In this document: piece after piece, positions 1 through 64,000 of the stretch
Layout: each line of letters starts with the position of its first letter
How positions within the stretch are numbered: position 1 is the stretch's first letter
Origin: Acytostelium subglobosum LB1
Lineage: Eukaryota > Evosea > Eumycetozoa > Acytosteliales > Acytosteliaceae
Length of the DNA: 64,000 bases
Assembly (NCBI RefSeq): GCF_000787575.1
Contig: NW_012236506.1
Location: forward strand, 376,225-440,224
Direction of reading: 5' to 3'
Made by a program: the position numbers and the translations under genes
The notes under the pieces: model-generated
Database searches by the model: none
Seen by the model: the letters and a program-made list of their open reading frames with translations, nothing else
Told to the model about the DNA's origin: nothing

Positions 1-577
1 TCTCTAAACTGTGATATATATTGTCTCAATGGATCATGGCAGTATACCTCCAAGTACTCTTGCTACGTTCATTCATTCATCAGTATCAAAGTTAGTATCA
101 TTCACTTGTTCAATCATGTGATTGATCGATCACACATACCATCTCCATTCTTTGTCTTTCCAACTCCCTCTGGCACTCTTGGTATGCCAGACTCTGAGGG
201 TCCTTCTCATCGAATGACAAGATATCATGAGCCATCTCATTCTGAAGGATTGATATATCTGTTGGATGTGTGAGTGAGTGAGTGTGTGAGTGATTGGAAT
301 CATTCCAAGTGTGAGTGTGTATGTGTGATCGACCACATTAAGGTCTACGACACAAAGACTACAACATACCCTTGATGATATCTTGATACTTTGCAATGTT
401 CTTATTGATCCTCTTTATCAACTTGAATAGAGTGAACAACTTATCACTCTCTGCTTGAATCTTGGTGTCTACTGTTGTCTCTGCAGCACCAACCTTGGCC
501 AACACTCTATGCTTGGCTCTTGCGAATCCAGTCTTTAACTGTGACCATGTATCTCCACTTCCCTTCTGTTGTGACAT
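1..577 (-). CDS. N-BAR-like domain protein, N-terminal part (gene continues beyond the left edge)
   Basis: Exons 370-577, 140-258 and 1-62 join in frame on the minus strand. Introns begin GTATGTTG and GTATGTG; the second has an ATACTAAC branch site and ends CGTAG. The visible 129 residues start MSQQKGSGDTWSQLKTGF and run through a heptad-like charged helix (RVLAKVGAAETTVDTKI, then KLIKRINKNIAKYQDI) to HDPLRQYISQF. This resembles helix 1 and the start of helix 2 of amphiphysin/Rvs167-type BAR domains, which dimerise and bind curved membranes in endocytosis. The family call rests on pattern only, since the C-terminal half and any SH3 domain lie outside the window. The start is the first ATG of the open frame. 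Confidence 0.6.
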
Positions 578-599
578 TATTGTATTGATTGTACTATTA

Positions 600-1663
600 T
601 ATGTTTAAGTATCTATTTGTATTTGTTTTTTTGAATAGTTGAATAGTTGTGTATTTGTTAATTGATTGATTGATTGATTGGAAGTATGATTGAACTGGAT
701 AAAGTGAGTAGCAGAGGTCAAACACACACAATGTAAGGTATTATCTCAAAGTCGTTTTATGTTCACATAATGGGCCTTGAGGACCAGAATTCATTCATTG
801 TGGACCAACCACAAAACACCCCACAGGCACCATCACATTCGGTCCTACCCACCCACACACTTTTGTTGATGAATCCCAACGATCGCAGATCTGAGTGGTG
901 GCGACATCGTCTCAAACATACCCGAAATTATCCCATGGGTTGGTAAATTTGGGTACTTATTTGTAGACTTAACTTGATGTATCTATTTACATGTTATTGA
1001 TAGAGTGAGTGAATGAACTTGATCAATCAATCTATATCTTTAGTTTGGTGTTGTTGTAATGAATAATGTAACTAAGTCCATCCAGATTGGTAGTGTGGCC
1101 CTACAACGTTCGAACAGATGATGTCGGCCATCAGAGGCCATTCAACTAGTTAACAAGTTAACTTTGGTCAATGTCCACCTACATGTAGCCTCGCCTCGTG
1201 ATCACCGTGACGGACAAGTATAGTAGCATTACTTTAACATACCTTCAGCCCATCATAGGCAACACGACTCCCTCTACCTCTAGGGCAAGCCATAGCGAAT
1301 ACACTCGAGAATATGAAGGATCAATCAATCACCAACTTTAAGTTTGGTGTAGTTGTATTGTAATTAGCTTGGGAGAATGGAGGAGCAATAAAGTGATTGC
1401 AATCATTCAGCTGTGCGAATTTTGGATGGTTGGTTGTGTGTCGTGAGTGTGTTGGTTGATTGATTGTATGATTGATGGGAATGATGGCCTCGAGTAGATA
1501 GTGAACGACTTGTAAGACTAAAGGTGATTAATGTGGATGTTGTTCCTGTCTTATGCTCATTGTGGGCCATTGAAACAGAGGTTGGTAGGATGGTAGGGGA
1601 TGATTGGCGACACTGGTTAAAGTAATAGATTAACTTGATTGTTGACAACATGTTCTTTTTAGT
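600..1663. other. Gene-free interval between the BAR-like and CNBP-like genes
   Basis: No frame on either strand continues through splice-like sites or resembles a known family here. It holds TTGATTGATTGA and TGAGTGAGTGAG short repeats and the 3' flank of the minus-strand CNBP-like gene. It presumably also holds the promoter of the minus-strand BAR-like gene just upstream of 577. No RNA gene was recognised. Confidence 0.5.
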
Positions 1664-2164
1664 TTAGTTCTCGCCAGTTGCGTTGGTGCAGTCCTTGGAG
1701 ATGTGACCAAACTTGCCACAGGCGTAGCACTTCTTGTCACCGCCTCTGGAGAAGCCACCGCTTGGACGACCACCAAAGCTTCCGGTGGACTCGGATGGGC
1801 AGTTGGCCTGGATGTGACCAAAGCCACCGCAGTTGAAGCAACGCTTGGCGGCGGATGGGGCTGGGGCAGATGAGCCCTGTGGGCAGCTTCTCTGCATATG
1901 ACCGTACTGGTCGCACTTGTAGCACTTGATGTCACCACCGCTGACAACTGGCTCACGCTCGACAGTGCAGTCACGAGCGAAATGACCTGGCTGCTTGCAG
2001 TTACGGCAGGTCTCCTCCTCATTGCAGTCCATAGCCTTGTGGCCTGGCTTTTGGCATCTATATATTTGTTTGTAATTAATTAGAATCTGTATGTATATAC
2101 TATCTTATCTCAATCATGTATTCTGTGTTCCGTACCTGTAACAACGTTGAACTCTATCGGACAT
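1664..2164 (-). CDS. CNBP/Gis2-like CCHC zinc-knuckle nucleic-acid-binding protein
   Basis: Two exons, 2136-2164 and 1664-2057, give 140 residues. The first exon (MSDRVQRCYR) splits the first zinc knuckle, and joining it to ATGCCAAAAGCC restores CYRCQKPGHKAMDC. Five C-x2-C-x4-H-x4-C knuckles follow one another: CYRCQKPGHKAMDC, CRNCKQPGHFARDC, CYKCDQYGHMQRSC, CFNCGGFGHIQANC and CYACGKFGHISKDC. A Gly/Ser/Arg linker precedes the last. Animal CNBP and yeast Gis2 have seven such knuckles and bind single-stranded nucleic acid and translating mRNA; this protein has the same architecture with five. The intron is 78 bases and AT-rich. The family is certain from the motifs; the exact target is unknown. 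Confidence 0.93.
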
Positions 2165-2821
2165 TATATTATATGTTATATTATATATATTTAGCTCGCG
2201 CTATATGATTGAATGAATAGTTAGTATTGATTGTTATAATGAGGTATACCTCTATTCGATCACTCACTCTTCTCCACCTCCACCTCCTCACCTCCTCCTC
2301 CACCTCCTTCACCTCCTCCTTCATTCAATCTCCTCCTCCTCCTCACACAGCCTCCTCCAACTCCAACTCCACCAACTCCACCAATGCCGTCAAGTCAAAA
2401 CTTTCGCCAACAAACTTGAGACTGCGACCTCTCTCGTATCTCTCATCACCAACATTAACATCAATGCTGTGAATGTATAATGCTATTCTCATCTATCTAA
2501 GCATTCTTGATTAATACCAACCTGTAGTTATTATATATATATTTATGTGTTTGAAGATTATTTGATAATAAACGAAAGTCGATTTTGTTCCTCGTTATTA
2601 TTGTTGTTGGTGTTTGTTGTTGTGGGAGTGAAGGCGACGAGTCACACACTTCAACAGACCTCAACTTGAGAAAAAAAATTAAAACTTCCAACTTGAAAGG
2701 ATCTTCAAATTATTCAAAAAGGCGCGCTCTCTAAAGTACATTCACTATTAGTCGTCGATCGTAATCAAACACAACATGACATATACACATAGCAATCAAT
2801 TACATACACACACAACATACA

Positions 2822-3658
2822 ATGAATAGTGAAAGTCCATCACAACGTGAGAGTCAATTACAAAATGCAAGAGAGTCGATTGATGATGCAATGAAGGAGT
2901 TTCAAGATAAGATTGATGTTGGCAGGACTGCAAATTGGACTGTATCATCAGCAAAGCCAGGCTTTGGTATCGAACAACTACTTGATGAGAATCTATCAAC
3001 ATTCTGGCAGTATGTTGTTGTATACATCACTCAATCATTCAATCAATCAATCAATCACTCACTAACATTCGCTCACAATCACAAACAAAGGTCCGATGCA
3101 CAACAACCTCATCATATAACAATACAACTCAATAGGAGATATGAACTTGAGAACTTATTGTTGTATACTGATTTCAAAGAGGATGAGAGTTATACACCAT
3201 CACAACTATCGATAAAGGTTGGCAACAGTTATCATGATCTCGAAGAGATGATCAATACAGAGTTGGATAAACCTTCAGGTTGGATTAACATACCATTCAA
3301 TATGAATGATCAACAAAAGTATATTTCATCCATTCATTCATTCAATCATTCAATCATTCATTCAATCATACTTACGTACAACTACACATTAATAGAGTGA
3401 TCAAGGCCACAATGTTACAAATATCAATATTATCCAATCATCAAAATGGTAGAGATACTCATATAAGACATATCAAAGTGCTTGGAAAGAAGGTGTATGT
3501 TGTTGATTGAGTGAGAGGCCTCACTTAATCATTCATACATTCAATTCTAATACATACATTCACATAATAGGACATTGGAGACCAAGCTAAAGATACCAAA
3601 CTTCACTTTACATCACAACAAACAACCAGAGTTAAACTTTTATAACTCAATTAGATAA
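2822..3658 (+). CDS. anapc10: Anaphase-promoting complex subunit 10 (APC10/Doc1)
   Basis: Four exons (2822-3009, 3091-3318, 3396-3494, 3571-3658) give 200 residues. A DOC-domain jelly roll is clear: [20 protein letters not shown], then [16 protein letters not shown], then [17 protein letters not shown], then GWINIPF and [12 protein letters not shown]. The correct 5' site of intron 3 is GTATGTTG after AAGAAGGT. It was chosen because only that join ends the protein in YNSIR, the conserved C-terminal Ile-Arg tail that docks APC10 on the APC3/Cdc27 TPR subunit. In the complex APC10 helps form the D-box receptor for ubiquitination of mitotic substrates. All three introns hold CATT or CAAT tetranucleotide repeats; intron 1 has a CACTAAC branch site. 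Confidence 0.95.
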
Positions 3659-4587
3659 GATTGGTCATTCCATCCAATGGACCCACATCACGCACATCAA
3701 AAGGTAAGTTCATTCTTTGTTTTCTTATCCCGCAGATACACGTACACACTCAAATCACCACACACACGGATCTGGATGGATCATGTATCCGACAATCAAA
3801 CGACGCACATAGACTCGCACCTCGACCCACTCTTTGGACCAGAGGATGGGTTTTTTGTTCTTTCAACCAACTGCTGATTGTTTTTCGTTTGATTTTTTTT
3901 GAATTTAATTTTTGATGTTTGTAACTTCCACATGACACTAGTTTTACGCAATACATAGAGATACAAAGCGAGTAGTTGTAGTAGTTTAAAACGCAAATAT
4001 TCAATTCAATCCTGGTCCTTCATTAAATTGAATTGAATGACCATCATCAACTTGTCCAACATCCAACATTCAACTTCCAATCCTCGCATTTACATCTGTT
4101 CATTCATTCATTCAAACACACACATCCACAACCTCACCAATCATAACCAAACACACCCACATATACACACACATTCATTCATTCACATTGATTTATATTT
4201 TTTGTTTTGAAAGCAAGCACCAACAAGCGTACACTTGTGGTTCGACCACAATACTCTATTCTTCGCCAAACACATAACATTCTCCCACAAACAAACAAAT
4301 ATTTTATATATAAATACAAATACATATTTATTTATTGTTTATGTATGTTTAGAATCAATATAATTGGATAGACCAGGACATGTCCAGATACTAACAAATC
4401 AATAACAATTTAGATATACTGGATCTGATCAATATAATATTTACTTTTTTCCAAATCATCAGACACTGGAGGATTGTCTGATCAATCATATCAATCATTC
4501 AATCAATCGATTCACACTCAAACACACACACACACAAACACTGGAACACGCGGCGAATAGACAATCAATCACGTGATAGAGAGAGCA
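3659..4587. other. Gene-free interval and promoter region of the KDM5-like gene
   Basis: Nothing protein-like continues here. The stretch holds T-rich runs (about 3848-3912), CATTCATTCATT and CACACACA simple repeats, TATATAAATA-like AT-rich DNA near 4310, and a small hairpin TTGTGGTTCGACCACAA at about 4224-4240. The last 150 bases before 4588 are rich in CAATCA repeats and CACACA, as upstream of other genes in the window. Confidence 0.5.
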
Positions 4588-7390
4588 ATGGCAAAGAATA
4601 TAAAGAAGAAGAGGGATATGACGGTATGCCCAAACTGCCGTGTAAGATTCCCAACATCTTCGATTAGAACACATCGTTTGGGATGTGCCAATACACAGGA
4701 ATATATGAGGCGACGCTCGACATTGCCCGCGCCAGAGCAGCGCAAGCCACGCGCGGCAGCCATCGCAGCTGGACAAGCATTGATGGCACAGGCCAACAAC
4801 AACAAGCGAAAGTCTTCTTTGACTAGTGGCACCACCACAGCGACAATCTCACCAAAGAAGGATTCGCCAAAGAAGATAGCGACTGCATCATCATCATCGT
4901 CATCATCGCCCACTGTCATGGCAACGAGGAAGAAGACATTGGCAGCTGCGGTAGCGGCGGCTGCAGCAGCATCACCTTCAAACACACCAATCGCATTGTC
5001 AAAGAGGAAGAAGAGGGCGACGCCATCGACACCGGTGTTGGCCAAGGATGAGAGCACAAGCATGGACATTGACACTGACGAATCTGTGGTGATTGAGCGA
5101 TCAGCACGTGGTGGAAAGATGATGTCCACTCATTCAATGTCCAATGACACTCGTCTTCGTCGACTCTCATCAAAGAAGAAGTCTCCAAACACTGGATCAT
5201 CATCTTCCCCATCATCAGCATCCAAGAAGTCACCATCAAAGAACAACAAGAAGGTCACGTCATCGTCGACCGGCACTTCATTGCTATCAGAGTTCAAGGC
5301 GGCAAAGTCATGGGACAGCGAGAAGGTGCGCAATTGGGACATACAGGAGGCACCGGTGTTCTATCCAACTGTCGAGGAGTTTAGACACCCACTGGCATAC
5401 ATCGAGAAGATCCGCCCAATCGGCGAGAAGTACGGCATCTGCAAGGTCGTCCCACCGTACAAGGCCCAGCCTATCATGACACAGATCGATCCCAAGACCT
5501 TCAAGTTCAAGACCAAGCTGCAGAACATCCATCAGCTCAAGACTCGTTGGTCCGGCCCCAGCGAAGTGTTTGTGGCCGAGTTGTGCTCCTTCCTGGAGGA
5601 GCGCGGCGAGTCGATGCTCTCGTTCCCCCAGTACGACGGCCACGACCTTGACCTGTACCGTCTTTTTGTCGAGGTGAACAAGCGTGGCGGCTACTGGGAC
5701 GTCACGCGATCCAACGGTTGGCAGGAGATACTCGTCCTGCTCAAGGTGTCGGACAAGTGCTACAAGCCCATCCAGATGCTCAAGCAGCACTACAACAAGT
5801 ACCTCTATGCGTACGAGCTGGCGCGCAAGGCGCAGTATGACGAGCTGCTCAAGCAGCATCCCAACAAACAGCATCCAAGCATGATTGAGCAGGTGATATC
5901 AGAGTGCATCCAGTATGATGAGAGCAATGACGATGATGCAGACGACATGGAAGACGACCAGGAGGACTTTGGCTTCTACGAGGGCAACACATACTCGCTG
6001 GAGCACTTTGAGCAGCTGGCCTCCAACTTCTCGATGCGTTGGTTCCCCAACGGCAACAACGACCCCGACTCGGTCGAGAGCGAGTTCTGGCGAATCGTCG
6101 AGAACGGCGATGAGAATGTGCAGGTTCACTATGGCAGCGATCTTGACGTGCGCACTCACGGCAGCGGCTTCGAGCGCGTCAAGGACTTTGACCCCAACAA
6201 CGAGGAGACACACCCCAAGGAGCATTGGAACCTCAACACGTTGCCCAAGATGAAGCGGTCCGTGTTCTCTCATCTGACCGACCCAGTGTCGGGTGTCACT
6301 GACCCAATGATGTACGTTGGTATGCTCTTCTCCTCGTTCTGTTGGCACAATGAGGACAACTACCTCTACTCGATCAACTACATGCACACAGGCACATACA
6401 AGACCTGGTATGGCGTGGCTGGCGATCAGTCCGAGGTGTTTGAGCGTGCCATGCAAGAGTCCCTGCCTAAACTCTTTAGCAAGACGCCCAACCTCCTGTC
6501 CATGCTTATCACAATGATGTCGCCCGCTGCACTCAAAGAGTCCAAGGTGCCCGTGTGCAGGACGCTACAGAGCCCTGGCGACTTTATCATCACATTCCCC
6601 CAGGCATACCATGCAGGCTTCTCGCATGGCTTCACGGTGGCCGAGGCCGTGAACTTTGCCCCAGCCGACTGGCTGCCGTATGGCGTCAAGTCCACCGAAC
6701 ACTACCAGGCGGTGCACAGGACAAACGTCTTTTGTCTTGAGCAGCTGATGATGGCGCTGTCCAAGCGCGCACCATCGCCAGAGCTCATCAAGTGGCTGCT
6801 GCCCTGTCTCGAGAAGATATACGCGAACGAGAAGACTGCCCGAGCGGCCCTGATCGCCAAGGGCTGCGTGAACTGAGCAGTTGATACAGAACATCAGCGA
6901 GATGGAGCACATCGACAAGATCAAGCAGTGCTCTGTGTGCAAGGCCGACTGTTACCTCTCCTACATACATTGCACGCGCTGCAGCAAAGACAGCGACGGC
7001 AGCAGCAACGACGATGTGCAGTGTCTCAAGCACGAGTGTACGTGTGCCACCAAGCACAAAGCGATCAAGGTGAACAAGCTGTTGCCCGACATCGAGGCCA
7101 CCATTGGCAAGCTGAGAGAGAAGCTGGCCGCCGCTGGCAAGGCGCTGGCTGTAGCCACATCATCAACAACATCAACATCATCAACCACCCTGTACAAATT
7201 CCCCTATCCATCCTCCAACCAGACGTCACCGACGCCTTCCTTTTCACTCATCTTCTCCAAGAACAGGAAGAACAAGGCCAAGGCCATTGCCACGACCACC
7301 ACCACAACAACCACCACTACCACAACCACAACAACAACGACGACAATGACCATACCTGGGTTCAGTGATGGTCAACCTATCGAGATATAA
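4588..7390 (+). CDS. KDM5-type histone H3K4 demethylase (JmjN-ARID-JmjC-C5HC2), with a frame change before the zinc finger
   Basis: The start is the ATG at 4588 (MAKNIKKKRDMTVCPNC). The intronless frame to 6876 gives 762 residues: a C-x2-C...H...C finger (about 15-35), a low-complexity basic Ala/Ser/Lys region (about 55-240), JmjN (about 254-300), ARID (about 327-411) and JmjC (about 570-695). Iron ligands are intact (CWHNED and the His of AYHAGFSHG), as is the 2-oxoglutarate lysine in GTYKTWYG. The frame stops at TGA 6874-6876. The next frame, open from 6872 to 7390, encodes the C5HC2 zinc finger that normally follows JmjC (CSVCKADCYLSYIHCTRC, later CLKHECTC), then a coil, a poly-Thr run and IPGFSDGQPIEI. 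No intron fits the junction. Known relatives remove methyl groups from H3K4 in the nucleus. The break may be a sequencing indel, a real split or recoding. Confidence 0.9.
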
Positions 7391-7773
7391 TTATAATAAT
7401 AAATAAGTTAATCAATGACAACGATCATGATTTGATTGTATTGTTCGCGCTCAATCGATCAACCACACCTTCTTTGCTTGTTTCTTGGGCTGACTCTTGC
7501 TTAAGGCTTCCTCTCTGGTGGCTTTTGTGCATCGTCTTTGTCTTTGTCATCGACACCATGTTCGTCGACGTTGAAGTACAAATGATATTTTGATCACATA
7601 AATTAATATTCTGGTTGGCAGAATAATGGACACTAGGCGCCGCACTAACGTGGACCCCAATAATGGTATGGTGACAAAGAGAAGCTGGCTACCAACCAAA
7701 AGTCTCATTTGTATTGGGACCCAAAAATACTTTATACATATAATTTGAAATCAACACAATTGTTACATTGATC
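7391..7773. other. Interval with a possible minus-strand gene remnant (about 7451-7590)
   Basis: Reading the minus strand, 7451-7522 encodes KATREEALSKSQPKKQAK then KVWLID and stop. The adjoining DNA up to about 7590 encodes YHLYFNVDEHGVDDKDKDDA in another frame, so the two pieces do not form one open frame. The composition looks coding, but there is no start, no splice signal and no recognised family. It may be the decayed 3' end of a gene displaced when the neighbouring F-box/FNIP array formed. The rest of the interval (7600-7773) is AT-rich with nothing recognisable. Confidence 0.25.
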
Positions 7774-9664
7774 ATGTTGGACTGGCTTCTTATTATAAAA
7801 TATTTATTTGTCAACCATCCTTTTATCAATATATTAGATNAAAGTCAATATTCAATCATGTCTATCTTATGCTCTGGTGTCAAAGCGATGGTTCATATCA
7901 GTGTCACAACTAGCTCCTGTCTCCTTCACATTTCCTCTTCGTGACGTTCTCTTCATCGAAAGATGCTTGACTTTGCTGTCGGACATTGAGCACAACAACG
8001 AGTGCCAACAACTGCACATTGATCGACACTGGATCAAGAAGGTGACGATCGATTGTGTACTGGACGATCTTATCCTATACGAGCTCGAAAACTATGACCT
8101 CAAAGACAATGCCAAGCTTGTTGTCGACAACCTCTGTCTTTTGTTCCCCAACATCTGGCAGGCCTCTCTCAACTATGTTCCAACCTTCTATAGCTTCAAC
8201 CACGCATATATATATCACTTTGGCATGCTGCCCACAAATGTTCCATTCTCTGTCGTTGTCAGGCCTGGCCAATTGGAGCAGTTCCTCAATCATGTACAAC
8301 AGGGTGATGTTTCGGTCAAGCATTTGACAACAACGAGATGGCCAACGGGCCAGTTGCCTCCCAACATACACTCGATGACTCTCAACAAGAATCTATCACA
8401 GAGATACATCAATATCACCGTGCCCCACAACAAACTGCAAACTACATCACATGCTCTGGACTTTAGCAAACTCAGAATGCTTCACCTATTCGACTACTAC
8501 CTTGAAGACCAGGATCTGGCCACAGCCTTCAGTTCCCCAACGCTCAAATCAATCATGATATGTGTCCCTACAATCCTCACTTTGGCCACACTGGCGGCCA
8601 CAATGGATCTGCTACACTCTGCAACGATATCTTTGACAACCTGAAGCGAAACACCACTTTGGAGTCGCTGCGCATTATGGAGCATTGTTATCCAGTTGAT
8701 CAGTATCCGGTGGCCGACACAGAGGTCGTCGATGCAGTCAATCAAAGCCTCGCAGACTCTTTGACGCACCATCGATCACTTCGTAGCTTGGATTTCTATA
8801 CTCCAAGTCCTTGGTCAGCAACAAACTCCTCACGGCCATTGCGAACAATAGGAACATTAGCAAGATCGAACTGATGTGCGATACACTGGATGACGGTTTG
8901 CTACGCCATCTCTCAGAGTCTCTTATCCGTGCTCACAGTTGTGTTTCATCACTCAATCTCTCTTCAAACTTTGGTATCTCCAACGAACATCCAATCGTTG
9001 AGATCATAACGCGACTACAGTCACTCAAGCAACTCATTCTCTTGAATCTCCGCAACCTATCTCAACATGAGCAGCAGGCCCGTATAATCAACTCACTGGA
9101 TTGGCACCATGGACTACAGTACCTCCATCTAAGCGTCTGCTCCAAGGCACAACTCCATCCAACTCATCGCGAAGGAGTTACAATTATTCAAGAGATGTTT
9201 GATTATACTGTCCACACAAAGTATGATCCCAACAACTATTACCAAAGGATCCGATCCTCATTAGATTACGAATACGACAGCGACGATGACTCCCCTCTAC
9301 CTCCTTGGCCAAATTACTTATTGTAATGACAATAAAGTTTGATGAAGACTCCCCAGTCACAATTCAGTTCGATAAAGCTCCTGGACGACCATCACCGCTA
9401 TGTGAGTTGGAGCTGCAAGAGGCCTATGGTGGCCATGTTCTCTGTCAAATCCAGTCTCGTCTCGATTTGTTTCCAAACCTCAAGCGTTTGGTGTTCCGAT
9501 CAATCAAACACGACTGGGACGAAGACAGTCTTCAGGATTGGTGGTGGGCCATTAGAGACAACACAACAATCAATCACTTTGTTGTCAAGATGAGCGATGG
9601 ATGGATCAACGACTACAATGGAGGAATCAGTTCGCTGGAATTCAATCAAAGATTGAATGTTTGA
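7774..9664 (+). pseudogene. F-box/leucine-rich-repeat protein gene, broken by several frame changes
   Basis: The likely start is ATG 7774 (MLDWLLIIKYLFV), which matches the MLDxLP start of the FNIP genes at 9895 and 39068. Leaving out the N at 7840 joins this to LSYALVSKRWFISVSQLAP, a typical F-box core. LRR-like text then follows in three further frames: to about 8600 (LHLFDYYLEDQDLATAF), to about 8820 (NLKRNTTLESLRIME), and to a stop at 9326 (NISKIELMCDTLDDGLLRHL). A last piece, 9329-9664, includes LFPNLKRLVFRSI. Three frame changes in about 800 bases plus a stop suggest decay, although draft indels could explain some of them. Relatives are presumed substrate adaptors of SCF ubiquitin ligases. 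It is the first unit of the tandem array. Confidence 0.6.
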
Positions 9665-9665
9665 T

Positions 9666-9775
9666 CATTCATTCATTATGTCAATATTGATTGCTTATTC
9701 TCCTCCAGTGCTTGGATCACAATACCCAGTTCTGGACTTGCCCTGCTTCTCTACTACATCATCACTATGGATTAC
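9666..9775 (-). pseudogene. Short duplicate (copy A) of the 3' end of the secreted-protein gene at 13828-14559
   Basis: The plus-strand text TATGTCAATATTGATTGCT, then CTCCTCCAGTGCTTGGA, then CCCAGTTCTGGACTTGCC is nearly identical to 13828-13925, which is the C-terminal coding end of the minus-strand secreted-protein gene. Similarity fades after about 9775, and a block of some 25 bases present in the whole copy is missing. It lies directly behind the broken F-box/LRR gene, just as copies B and C lie behind the next two FNIP genes. This fragment is therefore a footprint of tandem duplication rather than an independent gene. Confidence 0.75.
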
Positions 9776-9894
9776 ACAGTTATGTAAAAACATGATCAAA
9801 CATCGTCCTTTGATTCAGGTGACCACTCGAGTAAACACACTTCAAAACATTTGTTTGATTGTCTTGCAGCTCTACATCCACCAGCTCATCATCC

Positions 9895-11676
9895 ATGTTG
9901 GACACCCTTCCTACCGTTGTGCTATTGTCACTTGTTGGACAAGACTGGCATTTTGACTTGCTTATGTCCGTGGCGTTCACTTGCAAGCGGTGCTTTGCAG
10001 TATGCCAAAAGCTTTGGAAACGGCCTTCTGTTTATTACCTCACTGATCGTGATGTAATACATGTTGGAGATCTACCCGAGTCGGTCACACATTTGGCAAT
10101 CGATCATCACTTTACACAAAGACTGACGCCTGGGATACTACCCGAGTCGATCACTGAGCTCAGCTTGGGCTATTCCTTCAACACTCACATCGATCCTGCC
10201 ACGCTGCCCTCGTCTCTGCAGACGCTGTCCTTTACCAATGACCCCTGGTTCAATGAACGAAAGCAGACCTTCAAACCTGGCTGCTCGAACCTCCCAGCAT
10301 CCCTCACAAGCTTGACCTTGGGGCACATGTTTGACCAAAGTCTCGCTCCTGGAACACTGCCTCACTCGATCACCACATTGACACTTGGCAACTCTTTCGA
10401 CCATCCACTGACTGCTGGTGTCCTGCCCGCGTCACTAACGCGACTAGTCTTTGGCCACGAGCCCCCAGGATTCAACCAACCGACGTCATTGATTGTCCTT
10501 CCTCTGGGTCTGCGCAGCCTCTCATTGGGCATAAACTTCAATCAAGTCATCCCTCAGGGGTGGCTCCCGCCCCTCCTCGAGAGGCTCTCGTTTGGCAACC
10601 ACTACCAACAAGACATCTCTCCAGATGCACTGCCAGCGTCCCTCCAGACGCTTTCCTTTCGCAAGACACTGCGCATAAAGCAGCTCCCTCCGGGTGCACT
10701 ACCGCCGTCTCTCACGACACTAAAGCTGCCAACTAATTACAACCATCCATTCGCCCCTGGAGACCTCCCCAGTACCCTATCCACTCTGGTTCTAGGCCGG
10801 TGGTTCAATCGAGAGTGGGCCAACAACTCGCTGCCACCATCGCTCACCTCGTTGGTTGTTGGAGATCAACACAGCATGACTCTGCTGGCTCTCGACTCGC
10901 AGCCCTGCTCCCTCCAAACATTGGCAATGTGCCATTGCTTCTTGGATGTGAGGGGACAGCCCTGCGCTTGCAACCCTAGTCGTTGGTACGAGCAGGATAT
11001 TGTTTTCCTTCCTCTCCACGACTCTCTGACGACTCTTTACTTTAGCAGTGAATTCGATTGCTTCATCCCTACCGGAACTCTTCCAAACTCCATCAGGACC
11101 CTGTCTTTTGGACATAGTTTCAACCAGCCCCTAGGTCCCCTGACTCTGCCGTCGTCGCTCACCAACCTGGCCCTTGGCGCTGCATTCCAACAAGATGTCG
11201 ATGCCCAGGTGTTTCCCATGTCCCTCACGAGACTGGCACTTAGAGGAGAGCCGGTGCGTCTGCCTACCAGCATCAAGCACTTGTCTCTACGCGAGATGGA
11301 CCAACTCTGTTCAATGGACACATCGCCCTGCGCCTTTGATATTGTCCAGATGGACCTTATGGAGTGCACAGGTCGCGCGCCTCTCCAGCCAACAACATTG
11401 TCCTTGCGAGCAGTCGAGGTGCAATTTGGAGTCTTGTCTCCATTTGACGAATCACCTATCTTAGAGCCCTCCAGCAAGCTGACCTCCTTTGTCGTCCATT
11501 TCCTCCGCGATCACTTCATGCCTAGATACCAACTGCCCTATGTCCTCAGACTTCGAATGGAATTCGTCAATATCAACTACATAGTCTCTTGGATTGACTC
11601 TACCACTGCTCTGCTGGTCCTTTGCCATGACAATGTGCATCGTATTTGGACCACAAACAAGTTGCAAAGACAATGA
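9895..11676 (+). CDS. FNIP-repeat protein with N-terminal F-box-like segment
   Basis: A single exon of 593 residues. The ATG at 9895 (MLDTLPTVVLLSLVGQDWHF) was preferred over upstream in-frame codons because the paralogue at 39068 starts MLDKLPIILLQHVV. An F-box-like helix pair (residues about 1-45, ending CKRCFAVCQKLWKRPSVYYL) is followed by about fifteen 20-24-residue FNIP repeats with the consensus LPxSLTxLxLGxxFNxPLxPG, for example LPESITELSLGYSFNTHIDP and LPNSIRTLSFGHSFNQPLGP. The repeats form an LRR-like solenoid. A divergent C-terminal cap ends IWTTNKLQRQ. FNIP proteins are hugely expanded in dictyostelids; their targets are mostly unknown. Unlike the FNIP genes at 12179 and 39068 it has no intron. 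A fragment of the neighbouring secreted-protein gene follows at 11742. Confidence 0.9.
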   Translation: MLDTLPTVVLLSLVGQDWHFDLLMSVAFTCKRCFAVCQKLWKRPSVYYLTDRDVIHVGDLPESVTHLAIDHHFTQRLTPGILPESITELSLGYSFNTHIDPATLPSSLQTLSFTNDPWFNERKQTFKPGCSNLPASLTSLTLGHMFDQSLAPGTLPHSITTLTLGNSFDHPLTAGVLPASLTRLVFGHEPPGFNQPTSLIVLPLGLRSLSLGINFNQVIPQGWLPPLLERLSFGNHYQQDISPDALPASLQTLSFRKTLRIKQLPPGALPPSLTTLKLPTNYNHPFAPGDLPSTLSTLVLGRWFNREWANNSLPPSLTSLVVGDQHSMTLLALDSQPCSLQTLAMCHCFLDVRGQPCACNPSRWYEQDIVFLPLHDSLTTLYFSSEFDCFIPTGTLPNSIRTLSFGHSFNQPLGPLTLPSSLTNLALGAAFQQDVDAQVFPMSLTRLALRGEPVRLPTSIKHLSLREMDQLCSMDTSPCAFDIVQMDLMECTGRAPLQPTTLSLRAVEVQFGVLSPFDESPILEPSSKLTSFVVHFLRDHFMPRYQLPYVLRLRMEFVNINYIVSWIDSTTALLVLCHDNVHRIWTTNKLQRQ

Positions 11677-11741
11677 AGGTATCAGATCGCTGGAATTCAA
11701 TCAAACCATTTGATTGATTGTTTGGTCATTCATTCATTCAT

Positions 11742-12116
11742 TATGTCAATATTGATTGCTAATGCTCCTCCAGTGCCAGTGCCTGGAGCTGTGAATCCTG
11801 CTGGCCAACTACACCCAGTTCTGGACTTGCCCGCTTCTCGACCACATCATCATTATCATGGATCTCATCAACCTTATCCTTGGAATGTTGATGGCGTAGT
11901 TTTGTACTTGTGGAAGTCCCAGAATGGTAGATTTTTGTTGCCATGCATGTGACGCTCTGCATTGGCCTCGAGGTCTTGTTGAGGATGTGGCCGATGTCCA
12001 TTCTGTTGACTGAACCTATGCGGTCTTTCATAAACAAATCCATTGAGGGATCATCATTATATCTCTAGGTTGATGTCTTTTACCTTGTTGTTGATGTTGC
12101 TGTTGTCTTGTTCTAA
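11742..12116 (-). pseudogene. Longer duplicate (copy B) of the secreted-protein gene 3' exon
   Basis: This stretch aligns by eye with 13828-14285 of the intact gene, including CTGCTGGCCAACTACACC, the GGATCTCATCAACCTTATCC block, CGAGGTCTTG, CTATGCGGTCTTT and the CAA-repeat block encoding the Gln-rich stretch. It lacks about 100 bases present in the intact copy (equivalent to roughly 14105-14200). It carries substitutions and frame changes, and has neither the signal-peptide exon nor a start. It is a decayed duplicate behind the FNIP gene at 9895-11676, intermediate in length between copy A and the intact gene. Confidence 0.8.
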
Positions 12117-12178
12117 ACTTTGATTTAGTTTTCTTTCAACCAGAACCCATTCAACATCAACAAATACAACAACATGAC

Positions 12179-13801
12179 ATGTCTTGCCTCTCATTGCTCG
12201 ATCTCCCAAATAGAAACATTCAATTGCTCTTTGACTATTTGGACAACTTGGATGGCATATGTCTTGTGCTCAGCTCCACATGTCTCTACGCTCAAAGAGA
12301 CCAGCTTCTTAGGTTTGACATCAGCTCAATGTATATTGAAGGTTGCTACACATACAAGAGCGAACATATCAGACGTGCAACTTGTCTCAATAGCTTCCTC
12401 CACTCCATTGATCGATCTCTAAGCAACATTAACAGTGAGTGAGCTATCATATTTGAACCTAAACACGTTGTCCAACAACGAATCACTAATATAATGACCA
12501 AGTTAACATTAAGGTTCGCACGAGTGACGATGTAGAGTGGCTGCAGTCGCACTCCAATGGCAATTACAACATCAGCAAGCTCACGATCATTGGTGAGCGA
12601 CCACCCCTCATCCCACCAACTGTGACATCGCTCAACTGCCACTTAGATTTTGTTGGTGATGCTTCATCATCATCATCAGTGACTGAACTCATTCTCTTTG
12701 GAGATGGACTGCCAGTCGATATTCCATCAACAATCACAACTCTCAATATCAGCAATTGCCGAGCCGGCGATACAGATTCCTTTGTGAACCCCTCAACTAT
12801 CACAACGCTGATGGTCTACGCGAGCCAATTCAGTCCGCTCTCGCTTCCTCATTCCATCACAACATTGAACCTTAATGCATATTATTGTTATCTTGCCTAT
12901 GGAGTCATTCCAGACTCAGTGACCAAGATCACACTGCGAAACTACAACTATGACCTGCAACCAGGCGACCTCCCTCAATCGATCAAGAATCTCAATCTTT
13001 ACATTTACAACAACTCGCTAGACATTGGATCTATCCCAGATGGCGACCAGTTCCGGCATTGTTCACACTCGCTCGCCTATCTCCCGCCTTCGGTGGTTCA
13101 TCTCTGTCTTGGTGACCATCGTCTCACGCCGGGGACGATTCCTGCCTCCATCACTGAGCTCGTCCTCGGTGGATTCTACGACAGGCCATTCGATCACAAT
13201 GCAATCCCTCCCACTGTTACCTCTTTGACAATTGGAAGAATGTTCTATACTAATCCCATTGACAATCTTCCATCAACTCTCAAGACCTTTCGGTACGATG
13301 GCTGGACCACGCTTGGCAGACATCTCCTTCATCTCACCAACTTGGGTCTCGATGATATCCGCATTGACAACATTGACCGTACGCATCCATCTTGGGATTG
13401 ACCATCCTCTCGACCCGACCAGTCACACAACGTCCAACATCCTTCGCTTCGCCACACTTTCCTCACGAGTGACGGTCAACTATTATAATGTAAACTCTCA
13501 GATCAGATTTGCCATCAGATTCTTAAACAACGACGTTGCTCTCTTCTTGGCAGACTCACTGGTTGGCGGCTTCATTCCAGTGTCAAGGTTGATGGCACAT
13601 GATTTTAATGTCACCTCGCTGACGTCTCGATCAAACCTTGGCAGCTATTACCACCATATTGATAATCCAGAGGACCCCGATGGCGACCGAGATGAAGAAT
13701 ATCGGCAAATGGTATATTCCTTCGGCCAAGATCCTAAATCCCAATGTGGCAGTTCTTCTGAGCACGACGATCAATATGATGAGGATGACCAACAAGATTG
13801 A
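12179..13801 (+). CDS. FNIP-repeat/F-box protein, with a frame change near its C-terminus
   Basis: Exon 1, 12179-12434, encodes an F-box-like start (MSCLSLLDLPNRNIQLLF, then LDGICLVLSSTCLYAQRDQL). The intron 12435-12502 starts GTGAGTGAG and ends CCAAG. Exon 2 from 12503 resumes VRTSDDVEWLQ and then FNIP repeats such as LPHSITTLNLNAYYCYL and LPQSIKNLNLYIYNNSL. The frame ends at a TGA at 13399-13401 (THPSWD). The neighbouring frame continues without a gap as HLGIDHPLDPTS, then SSRVTVNYYNVNSQIRFAIR and GGFIPVSRLMAHDF, which is the usual FNIP C-terminal cap, to TAA 13801. A one-base change near 13390 therefore splits the cap from the repeats. The cause may be a sequencing error or recent decay. 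It is the third unit of the tandem array. Confidence 0.78.
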
Positions 13802-13827
13802 TTATCATTCATTCATTCATTCATTAA

Positions 13828-14559
13828 TTATGTCAATATTGATTGCTCATGCTCCTCCAGTGCTTGGAACTGTGAATCCTGCTGGCCAACTACACCCAGT
13901 TCTGGACTTGCCTGCTTCTCGACCACATCATCATCATCATGGATCTCATCAACCTTATCCTTGGCATGTTGATGGCGTATTTTGTCCTTATGGAAGTCCC
14001 AGAATGGTAGATTTTGGTTGCCATGCATGTGACGCTCTGCTTTGGCCTCGAGGTCTTGATGAGGAGGTGGCCGATGTCCATTCTGTTGACTGAACCTATG
14101 CGGTCTTTTGGCTTGTGCTTCGAATGCCTGTCGCGTCCTATCCATGTCCTCCCCAGAAGGATTCTGTTGTCTGTTCATTATAGTATCTCTTAACTTCATA
14201 AACAACTCCATTGAGGGGTCATCATCATCTCTAGGGTGATGTCTTTTACCTTGTTGTTGATGTTGCTGTTGTCTTGCTCTATTCTTATCAACATTCTGGA
14301 AGAACTTTGATGTAAACTTATCCTTCAACTCCTCAACAATCTGTTTATCATCGCCATCACTATCCCTCTTTGGATACCTTTGTTCTATTTCTTCAATTAG
14401 TTGCTTTATATTGGTGATGGTGATTCAGTAAGTCAATCATGTCAGTCCTTTAGTCATCCATAATGTACTTACTTCTATCTCATCTTTACTTGATTGAATA
14501 ACATCAACAACAAAGATAATGACTATCAATAGTATTACAACTAACTTTATCCTCTTCAT
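13828..14559 (-). CDS. Secreted or ER-targeted hydrophilic protein of unknown function (intact member of the duplicated set)
   Basis: Exons 14473-14559 and 13828-14403 give 220 residues; the 69-base intron starts GTAAGT and ends TAAAG, phase 0. The protein begins with a clear signal peptide or anchor, MKRIKLVVILLIVIIFVVDV, then IQSSKDEIEQLIEEIEQRYP. The rest is highly charged and rich in Gln, His, Asp and Lys: a QQQHQQQ stretch, DDDDPSMELFMKLRD, AKRPHRFSQQNGHRPPPHQD, HGNQNLPFWDF and IHDDDDVVEK. No domain was recognised. Its 3' part exists as decayed copies behind the two upstream F-box/FNIP units, so this gene and the FNIP gene in front of it formed the duplicated module. It converges on the FNIP gene with 26 bases between the stops. 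Confidence 0.75.
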
Positions 14560-14859
14560 TAATAAACATGTACTATAAATATATATACTACTATTGCAAT
14601 AGTAATTGAATGATCTGATCAGCTGATCACATTACCTTGGACCATTGCATTGTGATGGTGAGTCGACAACACATCATGTGTAACAACAACCACCACTAAC
14701 TTAACACCAACTCCTAAAGGAAGGATGGATGGATAGTGGTCAGATGATCAGCACACTCTCTAGATGATATACTACTAATTCCAGATAATAGATGACGACG
14801 ACCGTCAAGAACTTTCGTCTTTGACGATTCAGATTCATTCCACCAAAGACAAAGATACA

Positions 14860-16266
14860 ATGAGCACAACAGATACACCAACAACAACTACTACATCGAC
14901 TCCTTCAAGTGATGATACAACAACAAGTTTACAGGCTCAATTGACTGATGTGAAGTTGGATCAAACTACAACTACAACTGCAACAACTGCGACATCAAAC
15001 AATGACAATAACAACAACAACAACAAACAGAGTACAATATCAAAGTTGATGACATCCTCACCCTCATTGTTTGATGAAGAGCAGTCGATATACTTCTCAG
15101 ACAGCTACTGCGAGATTGCCAAGACAGTGTTTGCAGAGTCATTAACCACTCTCACAGAGTTCATTCTCGACAAGGATGCTGCCAACGTCAAGTATCAACT
15201 GTCGGTCGAAGTGAAACGCAATCCCAACTTCTTCAAACAGCTCATACCCGTGGTCGCCAAGCCAGCTACCACATCGACGACAAAGAACAAGGATAAGAAA
15301 GACAAGAAGGATAAGAAGGACAAGGAATTAAAGAAACCAGAGGACTCATCAACCATCATGAACAGGATGTCATTGCTGTTCGCAGTGGCTACGAGGAGTC
15401 TGGACATTGTTACTATGTTGCTGTCGGCTGGTGCACTGCCATTGATCAATGTACCAGATCCAATCAGTAAGGTCACTCCACTACATTTGGCAGTGATGTT
15501 GGGCGACCCAAAGATGGTCGCATTGCTCGAGGAGCGAGGCGCCGACGCCACAATCATTGATACATTCAGAGCTGTACCCATCGACTATGCACACATGAAA
15601 GGACTATCGATTCCCCCATTCAATCCTCAATCAATCCAGATATACAACTACAAGAATGATGGCGCGATGCAGGCGTGGCCAGTCGAGCGCGTCGAGCGCG
15701 AGCTGTCCATCAAGTACTGCCCAAGAGTGCTGTGCACCAACGACTACCTCGTCAACCTTTGCTTCAGCTCATTCGAGATCAACGCCGACATGCAGTTCCG
15801 CGACAGGTACCTCAAGTCCATCAACAAGACGGGCGGCGAGGAGAATGTCATCCTGGGCTGGATCTCGGACCAGGTCGGGTGGGGCGTGTTTGCCGCGCGC
15901 GATATCAAGCGAGGCGAGTACATCGTGCGCTATGGAGGCATGTTGACAATGAACGAGAAGATGGTGACGCCCTGCTACAACATGATGACGTCGATGGAGG
16001 ACTTTGGCCTGGACGCCTACCGCTACCGATCGATGGGCGGAATGGTCAATCACTCGGCAAAGCACGCCAACGCCGAGAGCGAGTGCATATTCGAGTATGG
16101 CGCTGAGCAAGCATTGATCACCGCCGCCAAGTTTATTCCCAAGGGTACACAAGTGTTTATCGACTACTCGCAATCATACTGGCGCGAAGACGACCAAGAC
16201 GATATCCAAACAGAGATGGTTGAGATGGGCGGTACAGACTCTTATCCATCGATAATAAAGTTCTAG
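14860..16266 (+). CDS. Ankyrin-repeat plus SET-domain protein (putative lysine methyltransferase)
   Basis: Single exon, 468 residues from ATG 14860 (MSTTDTPTTTTTSTPSSDD). The N-terminal about 70 residues are Thr/Ser/Asn low complexity. Two ankyrin-like units follow around residues 170-250 (LLFAVATRSLDIVTMLLSAG; TPLHLAVMLGDPKMVALLEE). The SET domain occupies about residues 340-455: GWGVFAARDIKRGEYIVRYG, then GGMVNHSAKHANAE (the NHS cofactor motif), then a catalytic-type tyrosine in QVFIDYSQSYW. There is no post-SET cysteine cluster. SET enzymes transfer methyl from S-adenosylmethionine to lysine on histones or other proteins. The combination with ankyrin repeats suggests a protein-docking function, but the substrate is unknown. 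Its stop lies only 18 bases from the stop of convergent Med1. Confidence 0.88.
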   Translation: MSTTDTPTTTTTSTPSSDDTTTSLQAQLTDVKLDQTTTTTATTATSNNDNNNNNNKQSTISKLMTSSPSLFDEEQSIYFSDSYCEIAKTVFAESLTTLTEFILDKDAANVKYQLSVEVKRNPNFFKQLIPVVAKPATTSTTKNKDKKDKKDKKDKELKKPEDSSTIMNRMSLLFAVATRSLDIVTMLLSAGALPLINVPDPISKVTPLHLAVMLGDPKMVALLEERGADATIIDTFRAVPIDYAHMKGLSIPPFNPQSIQIYNYKNDGAMQAWPVERVERELSIKYCPRVLCTNDYLVNLCFSSFEINADMQFRDRYLKSINKTGGEENVILGWISDQVGWGVFAARDIKRGEYIVRYGGMLTMNEKMVTPCYNMMTSMEDFGLDAYRYRSMGGMVNHSAKHANAESECIFEYGAEQALITAAKFIPKGTQVFIDYSQSYWREDDQDDIQTEMVEMGGTDSYPSIIKF

Positions 16267-16284
16267 AACTGGTATTGATCAATG

Positions 16285-18490
16285 TTAGACCAATTGCATG
16301 GCGTTGGGGTTGTTGGCATTGATGTTGTTGCCGCCAAGGATGAAGGATAAGGTGATTGGGATGGACTTGGAGGCGCTGAGCATTCGCGTAAGATACTGGT
16401 CTGAGCATAGTGGCGCTTCATCCTCTTGGCTTGACTGGATGGTCGCAGCCACTGCGCCACCCAGGTCGACTTGTACCTCGATAAAGTTGAAGTGCATGGT
16501 CTTTGGATGCAGGAATGTGATGTTGATTGAGTATGGTGGATTGCACATAACCTCAAAGATTGGTATAGATGTTGCTTCATCAGCTTGATCTGGTGCCGTA
16601 TTGGAAGAGGTTGTGGCTGGTGTTGTTGACGATGATGTTACTGTTGGTGGAGTTGTGATTGTTGTGTTTGATGTAGATGCCGACGACTCCTCGCCAGGCG
16701 TCTGATCCTCTGTTGGCTGGCTGGTGAAGCAACTACGAAGTAGCAAGTTGAAGACTGCCTGTTGACGACAGATCTGGATCACTGGCAACAGCTGTGAGCA
16801 GTGCTCAAAGGGTACCCTGGACAGCTCGATGCCCTGATGATATCCACCCGTAAAGAAGTATCGCTGCTTGGCGCCAAAGACCACGTTGTCGTAATGCTTG
16901 TCCAGTGTTTGTGGAGGGGATCGAGGCTTGTCGCGTGGCTGTACGATTTGATTCTCCAACATTGACATTGGATTAAGTTTAACACCTGGTGCAGCGGACA
17001 ATGGGTATGCCTGCTCATTGCTATCCTCTCCATATTCAATTGTTTGAACACACTTGATGATCTTGGCCATTGTGTCCAGTGTAACGTGGATGGGAGGGTC
17101 CAGGCGCGCAACGAATCGCACTGGTGATATGATACTATCATCAGTGATCATTGCCTCTGTAGTTTGGTTGAGTGCGATTGGTGGCGCGACGGCCACCGAG
17201 CCGACAAACTCGTTAAAGTACTGCTGGTTGGTGATGTCCGCGTCAGACTGTGGTGGGTTGCCAGACAGCTGACTGCTGAGCGGCAGTTTGAATGGACGCC
17301 TACCCTCCTCAAACTCAAGGGTCATTGAGAGGCCAGTCTCCTGGGCCAGACACTGCTGCATTGTCATGTAATAGTTGATCCTGAGCCCGCAGCTGTCCTG
17401 GCCGATCTTGCCGAAGCTGGCGCCGTACAGTGGCGATGAGATCTCCTCGGTGGTCGGGTGGTCGACCTTGAGTCGCGCGCCATAGCACGGGTAGCGCTCG
17501 GCCAACATTCGCTCGATACTCATAAAGTCGCTCTCGAGCACCTGCTTGGCATTCTGCAGATTGACGTGCTTGTACTTGCGGAAGAGCAGGTCCTGCATGC
17601 AGATCCTGCGCAGCTTCTGGTCAAAGTCCTTGAAGGCGTTGTTCCGCAGCGCTGTGGCGAGGTCGTTGGTGTACTCGGACGTGGTCTCGGTCTCGTTGGC
17701 CATGTTGATATAGACCAGTTTCACCTCCTTGATGTTGCCATCGCCATAAACAAAGATGTCCAGGATAAATGTCGACGATGATATATTACAGCTGTACACA
17801 TTCTCGGGCAGTATATCGTTGGGGTCCAACTTGGACAACGACTTTAGCTCCTCCAAGTCCGAGTATGAACCGAATCGATTGTCCACCTCAGCCATCAACT
17901 CACTAAGCCTACTTGCCAATAGTCCAAGTCTCTTACGTCCAGCATTATTGTTGTTGTTGTTGTTGATCGATGATGATGATGATGATGATGATGATTGTGC
18001 TTGAATGTTGGCAATGTTATCCAAATGTATCTTGCCAAATAGTGCACAGTCTGATATTGTCTTATTGAGTTGTTTCAACTTGCTATTGGTCATTGAGTAT
18101 TGTCTTTGAGTGACCAGTAACTTGGACATCTCTTTCTCACTCTCCAACTGACGATATTGAGCAAATGTCAACTTCATTGTATCCAACACCTTCTTCAATG
18201 TACTATATCTTTCATCTGTATTGCCTGCTGAGAATGGATGGACTACACTCATTCATTCATTCATTCATTCATTCATTCATTAATTAGTGTCTTGTTATTC
18301 AATCAATCAATCAATGATGCATATCATACTTACACATTGATGTCTTATAGGGAGTGACACCTGGCTCAGTGATGGTGTCTAGATGAGTACCAAGTATACC
18401 TATATCATTGAACCATGCTGTGTAGGCAGCGTATAGCACTTCAATACCATGCTGTACACTAGTATCCCTAATGCTACTTGTTGATGTCAT
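16285..18490 (-). CDS. med1: Mediator complex subunit 1 (Med1)
   Basis: Exon 1 (18336-18490) encodes MTSTSSIRDTSVQHGIEVLY, then AAYTAWFNDIGILGTHLD. The intron, with an ACACTAAT branch-like site and an ATGAATGAATGA run, is joined to exon 2 (16285-18247), giving about 705 residues. The exact 5' splice site (GTGTAAG) is the one that keeps frame and is less certain than the rest. The Med1 domain is recognisable: VFVYGDGNIKEVKLVYIN preceded by STFILDI, then EYTNDLATALRNNAFKDFDQ and KLRRICMQDLL. A Ser/Asn run lies at about residues 137-155. Med1 is in the middle module of Mediator and contacts activators. Its frame ends AMQLV, stop at 16285, tail to tail with the SET gene. Confidence 0.88.
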
Positions 18491-18655
18491 GATTGTATCT
18501 GTATGCTACTATGATGATCATTGATGAATGATGAAGTTCTCTTTGTTTCAAACTCAAAGTGTGTGAGTATTGAGCAACCTTTCATTCATTCAAACTTCGT
18601 GTCGTCCAACACACAGATAAATAGAGAGATAGAGATAGAGATAAAGACAGAGAAC

Positions 18656-21571
18656 ATGGAACAAGGAGAGGTTCATAACGATGATGATGGAGAGTACTCT
18701 CCAACATGGAGATCATCACCAAGAGATAATAATAACAACAACTTCCCAATGTTATTATCAACATATCCATCTGCTGAATGTGCTATTGACCAACAACCAG
18801 GAGGCTTCAACAATAACATCAACATCATCAATAACAACAATGACATTGATGACTACCAGAGTATAGTCAATAGTTATAAAGAACGATATCAATCTAACAA
18901 CAATAGTAGAAGTAGGAGTAGAAGTAAAGATAGAGATAGACACAGAGATCGAGATAGAAGAAGCAGAAGTAGGAGTAGGAGTAGAGATAGACACAGAGAT
19001 AGAGATAGAGATAGAGACAGAGATAGACATAGAAGGAGTAGTAGAAGTAGGAGTAGGAGTAGGAGTAAAGATAGACAGCGGGATAGAAGGGATCGAAGAA
19101 ATTATGGAGACTTGGAGAGACATGAACCTTGCAATATTGTGATACTAAGGAATTTGAAGGTGGAGACAACGACAGAGACTGTTGTCGATGCTATAAAGGT
19201 GTTTAGTCCACTGGAAGAGGTGACGTTGAAGCGCGACAAGGTCACAGGAGAGTCGCGAGGCTTTGCCTTTGTCACATTCGCCACAGTCGAAGAGGCCACT
19301 CAATTCATCTCAAACTCACGAGACAAGCTCATCATTGATGGACGCAACATCCTCGTCAACTTCAGCACGCCAATAGTTCCAGCTTCTCAAACATTAGAAT
19401 GGCTATGTGATGCGGTATGATCATGCCCTGCCACTCCCCTCGCTCATATGGAATCATCTCGCCCATCTAACACATCATGGCCCTCACTACACAGTGCGAC
19501 AAGTACAACTATTCATGGAGAAAGACATGCCACAACTGTAGAGAAGATATACCGATCAATCCAACGATGAAGAAACCTGTGGCAACTGGTGCGGGAGGTT
19601 GTGGCGCTTCTGGCGAAGATGATCAGCCCTCAACCGGATTGTTTATTCGTGACCTTTGCATGACTACAAACGAGGAGACGGTGTCTATTAGTCCAAACAA
19701 TTGCTACATTGCTATGACTGTTGTTCAAGCTTACTAACATGTGTCTCCCCAACCCATCACATTAACCAGTTGAACGAAGTGTTTGGCAAGCTAGCCGGCG
19801 CACGACCCATCGAGACCAAGATCGTCCGCAGGTTCGGCTTCCCAAAGGCGTTCGCCTTCCTAGAGTTTACTACTCAACAAGTATGTTTGGTACCATTCCA
19901 ATCAATCAATCAATCACTAACCTTGTCCAATCGACCCCAGGCTTCAACGACTGCTTATGGCAAGAGTAAGGATCTGAAGATTGATGGATACCCCGTCAGG
20001 GTCACGTATATGAAGCCAGAGATGAGGCCAAATGCAAACATTGCACCAGGTATCTCAGCGACTGATTACACTCAATGGCTCAACAATTATGGTGCACCTG
20101 CTGCAGCAACGACCACGACAACAGCTACATCCACCTCCTTGACAACTTCGACTACGACTATACCAGAAGGCTTCTCAATCGATCCCAACACTGGACATTA
20201 TTATAACTCTACGACTGGATACTTCTTTGACACTGTGGCCTGTCTGTACTTCTACTACGACGTCAACAAGAAGTCATACTTCTCCTACAACTCTGTCTCC
20301 AGCACATACGACCCCTTCGTTCCACATCTGCCACAGCCCACAATAGCACCGGCCAAGAAGAAGGCTGCAGCTGGTCCCAAAGTAGCAGGATCAATCGCAC
20401 TGAGAAAGGTATGTTTGATTGATTGATGTTGATTGATTGAATGAATGATCAGATACTAACTGTTTATGCTTGGATAGATGGACAATGAGTTGGGCAAATG
20501 GAATCAGAAGGGCAAGGTGTTGCAAGAGGCATTCCAGAATGATGAGAAGCTGTATAAACAACCTGCTCATCAGACCAGTCTTGATCCACTGGATTACACT
20601 GTACAGAAGCATCTACTTCAGCACAACCAACAACAACAATACCAACAACAACAATATCAATATCCAACGAATACCTCAATCCAAACCGATCAGACACAAC
20701 TTCAACAGCCTCAACAACTACAACAACCTCAACAACATGGTTTGGATACTGATGGACAACTACAACATCTGCAACAACCCCAAACAGTAGCACCGGCAAT
20801 TGGGCCAATCAAGTTCACAATGAAGGCAGCGGCACCTGTGAAGGTGGTGGCACCAATGGTCAACAAGGCAGCGATAATTATAAATAGGCGGGTAGAGGAG
20901 ACACAGATACGATTGGCGGCACAACAGACTCAAACACAAACATCGGCACAGCGCAGCGACCTCATCATATGTAAGCTCTGTGATCGACAGTTTCCATCGT
21001 ACGAGGCACTGGACAAGCACGAGAAGATGTCCAAGCTACATCAAGTAAATCAACAGAACGACATGACACCAATGCGAGCCACTTTAATGTGGACGGCAAG
21101 TCATCACAGCTCACAACTAACCATCACACGACTACTTGCTTCGAGCAGACCAATCTAGAGAATGCCAAGAAGAGCGGCATTGACTACGAATCGATGTTGA
21201 GCGGCCACAAGAAGCCGGCTGCGCAGCCGTCCCCATCGTCGTCCAATGACTCCAGCGATAAGAAGCGCAAGGGCAACGAGCAGCAGCAGCCCAATCCATT
21301 CGGTGAGAACAGCATTGGATTCAAGCTGTTAAAGAAGACGGGTTGGAAGGAGGGCGATGGCATTGGCCGGAGCGGTGCTGCACCCACTGCGCCCATCGAG
21401 GTAGTTTTGCGGCCAGCCGGCGCCGGCCTGGGTTCGACCAACGAGGACCCTCGCTATGCCATCCTCCCAGGCGATGACTACATGACCGTCACCAAGAAGC
21501 GAGCCATGCAGCGCTTCCATTCACTCGGTGGCAAAGATGTCGAAGACAGTCCATTCTTTCAGCAGAAGTAA
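18656..21571 (+). CDS. RBM5/RBM10-like splicing regulator (RS region, RRM, RanBP2 ZnF, RRM, OCRE, C2H2, G-patch)
   Basis: Six exons, all joined at phase 0: 18656-19414, 19495-19680, 19770-19880, 19941-20408, 20478-21044 and 21149-21571, giving 837 residues. In order: an acidic/Asn N-terminus; an Arg-Ser/Arg-Asp stretch (about 80-150); RRM1 (about 158-240, with GFAFVTFATVEEA); a RanBP2 zinc finger split by intron 1 (WLCDACDKYNY...CHNC); RRM2 (about 290-375, GLFIRDL and KAFAFLEFTT); an OCRE tyrosine-rich domain (about 410-460, DPNTGHYYNSTTGYFF); a C2H2 finger (CKLCDRQFPSYEALDKHEK); and a G-patch (about 765-800, IGFKLLKKTGWKEGDGIGR). This is the complete human RBM5/RBM10 order. Those proteins act on early spliceosomes to control exon choice. 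Introns contain CTAAC branch sites. Confidence 0.95.
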
Positions 21572-21688
21572 ATAACAAGTAACCTTTATTCACTTGTAGT
21601 GTAATGTATTGTTGTGTTGTGTTCGGATGTTGGGTATGGTTGGTTTGATTGAGTCGGTAATTGATTGATTGATTGATGTTTGGCTATT

Positions 21689-23422
21689 TTACAATGATAC
21701 GATGGCACTACTCTCCTCTCGACTGAGGTGGTAGGCATGTGAAATTAGGGCAGAGATGGAACGGTTCCTTGAGACTGCCAGATCGTCTAGCAGCTCTTGA
21801 GCCTCCTCCTCCATCCATTCTGATCGGTTCACCTGAAGTATGTATGTCAGCTTGACCTCCTCTGGCGCATGTTCGATTGGCTCAAAGACGAATCCACTTC
21901 CAAAGCAATTGAGATGATATGGTTGAACCTCTGTTTAATTGATTGGAGTGTTAGATTGATTGATTGAATAGTGCATGACTAGGTTATACACATACCTCTA
22001 TCGATGAGATGGTTGTTCATGCCTTGGACATGGAATGGGATCTGATGCTGGACAATGTAGATGGGATCGGCAAGGACTGGACCTGCGGCCTCGCTTTGGA
22101 CCGCGGTCTTTCTCTTGACTCTCTTGTGTGGCGCACGTTGATCCTCGCTGTCATCTTCCTCATCCTCCTCATCAAAGCGCACCTCATTGTTCCATTGGAT
22201 GGGCACGGCCAATGATTGCTTCTCAGTCTTCTTCAGGAAGCTCTGCATGGCATTGACGATTCCATTGTTGCTCAGACTGGCCTTGATGATACTATTGTTT
22301 CTAAATGTGTTGTTGTTGACATTGACGACGCTGTTGAGCTCGCTGCCATTGCCTGCGCTCTCCAAGAAGATATCGTTGGACGATGAGTTTGTGTAGACCA
22401 TGCGTGCATATGTCATGTACAGGTTGCCCATGATCTGTTTGTGCAGCAAGTCAACCTTCTTGATTGGCTTGACGTCGGTGGCGGAGCAGGGACCATTGCA
22501 GTTGGCGTGATTGTGTACCTCTGGGCTCTTGATGACCATACCTGTGCAGTGACGCAGAGTGACATCCCACAAGGGAATCTTGTCGTAGTCCAAGATGAGT
22601 GACAACAGCTTCCTGAGGATGCGTGTGGGCACGGTGCGCGTGACACGCACAGTGTACAATGTTGTAGTCTCGTTCTCCAACTTGTGATCCTTGAGCATCG
22701 CCACTGATTGATTGGGCAGGACGATCATGTCGATCACCGACTGGAAGTTGTTGGCCACACGGCTCTGGTTGGGACGAGCCAGCGGGTCGCTTATTGGCTG
22801 CCAGAGGGCCGAGTCCACGGCGGCCGTCTTGCGGAACAGCTGGAGGGATGTGCTGAGCAGGGGTGCGTAGTACGAGTAGAGTTGGTTGCGGAACTTGAAC
22901 ATCTGTTTGAACGAGTAGGACGAGTTGATCAGAGACATCATGTGCGAGGGGATCAACAACGATTTGTAAAAGGCACTGGAGAAGAGCAGGTTGATCGGTT
23001 CGAGGTTGGCGTAGGGGTCGGAGAAGTACTTGTGGCAGCAGTTGATAGTGCAGACGGGCACCAGCGGGAACATAGGGCCCCAGTTGGCGCGGAACAATTC
23101 ACGCCATAAGTTATGATTGGATGATATGAAGCTGAAAAAAAAAGTTTGATATCTGACTGACTCTAGTCAATGAATGTTCGTCCAAGAATGAGAACACATA
23201 AAGTAATATATCATCAGGTAGATCCAATAACTCCAATGGATGACTATGATGATTATGTCCAGCTCCTGTTGTTGCTGCTGATGATGTTAAAACCAACTGT
23301 TGTGTCTGTGCCTGTGTCTCTGTTCCTGTCTCTGTCAATGTTTGATGTTGATGTTGACATGATGGCTGTTGTTGTTGGATAATCAAGCTTGATGTTCCTT
23401 GTGATTGAAATACGCTACTCAT
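21689..23422 (-). CDS. F-box protein with a long START-like or unassigned C-terminal region; frame change in a nine-base T run
   Basis: The gene starts at 23422 with a Gln/Thr/His-rich leader (MSSVFQSQGTSSLIIQQQQP), then an F-box (LDLPDDILLYVFSFLDEHSL, then TRVSQISNFFF). The F-box continues as NHNLWRELFRANWGP only if one base of the homopolymer at 23135-23143 is ignored. The second part runs to 21996, the intron is 21931-21995 (GTATGTGT...AAACAG), and the last exon is 21689-21930 (EVQPYHLNCFGSGFVFEPIE through SSAIVSL). The central region has LYTVRVTRTVPTRILRKLLS and IPLWDVTLRHCTGMVIKSPE, weakly like a START/PYR-type ligand pocket, but this is unproven. F-box proteins recruit substrates to SCF ubiquitin ligases. 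The homopolymer makes a sequencing error the simplest explanation of the frame change. Confidence 0.8.
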
Positions 23423-24288
23423 GTGTAATAAATGAATGTATTATGTATGTATTATGTATTATTTGTTTGTTTGTTGTTAAGATGTTAAAGAATAGAAGTG
23501 ATTGATGGAACTCAACAACAACAACAACAAACAATAAGAGGAGAGAGGAGAGAGAGAGAGATAAAGAGTAAGAGAAAGAGGAAGAGATTTAAGCAGAATC
23601 ATGTGGATACTATTTAGGAGAGGTCAGACAACAAGAAGTGAGTTACGCTTCCATCTTGAGGTGTGCGTGTCGATGGATAGTCGCACAACACGAACCTTCT
23701 TTGACTTGGGCAGGTCAGGTCAGCTGGTTGGATGGGGATTGGCTTGCCCTCATCCATGACCAAGGAAGCAAGCAAGCAAGCACCCGACAACAACATTGAA
23801 TGTACGCATGGTTGTTAGTTGATGATGTTGTTGTCAGCGCCATTATTATGTATTTGTAGGTGATAGACCTCTCAAACACACACTCTAATTACCACTCTGT
23901 CCCTGCAGTTCCCAAATTGGCAAAAAAGGAAATGAATGATGTTGAATCTGCGACAGACCACTCAATGTGTTTGGGAATGAATGAAAACTTCGTCAGCATT
24001 AACCTCCTTCAATTCTTGTGTTTTGGAACACTCACCCATCATACACATAAATACTTTACTATTACCCTACCCTTACCTCTTTATAAAGTAATGACATGAC
24101 GAACAAGATGTTTAAACGATGATGATGATGATGGACGTAGTTAGTTACGGCTGAGCGAAATATACCACCACTTGGGACATGTCCCGCGTGATCGTTGGGA
24201 ACGAACTACCCCAACAACACCGAACGAGGACCAACTAGACCAAGACACTCAGATGATAATGGGTACTATAAATACAGAGAGAAAAGAT

Positions 24289-24406
24289 GGACCGGTCCGA
24301 TAGACGTCTACCGATGGCGGTTTATTGATTGACGTTTACCAAACAAGGTAGTGATCGACGACAAATGTCGACCTTGGTTTATTATCAAACATACCAACAC
24401 GTCTAT
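24289..24406 (+). ncRNA. Candidate structured non-coding RNA
   Basis: Nested pairing is visible. Outer arms ATAGACGT (24300-24307) and ACGTCTAT (24399-24406) enclose a small hairpin ACCG-ATGG-CGGT (24310-24321). They also enclose a larger hairpin in which AAACAAGG (24341-24348) pairs with CCTTGGTTT (24372-24380) with one bulge, topped by TCGAC (24355-24359) with GTCGA (24367-24371) around the loop GACAAAT. A TATAAATA box lies at 24267-24274, about 26 bases upstream, and a GGACCGGTCC palindrome at 24289-24298. The strand is assigned from the TATA box only. It does not match a tRNA, 5S or snRNA that I know. This is inference from pairing alone. Confidence 0.3.
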
Positions 24407-24935
24407 ATTTATCCTTTAAGCACTCAAAGGATAACTTTGTCGCACTACGCAATATAAATGACATGTTTGGACTGTCTTGATGTCAAGACTAATCACATTT
24501 GCATGTGATACACCTCGTAACTGATATCTAATGTAATGTTCGATATTGATATCATTTACAAGTTGTACTTCAATTCCTTCAGAAAGAGTTGGCGAGCCAA
24601 TATAGTTTGCAACAGAACTTCCAAGCATGTACATTAATATTCACCAAACAATTGGGATTCCAATCAATACATCAATCAATCAATCAATCCAATCCAATCC
24701 AATCAACCAACAATACGACTGTAGAATATTCACTGCGAAATAGATATTAGTATCTAAATGATGATCGAAATAATATTTAACTATAATTATTATAATTAAT
24801 TAATGACTCACTTTAATATGTGAGAAACAAAGTTATATTTATATGTTCACATTGAATGGGAATTTAATTCAATAATATTGGTCGTGATGATGGATATTCC
24901 AGACCATTTTTCGTGTTGTTGATTTTTTAATTATT

Positions 24936-24990
24936 TTTTATCTCATTGAATGGATGGTGAACCGGGGTGTGACAAATCAATGAGATAAAA
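24936..24990. repeat. Perfect inverted repeat (14-bp stem, 27-base loop)
   Basis: TTTTATCTCATTGA at 24936-24949 is exactly the reverse complement of TCAATGAGATAAAA at 24977-24990. The loop is the locally G-rich stretch ATGGATGGTGAACCGGGG followed by TGTGACAAA. Such a long perfect stem stands out in otherwise featureless AT-rich DNA. It could be a transcript hairpin or a protein-binding palindrome; no coding frame crosses it. Confidence 0.7.
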
Positions 24991-25625
24991 CGTACTGTAT
25001 CACACATCTCTTTTTCTGCCTGCCTGTATGCCCACATAATAATAATAATAATTATTATTAAGATCATAGTCAATCAATTGATTGACAACAACAATAGAAT
25101 ATACAACAACAACAAATAGACAGACAGTAACAGTAGCAGGTACTATCTAGCAGCAACAGTATTCAACTCAATAGCATATTCCCTTCCTTTTTGTTTGCAA
25201 ACACACAACAACAACAATATTATTAACGATCTTGTTTGAAAGAGAACATAACAACATTTATAAATTGTTGCGTTGCATGCACAAACAATAATATTTCTAC
25301 GACGACTCAACAACAATATTATCCATTCGAATCATATATCAATAATAATAATAATAACTGACATTAATCGCAATCAATCAAACAAACAAACAATTTTAAT
25401 TATAATTACTCATCATCATTTATGTGGAAGTAATAATTGACAAACAGACATAATATTGACCGATCATACTATTATATCTGTATTTATCCATAACAGTTAT
25501 TACATTAATATATCATACAACATAATTATTATTTATAATCAACATACATACATACATTTCTATATATATATAATAATATTAATATTAATTATCGACATAC
25601 AATCAATCAATCAATCAACACGAGA

Positions 25626-27867
25626 ATGATCAACCTTACTAATGGCAATGGTAGTAGCAGCAGCAGTAATGGACATCAACACTATCCACCACAACAACAA
25701 TCGCAACAGAGTCAACAATTAAATACAAACAACAATACCAACAATACCAACAATACCAACAATAACAACATAAATAATAACAATCGCCACAATAATAATC
25801 AAAACAACAACAATATTAACATTAACAATAACAACAATGGTGTAGATACGAGTGGAGTCNAATTCAAAGGTGGTTGTGGTACCTCCAGTGTCAATGTCAA
25901 AGTCGGTGGGATCATTATTGTCATCCACCACCAATGGTGGTCAATCGTTGGCATTGATGGAACTGCCATCATACATATCGGTCACTCCAAAGATATCGTT
26001 GACCGATATCATCCGTTCGTATGAAGAGGCCTCCAACAAGACTCGTTCAAGAAAAGGTCCATACACAAGACCTGTTGACGGTGTTGATCCCTCGATATCC
26101 AGCAACGACGAGTCAGACAACATCAATATCGGCAACATCAACAACAACAAATCGAATGGAAGAGGATCACTTGGCAACAACAAGACATCATCAACAAAGA
26201 ATACATCACAACTATCAAAGTCGTTCGCTGGCTTCAACAGCAACAGCAGTAGCAACAGCAGCAGTAGTAGTAGCTCCAGCAAGTCAGACACAATATTCTC
26301 GCATCGCTCGTCACTAACGAGTAGTATGGGTGACCTTACGATCGAGCACTTTTCCCACTTGGACCGCCCCTTCTTCACGACCGTACCAATCGACACTGAC
26401 GTGTACTCGTGCCCAGTGTGGGGCTGCGCATTCATCTTCCAGAAGTACAAGGACATTGAGATTCACTGTCAGCTGCACCACCCGTCGCGACTCACCAACT
26501 CGATCGAGAGTCGTGGCGTCGACATTGTGGCGCACAACGAGATCACCGACGTCATGCTACTCGATCGCTATTCGGCCGGCTCAATCCCGCTGCTTGTCTC
26601 GGGTCTGCCCGACCAGTGGGCGTCGTCTGCCGCCGACTTCAACGTTAACACACTATTACAGCGCTATCCCAAGAACAAGACGATGTGGAACTACGCCGAC
26701 GAAACGGGACGCAACCACCAGTACATTGGCGACTTCAACAAGTTCAACCAATCCACCTCCAGAACAGCACGCAACAGCTGCTGTGTCAAAATGGCGTTTG
26801 ATCATCCCGACAGCTGGGGACCATTGCCATTCTTCAAGTCAAACTACCTAAATATATTAAGAGATGTAAGTAATATACAACTTGGATTGATTGATTGATT
26901 GATTGATTGATCATACTGACAAAACATCATGGCATATATCAGAGTCATTTCCCCAAGTCCTACCTATTCATCGGTGGATCAGGATCAATTATATCATTAC
27001 ACAGACAGTTCACCGATTTCTCAATAATAGCATTACAAGGAATGATGAGAGTAAGTTTGATTGATGGTCTGGATACTACTTTGGATAGTATTTGTGACAC
27101 AACCTCCATCCATCACAATCACCATAGGTCATCCTATTCCCTCCAAACAAGATAGTGGAGATGGGAGCATTCAATAAGCACCTGTTGAACAAGGATGGAA
27201 ACATGCCAAGATACATATACTTTGAGCCACAGCTCACACAGGATGACACTGCACTCATATCAAGGTTTGGAGGAAGAGTAGTGTTTGTACACAAGGAGGA
27301 GACACTATTCATCCCCGCCGGATGGTACTTCCAGACAACAATATTAGAGGATGGTAAGTGTGTCCAGCGAGCGATCTACCCACTCCCCAATCAATCAAAC
27401 TAACGACATCTCGCACAATACTAGACTCCCTATCACTACACTACCAGAGCGTCAATCAGAACAACTTGGAGTTCTTCCTGCAAAACATAAAGAAGCAGGG
27501 CTTGGGCGACAACTTTACAGCATTCGACTTTACTCGGTGTATCATTGGCGACTTTTTGAAGCGCGCCACACAGCTGATAGCCAACCAGAAGAAGAACAAG
27601 AACTCACCGGTGATTCTGGAGCCGACCAGGAAGCAGTGGAACAACTTCCAGTGTTCGGCCAAACAGATGTCACTCTACCAGCATGTGATCGCGGCGCTGA
27701 AAGAGTGCTTCACACTGATCTCGGCCTACTACCTGGTGATGCAGGACAAGCCACTCGAGGAGAAGATACGCATCGAGCAAGAACAACTGGTCAACAATCT
27801 CAAGAAGGCATCCAACGATCTCAACTACTGTCTAATCGCAATGTCGAGCTTCTATGTCAATCAATGA
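25626..27867 (+). CDS. JmjC/cupin-fold protein with a C2H2 finger; iron-binding residues apparently lost
   Basis: Exons 25626-26865, 26943-27050, 27128-27353 and 27425-27867. The Ser/Gln/Asn-rich N-terminus (MINLTNGNGSSSSSNGH) ends at an N (25860). Omitting the N keeps one frame (GVNSKVVVVPPVSMSKSVGS). A C2H2-like finger follows (YSCPVWGCAFIFQ...H...H, about residue 259), then DQWASSAADFNVNTLLQRYP and the cupin core. The core reads FIGGSGSIISLHRQFTDFSI, IALQGMMRVILFPPNKIVEM and FIPAGWYFQTTILEDSLSLH. In active JmjC enzymes the first motif is HxD/E and the later one GWxH; here they read HRQ and GWYF, so it is probably a non-catalytic member. Introns are phase 0, 0 and 1, each GTAAGT at the 5' end. 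A regulatory chromatin role is inferred only. Confidence 0.82.
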
Positions 27868-28125
27868 TTGTTTGATGTGACCGGTCATCGTCCTAGGTTG
27901 TATGGGTGGGCATGCATGCGATTCAAAGCTTCCCTCCTTCCTCCTAATAAAGCCATTATATATACATCTGTCCATTAATGTTATGTCCATGTGTAACAAT
28001 GATTGATGATTGAATGAATGGACGAGCCTCGAGGCATGTCTTGTGTGAAGTTGGCCCAGCCAGCATCTTCAAAAAAGACTGCTTAACTTCATCAATCATT
28101 CATTCATTCATTCACAACTACAACA

Positions 28126-29042
28126 ATGCTAAGATGTATATTCATCAACAAGACCTCAATTGGTCGATTGTTACTTCATACTCAACCATCTCAACAGTTT
28201 GCTAGACGCACCTTGATATCGTTGTCTTCAACATGTAACAACAAGTCATTATCAACGATACATCAACACAACATATATAGTAGTAATAGTACCAGAAGAT
28301 CATATACTAGTACAAAGCAATTGGATAAGAATAACTTGTTTGATGGATCAGATGATGCTATAACAGTGGATGGATACAGTCAACAGGGATTCAGTGTCAA
28401 TGGAGTGTTGCTACCTGGTCCCATCGTAGTCATGCCCAAAGCACTACTCCTTTGGGATGTACACGCATGCTCCGATATAACAGTCGATAGTCTTGCTGTA
28501 CTATCAGTGATTGATCCTGCAATAGGTATGCATCATCACTATATGATTGATCGATCGAATTATTGAACTGACGTGTCAGGCAACACAACATAGAGTTCAT
28601 AATCATTGGTACAGGAGAGAATAGAATACCATTGGATGAAGAGTTAGTATTTGAGATCAAACGAAGATATAACACAGCAGTTGAGATCATGTCCACGGTC
28701 AATGCACTGGGCACTTACAACATCTTGTCCGAGGAGGGCAGGAAGGTGGCTGTGTTTTTGTTGCCAATGGTACCTTGTCGCGAAGCCAAGGACACATATT
28801 ATGTATCAAAGAAGGATTATGAAGACTTGCAAGTGGATAACAGCCTGTCATCAAGCAAACAAACATCAACGTCCATATCAGACGGTCCAGATTATGAGCC
28901 ACAAAGCTTCAAGAGCGAGTACAAGCCAACCAAGAACATAGAGGAGGCTGCAAAGCATCAGCCAACACTGCTAGGTCGCACTCTAATATGGATCGCAGAG
29001 AGGCTGGCGCCAAAGGACAAGAACAAGAACAAGAAACAATGA
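28126..29042 (+). CDS. ndufaf3: NDUFAF3-like mitochondrial complex I assembly factor (DUF498/Mth938 fold)
   Basis: Exons 28126-28525 and 28594-29042 give 282 residues. The 68-base intron begins GTATGC and ends CATAG, phase 1; this 3' site is the one that gives LSVIDPAIEFIIIGTGE without a break. The first 70 residues are Arg/Ser-rich and lack acids (MLRCIFINKTSIGRLLLHTQ), as expected of a mitochondrial presequence. The core has GYSQQGFSVNGVLLPGPIVV, then VDSLAVLSVIDP and EFIIIGTGENRIPLDEEL, matching the NDUFAF3 family in which IIGTG is the conserved strand-turn. The human protein, with NDUFAF4, is needed early in assembly of the complex I Q-module. A Lys-rich C-terminal extension (ERLAPKDKNKNKKQ) exceeds the usual length of about 180. 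Confidence 0.9.
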
Positions 29043-29118
29043 CCACTCATCCATCCATCCATGGCACAACCTATGTTATAACATGACGCGCGAATTTAGT
29101 CTCGCGACGTACTTTACT

Positions 29119-29884
29119 TTACTTCTTGAAGAAGTCGACCGACTCGTCCTTGACCAGCAGGGCACAGAGACGCTTCTTGATCTCTGGGTTGGTGTTGGCC
29201 AGCTGTATGAACTCATCCCTGGACACCTGCTTGTTCTTGTCCTCGTCGAGCAGTTTGAACAGATCGTCGGTCTCCTGACTGATCTCCATCATATCACGTG
29301 GCGTCAATACAATCTTATCCAAAGCAGTCGATCTGTTGTACACCTTGACGTATCTCTCCATCTTCCTGTTCATCATAATGACTGATCTCAACTCATCACG
29401 CGAGATATGTCCATCGCCATTCAGATCAATACACTTGAACGATATGTCCACAACATCATCCAGTGATCTGTTCACCAGGTATCCATAGGCCAAACAGAAC
29501 TCGTTGAAGTTGATCATCCTGTAGTGCCAGTAATCGTATTAGGATCAATTCATGTAGTTGGATTGGATTGATTGATTGAATGATACTAACTTATCACCGT
29601 TCCTATCAAAGAGATTGAAGAGGATGTTGGCAAAGGTGGAGTCCATGCCTCCGTACTTCTTCTCGATTTCGGCCTTTAGTTGATCCTTGTTGAGGTATCC
29701 ATCCTTTGCCAATGAGTTGAATGTCTTTAGTAGGTCTCTCAAATCAGCCTCGTCCACTATATTGATCAACAACAAGCAGTATGAGTTAGTTTGTGTTCCA
29801 AGCAACACGGACAGGTCTATATAACTTACATCTTGAGTTCTGTGCAATATCTGCAAAGTCTGCCTTGCTAGCCTTGTTACCCAT
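29119..29884 (-). CDS. N-myristoylated EF-hand calcium sensor (calcineurin-B/NCS-like)
   Basis: Exons 29830-29884, 29591-29756 and 29119-29518 give 206 residues. The start MGNKASKADF fits an N-myristoylation signal. Four EF-hand regions are visible: a degenerate one (SLAKDGYLNKDQL), then FDRNGDKMINFNEFCLAYG (split by intron 2), DLNGDGHISRDEL (canonical) and DEDKNKQVSRDEFI. Introns begin GTAAGT and GTTAGTATC and end ATAG and ACAG; the first has ACAAACTAAC as branch site. Such proteins bind calcium and move to membranes or regulate phosphatases and kinases. The subfamily (calcineurin B, NCS or CBL) is not resolved by eye. An HPEIKKRL-like C-terminus, TNPEIKKRLCALLV, precedes the end. Confidence 0.85.
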
Positions 29885-30329
29885 GTTATGTTATGTGTAT
29901 GAATTGTATCTGTATTATAGATAGAGATGATGAGATTGTTGTTTTGATTGGTTGACCATGGTTGTAATAAGTGTTAATTAATGCGCACTCTATGTCCACC
30001 CAGATATTTCCAAATTGTTTATCGAGATCACTTTTGACACCAAACTGTTTCACCCCTTTCAGTTCAGATCCGACAATGATGACACCCCATCAATAAAACA
30101 AGTTGTTGACACAAATAAATAAATGATGAACCATCAATGATACAGATATACATATATCTTATTACTATTGATGATTGGCAAGGTATATTTAAATTGAAAT
30201 CGGACATACAAGTTTTGATTAATTAACAAAAAAACGATATATTTTGGGTTGTCCTCACTTTCAATCATTCAATCGATCAAACAATCCACCAAATATTTTT
30301 ATATATAAACAAAGACAAGAAATCAAAAT
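29885..30329. other. Gene-free divergent promoter region
   Basis: AT-rich DNA between the start of the minus-strand EF-hand gene and the start of the plus-strand small gene. No frame, RNA gene or repeat of note was seen apart from CAATAAAACAAG-type AT-rich runs and ATATATAAACAAAG near 30299-30312, just before the ATG at 30330. Confidence 0.5.
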
Positions 30330-30731
30330 ATGACAGAGGTCTACACAGCAATAGTACATACACTGTTTCATGCACCATGTTATATTGAGGAAGGAAGTAT
30401 AGAACCAGCACAAAGAGGCCAGAAGGACGCTATTTTCAGTACAATCAATAGGTTCAATCAATCATTGCCACCAAGTCCTCTGAAAGATATAGTTCAACAT
30501 CATTGCAATAGAGCCAACGAAGTTATCAGCACTGGTTACGCAAACCCCACTGAACATCGAAACATGATGTCTGAAGTCTATAAAGACATGATCATTCAGA
30601 TTGCAAATGCAGGTGGTGTTCCAATCAACCCTCCCCAGAAGATTGAAACCAGCAACCCATCATACGGTGTTGTCTACGCTGGAGCAATTCCTCATAACAT
30701 CCGAAAGGCATTCTCGAAATTTGGTTTCTAG
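30330..30731 (+). CDS. Small protein of unknown function (133 residues)
   Basis: A single open frame from ATG 30330 (MTEVYTAIVHTLFHAPCYIE) to TAG 30731, with coding-like composition and an AT-rich leader. It has no signal peptide, membrane segment or low-complexity run. Features visible are an amphipathic helix (FSTINRFNQSLPPSPLKDIV), NEVISTGYANPTEHRNMMSE, a Pro-rich turn (GGVPINPPQKIETSNPSYG) and a basic end NIRKAFSKFGF. No family was recognised; it may be lineage-specific. There are no introns, unlike most neighbours. Confidence 0.6.
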   Translation: MTEVYTAIVHTLFHAPCYIEEGSIEPAQRGQKDAIFSTINRFNQSLPPSPLKDIVQHHCNRANEVISTGYANPTEHRNMMSEVYKDMIIQIANAGGVPINPPQKIETSNPSYGVVYAGAIPHNIRKAFSKFGF

Positions 30732-30887
30732 GTTGTATTGAATAATATAATATATAAACATAATGAATGATATTGTAATACATTGTCTCTTTCCTTCTCT
30801 TGCATTGTCCTTTTTACTTGACGACGTCTTTGTCTTGGTTTCATCAAACAAACATGTTGATTCGATGAAAAACAAGTTGAAGATTTA

Positions 30888-30977
30888 TTAGAGTGGAGGT
30901 CGACTTCCCACAAACCCCAACTCATACACGTAATTGAAGCACACTCTGACCAACAACACGACCTTTGGTGTCAAAAG
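30888..30977 (-). CDS. Possible terminal exon of an unidentified minus-strand gene
   Basis: On the minus strand a near-ideal branch site and 3' splice site (CACACTAACTTGTC then ACTTGTCTTTAG) precede CTTTTGACACCAAAGGTC. Two frames are plausible: FDTKGRVVGQSVLQLRV with a stop at 30922-30924, or LLTPKVVLLVRVCFNYVYEL then GFVGSRPPL with a stop at 30888-30890 followed at once by AATAAA. No convincing upstream exon was found between 30978 and 31560, only a short start MLFVQP near 31100. It could be a tiny gene or a remnant. Confidence 0.3.
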   Translation of the reverse strand, partial: LLTPKVVLLVRVCFNYVYELGFVGSRPPL

Positions 30978-31213
30978 CTAAAGACAAGTGAGACAAGTTA
31001 GTGTGTTGTTGAGTTCATGTCGTAGTTATATCAACTTATAATAATAATAATTATAACAACATATTTGACAGGATAAACTGGCTGAACAAACAACATTAAT
31101 AATCAATCAAATAACAACAACTCGCGAGTCAATTTATATCCTCTGTATCATTAATTAATACAGAGATAGATAGAGATTTATAGAAAATAGATAAGACTCA
31201 ATATTAGTTAACA

Positions 31214-31369
31214 GTTAGTAGTAGTAGTAGTAGTAGTAGAGCAGTAATAGAAAGTACACATACTTTAAATACAATCTAGATATCTTAGGAGGAAGTAATG
31301 TTATCGCAAAAGCAGATAACAGTCATACAAAGCAGAGTTAGAAGAAGTAGTAGTAGTAGTAGTAGTAGT
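31214..31369. repeat. Two AGT/GTA trinucleotide runs upstream of the CABLES-like gene
   Basis: Imperfect (GTA)n tracts lie at about 31214-31240 and 31344-31369, within the roughly 600-base gene-free leader of the gene starting at 31617. They are separated by ordinary AT-rich DNA. The same strand later encodes Ser/Gly repeats from similar triplets (AGTAGCAGTGGC). No frame is open through them with other coding features, so they are treated as microsatellites in a promoter or leader. Confidence 0.7.
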
Positions 31370-31616
31370 CGTAGAAACAGTAGTAGTAGTGGGCATTACC
31401 AGTAGACGTAGTGTCTGAGAGAGAGAGAAAGCATTACACTGTTGTATATTTATATTACTATATTTATCTATCAAATCTAATCATTGTACATAGACTATCA
31501 ATCCAATCCAACATCAATCAACATATAACAAACATACAAACAAACAAGCGAACGAGAGATCTATCGTGAGATACAAGAAGAGAGTGCGTGTTTAGAGACA
31601 GTGATAGTGAAGGGAG

Positions 31617-33693
31617 ATGAGCTCAAAGGCAGCAGCGTTTTCCTTCCTATCAAGTATATCATTGAATGCAAAGAATGGCAATAACAACAATAATAACAAC
31701 AACAACAATGGTACCAGCACCAGTAGTACTGGTAGTTCGACCACCAAGAAGAGTGGCGAGCTACCGCGGTCCAAGCATACCCCCACCAAACTAGAGCACT
31801 CTGGTAGTAGCAGTGGCAGCAGTAGTAGTGGTCCCAACACATGGATATTCAAGATACCCTACGCTTTATACAAGACAATAGACATCAGTCCCAAACATTC
31901 GATCACTCTCAATGCCATTCCAACCAAGAGTGTTGTAATCAAACAAGGTGACCAGTTCTACTTTTGTGTATCTGAACCACAGAAGGGTATGTTGTTTCTT
32001 GAACGAATGAATGAACGGAAGGAATGAGCACAAACTAACAAATATATCTATAATAGTGGACAAGATAGTTGCATTGGCAACAGTATCACATGATACAAAG
32101 AGTGGCTCTAACCCAGCTACTGTGACCATTCCACTCAAGTTTGACAAGGTGTTCTCTGACCCTGTACCAAGGGATCAACTCAGCACCAATCCACAGCTGT
32201 CCAACCTAGTCGAGTCAACATCATCATTCACCAAAGTATCCGATGCCCAACTGCCGCACTTCCTATCACTTGTCAATGGCTACACCTCCAGGAAAGTGAA
32301 GTAAGTATCGTGATTGTGGCATGGTGTCATCCAATCATATACTAACCCAACTTACTTAATCATCGAACTATGTAGGAAGGAAGCGATGAACTTTTTGTCT
32401 GGAATATCATTGGCACCACCTGGCAAGGAGGATACAGCCGGCCTCAGCCACTCCCCAACTCCCTATACTTCGCAACTGGGTGCCAAGCCTACATCAACAC
32501 AGGACACCCTTGGACGCGATCAACAACAACAACAACAACCTCATTCAGTTAGTGGTGCACCAACAACATCAACATCTGCACATCATCATACATCGACCAA
32601 CGCACATTTGGACACAATACAACTTCAACCAACAAGAACCAGGAAGCGGAACACCATGTATGTATCATTCATCCATTCCACAATCAATCAAAGTCAACTA
32701 ACAATCATTCAGAGAGGAATACAACACAAACTATAACATAGCAACACCACAAAGGATATACTTTGCCTCGTCTTCTGGATACCCGCTACATGTATTCTCG
32801 ATGATCCGTGGCGACACAAGGAAGGTCAAGCAAAGAGGAAAGAACACAAAGGAGTTCTCAGACTCGACCAACAACATCCAATCGGACATCATATCACACT
32901 CACACTTCTCGATCAAGGAGGCCAACATATTCAAGTTGAAGGAGACGTCGTACGGCCACCTGCTGATCAGCAACTATGTGGCGCCCTCAATCGATCTGAC
33001 GCCGGACGACGTGGACCCCTCGGGCATCCCGCTCAAGTACGACCCGCTCTTCCTCGACAACTCTGAGCTCAAGACCGGCAAGCACAGGACGGTGATGAAC
33101 CTGCACAGCTACAAGGTGTCGATCTTCCCCTACATCAAGAAGTCGGCGATCAAGGAGGAGCTCAACGAGCAGTTCAGACAGAAGCACGAGTGGATCAAGA
33201 CTGGTGTCACACTGTACAAGATCAGAAAGATCAAGCGCAAGCTTCAAAAGATTGCCATGCTCTCTGACATTGAGATGTCCACACTCGCACTCTCCTACGT
33301 CCTCTTTGAGAAGTTAATCATCAAGAATGCCGTCAACAAAGAGAACATCAAGCTCTACTCTTCTGGCTGTCTACTCCTAGCTGCCAAGTTCAATGATCCA
33401 ATGGCATTGGAATCACTCAAACCTTTGATAGAGGTATGTTGTAACATCGATCAATTAATCAATCAACAAGCATCACTAACATATATATTATACACATGTA
33501 GAACATTGAGAAGAAGTTCTCTATCAACAAGAAGGAGTTGTTGGCATCAGAGTTCCAGATATTCTCAGCGGTCAACTTTGGATTGTTCATTGATTATCAT
33601 GATGTACTGCCGCACTTTAACAGACTGAAACAGGAACTTATGATTTCTGATCAAAGCATATCATCCACATCGAGACAACTTCCACTGCCATAG
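31617..33693 (+). CDS. CABLES-like cyclin-fold protein
   Basis: Exons 31617-31986, 32057-32300, 32376-32657, 32713-33433 and 33502-33693 give 602 residues. The N-terminus is Asn/Ser/Thr low complexity. A central region includes RIYFASSSGYPLHVFSMIRG. A C-terminal cyclin box (about residues 490-590) reads TLALSYVLFEKLIIKNAVNK, then LYSSGCLLLAAKFNDP, then IEKKFSINKKELLASEFQIF and SAVNFGLFID. This matches the C-terminal cyclin-like domain of CABLES1/2 (Cdk5 and Abl enzyme substrate), which links cyclin-dependent kinases to tyrosine kinases in animals. The C-terminal family assignment is firm; conserved function in an amoeba is inference. Introns mix GTATGT and GTAAGT starts, and CTAAC branch sites are seen in most. 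Confidence 0.87.
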
Positions 33694-33859
33694 TATATAT
33701 ATACATATTATATTAATAATAATAAATTAATTATCCATCTATCCATCCAGTTGTGATCAGCTTTGAAATTGAATTTATGGGTGTTCACTCAAACATGAAT
33801 GAAGATCATTGTTGTTTGTGAACAAACAGATAATATATATAACATAAATAATAATAATA

Positions 33860-34153
33860 ATGACAGAGAGACAGTTGGCAAGCTTAGAGAGCAAGTTTAG
33901 TGCAGGAAACTATTATGATTTGTTGCAATCGTATAAGGCATTGTTCTTTAGGAATAGTAATGCAAACAAGACAAAGGAGACTGTTGCCTTGTTGGTATCT
34001 GGCGCAACAATCTTCTTAAAGTACGAACAGTGGAACTGTGCCGCAGAGCTATGCAGTCTACTAGTAGAGACATACAAGAAATCAAAGACTACCTATGATG
34101 ATGTATCAAAGAGTAATGCTCTATTCATTCATTCATTCAATCAAACATAGTCT

Positions 34154-34186
<33 letters not shown>

Positions 34187-34939
34187 ATAATGTGTAGACA
34201 CTATTATTACACTATTCAAAGGATTCAGATGTAATGATAATGTGGCAATGACTAACTTTATGCGTGATGCTATAAAGTGGAGCGCGACTAGTGGTGCAGG
34301 TGAGCGAGGATCACCAGAGTTCCATGCACTTTTGGCAGATACATTGGCAGCAAGCGGAGACTATATAGGTGCACAGAAGCACTACATCTTTGGCAATGAT
34401 CCCGCAAGCTTTGCCACAATGCTCAACAACTGGGTGCCCAAGGACGACAAGTCTGAGGGCGACCTCTACATCGCCCGCGCTGTCTTTGGCTACCTCTGTG
34501 TCAAGAACCTCAAGGACGCCAGTGTACTATTCCAGTCGTTTGTCCAGCTTCAAGGTATTGAGCAGGCTAACTTCACACCCCTGCTCAACTACATTCGCTT
34601 CCTGCTTCTCACATTGGAGCGTGATGCCCTGCCCCTGTTCAACATCCTGAAACAGAAGTATGCTCCAACCATTGCAAGAGACCCAATGTTTAGCAAGGTA
34701 AGTGAAGCTACACTCTCGCTCAATCATTCATTCAATCAACTCACTCAATCACCATCACGTCCCATTAGTATCTCGAACAAATCGCCAATATATACTACAA
34801 GGTGCCTATCCAACAGAGTGGAGGACTTGGCGCACTGCTGTCTGGACTGATGGGCGGTATGAACTCGCCACTCTTTGGTGGTGGTGGTGGCAATGGTGGC
34901 AATGATGACGTTTCGATGGAGGATGATGAGATGGACTAA
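33860..34939 (+). CDS. get4: GET4/TRC35 homologue (tail-anchored protein targeting)
   Basis: Exons 33860-34112, 34198-34697 and 34769-34939 give about 307 residues. The alpha-solenoid text matches Get4: SKFSAGNYYDLLQSYKALFF, ETVALLVSGATIFLKYEQWN, SPEFHALLADTLAASGDYIG, AQKHYIFGNDPASFATML, RAVFGYLCVKNLKDASVLFQ and NFTPLLNYIRFLLLTLERDA. The C-terminus has GGLGALLSGLMGGMNSPLFG and an acidic end (MEDDEMD). Get4 with Get5/Ubl4A (and Bag6 in animals) hands tail-anchored proteins from Sgt2 to Get3 for insertion into the ER. Intron 1 starts GTAATG and is packed with (CAAT)n; intron 2 starts GTAAGTG. Confidence 0.93.
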
Positions 34940-35244
34940 GTCTCTGGCTGACTGGCTGGCTTTGACAACGATTACGATCAGGGCATGATATATGCATGAC
35001 CCACCTCCCTCCCTCCAATCAATCTCGATCAATTGAATGAATACACCATTTTATGACTAGTTTCCAAAAGTGATTGATCACATCGACTCCAAGGCCTAGT
35101 TAATGCTTCAACAGGCCGCGGAGCAATGCAACTTTATGTATACTCTGGAACAAGGACTTTCTGATGACTCTGTTGCCTATTGATTGATTGATTGATCGAT
35201 TGATATGTTAGATGATCCGCCACCACTACACTAACACCTTCCAC
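34940..35244. other. Short gene-free interval between convergent genes
   Basis: Between the GET4 stop and the stop of the minus-strand unknown gene. It holds a TTGATTGATTGATTGATCGATTGA run near 35180 and otherwise unremarkable 3'-flank DNA. Confidence 0.5.
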
Positions 35245-36022
35245 TCATCCATCATGTGACTTACTCAACAAAGCTAATGTTAGAACAACAGCTGTGCTCA
35301 AACTGTATGCCAGAGCCTGTGATTGATGTGGTATGATTGATCTCGCTACAATGTTACCCTTCTCATTGAATCGTACGAGGTGATGTCTGACTAGACCTGA
35401 CTGTTGATCGTAGTGCCAGTAGTCCACGGTGATTGAACCATCAGGTAGACTGACGACCTTTGGTGCATGGAATCTAGGTTTGAATATATTGAATGGTACC
35501 AAACGGAATTGATGAAGGTAGTTGGCATTTCCATGCATAGAGAATATGATACCATTGGTTGGATGTATATAATGATCGACCCAATACAATGCTATTCGTT
35601 CCTTCTCTGCCGCTGGTAAATTTATCCAATCCAACTGGAAGTGATTGATTGATTGATTGACGTGAGTGAGTGAGTGATTGAGTGAATGAGTGTACATGGA
35701 TGTCAGGTCAGACATACCTCTGACATGACGATGATGGCGTTTATATCTGATTGATATTCATTGGTGACACCATCGTCTTTGTTTGATCTTGTGAAGCAAC
35801 CTGTGGTCAGTGTCCTTGATCCATCGTCGAACTTGCTAATGACAACCTTTTGTGGTGATTGTAGGTCGTCTGGGAATCTGATCGTACCATTAGAACTGTG
35901 TGTTTGTTATGTTAGATGTTAGAGTCAAGTATACGATGTTAACCAATCAATCAATCACTCAATCATTCAATGGATCTATGTGAGACTGACTTTATGCTTT
36001 TAGATGTAGTCGGGTTTATCAT
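35245..36022 (-). CDS. Unknown 199-residue protein with a C-terminal membrane anchor
   Basis: Exons 35991-36022, 35718-35895 and 35245-35634 are joined through a GTCAGT intron and a GTATGT intron, and the start is ATG at 36022 (MINPTTSKSINSNGTIRFPD). The body reads VVISKFDDGSRTLTTGCFTR, INAIIVMSELDWINLPAAEK, WVDHYIHPTNGIIFSMHGN, FNIFKPRFHAPKVVSLPDGS and ITVDYWHYDQQSGLVRHHLV. It ends with a hydrophobic helix (ALAYSLSTAVVLTLALLS) and a short polar tail SKSHDG, the layout of a tail-anchored protein. No family was recognised. Its neighbour is GET4, which serves tail-anchored proteins; this closeness is probably chance. Confidence 0.7.
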
Positions 36023-36738
36023 CTTGTTATATATATTTATTAGATAAGTAGTATTAATAGTATTATTACAGAAGTATCATCAGTTTGTTGAGCAAATTAA
36101 CATGATCAGATAGATGTCTTACCCGATTTATCCCAACACTACTTCTTTCTGAATCCGTCAGTCAATCAAACCCCCATGCATCTGACATTACCTTTATGGA
36201 ACTTCAACTTCAAGGACGTCAAAAGTGACATAATGAATCGATTTAATCAACCAATCAATCAATTGTGTCATTGAATGAATAAATGAAAGGAATATAAAGT
36301 CGGAGATGTATATTAATAATGATTGATTTCTAATATCTATTGACTCTAGTCTCTATCTGATGCATTGTCTAAATTTAGTATATAGGATGATGACCAACTT
36401 TATTCGTATATGACACACTTTATCTATCTATGTTCATTCTCAATCATTCATAGACACTCCACTACTCCACATATCTCTTTCCAAAATGAATGTGTAAACA
36501 GTTTCAATGAAGATGGTGCTTTGAAAACATTCAAGAAAGTGATCAAAAATGGAGGGGTGTGGGTTTGAATCTAATTTTATCTTGTCTGTTCACAATGATT
36601 TAAGGACTTGAGACCTGATCAATTTATGAATCAATCAGTCAAAGACATATATACAAATAAGTCTAAATATCTACATCCAACTCTCAACTCCATTATCTCC
36701 CTTTGTATAATAAATAATAATAACAATAATAATATAAA
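36023..36738. other. Gene-free divergent promoter region
   Basis: AT-rich DNA with CAATCAATCAAT tracts between the divergent unknown gene and the vWA gene. Runs of AATAATAATAA directly precede the ATG at 36739. No RNA gene was recognised. Confidence 0.5.
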
Positions 36739-38944
36739 ATGTTGATCCTTATCAAATCACCAACAATCACATTCAGTTTGGATGTTCAACCAACAGATGA
36801 TGTCCAGGTACTCTATAATAAGGTTGCCGAGAGGACAGAGTATAAGATCTTCCAATTCGATCTATTGTACGCTGGTGAGAAGATTGAGATTGGAAACCCT
36901 GTCTCTGGCACTGGTATCAAGAAGGAGACCACCGTCCACATGTTGGTAATCAAAGAGTTAAAGTTTGTAGTACTCTACAAGAACATGGAACATCCAGTAT
37001 CTGTTCCAAACAATGATGGCCTCACTATTGCTACTCTCATGGCGTAAGTATCATCTATTCAATCATTCAATCATTCAACCAAAATGATCACACTTGCTCA
37101 CCTGGAATCATTCCATCACACACTTAATCATACAGGCAAATCAAGAATATGTTGACAACTAGTATTCCAGAGTTGGCAACTCATGATATTGTGTTGAAGA
37201 AGGCTGGTAGTCCAACTGCTTTGGTCAAGCATTCATCACTTCATACCACTTTGGCAAACATGGAGGTGTTGGAGATGGAGTTGACTGAGCGTCCAAAGGT
37301 AGAGACATACAATGCACCAGCTGCTGCTGATGAGCAATTCGATCAGGATGCATTGTTGAGCAGTTTTGTCGAGTCGTCCATATCATCAGATGTCGAGATC
37401 GTCTTTTGTTTCGATACCACTGGCTCAATGTCATCGATCATCCAGAACGTCAGATCACAGGTCGAGAAGACTGTCAGTCGTCTGATGAAGGACATCCCCA
37501 ACATCCGTATTGGTATCATGGGTTTGGGTGACTATTGTGATGCCTCCAAGGTGTTGACCACATTGGACCTTTCACAGAACTTGGACGAGTTGGTACAGTT
37601 CATCAAGAATGTCCCGGGCACTGGCGGTGGTGACGCCCCAGAGGCATATGAATGGGCACTCAAGAAGGCCAAGGAGCTCACCTGGTCAACACACACATCC
37701 AAGGCATTCGTTATGATTGGTGATGCCAATCCACACGAGCCATCACACACTAACTTGTCCATCAACTGGTTGGAGGAATGTGTAAGTATTCTTCATCAAT
37801 CAATCACTCAAGTGATCGGTCACTGACACTCACTCAATCAATCAATCATACTTAGGATGAACTGTTTGACATGGGAGTCAAGATATATGGTGTCAAGGCA
37901 TTGGGAAACTCACCATTCTATGAGGAGATTGCAAAGAGAACTGGAGGTGTATGCATCAACTTTAAGAACTTCTCATTCATCACTGAGATGTTCTTGGCCA
38001 TTTGTTACCGTGAGGCTTCAAAGGAGAAGTTCAAGAAGTTCGAATCGGAATTGGCCACTCAAACTCAGAATGGTGACATGTCATCAATCATGGCCGACTT
38101 GAACAAGGAGAACTTTGAGGTCGTCGTCGCTGATTCCAAGACCGAGACACCAGCTGCAACCGAGACCACAACGACCACCTCGACTACCACCACTGCATCC
38201 CCAGACACTGCCCCCACTGGTGATATCACCTCACTTGCACCAAAGAAGGATGTTGTGGTCAAGGTCAGAGGAAAGCCAACCGCAATGAGAAGCAATGAGG
38301 GCTGGTTCAACCATGACAGGGACCATGCAACCAAGCCAACATACTACTTCCAAGTTGATTTGGGCTACTTCACCACACAGTCTGATGGCGCCGGAACATA
38401 TGTCTCCAAGGATGTTGTCCCAGCTTCATACACTCACACTGATGGCACTGTCTCACGCTCAATGATGGACACTTTGTTCATTGGCTCATACTTTGGTGGT
38501 GCACGCCCCAAGACCAAGAAGAACATGGTAGTCTCAATCGTTGGTGACACGATGATTGGAAAGTCAACCTTTGTCGAGGCCATCAACAATGGATCAATGG
38601 GCAAGGTCAAGTTGCAGGAGCAGACCACACCCTACAATGCAGTGTCCCTCTCCAACATTGCAGCATATGGTGTGTGCTTTGATGTCACCAACATGAATAG
38701 TTTATCGAGGGTGCAATCCTATGTGAACCGCATCAAGAGCATCGACCCAAAGGCAAAGATATTCATCGTTGCTCTCAAGACTGACCTGGCCGACCCATCT
38801 GCATTCCCCGAGGTGCCACCTGCCGTCACTGAATGCTACAACGTTCACCACTTCTCACGTATCGCCAGCAAGGAGGAGATGAAATCATTGATCTATGGCA
38901 TCAAGTCCGAGGTTATGAGAACTGCCTCCTGTTCAATCATGTAA
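36739..38944 (+). CDS. Ubiquitin-like + vWA + degenerate Ras-like GTPase fusion with a CaaX end
   Basis: Exons 36739-37043, 37136-37781 and 37856-38944 give 679 residues. Residues 1-75 look ubiquitin-like (MLILIKSPTITFSLDVQPTD, then FQFDLLYAGEKIEIGN). A vWA domain spans about 186-375, with an intact MIDAS start DTTGSMS and later GTGGGDAPEAYEWAL and GDANPHEP. A Thr/Pro-rich linker follows. From about 540 a Ras/Rab-like segment appears: VVSIVGDTMIGKSTFVEAIN (a P-loop), then YGVCFDVTNMNSLSRVQSYV and KAKIFIVALKTDLADPSAFP. The stretch between P-loop and FDVTN is about 45 residues, without a DTAGQ motif, and the usual NKxD reads LKTD. The end is CSIM, a prenylation-type CaaX box. Likely a membrane-tethered adaptor with a pseudo-GTPase; function unknown. 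Confidence 0.9.
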
Positions 38945-39067
38945 AACACATGTTCAACTTTAAAGTGATAATCAGATGATAAATAAATATTTGTAAATAT
39001 ATTTATAAACATAATTCGGCTAGGAAGAATAATACTCATTAATCTATACATTCTAATAATAATAATT

Positions 39068-39118
39068 ATGTTGGATAAACTACCTATTATATTACTTCAA
39101 CATGTTGTTAATAGTCTA

Positions 39119-39157
<39 letters not shown>

Positions 39158-40692
39158 GCAGTTGATATATGTTGCTTCATTTTATGTTGTAAAAGGCTAT
39201 ACTCTAATAGATTGTCAATTGTACGACCACAAGAAACATGTGAATGTCTTCACAATCATACATTCAACAACAACAACTTCTCTATCCTTCATCGTTGCAA
39301 TCCTAATAGTATGTATTCATTCATTCATTCATTCATTCATTCTTATTTTAACATTCAATCTATCATTCATTCATTCATTCATTCATTCATTCGATCATTC
39401 AATCAAACAAAGACAAGATAATAGAAAGATATGAAGTTGAAGGACAACCATATATACTTGTTGGTAGAGATCGATCACGAGCAGTCTTTAAGAAAGAACA
39501 ATCGTTTGTTACGGTCACATTACTGCCACAGGTCACATCGATACACTTTGATGAATCATCAAAGTTTGACCAACTGATCATTCCTGGTATCATCCCGGAA
39601 GGTATCACTGAGATTACATTCAATGATAGGTTCAATCAACCACTACAACCTGGTTCAATACCTGCGACTGTAACATCATTGTCACTTGGCAGTTCATACA
39701 ATCATAAGATTGAGCAAGGTATCATCCCATCGTCAGTCACTGAACTTTGTCTAGGTTACACCGATCATTTCGAGCCAGGAGCACTACCAGATTCAATCAA
39801 ATCATTACACTCTGAAGGTTTCAATAATCAGTTACTTGTTAATGCGTTGCCCAAATCGTTAACAGTGTTGGAACTAAAGAGGTTCGATATGCCTTTATCA
39901 CCAGGAGTGTTACCGCACTCCCTAACCTCAATCCGAATGGAATACTTCGAGCAGGACATAGATACAGATGTACTACCATCACAACTCAGAACTCTCAAGT
40001 TGGAGTACTTCGACAAAGTTCTACGACCTTCTGTCCTCCCCGACTCACTTACCAAGCTCAAGCTTGGATATGGATTCAACTCCAAGATTAATCCTGGAGT
40101 TTTGTCAAGATCATTGCGATACTTGACATTTGGAGAGAACTTCAACAAGAAATTGAAAACCGGTGTACTGCCCTCCTCCCTTGTATCGTTGAAGCTTAGA
40201 GGTGTGTACAACAAACCTATGTACCAATCAGTCCTCCCTCCATCTCTTACCCACTTGGAGCTAGGTCACAAATTCTATCAACCAACCGACCATGATTGTA
40301 TTCCATTATCTCTAACATCATTGGCATACTCTAATAATCTGTTCATTTGTACTACTTCAAGTACCTTCATATTCTGTCGTATACAACGTGTGACTATGAA
40401 GTCAGAAGTTAAGTATCACCTACCATTACTACCTCGTAATGAATGGTTCAATGGACAAATTCGAACATTGGTCTTGACATATTACCCAAGCTTCAGCTAT
40501 TCATTAAGACAAGATGCTATAAGACAATATTTGAACTCTGGTATTGCCAACATCACACTTGGAGACTTTGGAAGTCTTTGCAGAATTGATGACAAACATT
40601 TAATTTTTTCAATAATCACAGCAAACTCTGAACAAAGAATATACATTACAACCAAAGACAATCTACTACTTGAGAACTTAATTAACAAATAA
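39068..40692 (+). CDS. FNIP-repeat protein (dispersed paralogue)
   Basis: Exons 39068-39308 and 39425-40692 give 502 residues. Exon 1 encodes MLDKLPIILLQHVVNSL, a Gln run and CCFILCCKRLYSNRLSIV, an F-box-like start. Exon 2 opens KRYEVEGQPYILVGRDRS and then carries about ten FNIP-type repeats such as LPDSLTKLKLGYGFNSKINP, LPSSLVSLKLRGVYNKPMYQ and LPPSLTHLELGHKFYQPTDH. The C-terminal region is divergent. The intron (39309-39424) consists largely of CATT repeats and ends ATAATAG. It sits alone, 25 kb from the FNIP array. Start and intron position resemble the gene at 12179, which suggests a shared ancestral structure. Confidence 0.9.
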
Positions 40693-41135
40693 CAAATAAC
40701 AAATAAATTAATATTTGTTTGTTCTAGAGTTGGAAGATGAAAATGGTTGACAATCAAGAACTTCATACCTTCCATGGTGTGCACACGTGTGTTGTTGAAC
40801 AAAAGGGTAGTGGAGATGGTGTGGTGTGTGAGCATTGACCAAGATCACCCTAATTAAGAACGACATGCGCATCCGGAGTTGGATGTGTTCGAGCACTACA
40901 TCAAACACAAACACAAATATACAGATACACACATACTTTCACCACATTCACATATTTGAATAAACAAGTGAGCCATCTGTAACGGTCTATCAATCCAAGC
41001 CAATCCATCCAATATATGCTTAAGCCGGAATCATAATCACTTCATTCTAATGTCGACATCATAACTTGTTATATACAAATATAAATTATAATATACATTT
41101 ATATAGAATAACATTGAATAATATTATTATTAATA
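40693..41135. other. Gene-free interval
   Basis: 3' flank of the FNIP gene and leader of the next gene. It holds AACAAATAACAAATAA repeats just after the FNIP stop and dense ATATAA/ATTATTA sequence before 41136. Short open stretches here lack coding character. Confidence 0.5.
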
Positions 41136-41647
41136 ATGGCCGATTATATTAGTGAAGAATGGATTCAGATCAATATTAGTGATGATGAAATATCATTAGG
41201 AAGTTGGGATCCATCAGAGGATGAGGATCGACTTATTGTAGGAGAGGCAAGTGGAAGCAGATGTTCAAGTAGTGGTGTGATGACACCTAGGAGAGTGATT
41301 GTAAGACTACCACTTGTTGCGGCCAGTGCTCCAATCGAGTCCTCAACATTCGTTCCTTCAATTCTTACCAGAGAGATGTTATCCTCATTGAACCTGAACA
41401 TTGCAAACATTGCAAAGGATGTTTCCAGAAAGTAAATATTACAATCAAATACTAATTTGGAACATAACTCTAATCATTACAATATTACAGATGTGTTAGT
41501 GCCTCCAACTTGACCTCAGAGAAACTAGGCAACAATAGTGAAACAATGAGAGATATGTGCCAACAAACATCAAAGGAGACTGCTCAGTTAGTCAAGGACA
41601 AGATGTCCAGCATCAAGAAGAGGACCATCGTATATACCACTTGTTAA
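41136..41647 (+). CDS. Small helical protein, unassigned (150 residues)
   Basis: Exons 41136-41431 and 41491-41647; the 59-base intron begins GTAAAT and ends TTACAG, phase 2. The N-terminal half is acidic and Ser-rich (MADYISEEWIQINISDDEIS, LGSWDPSEDEDRLIVGEASG) and has a short Arg/Val patch (TPRRVIVRLPLVAASAPI). The C-terminal half is a long amphipathic helix (LSSLNLNIANIAKDVSRKCV, SASNLTSEKLGNNSETMRDM, then CQQTSKETAQLV). The helical half is reminiscent of small BLOC-1/BORC-type coiled-coil subunits, but no definite match can be claimed. Confidence 0.65.
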
Positions 41648-41851
41648 CAAATAAACTATACCCAACTTGCTTGTACATTTGCTTGAAGGTCTGACAAGGA
41701 ACTTCCATTTTTATCATTTTGATCAAAAAAGCCTCGTTCGTTTTTTGTCCATTGTCATTGATCCTTTTTCATTAACTCGGTTCTTTTATGAATCTGATAG
41801 TGCACATCAAATACATAACTTATATATATACATACAGATACAGATAATACA

Positions 41852-42797
41852 ATGCCTAAACAACCATCTACACCAAAGGCTAGCAAATCAAAGACCTCGG
41901 CTACACCAAGCAAAGAGGTCAAACAAAAGGAAAAGGAAGTGATAGTCAACAATATCACCATTACCTCTGAAGATAAAGACACAATGACAGACGACAACAA
42001 CAATGATAACAATGAGCTGAGTGGAAGGGCTGCAAAGGATGCAGAGAAACTGAAGGTAGGTTTGAACCTGATCGATGTGGATACACTTACTCATCTTGTT
42101 ACTTACATCTATTACTCAACAAACAAACAGAATATTGAAGCTATTAAGAATGCATTGAAAGATACAGACAATACACTACTGCTAAAGGCATTACAGACCA
42201 AACATCATATCATCACCAACACTGTCAAGAACCTATCATCACCATTCGCATATCATCTACTCACAAAGATCATTGAAGACTTTGCTCAAGATGCTCTCAA
42301 GTCGTATGTTGTTCTTCATTGACGCAGGTCAGTGGGTCCTAAGCAATCATAACCTAACTTTGATCAATCAATCAATGAACTATNTNTTTAGACATATAAT
42401 TACACCATGGATCAATATGATTATCAAGGATCATTCTACATATCTGTTGGCAGTGCCCAACCTTTGGTCAAAGCTTAACCGTTTGGCACCTGTTGTCGAT
42501 GATATGTGGAAACTGGGAGAATCACTGACAAAGTTGGTGGGCAAGTTTGAGTTGCTCGAGAGCCACGGAAATGACAACAAAAAGAGCAGTGCTGGACAGC
42601 GCCCCGTCGAGTACGACCCTGCCCTGGTCTTTGAAGACAACAGCGATGATGAGTTCAACCCAGAGGGCAACGACGACGAGGAGGAGGACGGAGAGGATAT
42701 GGACGATGTCAGTTTGGATCACGACAGCGACAATGATGGAGAGGAGGGCGACGACGACGATGATATCGAGAACATGATGGACGATGATATTCTATAA
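41852..42797 (+). CDS. Utp12-domain protein (small-subunit processome, Utp5/WDR43-like C-terminus without WD40 part)
   Basis: Exons 41852-42303 and 42392-42797 give 285 residues; the intron has two isolated N bases in its 3' tract (42384, 42386). A Lys/Ser-rich N-terminus is followed by a Utp12-type helical region: NKQNIEAIKNALKDTDNTLL, FAYHLLTKIIEDFAQDALKS, then HIITPWINMIIKDHSTYLLA and VPNLWSKLNRLAPVVDDMWK. A very acidic tail follows (DNSDDEFNPEGNDDEEEDGE onward). In yeast and human Utp5/WDR43 this domain follows a WD40 propeller and assembles the t-UTP subcomplex in pre-rRNA processing. Here the ATG at 41852 follows AT-rich leader DNA and no propeller is encoded upstream. Stops of this gene and the convergent beta-helix gene are 42 bases apart. 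Confidence 0.82.
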
Positions 42798-42839
42798 ACA
42801 CATATACACATTGCTATCATTATGGAACATGCCATTCGT

Positions 42840-45800
42840 TTACTTAACTTTGGACAGCTTGGCTTGCAACCTCAGTTTGAGGAGAATATATATGGCCGCC
42901 ACGGCAATGGCCAGCGATGACAACACCATCAAAGTGATGCCAAGGCTGGGATTGTAGGTCAGCATTCGCGAGTTGGAGGCCAGCGTGCCCAGCAGCACGA
43001 TGAACAATAGAAGGATCTCTGAACGATTGCGCTTGTCATTCTTGTATGGCTGGTTCAGATATAGGATGGCAAAGCCAACGCCAATCAGCAGGGCAATGAC
43101 CAGTGACTGTTCGGACGAGTAGAACTGGAAGCCCACAGAGATGAAGATGAACAACAGACAGATGAGCAGTCGGATCACGTCCCAGTGTTGGTAGCGCGGT
43201 TGGAGATGGGCAAACAGCACTGGGTTGATGGTTCGATGTGAGTGGTAGCGGTTAAGTAGCGTGAGCAGTGGTAGCAGGATGGACATTAGCAACATGGTGA
43301 CAATGCCAAAGGTCATGGCACCAATGTGGGCCGACGTGTAGCATTCAATTCCTTGATCGTAGTCCAAGTACCATGATGACTCGATTCTCTTGCATGGCAC
43401 CAGGGTAAGGCTCGTGTAGGTAATGGGAACGTAGAAGAACAACGCTGTTGAGATCAATCGTTTGGTCCACTGAACATTCATCTCGACCAGTGGCAGGCCA
43501 AAGAGTCGGCGCACACGCTGCACGCCATGAAGGATGAAGCTGCACAGTCCCACAAACACCATGGACATGATGGTGATGTAGTATTTGGCAAGGTAACTGA
43601 GCTTGGGCGACACGCAACTGGGCAGGAAGTCAATTCTAAAATTGAATATTGAGAAGAAGTAGAAGCTGTCATTCCTTTCGCCCATGATGCCCAACAATTG
43701 AAGCGTGATAAACATCGAATATAATATGCTCCTGGTCGGTATACTATATCTTGTTAGAAGTGCCGTCATGCCAAGACAAAACAGGACGAACAATATTATG
43801 GTGCCAGGGTTGTCCTTTGTACATTCTATACGAATAGGAGGTGAGGGTTAGGATTGTGTTGATTGATTGTCGCGACTCGACCACTTACTGTGACAGTAGA
43901 TGGCAGACTTGGCTGCGCCTGGAACACATTGTCCGCAAAGAACACCGGTATGGAGCGGACGGCATTGCTTCTCAAGACAGATGGTTGGATCACACTTGTA
44001 GATCTCGGGTGGGAAGGTGAAGTTGGAGAACCAGTAGCCTCGATTTGGGTACATGTTGCCATCGGGACAGTTGGTCGTTTCGGGACAGACATAGCACTCG
44101 ATGCCATTGTAGCCAATCTGACCAGTGGGACAGAGAGCACAGATGTTGTTACGCAGGTACTGATTGGTCATGCACGTCTGAATGGTGATGACTGTGACGT
44201 TCTTGTACAACAACTCGCCAGATGGCGCAAGCAGTGTCAGATTCACAAGGTACTGGTCGCCAGGCTCGCCTGTCAATGTGGCGTAGAAGGTGGACTGACC
44301 GAGATAGGGTGCCGACTGCTTGGTGATTGACTCGTTGGAGTTCTGGATGCCGCGCACATTGAGAATGAACTGATAGGAGGGGTGATTGACCACCAGCTGA
44401 TCATAGAAATCAATGAAGCTTCCCACGATGGGGAAGATCAGCTGTCGTTGCGGTGGCTTGGGGAAGTCCAGATTGATCTTGCGTCCGTCAGTAGCGTGTT
44501 GAGGTCCGTAGATGGCGATGTTGTTGAGGAATCTGTCGTCCAGTTCGTAGATGGGCTGCTTCTCCCAGAACAGAGCGCCACCGCCACCCGACGCCGAGTT
44601 TTGAATGAAGCTGGACTGGTAGACGAATGTAGGGGTACGCGAGTCGGATGACCAGACCACGCCACCATCCAGCATGGCCTTATTGTCAGTAAAGTAAGTG
44701 CTGGACACGTAGACCATGGTCTTGCGCCTGAACTGTGTGATGGGCGTCACGGCAATCGCACCGCCATTGTTGACGTAGGATGAGTTGTCGCTGATGTCTG
44801 TGTAGCTGCCCTGCCATGCTGAGCACTGATCGAATGAACATTGAGTGACATTGATGTTTGAGTAGTCTACAAAGATTGCGCCACCAGACGACGCTGAGCA
44901 AGAACTGAATGTATTGTTGCTGATGAATGCCGAGGTCTGTGAGATGAACATGCAGCCGCCCAGGTGTGCGCTGCCCTTCTTGAAGACGTTGGAGTTGATG
45001 GACGCGGTCGACTGCGACAGGTAGAGGATGCCGCCCATGCCGTACAGGTTGACATTGCTCTCAAAACGCGAGTTGTTGACTATGATGTTGGTGGTCTCGA
45101 TGGCGAGGGCCGGACGCAAGGTGCCGAGGTTGTTGGAGAACGATGAGCCAAGGATGGTCAGCGACGACTGCATGCTGTGAATGGTCGAGTACGAGCCGTC
45201 GTTGAGCGTGAATGAGGTGAGGAAGGTCGTGCCCTGGATGGTGACGTCCGAGCTCTTGATGTGCACGATGGTACCCAGATCGCTGTTGTCCTGGAAGCGA
45301 CATTGGTCGATGGTGCCTTTTGAGTCAGTGATGTGCAGCGAGTTGGACAGGATGTTCTTGAGGAACGTGCTGCCCGTGAAGTAGAAGCTGCTCTCCTGGT
45401 TGAGTTGGACGATCGACTCGGACGCCACATTGTTATCGATAGTTGAGCCCACGATGTTGATGGTCGAGTTGCTGGCCAGTAGAACGGCGCATATCTTTCC
45501 AAAGTTGTTACTGAGCGTCGAGTCCACCATGATGAGCGTGCCGCTATCGACTTGGAAACCGCCAGACACTGAGCCAATTGTGTTGGTGATGTTGCAGCGC
45601 ATGAATGAGGTGTTTCCGCCGCGTTGTTTGCCGATCGGGTAGGATGGCGACGACAGGTTGGCCAGCGTGACGTCCACGAACGAGATGTCGCTGTCCTCCA
45701 AGTGCAGGGTTGAGCCTGTTGGGGAGATTGTGTTGTTGGAGATGACACTGTTGCTCCACACACCGTTTGAAGATTGAATACGGATGGCACTGTCGCCCGT

Positions 45801-48243
45801 TGTGTTGACGATGTTGAGGTTGTCAAAGCTTATTGATGATCGCGTGATGTTGATTGGATACACATTGAACAAGAGGTGTGAGTTGGTGATGGTGGCCGTC
45901 GTGTTGGTCAGCTCGAGCACAGGTTGCAGCTCCTTGTTGCCTGTAAACAAAAGTTGATCGCCCTTAAATTGGAGACAGTTGGCAGCGCCTAGTTGGCATC
46001 CAAACTTGTTCGAGTCGAATGTGACGCTGTCGAGTGTGGCCGTCTCCAGGCCATTGAGTGAGAGGACGTCGAAGCCAATGTTGCCTGAGAATGTAAGGTC
46101 GTTCATTGTGAGCGTGCCCTGCTTGATCGTGACCAACGGGTACTGATCAAAGATGTAGTTGGCGTTGGCCGAGAAGTTGCTGCTGGCGATGGACACCTGA
46201 CAGTCGGTCGTGTCGATGGCTGTCACGAGGTTGTTGACGACTTGGGTGTCGCTGATCGAGAAGATACCCGAGGCACAACGCACGAGCGAGTAGAGTGAGT
46301 TGTTGTACAATGTCACGTGGTCGAACGACAGGATCGAGCCCTGGTTGGAGACCAGCGGGATCTGATTGTTGTACATGTAGAGGTTGGTGACGTTGATATT
46401 TGACCCCTGCGACACGCTGATGATGGACACCTCAGTCTCGAGCGATATGCCCGAGATGGTGATCGCGTCCATGTGTCCAGTAACCTGCACCAGACTGATG
46501 AAGTTGAAATCGTTGGTGTCGAAGTTCGAGCACGACGAGACGGTGACGTTTGACATGCTCAGCTGCGCGGTCGACGAGATCATCAGACCATTGTTGCTCT
46601 GTTTGAGATTGTACATTTGGACGTTGGCGATGTTGGTCTGCGCCGCCATGCCGCAGAGAATGCCGCCAATATGGCTCGAGTCGTGGATGGTGATATCGCT
46701 AATGTCGATCGAATTGAGCACGCTGGGCAGATTGATCAGCGGCACGTTGTTGCTTGTGGCGTCGTGCAGATTGAGATGACTCAGAGTCACCGACCTGTCG
46801 GTGATACTGTTGATAGGACCAGCGCGAACAAACTCTGTTGTGGTAATGCCCAGCTGTCCCATAGTCGATCGGACAGAGTTGTACAAGATGTTTGAGAATA
46901 CGGTGTTTGTAATCTGTAGCGTGCCATTGATCGAAGAAAAGACCGAGCCGGGCGAGGCTGTGGTGATGTTGTTGAACGTCGAGTCTTGCACCGAGAGTGT
47001 GGCGCTGGGCGCCACGCAAGCGAGTCCCATCTGCGAGCTGGATGTGTGATTGAGCAGCGGTACCGAGGCGAACACCGCCTGGGCACCCTGCGTCACGATC
47101 ACTGCATAACAGCCACTCAGCAAGCTGCTCGGACTGGGTGTGAGGTCGACAATCTGGACATCGCTTAGCGACACAGGCGCTAACAGTGCCTTGCTCGGCA
47201 TGATGGGACAGTTTGTGTTGGGGTTGTAAGCGTAGGTGATGGGGGCGGGCAGCACAGAGAGCAGCGTGCCCACTGTTCCCGTCCACGTTGGGTAGACCAG
47301 CTGCTCGGATGGCAGGCCGACAATGGTCAGCGTTTTGCCTCGCGTGAATACCGTGCTGGCCAGCTGTTGGAAGTTATATACAGCGCTATCAATATATATC
47401 GTATATGATTGTTGTTCAGATATTGAATCTATCGCGCGTTGAACAGTCTGGAATGGACTGGACTTGTTTCCATTATTATTAGTGTCATCTCCACTTGGTG
47501 ACACAAACAAGTCATACTCTGATAGTTTGTTTGATTGATTGATTGGTTGAGTTAGTGAATGAGTGAGCGGACTGATTGATTGAATGATTGAATGTCTGGC
47601 CGGCATGGCACGGCAACATACCTAAGGGCGTCTTAAGGGTGGTGAATAAGTTGACGTGATCGATGTAGAGGTTGAAGTTTGATTCGGCATTGAATGATAC
47701 GATGGTTAGTCTGAAGGTTATGTTGTGATTGTTGCCATCGGCAAACTGCGTGACGTCGGTGTTGAATAGGTTGTACTGGTCAATGAGCTCGACATTGAAG
47801 TCTGGATCTTGATAGCAGGACGATGTTAGCCAGAAGACCAGTGTCTCATCCACATTGACAATGAATGAGAAGTGAGTGTTGGTCATCGTGATGTTGAGTG
47901 GTGGCGCCTTGAACGCAAACTGTAGCAGCAGCTGATCGGGCGACCAAGGATGCTCAGGCGTCGCTTGCAACACAGGAAACAGTACAGTTTGATTCAGATC
48001 TAGTTGTGTCAGACTGTTTGTGTTTGGATAGCCAAAGATTGCTGCTCGCTGTCCCTGGAACACGTCATACTGTGATGTTGGCTGACCTATCAATGAATGA
48101 GGATCACTCCATGCTGATGAGGCAGAGTCGTATTCAAAGCCCCAATTAGATACTATCTGTTGAGGTTGTTGTTGTGCTTGTGTTTGTGTTTGTGAATGCG
48201 CAAGCAGTATCAACGTCGTTATGAGTATCAGTAATGATCGCAT
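42840..48243 (-). CDS. Giant beta-helix plus Cys-rich plus multi-pass membrane protein (putative surface receptor)
   Basis: Exons 47622-48243, 43889-47518 and 42840-43825 give 1745 residues. A signal peptide (MRSLLILITTLILLAHSQTQ) precedes a beta-sandwich-like first 200 residues. Residues about 210-1300 start EYDLFVSPSGDDTNNNGNKS and FQTVQRAIDSISEQQSYTIY, as in pectate-lyase-like right-handed beta-helices, and continue with dozens of short repeats rich in Ser/Thr/Asn-x-N (LSMSNVTVSSCSNFDTNDF, GSTFLKNILSNSLHITDSKG). A Cys-rich segment (about 1330-1415: CALCPTGQIGYNG, CYVCPETTNC, PLHTGVLCGQC) resembles ephrin-receptor-like repeats. From 1418, roughly eight hydrophobic helices follow (LLFIVLLGTLA near the end) to a short basic tail. 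Similar architectures occur in dictyostelids and ciliates; ligand and activity are unknown. Confidence 0.88.
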
Positions 48244-48676
48244 TATATATGTTGTTGTTGTTGTTGTTGTTGTTGCGTTTGTTGATTGATTGAATGATTG
48301 AGAGGTTGTTTGTATGTTTGATTAGATGATACAGGTTATGCTACATTCATTGATTATATCAATGTAACATTGTATTTATATGTATGTATGATTATATGTA
48401 TAAGTAGGTAAGTATGTTGAATGTTCAATTGAATGAGGGAAGTGTCCAAGGACCTTTCAAAGGCAACTCAAGATCCTTGTAAAAGTGGGGTCAACTGCAA
48501 GGCAAGGCCCAGGATTCAAAAAGACAAGATGTGGATGCCAGGACCAGAGGTGATTCGTTGTTTATTCATACATCAGGATAAGAAGAAGAGATAATCATTC
48601 GAATGGGTCGTCAATCATGTACAATCATGATTGTCGAGAGGGTTGATCATGACAACGACAATGAGTGAGTGAATGC
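48244..48676. other. Gene-free interval between two minus-strand genes
   Basis: Promoter/leader of the beta-helix gene (with a GTTGTTGTTGTTGTTGTTG run at about 48250-48275) and 3' flank of the beta-tubulin gene. Nothing else recognised. Confidence 0.5.
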
Positions 48677-50272
48677 CTAGAACTCATTGTTCTCACCATC
48701 ACCGACTGGCTCCTCCTCTCCTCCATTGTCACTGTGGTCATCGCCATTCATCTCGTTGTATTGCTGGTACTCATAGACGAGATCATTCATGTTGCTCTCG
48801 GCCTCGGTGAACTCCAACTCCTCCATGCCCTCATTGAGATATGGGTGAAGGAAAGCCTTGCGTCTAAACATCTTGGTGAACTGTGATGAGACACGTGTGA
48901 ACAACTCCTGGATCGATGTTGAGTTGCCAATGAACGTTGCAGACATTGGCAGGCCCACAGGTGGCACGTCACAGATCGATGACTTGATGTTGTTTGGTAT
49001 CCACTCAACAAAGTGTTGAGACTGCTTGTTCTGGATTGAAAGCCTAGCGAATGAATGAATGAGTGAGTGAGTGAGTGTGCGAGTGGATCTTGTCGAGGAT
49101 GTGACTTACATTGCTTCGTCGACTTCCTTGGTGTAGATCTTGCCTCTGAAGAGTGCTGAGGCAGTGAGGTACTTTCCATTGCGGGGATCGGATGCAGCCA
49201 TCATGTTGCTTGGGTCGAACATCTGTGCTGTCAAGTCAGCAACACTGAATCTATTGTAAGAAGCTTGTGCCGAAGAGAACAGTGGAGCAAAGCTGACCAT
49301 GAAGAAATGAAGACGTGGGAATGGAATAAGGTTGACTGCCAACTTCCTCAGATCGCTGTTAAGCTATTGATTGATAATATGATCATTGATTGATTGATTG
49401 ATTGGAGTTAGAGTTGATTGTAATGAATGAATGAATGAATGAATGTGCATGTATACATACCTGACCTGGGAAACGAAGACAACATGTGACGCCACTCATG
49501 ACTGTTGAGATGAGTTTGTTGAGGTCACCATAGGTGGGCTGCGCAAGCTTGAGTGTTTTGGAACAGATGGTGTGGAGTGCTTCGTTATCTATACACATGA
49601 CTTCGTCGGCATTCTCCACCAGTTGATGGACGGACAGTGTGGCGTTGTAGGGCTCAGTGACAGCAAGCGATACCTTTGGCGATGGCACCACTGAGAATGT
49701 GCACATCATGCGGTCTGGATAATCTTCACGTATTCTAGCGATCAGCAACGTGCCCAAACCTGAGCCCGTGCCTCCACCAATCGAGTGTGTCACCTGGAAT
49801 CCTTGCAGGCAGTCGCATGCCTCTGCCTCCTTCCTCACCACATCCAGTACACTATCAACCAACTCTACTCCTTCAGTATAATGTCCCTTGGCCCAGTTGT
49901 TTCCTGTACGATCGATTGAATGAGTGAATGAACGAGATGACTTGAATGACTTTGGGCATACATACCTGCACCTGATTGGCCATTGATCATGTTGTCTGGT
50001 CTAAAAGACTTGCCGAGGTCACTGGCTCGGATGGTGTCCAGAGTGCCTGGCTCGAGATCGACGAGGACGGCACGTGGGACATAACGTTGGTCGCGGGCCT
50101 CTGTGTAATACACATTGATTCTTTCCAATTGCAACTTGCTAAGATGTGCATCGGTTGTGGCTTTATGTGATCCATCATGATCAATGCCATGCTCTTCGGA
50201 GATGACCTCCCAAAACTTTGTTCCAATCTGGTTGCCGCATTGGCCGACCTGCAAATGTACAATCTCTCTCAT
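48677..50272 (-). CDS. tubB: Beta-tubulin (divergent)
   Basis: Exons 49966-50272, 49461-49903, 49110-49363 and 48677-49043 give 456 residues. The start [17 protein letters not shown] keeps the MREI tetrapeptide by which animal beta-tubulin mRNA is autoregulated. GTP-binding text is intact ([38 protein letters not shown]). Divergence is marked elsewhere: [20 protein letters not shown] has an insertion relative to common beta-tubulins, [20 protein letters not shown] replaces the usual GFAPLTSRGSQQYRAL region, and HPYLNEGME replaces HWYTGEGMD. The acidic tail is long and ends GDGENNEF. Introns are GTATGT or GTAAGT types with ATTCATTC tracts. It polymerises with alpha-tubulin; divergence may mean a specialised isotype or simply lineage divergence. 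Confidence 0.95.
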
Positions 50273-50602
50273 TATTAATAAATTGTTATTTGTTGTTGAA
50301 TTGTTGAATGTTATTATTCAATAATAAAAATCTGTATATGTAATTATCTCTATGAATATATATAAGTAAGTAAGCAATACTATGTGTTCAAGTGTTGAAG
50401 TTGAAGTTGAAGTGGGAGAAGTAGATCTGTGTTTGGCGCGCCACAACTTGGAAATTAACTCGAGCAGTGCGTGTGTGTATTTGTGTTTCCGCGCGGAAAC
50501 AAGTTGCCACGTTGTCTTCTGCATCAAGAAGTACAATGAATGAGCGAGAGATGGAGAGAGATAGAGAGAGAGAGAGACAAAGAGTGAATCATATATATAT
50601 GT
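50273..50602. other. Gene-free interval: beta-tubulin promoter
   Basis: Between the beta-tubulin ATG (50272) and the stop of the ComC-type gene. It holds TTGAAGTTGAAGTTGAAG, a CGCGCGGAAAC-containing GC-rich patch near 50489-50500 that is unusual for this AT-rich DNA, and a GAGAGAGAGAGAG run (about 50550-50575). Confidence 0.5.
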
Positions 50603-53600
50603 TTATTGGAATGTGTTCAATCTATTGTCCATCTCTTTCTTCTTCTTGATGGATAGCTTGTTGCGCCAAATGGTGTAGACGACTGCGATGACAACACATG
50701 TCATGAAGGCGATTGATCCTACAATGATACCAACCTTTTGCATCTTGGTCAGTCCACTGTTGCCACAGCCCGATCCCTTGGTCTCGACAAGTATCGTCCA
50801 ACTAGGATCCAACGCCGCGTAGTCCGTGAAGAATGGCAGACTCGTTGCCATTAGCGCCTGAACAGTTGATGCATCCTTTGTCGCGTTGAGCACCTCATTG
50901 TTCACGCGAACAACACGACCATCGACCTCACCATTGGGATGGAAGGAGCCTGAGAGCACCCTGCCATTGAGTGTCATCTGCACGCTGTCCTTCTCTGCCT
51001 CGCTGCCCGAGCTGCCACAGATGGGGCCATTGTCTGTGAACGACACGCCAAACAACACCTGCAGCACGTTGACTGAAGAGGCAAAGGAGTAGGTGTCGAA
51101 CTTGACCGAGAACTTGGTGGCGCCGGGCGACATGTACAGCGACTCTCCAGCAAAGTGAACGATGGCGCTCGACACAAAGAACTGGATGGTCACATTGACG
51201 GTCGTCGTCCTGCCGGGGAGCGGCGCAGAGTAGACAAAGTGATTCTCATCATTGGTCGTGTAGTTGAAGAACGTCCAGTTGGCTATCTTGTACTCGTGCA
51301 CCAACTCGCCAGTGGACGACACCTCGCGTATCGAGTGGATCTCAATCCTGGATGTGGATGATCCTGAGCCGGGGTTGGTCGCCGGCTCGGTGCTGTTACC
51401 ATCTGGTCGCGTAGTGTTTGAGATCTCGGACGTGCAGTTGGCGCCAGTGTGTAGCGCATCGCACACGCACAGATTGTCCACGCAGCTGCCAAAGATGCAG
51501 TTGGAAGTCGAGCACTCATAGTCGCTGGGTGGCAATTCTGGCACGTAAGGAATGATCGTGATGATGTTGGATGGGAAAGGATTGAACACTTGGAATCGGA
51601 ACGTGTTGTAGTTGGACGGCAACTTGAACACGGCCACAACATGAACGGACATTGATTGTGAGTATGTTCCAATGACTGATTGGCTGTTGTTGGAGAGGAC
51701 GTTGCCAGTGAGCGATGGGTTGCCGTTCAGGTTGGAGCCAAAGCTGCGGCCATAGATGGTCAGATCTCCACCCAGGACTGAGATAGGGTCATTGGACTCG
51801 ATTACTGGTGGTGTCAGTTCGGTGTCGACGATGCTGATCACTGAGGAGAACAACGCGGACAACTCTGTTGTGGGGTATCCACGCAGGTTGAAGCTGTTGT
51901 CCATAATACCATAGACTGATGCGTAGATGTAAGGCATGCCTAGACCAAAGCCATATGGTACATTGATCGTGGCGGCGTACTTGACTGAGTTTCCAACACG
52001 CTGTTGCTCGATAGCTGTTGACGAGATAGTCTCGCCATTGAGTGTGGACAGGTAAATGACGGGGGCATGGATGTTAGATACACCACTGCCACCAGTGTCC
52101 GAGACTGTGAGAGCGAATGATACTGTTCGTTGGAAGCCTCGGACGTTCATGGTGGTCGGGGTCATTGTGAAGGAGTCGAGTGTTGGTGGCAAGGTTTCGG
52201 GTGCAGTCGGACAGGTTATAGTCATTGATGGGTTGTACACTGATGGGTCTTGTCCGATATGCATCAAGGGATCAAAGAGGCCTGGGTTATTCGTGGCTGA
52301 AGTGTAGCCACTATTGTCAGTCAGTGAGATACCAGAGATTGTGTAGGTCTGAGTTACACAGTTTGGTTTGGCTGGCAACACAACACGATAAGTTGAACCT
52401 GATACCAAGTTGGCTGTGGCTGTAAAGTCCAAACGAAGACCCAATGGATCTAGATTAGAAGTTACATTAATGTATCCATTCTTGAATCCATTGACATCAT
52501 CCTCCAAAGTGATCAACCATGCATTCACCGAGTTGGTCTCTGTCGATGTGCTGACCTTGGCGATCAAGGGTGGCATCATGTCAGCATCTAATTGATTGAT
52601 TGAATTAGGTGTGTTAGTGATCGATCGAGTGAGTGAGCGACGGGACATAGACTCATACTCTTTGATGTGACTGTTGCTTGACTTTGTGCTCCATAGACAC
52701 CGTAGAGATGTTGCCAGGTGATGGAACCAACGTTGGAGAGGATGGCGTATGGTAGGAAGGTGGTGAACACTCTGGCTGGAATGGTGAATGGGACGGCATA
52801 CATCTGGCGTACATAGTCCCAAGCACCTTCGAATGTGTTGTCCAAAGTCAATGATGATTCAGACATCTGATCAAACAATAGTGCTATTCTAGGCCGTAGA
52901 GACGTCTGTGCATTCCTGACGTTAAAGTACAACACATTGTTTGATGGACCAGTGGACACATCGCTGGTGGTGTTCTGGAAACTGATGGCTGTGATATCAC
53001 TTGGTGACCAGTTCACAATTGATGGAACGGAGGGCATTAATAAGAACTCCTGAACCAATGGCGCGCCACGGTATGGCGTGTGGACTGGTATGTTCACTTT
53101 GTTGCTGCTATAGTCGATGATGGAGAGGGACTGTGGCAGTGTGGACAAGAAGATGCAGACGCGGGACATTACACCATTGGTTACAGAGCCCTCGACAAGG
53201 TCGGCAGAGGTCAGTGTACATTGTGGGGACAGCACTGCCTTCATCATTCCACTCAAGTCATCTTTGAATGTAATTGTCACCACATAGGTGTAGGTGCCAA
53301 TCGGTGTAATGGTGACGTCCCACATGAACGGCATCAATTGGTCGGCAGTACTAATGGCTTTGAACACATTGTTGGATTGTTTGTTACTAGTAGATCCACT
53401 GTAGGACAAGGTGTTGATGGTGTTGCCAGTGAATTGTTGGGCGAAGAAGTAGTCCATGGCGTAGTTGGCCGAGGCGAATGTGCCATTGGCTAAACCATAA
53501 GGCAGTGGAGGGTTAGGGTACACGGTCTGGCCTGAAGTTGTGATGGTGAACGAATGATCCAGTGCACTCAGGATCTCGACCTTGCCAAGTTGGAAATTGG

Positions 53601-54860
53601 ACGGCAGATCCAACACACTGGTTTCCAGTGATAGCGAACTTAACGCTGCACTGGTGTCCTTGGGTGTGTAGATCAATGTGGCCACTTGATCAGTATGAAT
53701 GGTGTTCGTGCCATCAACATAATTGATGTAGAGTGTCGTGTTTGGTGTACTGTAGGTTGATCGTCCGTAGAAGATGGCCGAGGTAAGGTTGCCAACGAGT
53801 GGTTGGGAGTTGGATGCATAGGTAATTGATCCAGATGAGGTCTGAGAGTTACTAGAGCCAACAAGTCCTTTTCCAAGCTCAAGTCCAGTCATGCCAAAGC
53901 TATGATGTACCGTGGAAGACTGAGGTGGTTGGTAATAATATGGTACAATAGTGATTGATGGTGACTCTGTTTGATTGATTGAGTGTGTAAGAGAGTGAGT
54001 GAGTTGGGGGATCACTCCTACCCGCATACCGAATTGTTACTTACGTGTTGTCAATTTGCCAATACCTTTGACCAACCCATTGAAGTAGTTGTATCCGTTG
54101 GCTGCTATGGTTATGGTGGCAGAGTCAAAGTAGGTGCTGGTGGTGCCCGCCTGCTTGATGACAAATAGGCTGAACTCAACTTTATAAAGACCCAAGTCAG
54201 GTTGGACTAGAGTCACAAGACATTGTACCTGTGGATTGGTCGAGCTACAGGTGAACCTGAATACAGAGTTGGGCTGTATGTTAAAGTATGAGGTTGCCTT
54301 TGATGTTATATAATTGTACACTGGCGTAGACAGTGTGACCTGGGACGTTGGCGGATCACATGTGTTCACAGTTGTGAACTGTTGTGACTGGGCTACGTAG
54401 GTCATGGTCTCGCCAGTCAATCCACGTGTGCCAGAGCTAGCACGAGAGACCACCAAGAACTTATCGCCATCACGGCCCACCAGTGTTGGTGATTGGATGG
54501 ACAAAGCATTGGTGTTTGAAGTGACGGGGAATGTAGGATTCGCCTCGGTTGTGTTATAAACTACAACATAGTACAAATTAAGAGGACAAGTGCTGGCCTG
54601 GTAGTCAGGCACTGTCAGTGCATTCCAAGCGGCATGCGTGTCTGCTTGTTTTTGTGTTCCAAAGGATAAAGGTTAGTTGGGGGTTCGCTGGTTAGAGTGC
54701 GAGGGCGAGGGTTGAGGGAGGGTTGGGTGGCCGATGGATGGCACGAGATGGCAGAGTGATGTCGTCTGGCGAATTACCAGACGAGTTCCAAGCCATGTGA
54801 CATACCAATGAACGAGAATAATATTATTACAAGTGTTGCAAGAGAGATGCGTCGGCACAT
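50603..54860 (-). CDS. ComC/EGF-type cell-surface glycoprotein with single membrane span
   Basis: Exons 54806-54860, 54045-54644, 52659-53966 and 50603-52587 give 1315 residues. A signal peptide (MCRRISLATLVIILFSFIAD) leads a large extracellular region with repeated immunoglobulin-like/TIG-type text (PPVIESNDPISVLGGDLTIY, GRSFGSNLNGNPSLTGN). One EGF-like module follows (CIFGSCVDNLCVCDALHTGA), then the ComC-type C-terminal region (IHSIREVSSTGELVHEYKI, TVNVTIQFFVSSAIVHFAGE, SLYMSPGATKFSVKFDTYSF). One membrane helix (VGIIVGSIAFMTCVVIAVVY) and a short basic tail (NKLSIKKKKEMDNRLNTFQ) end the protein. Relatives include ComC and the Tgr/tiger-type dictyostelid surface proteins used in communication and adhesion during development. 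The exact role here is inference. Introns have CACTAAC branch sites and CAATCAAT tracts. Confidence 0.9.
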
Positions 54861-56469
54861 TCTTTTGTGTTTTGGTGGTGAAGTGTAAAGTTAAGGAAGG
54901 TGATTGATTGATTGATTGATTGATTGAATGAGTGGATAGATGGAAGATTGGGTTGGATGAATGGATGGATTGGAATGGTCACAACCAAATTTGGTTGGCA
55001 AAATGTTATGGTTATGATACAAATATAGAATAAATAAATAATAAGTATGGTCTGTATGTATGTAACGGTACGAATAGTATGTTCTGTCTCTGATTGCAAG
55101 TTGAATGTTTGTTGCGGGATGGGACACGTTTAGTGTCAACAATCCATCCATCCTTCCGTGGATAGTTGATGGGTTTCTAGGGATTAATCAATCTAATCAG
55201 CCCCGCTGTCTTTAGCCGAGGCGGCAGCTGATGCTATTCTGTCTGGTCTAATTGTGATGGGGCATGGTTTAAGGGGGTAGCGTGAGAAGTGAGAAGTGAG
55301 AGAAGTTGGAAGAGTCCGATCCAAACCTCCTTATCAAGACCGTCCCCCATTGACGCTAACTTATTTGTTGTTGTTGCACTGCTACTCCCCATCCATCAGC
55401 CAGCGGCATGGATTGAATGAGAGGTTGAAAGAGATTGGTAATGGTATTGAACACTGATGGGGACATTGATGGGGAGTGTAGGTGCACCCCAAAGGATCAG
55501 GGGATTGATGGACGGTAGTTATGGCATCGGGGGTTTGTTGGAGGATATCGGGCCACCACACTTATCAAGATAATTTGGACCACGGTCCAGTGGCTGTTTT
55601 TTTGATCAAAACACGTGATTTGTTTACATGATTGGTTTGTTTGAATCTGATGCGTGGTGCGCAACACGCAAGAGACTGAGAGACACTTGAAGTTTGTTAA
55701 GTCGCTGCCCATCTTTCCACTCCACTCCCATATCAATGGGCTGTTGCCGGTATCAAGCATTGTATATATTGACAATAATATTAATAATATAACCCTTCCT
55801 TGTGGTAGGTTGTTGTTGTTGTTGGATGAAGTTCCCTCTTTACCATGACAGTAAGTAGGTCAAGTCCGCATGGCTTTTGGATCGGAGTAGTCATTCATTG
55901 CCGCGACTGGGCACCCTCCCAAAGATCTTTGTCAAAGGGGGGCTGGTTCCTCTAACAACAAATGACAGTTATTTGATTCTTTCATTTACTTCTTCATCTT
56001 CCTTCTCGATCTTTCCATATCTCTAAGTAGTGTGAAGATCCACCATGGGTGAGTAGACTGAATGTTCGTCGCTTCAATCATTCGATGCCAGGGACTACTC
56101 TTCATTATTGTAGTACAAGGCACTGTCAACCTTTATATCGTTTTGACTGTCCAAGATACATACCAGTGATCGGACTTTATCTGATTCATAATAAATCATG
56201 AATGAAAGAATGAACCTAATTACACATGAATGTGTAAATGGGAGGTATCTTCAAAATGATGATGAAAGGGCACCTTCTTTGATCTCTAACAATCACTCAC
56301 ACCACCATCAATCAAATAATCAATCAAACAATCACTCACACACAAACCCACTCTCCCGACGATCAATCAAACATTCAAGCAATCTACCAATCAAACAAAC
56401 AAACAATCAATCAATCAATCAAACATTACTCGTGCGTACACACTGATGTTTAATCAGTAGAATACTACC
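54861..56469. other. Gene-free interval (1.6 kb) between divergent genes
   Basis: Promoter region shared by the minus-strand ComC-type gene and the plus-strand kelch gene. It contains TTGATTGATTGATTGATTGA at about 54901-54925, a relatively GC-rich patch with GTCTTTAGCCGAGGCGGCAGC near 55208-55228, GAGAAGTGAGAAGTGAGAGAAG at 55283-55304, and dense CAATCAATCAAT before 56430. No RNA or protein gene was recognised. Confidence 0.5.
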
Positions 56470-58039
56470 ATGACGGATATGTTTGGAACAACAACAATAG
56501 CAAACTATGTGATTGACTCGGATGACTTGGATGTGGAAGGATGGCACTCTGTAAAGGTGGATGGTCGTGTGCCTCAACCAAGACATGCTCATACTTGTAC
56601 ATTGATTGGCGACATCATGTGGATATTTGGAGGCTATGGACTTGGAGGCATACACCTTGGCGATCTCAGCCGCATCGATCTGCGATCAGGCCGTTGGGAG
56701 CGTATCAAACACACGACAAAGCTTCCAGCACGCCACTCACACACTGCCGTCTCGTATGCCGGCGATCTCTGGATCTTTGGCGGCATTGGCACTGGCTCGG
56801 CCGATAATGTCTACAACGACCTGTGGCGCTACGCGCCCGCCGACGACACATGGACAAAGATGGTACCTGCGCAGGGCTATACACCCGAGGCACGCTGGGG
56901 CCATGCCGCCGTGATCTATCAAGGCGCGATGTATGTGTTTGGAGGCATGAACGAAGGCTTCTACAACAATGTACTGCGCTACGACTTTGCGGCCAACGAG
57001 TGGACCAACGTGGCAGTGCAGAACACTCAAGTGTCGCCAGTGCCTCACGGACGACAGTATCATGGCATGGCGTTGGTGGGCTCTCGCATCTATGTCTTTG
57101 GCGGCTACGATGGTCTGGTGTGCCCCAACGACATGTATGAGCTCAACCTCGACACTCTAGTATGGCGAGGCATTGTATCGGCTTCGGGCCGGCACACTAT
57201 CAGACGGGGCGCCGTCACAGTCGCACACGGCAGTGTGATCTACCAGTTTGGCGGGCGATTCAAGAATCTGACAGATAGTATGCTTCGATTCGACACGACC
57301 ACGCTCGAGTGGCGCGAGGTAACTCTTGCCAACCGACCATCCAAGCGACAGTTTGCAGCGGGTGTCATCTACAATGACAACATCTACGTCTTTGGCGGCC
57401 AGAGCGACTACAACGAGAATGACATCCATAGATATCAGTTGCCTCAGGTGTCAGCTGCAACGGAAACACGTGGCGGCGGTGGCAGCGGCAGCGGTCAGAA
57501 CGTCTCAAAGGTTCACCCAACATCACCATCATCATTACTGGCGTCTAACTTTGGCCAACTGGTAGACAACCCGATGTACTCTGATATCCAGTTCAAGGTT
57601 GATGGCAGGACTATACACGCACATCGATGTATATTATATTCGCGCAATGAACACTTCAAAGCAATGATCACGAGTGGAATGAAGGAGACTGTTGAGGACA
57701 TCATCCACGTACCCGACACAACCTACGACGCCTTCCGCGCCATTGTACATTATCTCTACACCGGACAGCTGCGGTTCAGACAGATCGACCTGCTGGAACT
57801 ACTATCACTCTCAGTATGTGTATCCATTGGCATGTTTGATCAATCACTCACTAACTCATACTTACATGTAGGACCGCTACTTGATCAAAGAAGTGAAGGA
57901 ACAGTGTGCCAAGTACTTGGTACATGTGGCTAACAAGGCCAACATGGACCAGATGAGACACCTGGCCGATACTTATAACATTGATGAGCTGAAGGCCAAA
58001 GTGGCCACCTTTGAGGACGGCACAACTCCTTCACAATAA
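56470..58039 (+). CDS. Kelch-repeat plus BTB-domain protein
   Basis: Exons 56470-57813 and 57872-58039 give 503 residues; the intron begins GTATGTG, has ACTCACTAAC and ends CATGTAG. Six kelch blades fill about residues 25-325, each with the GG and Y...W signature (DIMWIFGGYGLGGIHLGDLS, DLWIFGGIGTGSADNVYND, AMYVFGGMNEGFYNNVLRYD, RIYVFGGYDGLVCPNDMYEL, VIYQFGGRFKNLTDSMLRFD, NIYVFGGQSDYNENDIHRYQ). A Gly/Ser linker leads to a BTB domain (NPMYSDIQFKVDGRTIHAHR, then FRAIVHYLYTGQLRFRQID) and a short BACK-like end. The order resembles LZTR1-like proteins; kelch-BTB proteins commonly adapt substrates to Cul3 ubiquitin ligases. Intron 1 cuts the BTB. Confidence 0.93.
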
Positions 58040-58183
58040 ACGCCAATTGTAATATAGAGATAAAGATGGTGTTGTTTATTATTTGGATGGCATGGTGCGT
58101 TGTCCCTGTTAGGCAGGGCAGGCAGCCAGATGGACGGACCGACGGACGGACGGGTGAGTACAAAGAATGATGAATGGATAGGC

Positions 58184-60183
58184 TTACTCCTTCTTCTTCT
58201 TCTTCTTGTCCTTGGCTGGAGACTCCTCAGCCTCGAGTGAGCGCTTCTTGTCCTTCTTGGATGACTTCTCCTCCTTCTCCTCCTTGTCCTTTTTGGAGGA
58301 CTCCTTCTTTGGGGTCTTCTCCTTCTTTGACTCTTTCTCCTCATCCTTTGACTCCTTGTCCTTTTTGGAGGACTTCTTTGGTGTCTTCTCCTCCTTGTCC
58401 TCATCCTTATCCTTCTTGGAGGATTTCTTTGGTGTCTTCTCCTCCTTATCCTCCTTCTTTGACTCCTTCTTCTCCTTCTTCTCCTCCTTCTCCTCGTCCT
58501 TGTCCTTCTTGGATGACTTCTTTGGTGTCTTCTCCTCCTTGTCCTCGTCCTTGTCCTTCTTGGAGGACTTCTTTGATGACTTCTCCTCCTTCTCCTCCTT
58601 CTCCTCCTCCTTGTCCTTCTTGGATGACTTCTTCTTTGGCTTCTCCTCCTCCATCTCCTCATCCTCCTTTGGCTCCTCCTTCTTTGACTTGGACTCCTTC
58701 TTTGACTCCTCCTTCTTGACCTCCTTCTTGGACTCCTCCTTCTTTGGAGTGTCGACCTGCATGGACTCCTCGCTGCCGTTGCTAGTGTTGGTGTTGCTGC
58801 CGTCCAAGTAGACGTAGCTGTTGTGCCAGTTGGCTGGAGTCTTCTCGTTGGGCTTGCCAAACTTGTCGAGAGTGCCCTCGTTGATCATTGTCTTCTTCTT
58901 CTTGGCGTTCTCGCCCAGACCCCACTTCTTGGGATAGACGTCTCTGTCCATGATGACTCTCTTGATGGTGGCAACGATGCCGTGGTCGCAGGTGGCCAGC
59001 GATGTGGTGGTCATCTTGGCGATGGCGATGGCGATGGCCTCACCCTTGGTGGTGATCAAAACGACCTCGTCGTCAACCTCAATGTCCTCCTGGTATCTGA
59101 GCAGACCTGGGATCATCAGCTTGGCACCGTAGCAGATGGCGTTGACGGCGCTGTCCTTGACGACGATCCTCTTGTAGTTGGTGAGCACGGCCTCGAGTGG
59201 CTGGATGACGCGACGCAAGTAGGTCTCATCCTTCTGGTTCTCGTACTCGTACTGAGCGTCCTTGACGTCGTGCATGGTGACCATGCCCTCCTTCTCGGAC
59301 ATGATACCGGAACGAACTCTGCGCAGCTCCTGCATGTGACCGCCGACGCCCATCAACAGACCAATGTGCACGCACAGTGTACGGATGTAGGTACCAGCCT
59401 CACAGTCGACCCAGATGAGGCCGAGGTTGCGCTCCTGGTCGTACTCGAGCAGCTTGGAGTGGTGGATGGTTCTGACACGCAATCTCTTCTTGACGGCAGA
59501 CTTCTCGGGTGGACGCTGGAACAGCGCACCGGTCAGAGTGCTGACGGCCTTGGACAGCTCGCTCTGGTCGTCGATGGCGTTGTGCAGACGCACGATGCCC
59601 ATGTACTCCTTACCGGCGCTCTGCTGCGACTTGACGAGACGGGTGGCACGCTCAATGCAAACGATGAGACAGCCAGTGACCTTTGGGTCGAGTGTGCCAG
59701 AATGACCGGTCTTTTCGACCTTGAGGATGTTCTTGATCCACGAGACGACCTCGTGAGATGAGGGGTTCGATGGCTTGTCCAGGTTGATGATACCGTACTT
59801 GACGTACTCCTTGATGGGACGCTTGAGGGGCGAGTGTCCCATTGGGATTGGAGTGTAGTGTCCTGTTCTAACCATCAATTTGTCATAGTTCTTCAACAAC
59901 AATGGCCACTTTGAACAATCCAACACTGGAGTCTTCTCTGGCTTAATAGAGAGATCACTGTTGTCGCTGCTGCTGCTGCTTGACTTTGATTTCTTCTTAT
60001 CTATATATATGTGATTGTTATGTGAATGAATATTAGTATGTTTGTTTGATTGATCATTCATTCATTCATTCGTTCAATGATTGAGTGATTCATAGTCAAG
60101 TCGCATTCGGCGATGAACGAATGAATGAATGATATATATAATATAATCTCGAGAGATATATTGATTGATAAATTACCTGACAT
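58184..60183 (-). CDS. cbf5: Dyskerin/Cbf5 H/ACA pseudouridine synthase
   Basis: A seven-base first exon (60177-60183, ATGTCAG) is joined across a 176-base intron, starting GTAATTTATC, with CATACTAATATTC and ending ATATAG, to exon 2 (58184-60000). The protein has 607 residues ([20 protein letters not shown]). A DKCLD-type N-terminus precedes the TruB domain, whose catalytic Asp107 is in [12 protein letters not shown]. Further family motifs are [40 protein letters not shown] and [17 protein letters not shown] domain spans about 280-385 ([20 protein letters not shown]). The last about 170 residues are a Lys/Glu/Ser tail of repeated [12 protein letters not shown]-like units. Cbf5 with Nop10, Nhp2 and Gar1 converts uridine to pseudouridine in rRNA and snRNA in the nucleolus. 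The small first exon was chosen because MSD + KKKSK matches the usual start. Confidence 0.96.
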
Positions 60184-61215
60184 ATCTATGTATTCTTCTT
60201 CAAGAGAGAGTGTATATATATATGTACTCGTAGTTAGTAGGATGGACTCAACAATAGACTATTGAACAAAGACATTCATGTGTGTGTCGGCACGACGAGT
60301 ACATTGTTTTGTTGTCAATTTTTCACGAGTCGAGTATTGTGCTCGTCTTATTTTTTTTTAATTTTTTATGATTCCCATCCTTCGTCTTTGGGCACGATCA
60401 TAGTAACGTTTAACATTCATTATTGGTCATCATACTACAACAGATGAATTCATTGTATTACATCAATCAAACAATCACTTTATAACAACAAATAATATTT
60501 ATTAATGATTTGACAGCTGTACCTTCAAACAAAAAACAACCAACAACAATGACAATTAGATTGTGAGATGGAGCAAAGTACAAAAGGCACAGGTGTCTAT
60601 TCTATCCATGATTGATTTTTGATTGCCAGAGTTAGGCGATTAAGAATGATGGAGTCTTCATGTTTGTGGATAGAAGTCCTGTACCCATCAGTCAATCAAT
60701 CTATGTTTAATTAAAAATACAATCTATAATAGTTATAACTTTGGTTATGGTTCAAAAACACAACAAACTTGTTTAATCTTAAATAATTAGGAAGTTTGTT
60801 GGAATATCTTTCCAAATCGACCTCAAGATTGTGACCTTTGATTAAACATTACATCTGAATATCTCTTTCATTCTTATGACCAAGCCTAACTTCAATTTTA
60901 TACTTACTCATTCATCCAGCCAAATTTGATTGTTTAGATATTTCTGTAATATCTGATAGATTGAATTCATTGATCCAATCCATTGATGGACCGATTGATT
61001 GAATGAACCTGATTTGGTTGGACATCAGATGTCAAGACCTGGTCCTTCTCTAACCATGGTATTCCTGTGTGTCATTGTCGAGTCCAGACACACACTTTCG
61101 TCATCGTTTTCTCACACTTTCGTCTTGATAGAGAATCTGATTTCAATCACGGACTAAGTATACTCATCAATCAATCATCATTATCATACAAGACGAGAAA
61201 TATAGAGAGAGAGAG
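60184..61215. other. Gene-free interval
   Basis: Leader of the minus-strand Cbf5 gene (TATATATATATG near 60212) and promoter of the small plus-strand gene. T-rich and A-rich runs and ACAACAAATAATATTTATTAATG are present, but no coding or RNA gene was recognised. Confidence 0.5.
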
Positions 61216-61789
61216 ATGTTGACAAGTGGAGCAAGAATATTGATGCGATCAGCAAGACCACTGATGCTTTCAAAGAGCAGAGTGGGTATCACAACTACAA
61301 AGACTTCATCGACTGGTTCATTCGTTGGACTGGTAGGAAACAACAACAGCAAAAGGAGCGCATTTATGTCACAGACTGAACACACAACATTTACAGCTAC
61401 ACCAATGGCCACTGCATCAACATCATCATCTACATTACAGCCATCGAATGGCTTCACATCATCGAGTTTAAACATTAGAAACAGGTAACCAATCAATCAT
61501 CATCATCATGACTCAATCCTTGGAGTGATGATGACACTAACTCATTCAATCATTCAATCATTCAATCAATCAATAGAATTACAAAGAATGCTATATCAGT
61601 ATTTGATCTACTATCAATGTCAGGTATGTTGGTGAAGTCCTTGTACATTCACGCCTTATTCACTGACCCTTTCATTCATTCATTCATTCATTCATTCATT
61701 CATTCATTCATTCATTCATTCATTCATTCATTCATATTCAATCAATCAATCACCAAACAACAGGGGCAGACGACGATGATGGAGTATAA
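61216..61789 (+). CDS. Small protein with mitochondrial-type presequence (113 residues)
   Basis: Exons 61216-61484, 61577-61623 and 61764-61789 join in frame through GTAACC/AATAG and GTATGTTGG/ACAG introns. The start MLTSGARILMRSARPLMLSK is Arg/Ser/Leu-rich and free of acids, as in matrix-targeting presequences. A Ser/Thr/Asn-rich middle follows (FTATPMATASTSSSTLQPSN), then a conserved-looking end NAISVFDLLSMSGADDDDGV. No family recognised. The last two coding exons are only 47 and 26 bases, so automated annotation could miss them. Confidence 0.6.
61671..61737 (+). repeat. Long ATTC/CATT tetranucleotide tract inside intron 2 of the small mitochondrial-type gene
   Basis: About sixteen CATT units run almost without interruption, followed by TCAATCAATCAATC and the 3' splice site AACAACAG at 61763. 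It is the longest pure tetranucleotide run in the window and lies within an intron, like nearly all the others. Confidence 0.95.
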
Positions 61790-62050
61790 TTAGTCTAGAT
61801 GAAATAAAGATAGTACAAATTATTGAAGGACAACTGTAGTAGTAGACAAGACTAGACTTGGTCACCATGTACAAAGTCATTACGTGTGACCATCACACCA
61901 CCTTTCGCCCGACATCAACAACTTTCGTGAACTTGATACCATGAGTTGTCTCATTTGACTCAACACAACAACAACAACAACAACAACAACAATCAGAAGA
62001 GAAGAAGACTAGAGATAGAGAGATAGATAGGTAGATAGAGTCTGAGGATT

Positions 62051-64000
62051 ATGTATAGATTGGGTATACATTATAACCTGCGTGGGATAACATGTCCACG
62101 ATTGACAGCAACAGGTGTATCTTCAATGTTTGTCTTGCGACCTGGTCATTGGCATCAATTGCAACAACAACATAACAGCATCAGGAGCATCAGGAGCATC
62201 AACAGCAGTAGTATCAACAGTATAATCAATCATAGACAATATACAACAACAACTACAACAACACGAAAGACAAAGACAAAGACAGCACAGACTGAGCCAA
62301 GATTATTAGTTCCCCAACAACAGGAACTTGATGCAAGTAGTGCCATTGTAGTGTCTAGATTGAGTAACAGAGAGAAACAGTTCTTTGATATGTTTAAATC
62401 AGTAGCCAGCCATTATGGAGGCAACATTCATTTGCGTGTCTCTGGTGGATGGGTTCGTGACAAGGTAGGTTTGGGGACGCGTCGCTCAGTCAGGTATCAA
62501 TCACTTCACTAACCATGTCACACATGACAATGACAATGACATCAGTTGTTGACGACGACTTCGGCGAATCCAAAGAAAGTAGATGACATTGACATTGCCA
62601 TTGATGGCATCACTGGACGTGAGTTTGTCGATTTGATCGAGAGGTACCGTGTCGAGAAGGGACTATCCCAACAGAAGTGTATGTTTGTTATGATTGCTAC
62701 TCGCGATCGAGTTCATTGACCAACATCATCAATACATAGACCTCATCAGGAGCAACCCTGAGAAATCCAAGCATCTGGAAACAGCAGCAATCAAGATTGA
62801 TGGATGTACCTTTGACTTTACTGGCCTCAGAGCAGAGGACTACGACCAACACTCAAGGATACCAAAGATTGTAAGTGACTGCACCTCGGTCCATCACTTG
62901 GTTCAGCACTCACTCGCTCAATCAATCACTCCTTTAGTCAGCTGGCACACTGGAATCTGATGCACATCGACGTGATATTACAATCAATGCATTATATTTC
63001 AATCTGAATACGTACATGGTTGAGGACTATACTGGAAAGGGATTGGATGATCTGCGGAAAGGTATAGTGCGCACACCACTTGAGCCCATGATCACTCTCC
63101 TGGAAGACCCTCTTCGCGCACTTCGTGTCATTCGCTTTGCAACTCGCTTCAACTTCCAAATCCATCCAGCACTCTACAAATCATTGACATCCAGTGATGT
63201 TCGAGTATGTACTCTGGATCATTCCACTCACTCATTCAATCAATCACTCACTTAATCAATCAACCAAATATTAGAAATCATTGGAACTTAAAGTGAGCAA
63301 GGAGAGGATATATGTCGAGTTCACAAGTATGATGTCATCATTCAAATCTGGAGCAATACAGTATTATAGATACTTGGTCGGTACGGGCTTGGTAGATGCC
63401 GTGTTCCCATTCGATAGCATGGTTAAACAACCGGTGGAGATGAGTATGTGGCTAGACTCACTCAACCATCTCACTGTGACCAACAACAAGAACAACAACA
63501 ATCTATCAGTTCCAAGACATCTTGAGAAAGAGATAATACTATCTTCATTATTACTTCCATTATATATCAAGTATGGAAAATCAGATAATATCAATATGGA
63601 ACAACTATTGATGGATTTCAAATTGCCAAAGAAGGAGATTAGAGCTGTTCTATCAATAATTCAATCACAAGAGATCATTGCCAAGAGTGTATCAAGCATG
63701 TTGATGATCAGTCCCGACACCCTATACCATCCCGATCAATTCGAGACATCACTTCGTCCATTATTAGAATGGCTACGTCACAATCAATACTGGCAAGCTG
63801 GTCTCTGGTTATCATCAGTCCACTTCAAACTTAAGTTTCACAGTCCAGATTTCAACAAAGGTATGTTTGAATGATTCATTGATTGAATGATTGGTACACT
63901 GACTGACTAACTGATGACGAACAGACCAATTCTGGATTGAGTTTGAGAAGTTGATACAGAATAGTCTGGAGAAGATGGCCAACCAACAGTATTGCCTTGA
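62051..64000 (+). CDS. trnt1: CCA-adding enzyme (tRNA nucleotidyltransferase), 3' end outside the window
   Basis: Exons 62051-62464, 62546-62678, 62740-62870, 62938-63204, 63275-63860 and 63925 to the right edge. The first about 75 residues are Arg/Thr/Ser/Gln-rich (MYRLGIHYNLRGITCPRLTA), a likely mitochondrial presequence; many eukaryotes make both mitochondrial and nuclear/cytosolic enzyme from one gene. Class II motifs are complete: HLRVSGGWVRDK; KVDDIDIAIDGITG (catalytic DxD); SDAHRRDITINALYFNLNTY; and LLEDPLRALRVIRFATRFNF, which places the base-selecting RRD/EDxxR helix. The C-terminal helical body is visible through FWIEFEKLIQNSLEKMANQQ and continues beyond 64000. The enzyme adds CCA to tRNA 3' ends without a template. 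Five introns have CTAAC branch sites and CAATCA tracts. Confidence 0.95.

Follow-up and report, generated by a model that had tools for sequence, protein, structure and literature searches.

A Ras-derived, motif-poor C-terminal domain in a ubiquitin-like/vWA protein family of Acytostelium subglobosum

Gene structure and domain order

The window analysed here, a 64,000-nucleotide stretch of the Acytostelium subglobosum genome, contains at positions 36739-38944 (+) a gene of three exons, which join into 2040 nt and encode 679 residues plus a stop codon (Table 1), the stop (38942-38944) lying directly after the CSIM codons. Both introns begin with GTAAGT and end with CAG or TAG, and their support comes from splice signals together with paralog comparison: intron 1 sits at an identical place and in the same phase in the window gene and in the models of all five paralogs described below, and intron 2 has a counterpart at the matching place in two of these models (C43 and C47). 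The downstream neighbour encodes an FNIP-repeat protein (window 39352-40692; Pfam, 230 bits), a protein type typical of dictyostelids.

A first-pass annotation of this DNA had described the product as a fusion of ubiquitin-like, vWA and Ras/Rab-like parts, and a Pfam search places all three above cut-off in one 679-residue protein: ubiquitin at residues 3-70 (29.6 bits in the whole protein, 33.9 for exon 1 alone; cut-off 25.4), VWA_4 (PF25106) at 190-307 (43.4 bits, 43.5 for exon 2 alone; cut-off 27) together with VWA at 190-360 (35.9 bits; cut-off 23.8), and Ras at 572-631 (24.2 bits, rising to 30.3 when the C-terminal 139 residues are searched by themselves; cut-off 21.6). The short motifs it had listed, namely DTTGSMS, the P-loop GDTMIGKS, FDVTN, LKTD and CSIM, were likewise all found at the positions claimed. 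That the P-loop-containing end might belong to a separate transcript is not supported, since one open exon of 362 codons covers the vWA tail, the linker and the GTPase-like domain; barring a hidden intron in exon 3, the vWA and GTPase-like domains are parts of one protein. In the C47 paralog, the vWA tail and GTPase-like domain also share one uninterrupted frame.

Table 1. Positions in the window of the exons, introns and protein features of the gene, with the basis of each assignment.
Feature	Window position	Strand	Residues or content	Basis
Exon 1	36739..37043	+	Ubiquitin-like domain (residues 3-70), then start of conserved region without annotated fold	Pfam, splice sites
Intron 1	37044..37135	+	GT..AG	Splice signals, paralog models
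Exon 2	37136..37781	+	Conserved region up to residue 155, then bulk of vWA domain	
Exon 2 motifs		+	DTTGSMS 195-201, TGGGD 264-268, GDANPH 297-302	Positional reading of the protein
Intron 2	37782..37855	+	GT..AG	Splice signals, C43 and C47 models
Exon 3, whole	37856-38944	+		Splice signals
Exon 3, first part	37856..37984	+	vWA end (to residue 360)	Pfam VWA match 190-360
Trp-containing short module	38249..38395	+	About residues 449-497	Alignment of window protein and paralogs
Small-GTPase-like domain	38525..38929	+	Residues 541-675	Pfam, profile search, hhalign, motif positions
CaaX box CSIM	38930..38941	+	Residues 676-679	Translation; CSLM / CSIM in two paralogs

A family of paralogs in the same genome

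A tblastn search of the window protein against its own genome (30.7 Mb, 56 contigs) recovered five further genes with the ubiquitin-like-vWA order, referred to here by their contigs (C43, C42, C46, C47 and C56). This count leaves out C53 and C54, where the vWA matches were weaker, and the gene models were built by eye from splice signals and alignment. The GC content of 43-46% agrees with the 55.0% A+T published for Acytostelium subglobosum, three other dictyostelids in that table having 66-78% A+T (PMC4334915). Judged by these comparisons, the window gene is one of at least six paralogs, a family that has expanded within the genome. VWA_4 exceeds its Pfam cut-off in all five paralogs and ubiquitin in four of them, C43 reaching 23.0 bits against 25.4, and the C-terminal GTPase-like domain is found in three (C47, C46 and C56). 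Because five genes repeat the ubiquitin-like-vWA order, three of them with the C-terminal domain, the fusion is not an accident of assembly.

The members differ mainly towards their C-terminal ends. The closest paralog, C43 (77% in the vWA domain), has a model that ends at residue 481, just past a Trp-containing module, with no continuation in the roughly 220 bases read past the stop and no tblastn match of the GTPase-like domain; as C43 stops before it, that domain is dispensable in one copy. C42 (L030, reverse strand, positions 1345-4658 counted along the reversed stretch) continues from its ubiquitin-like and vWA domains into two paired EF-hands (47.4 bits), and a WWE domain (31.8 bits), a type known from ubiquitin ligases and PARPs, occupies the C-terminal end in place of the GTPase-like domain. 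C46 shows a frame change in the linker between its vWA and GTPase-like domains (L031, reverse strand, at about 2660-2760 counted along the reversed stretch), which would reflect an undetected short intron, a fault in the assembly or a gene that is broken.

The Trp module is common to the window protein, C43, C42, C47 and C46 and is not present in C56. Its profile gave 11 matches among solved structures at E<=10 and no convincing relative, five of them being designed TPR proteins matched through an 11-12 residue motif and the other six having E-values of 0.31 or worse. A more distant vWA protein (C53:1056000-1060500, L034) carries a stretch, FSWWDISNDIDPNPTFLWNERTGLFEQ, that resembles this module, and tblastn of the window protein found no ubiquitin-like match there.

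The ubiquitin-like domain and the adjoining conserved region

When aligned by eye with ubiquitin, the window protein has L43, H67 and L69 at the positions equivalent to I44, H68 and V70, and a proline at the position of L8. The C-terminal di-glycine is absent, residues 70-75 reading VIKELK, and the chain runs straight on into the rest of the protein, so that, by its sequence, the domain is not a conjugatable ubiquitin. In a single-sequence search of the whole protein against solved structures, which is weak, ubiquitins were among the best 60 of 285 matches.

The region that follows (residues 73-155) is conserved in all six family members. A second ubiquitin-like domain, suggested here by the pattern seen by eye, was considered and rejected, as neither profile search nor hhalign supported it: the six-member profile gave three matches among solved structures at E<=10, none of them ubiquitin, and its hhalign score against the first ubiquitin-like domain (9.2) fell under the best of 100 shuffles (16.2).

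The vWA domain and its viral relatives

The MIDAS motif of vWA domains consists of DxTxS or DxSxS, followed by a threonine and then an aspartate, and by position these metal-site residues are complete in the window protein (D195-T197-S199, T264 and D298). While Pfam recognises the domain, the family's own vWA profile returned a single match among solved structures at E<=0.1, an asparaginase and not a vWA protein.

Relatives of this domain were also observed in viral sequence. Viral contigs (L040-L110) yielded 71 vWA relatives, with up to 46% identity and 43 of them on contigs of at least 100 kb, and 37 phage records contained a vWA match (best 38.7%), including crAss-like phages and a 595 kb phage. 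A giant-virus source was considered and dropped, given that one protein out of three had a PHROG match and given the 37 phage records; at least some of the viral relatives point to phages, as far as sequence matches indicate. The VWA_4 domains, those of phages included, have the motifs FDTTGSM, GDYCD and GGDxxE in common with the window family. Unlike the window family, the viral VWA_4 proteins have a C-terminal region of their own, and none of the 71 viral loci matched the family profiles for the ubiquitin-like domain, region 73-155, the GTPase-like domain or the Trp module at E<=0.1. On a bacterial origin of the vWA domain, one scan of genome contigs with two narrow patterns gave one weak relative (28%), a result that bears no conclusion.

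Descent of the C-terminal domain

The Pfam Ras match is partial, covering profile positions 59-119 of 162, and its cut-off is passed in two of the four copies of the domain (window and C47), with C46 (17.4 bits) and C56 (17.5 bits) below it. The P-loop is linked to the Ras match by profile-profile alignment of the four paralogous copies rather than by Pfam. Searched singly against solved structures, the C-terminal 139 residues of the window protein gave a best E-value of 0.037 (Rab3). The four-copy profile, run against all solved-structure chains, matched 770 distinct sequences at E<=1, and the best 60 of these were all small GTPases (Miro, Rab, Rho/Rac, Ran and EhRabX3), headed by Miro (3.2e-9) and Rab6 (3e-8). 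Aligned by hhalign with four Ras-family proteins encoded in this genome (two nearly identical), the four copies gave a probability of 97% and an E-value of 6.9e-11 over 93 columns from the P-loop through G4, with the motifs in register; the score was 67.4, against a maximum of 20.3 in 50 column shuffles and 11.1 for the reversed alignment. Taken one at a time, the copies scored 34.0, 51.9, 37.9 and 29.3 (probabilities 69, 95, 83 and 39%).

The copies themselves have diverged strongly, sharing 17-38% with the window domain, and tblastn with that domain found C47 (2e-19) and C46 (6e-4) and no match to C56 at E<=10, the membership of C56 in the set resting on the family alignment. On the profile comparisons, the C-terminal domain is a derivative of Ras-superfamily GTPases. 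An origin from some other P-loop or Rossmann-like domain could draw on the partial Pfam match and on a poor AlphaFold model, and we regard it as very improbable against a list in which the best 60 of the 770 matches are small GTPases and an alignment that brings P-loop and G4 into register. Structure prediction, proposed with the first-pass annotation as a check, did not add confirmation: run without an alignment, AlphaFold reached a mean pLDDT of 41.9 for the C-terminal domain and 40.8 for exon 1. Searched with this poor C-terminal model, Foldseek found nothing at E<=0.001; its matches at E<=10 numbered 768, and among the 50 of them listed, about 41 have Ras-superfamily titles.

Motifs lost, motifs kept and selection

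G1 and G4 begin 77, 77, 79 and 79 residues apart in the four copies, compared with 106-110 residues in the four Ras proteins encoded in this genome, a shortening of 27-33 residues in every copy. On inspection of the alignment, none of the four has a DxxG in the stretch that separates the P-loop from the FDVTN strand (592-596 in the window protein). As aligned, the lost stretch is the switch I/DxxG part, the same in all copies. The G4 consensus [NT]KxD is likewise altered, to LKTD (624-627) in the window protein and LKSD in three paralogs, such that the leucine, lysine and aspartate of LKxD are invariant and the asparagine is replaced by leucine in all four. These departures, which the first-pass annotation had reported for the window protein, are thus a trait of the whole set. 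Read by its motifs, with G2, G3 and G4 wanting, the window protein is not a functional small GTPase.

Other motifs have been kept. G1 in the window protein (GDTMIGKS, 547-554) fits GxxxxGK[ST], and GxxxxGK[ST]T is retained in three of the four copies, C56 reading GSIHIGFA. The G5 region is FSRIAS (650-655) in the window protein, and a clear ECSSNNK occurs in C56 alone. The last four residues are CSIM, CSLM and CSIM in the three copies that have a P-loop, and C56, without one, ends in KKYL and has no CaaX box; pocket and lipid-tail motif seem to go together, in a set of four genes that is too small for statistics.

These retained residues bear on whether the domain has kept tight binding of GTP or GDP and serves as a nucleotide-locked pseudoGTPase or a nucleotide sensor. 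The P-loop of three copies, lost just where the CaaX box is also missing, the invariant Leu, Lys and Asp of LKxD and perhaps a residual G5 serine would all suit such binding. The absence of the elements that coordinate Mg and the gamma phosphate, namely the switch I threonine and DxxG, and the leucine in place of the G4 asparagine in every copy would hinder it. We consider tight binding a real possibility at somewhat under even odds; it overlaps the explanation preferred below and differs from it solely in the function given to the domain.

Alternatively, the domain could be a degenerating relic, a tail drifting after duplication that serves at most to carry the CaaX box. Its absence from C43, the loss of P-loop and CaaX box in C56 and the frame break in the linker preceding it in C46 would agree with decay. 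However, across 139 codons the window and C47 domains differ at 68, 52 and 87 first, second and third positions, and at 14 of 20 fourfold sites. Change at silent sites exceeds that at second positions, the pattern of a protein under maintenance, with silent change in this pair too near saturation for a dN/dS figure. This third-position excess, the open frames, the identical shortening in four of four copies and the P-loops in three of them make a relic unlikely.

Two further large proteins, related to each other (L036:1643-4105 on C43 and L037:1985-4297 on C41), match Pfam Ras over the later half of the domain (36.0 and 37.7 bits) and not over the half with the P-loop. They read LKRD or LQRD where NKxD would be expected, and their VPS9 scores of 21.8 and 25.0 bits fall short of the cut-off of 27. 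The genome may thus hold another group of pseudo-GTPases.

Proposed role of the family

Our preferred reading, to which we assign a probability of roughly 0.6, is that the family comprises farnesylated, membrane-anchored adaptors with a non-cycling pseudo-GTPase domain. The homology, the motif loss and the tail are read directly from the sequences; the prenylation, nucleotide state, membrane location and partners that we infer from them would be as follows. A CaaX box with methionine as X directs farnesylation, and a farnesylated CSIM would hold the window protein at a membrane. With switch I and DxxG absent, the GTPase-like domain should not cycle, and with the P-loop and the Lys and Asp of G4 retained, a nucleotide may still be held; beside the lipid, the domain would then act as a platform, either nucleotide-locked or purely structural. 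Facing the cytosol, the ubiquitin-like and vWA domains would recruit ubiquitin-receptor and metal-dependent ligand partners to the membrane. Matches of the prenyltransferase type (PF00432) were observed at three places in the genome, in six matched pieces; PF00432 spans several enzymes and takes in terpene cyclases besides other prenyltransferases, so that a farnesyltransferase is one candidate among them.

The first-pass annotation had similarly suggested a prenylated adaptor whose GTPase became a structural or nucleotide-sensing module, which fits the sequences. A more specific proposal, which we offer tentatively and hold to be more doubtful than probable, is that a switch-less pseudo-GTPase, still holding nucleotide, became the farnesylated membrane anchor of a ubiquitin-like/vWA receptor; P-loop and lipid tail would then be kept or lost together, and the domain would form a fixed, non-cycling address label of the ubiquitin system.

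If the adaptor reading is true, one amoeba contains four pseudo-GTPases that have lost the same segment, three of them with a lipid-anchor motif, revealing a use for a Ras-type domain once switching is lost and tying a ubiquitin-like and vWA module to membranes. The order ubiquitin-like-vWA-GTPase-like was not found named in the titles and abstract openings of the papers that a search of open-licence literature turned up, and the terms 'von Willebrand', 'ubiquitin' and 'GTPase' are absent from the main text of the Acytostelium genome paper (PMC4334915). The adaptor idea may be directly testable, given that a selection-free CRISPR protocol was tried across several dictyostelids with Acytostelium subglobosum named among them (PMC13046832).

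Comparison with known systems

Several known proteins resemble parts of the family. Dictyostelium VwkA is, like the window protein, a dictyostelid vWA protein and differs from it in carrying an alpha-kinase domain. EhRabX3 of Entamoeba is among the matches of the four-copy GTPase-like profile (4.3e-6), and we know of no ubiquitin-like or vWA domain in it. Miro, a mitochondrial Rho GTPase, has AAKSD in its second, matched GTPase domain and so lacks the G4 asparagine as the window family does; it has two GTPase domains, EF-hands and a transmembrane tail, and no ubiquitin-like or vWA domain.

A further parallel comes from pseudoGTPases, which are divided into three classes by nucleotide binding and hydrolysis, with relatively few known (PMC5593906). 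The pG1 domain of p190RhoGAP lost switch I through an 11-residue deletion and has all five G motifs degraded (PMC5593906). Like the window family, p190RhoGAP holds Ras-superfamily domains (pG1 and pG2) that have lost several G motifs within a multidomain protein; its FF and RhoGAP domains have no Pfam match in the window protein. Unlike pG1 as described there, the window family has retained the P-loop and added a CaaX box. By this analogy, and with a fold assigned from sequence homology, the window protein may work like a pseudoGTPase adaptor.
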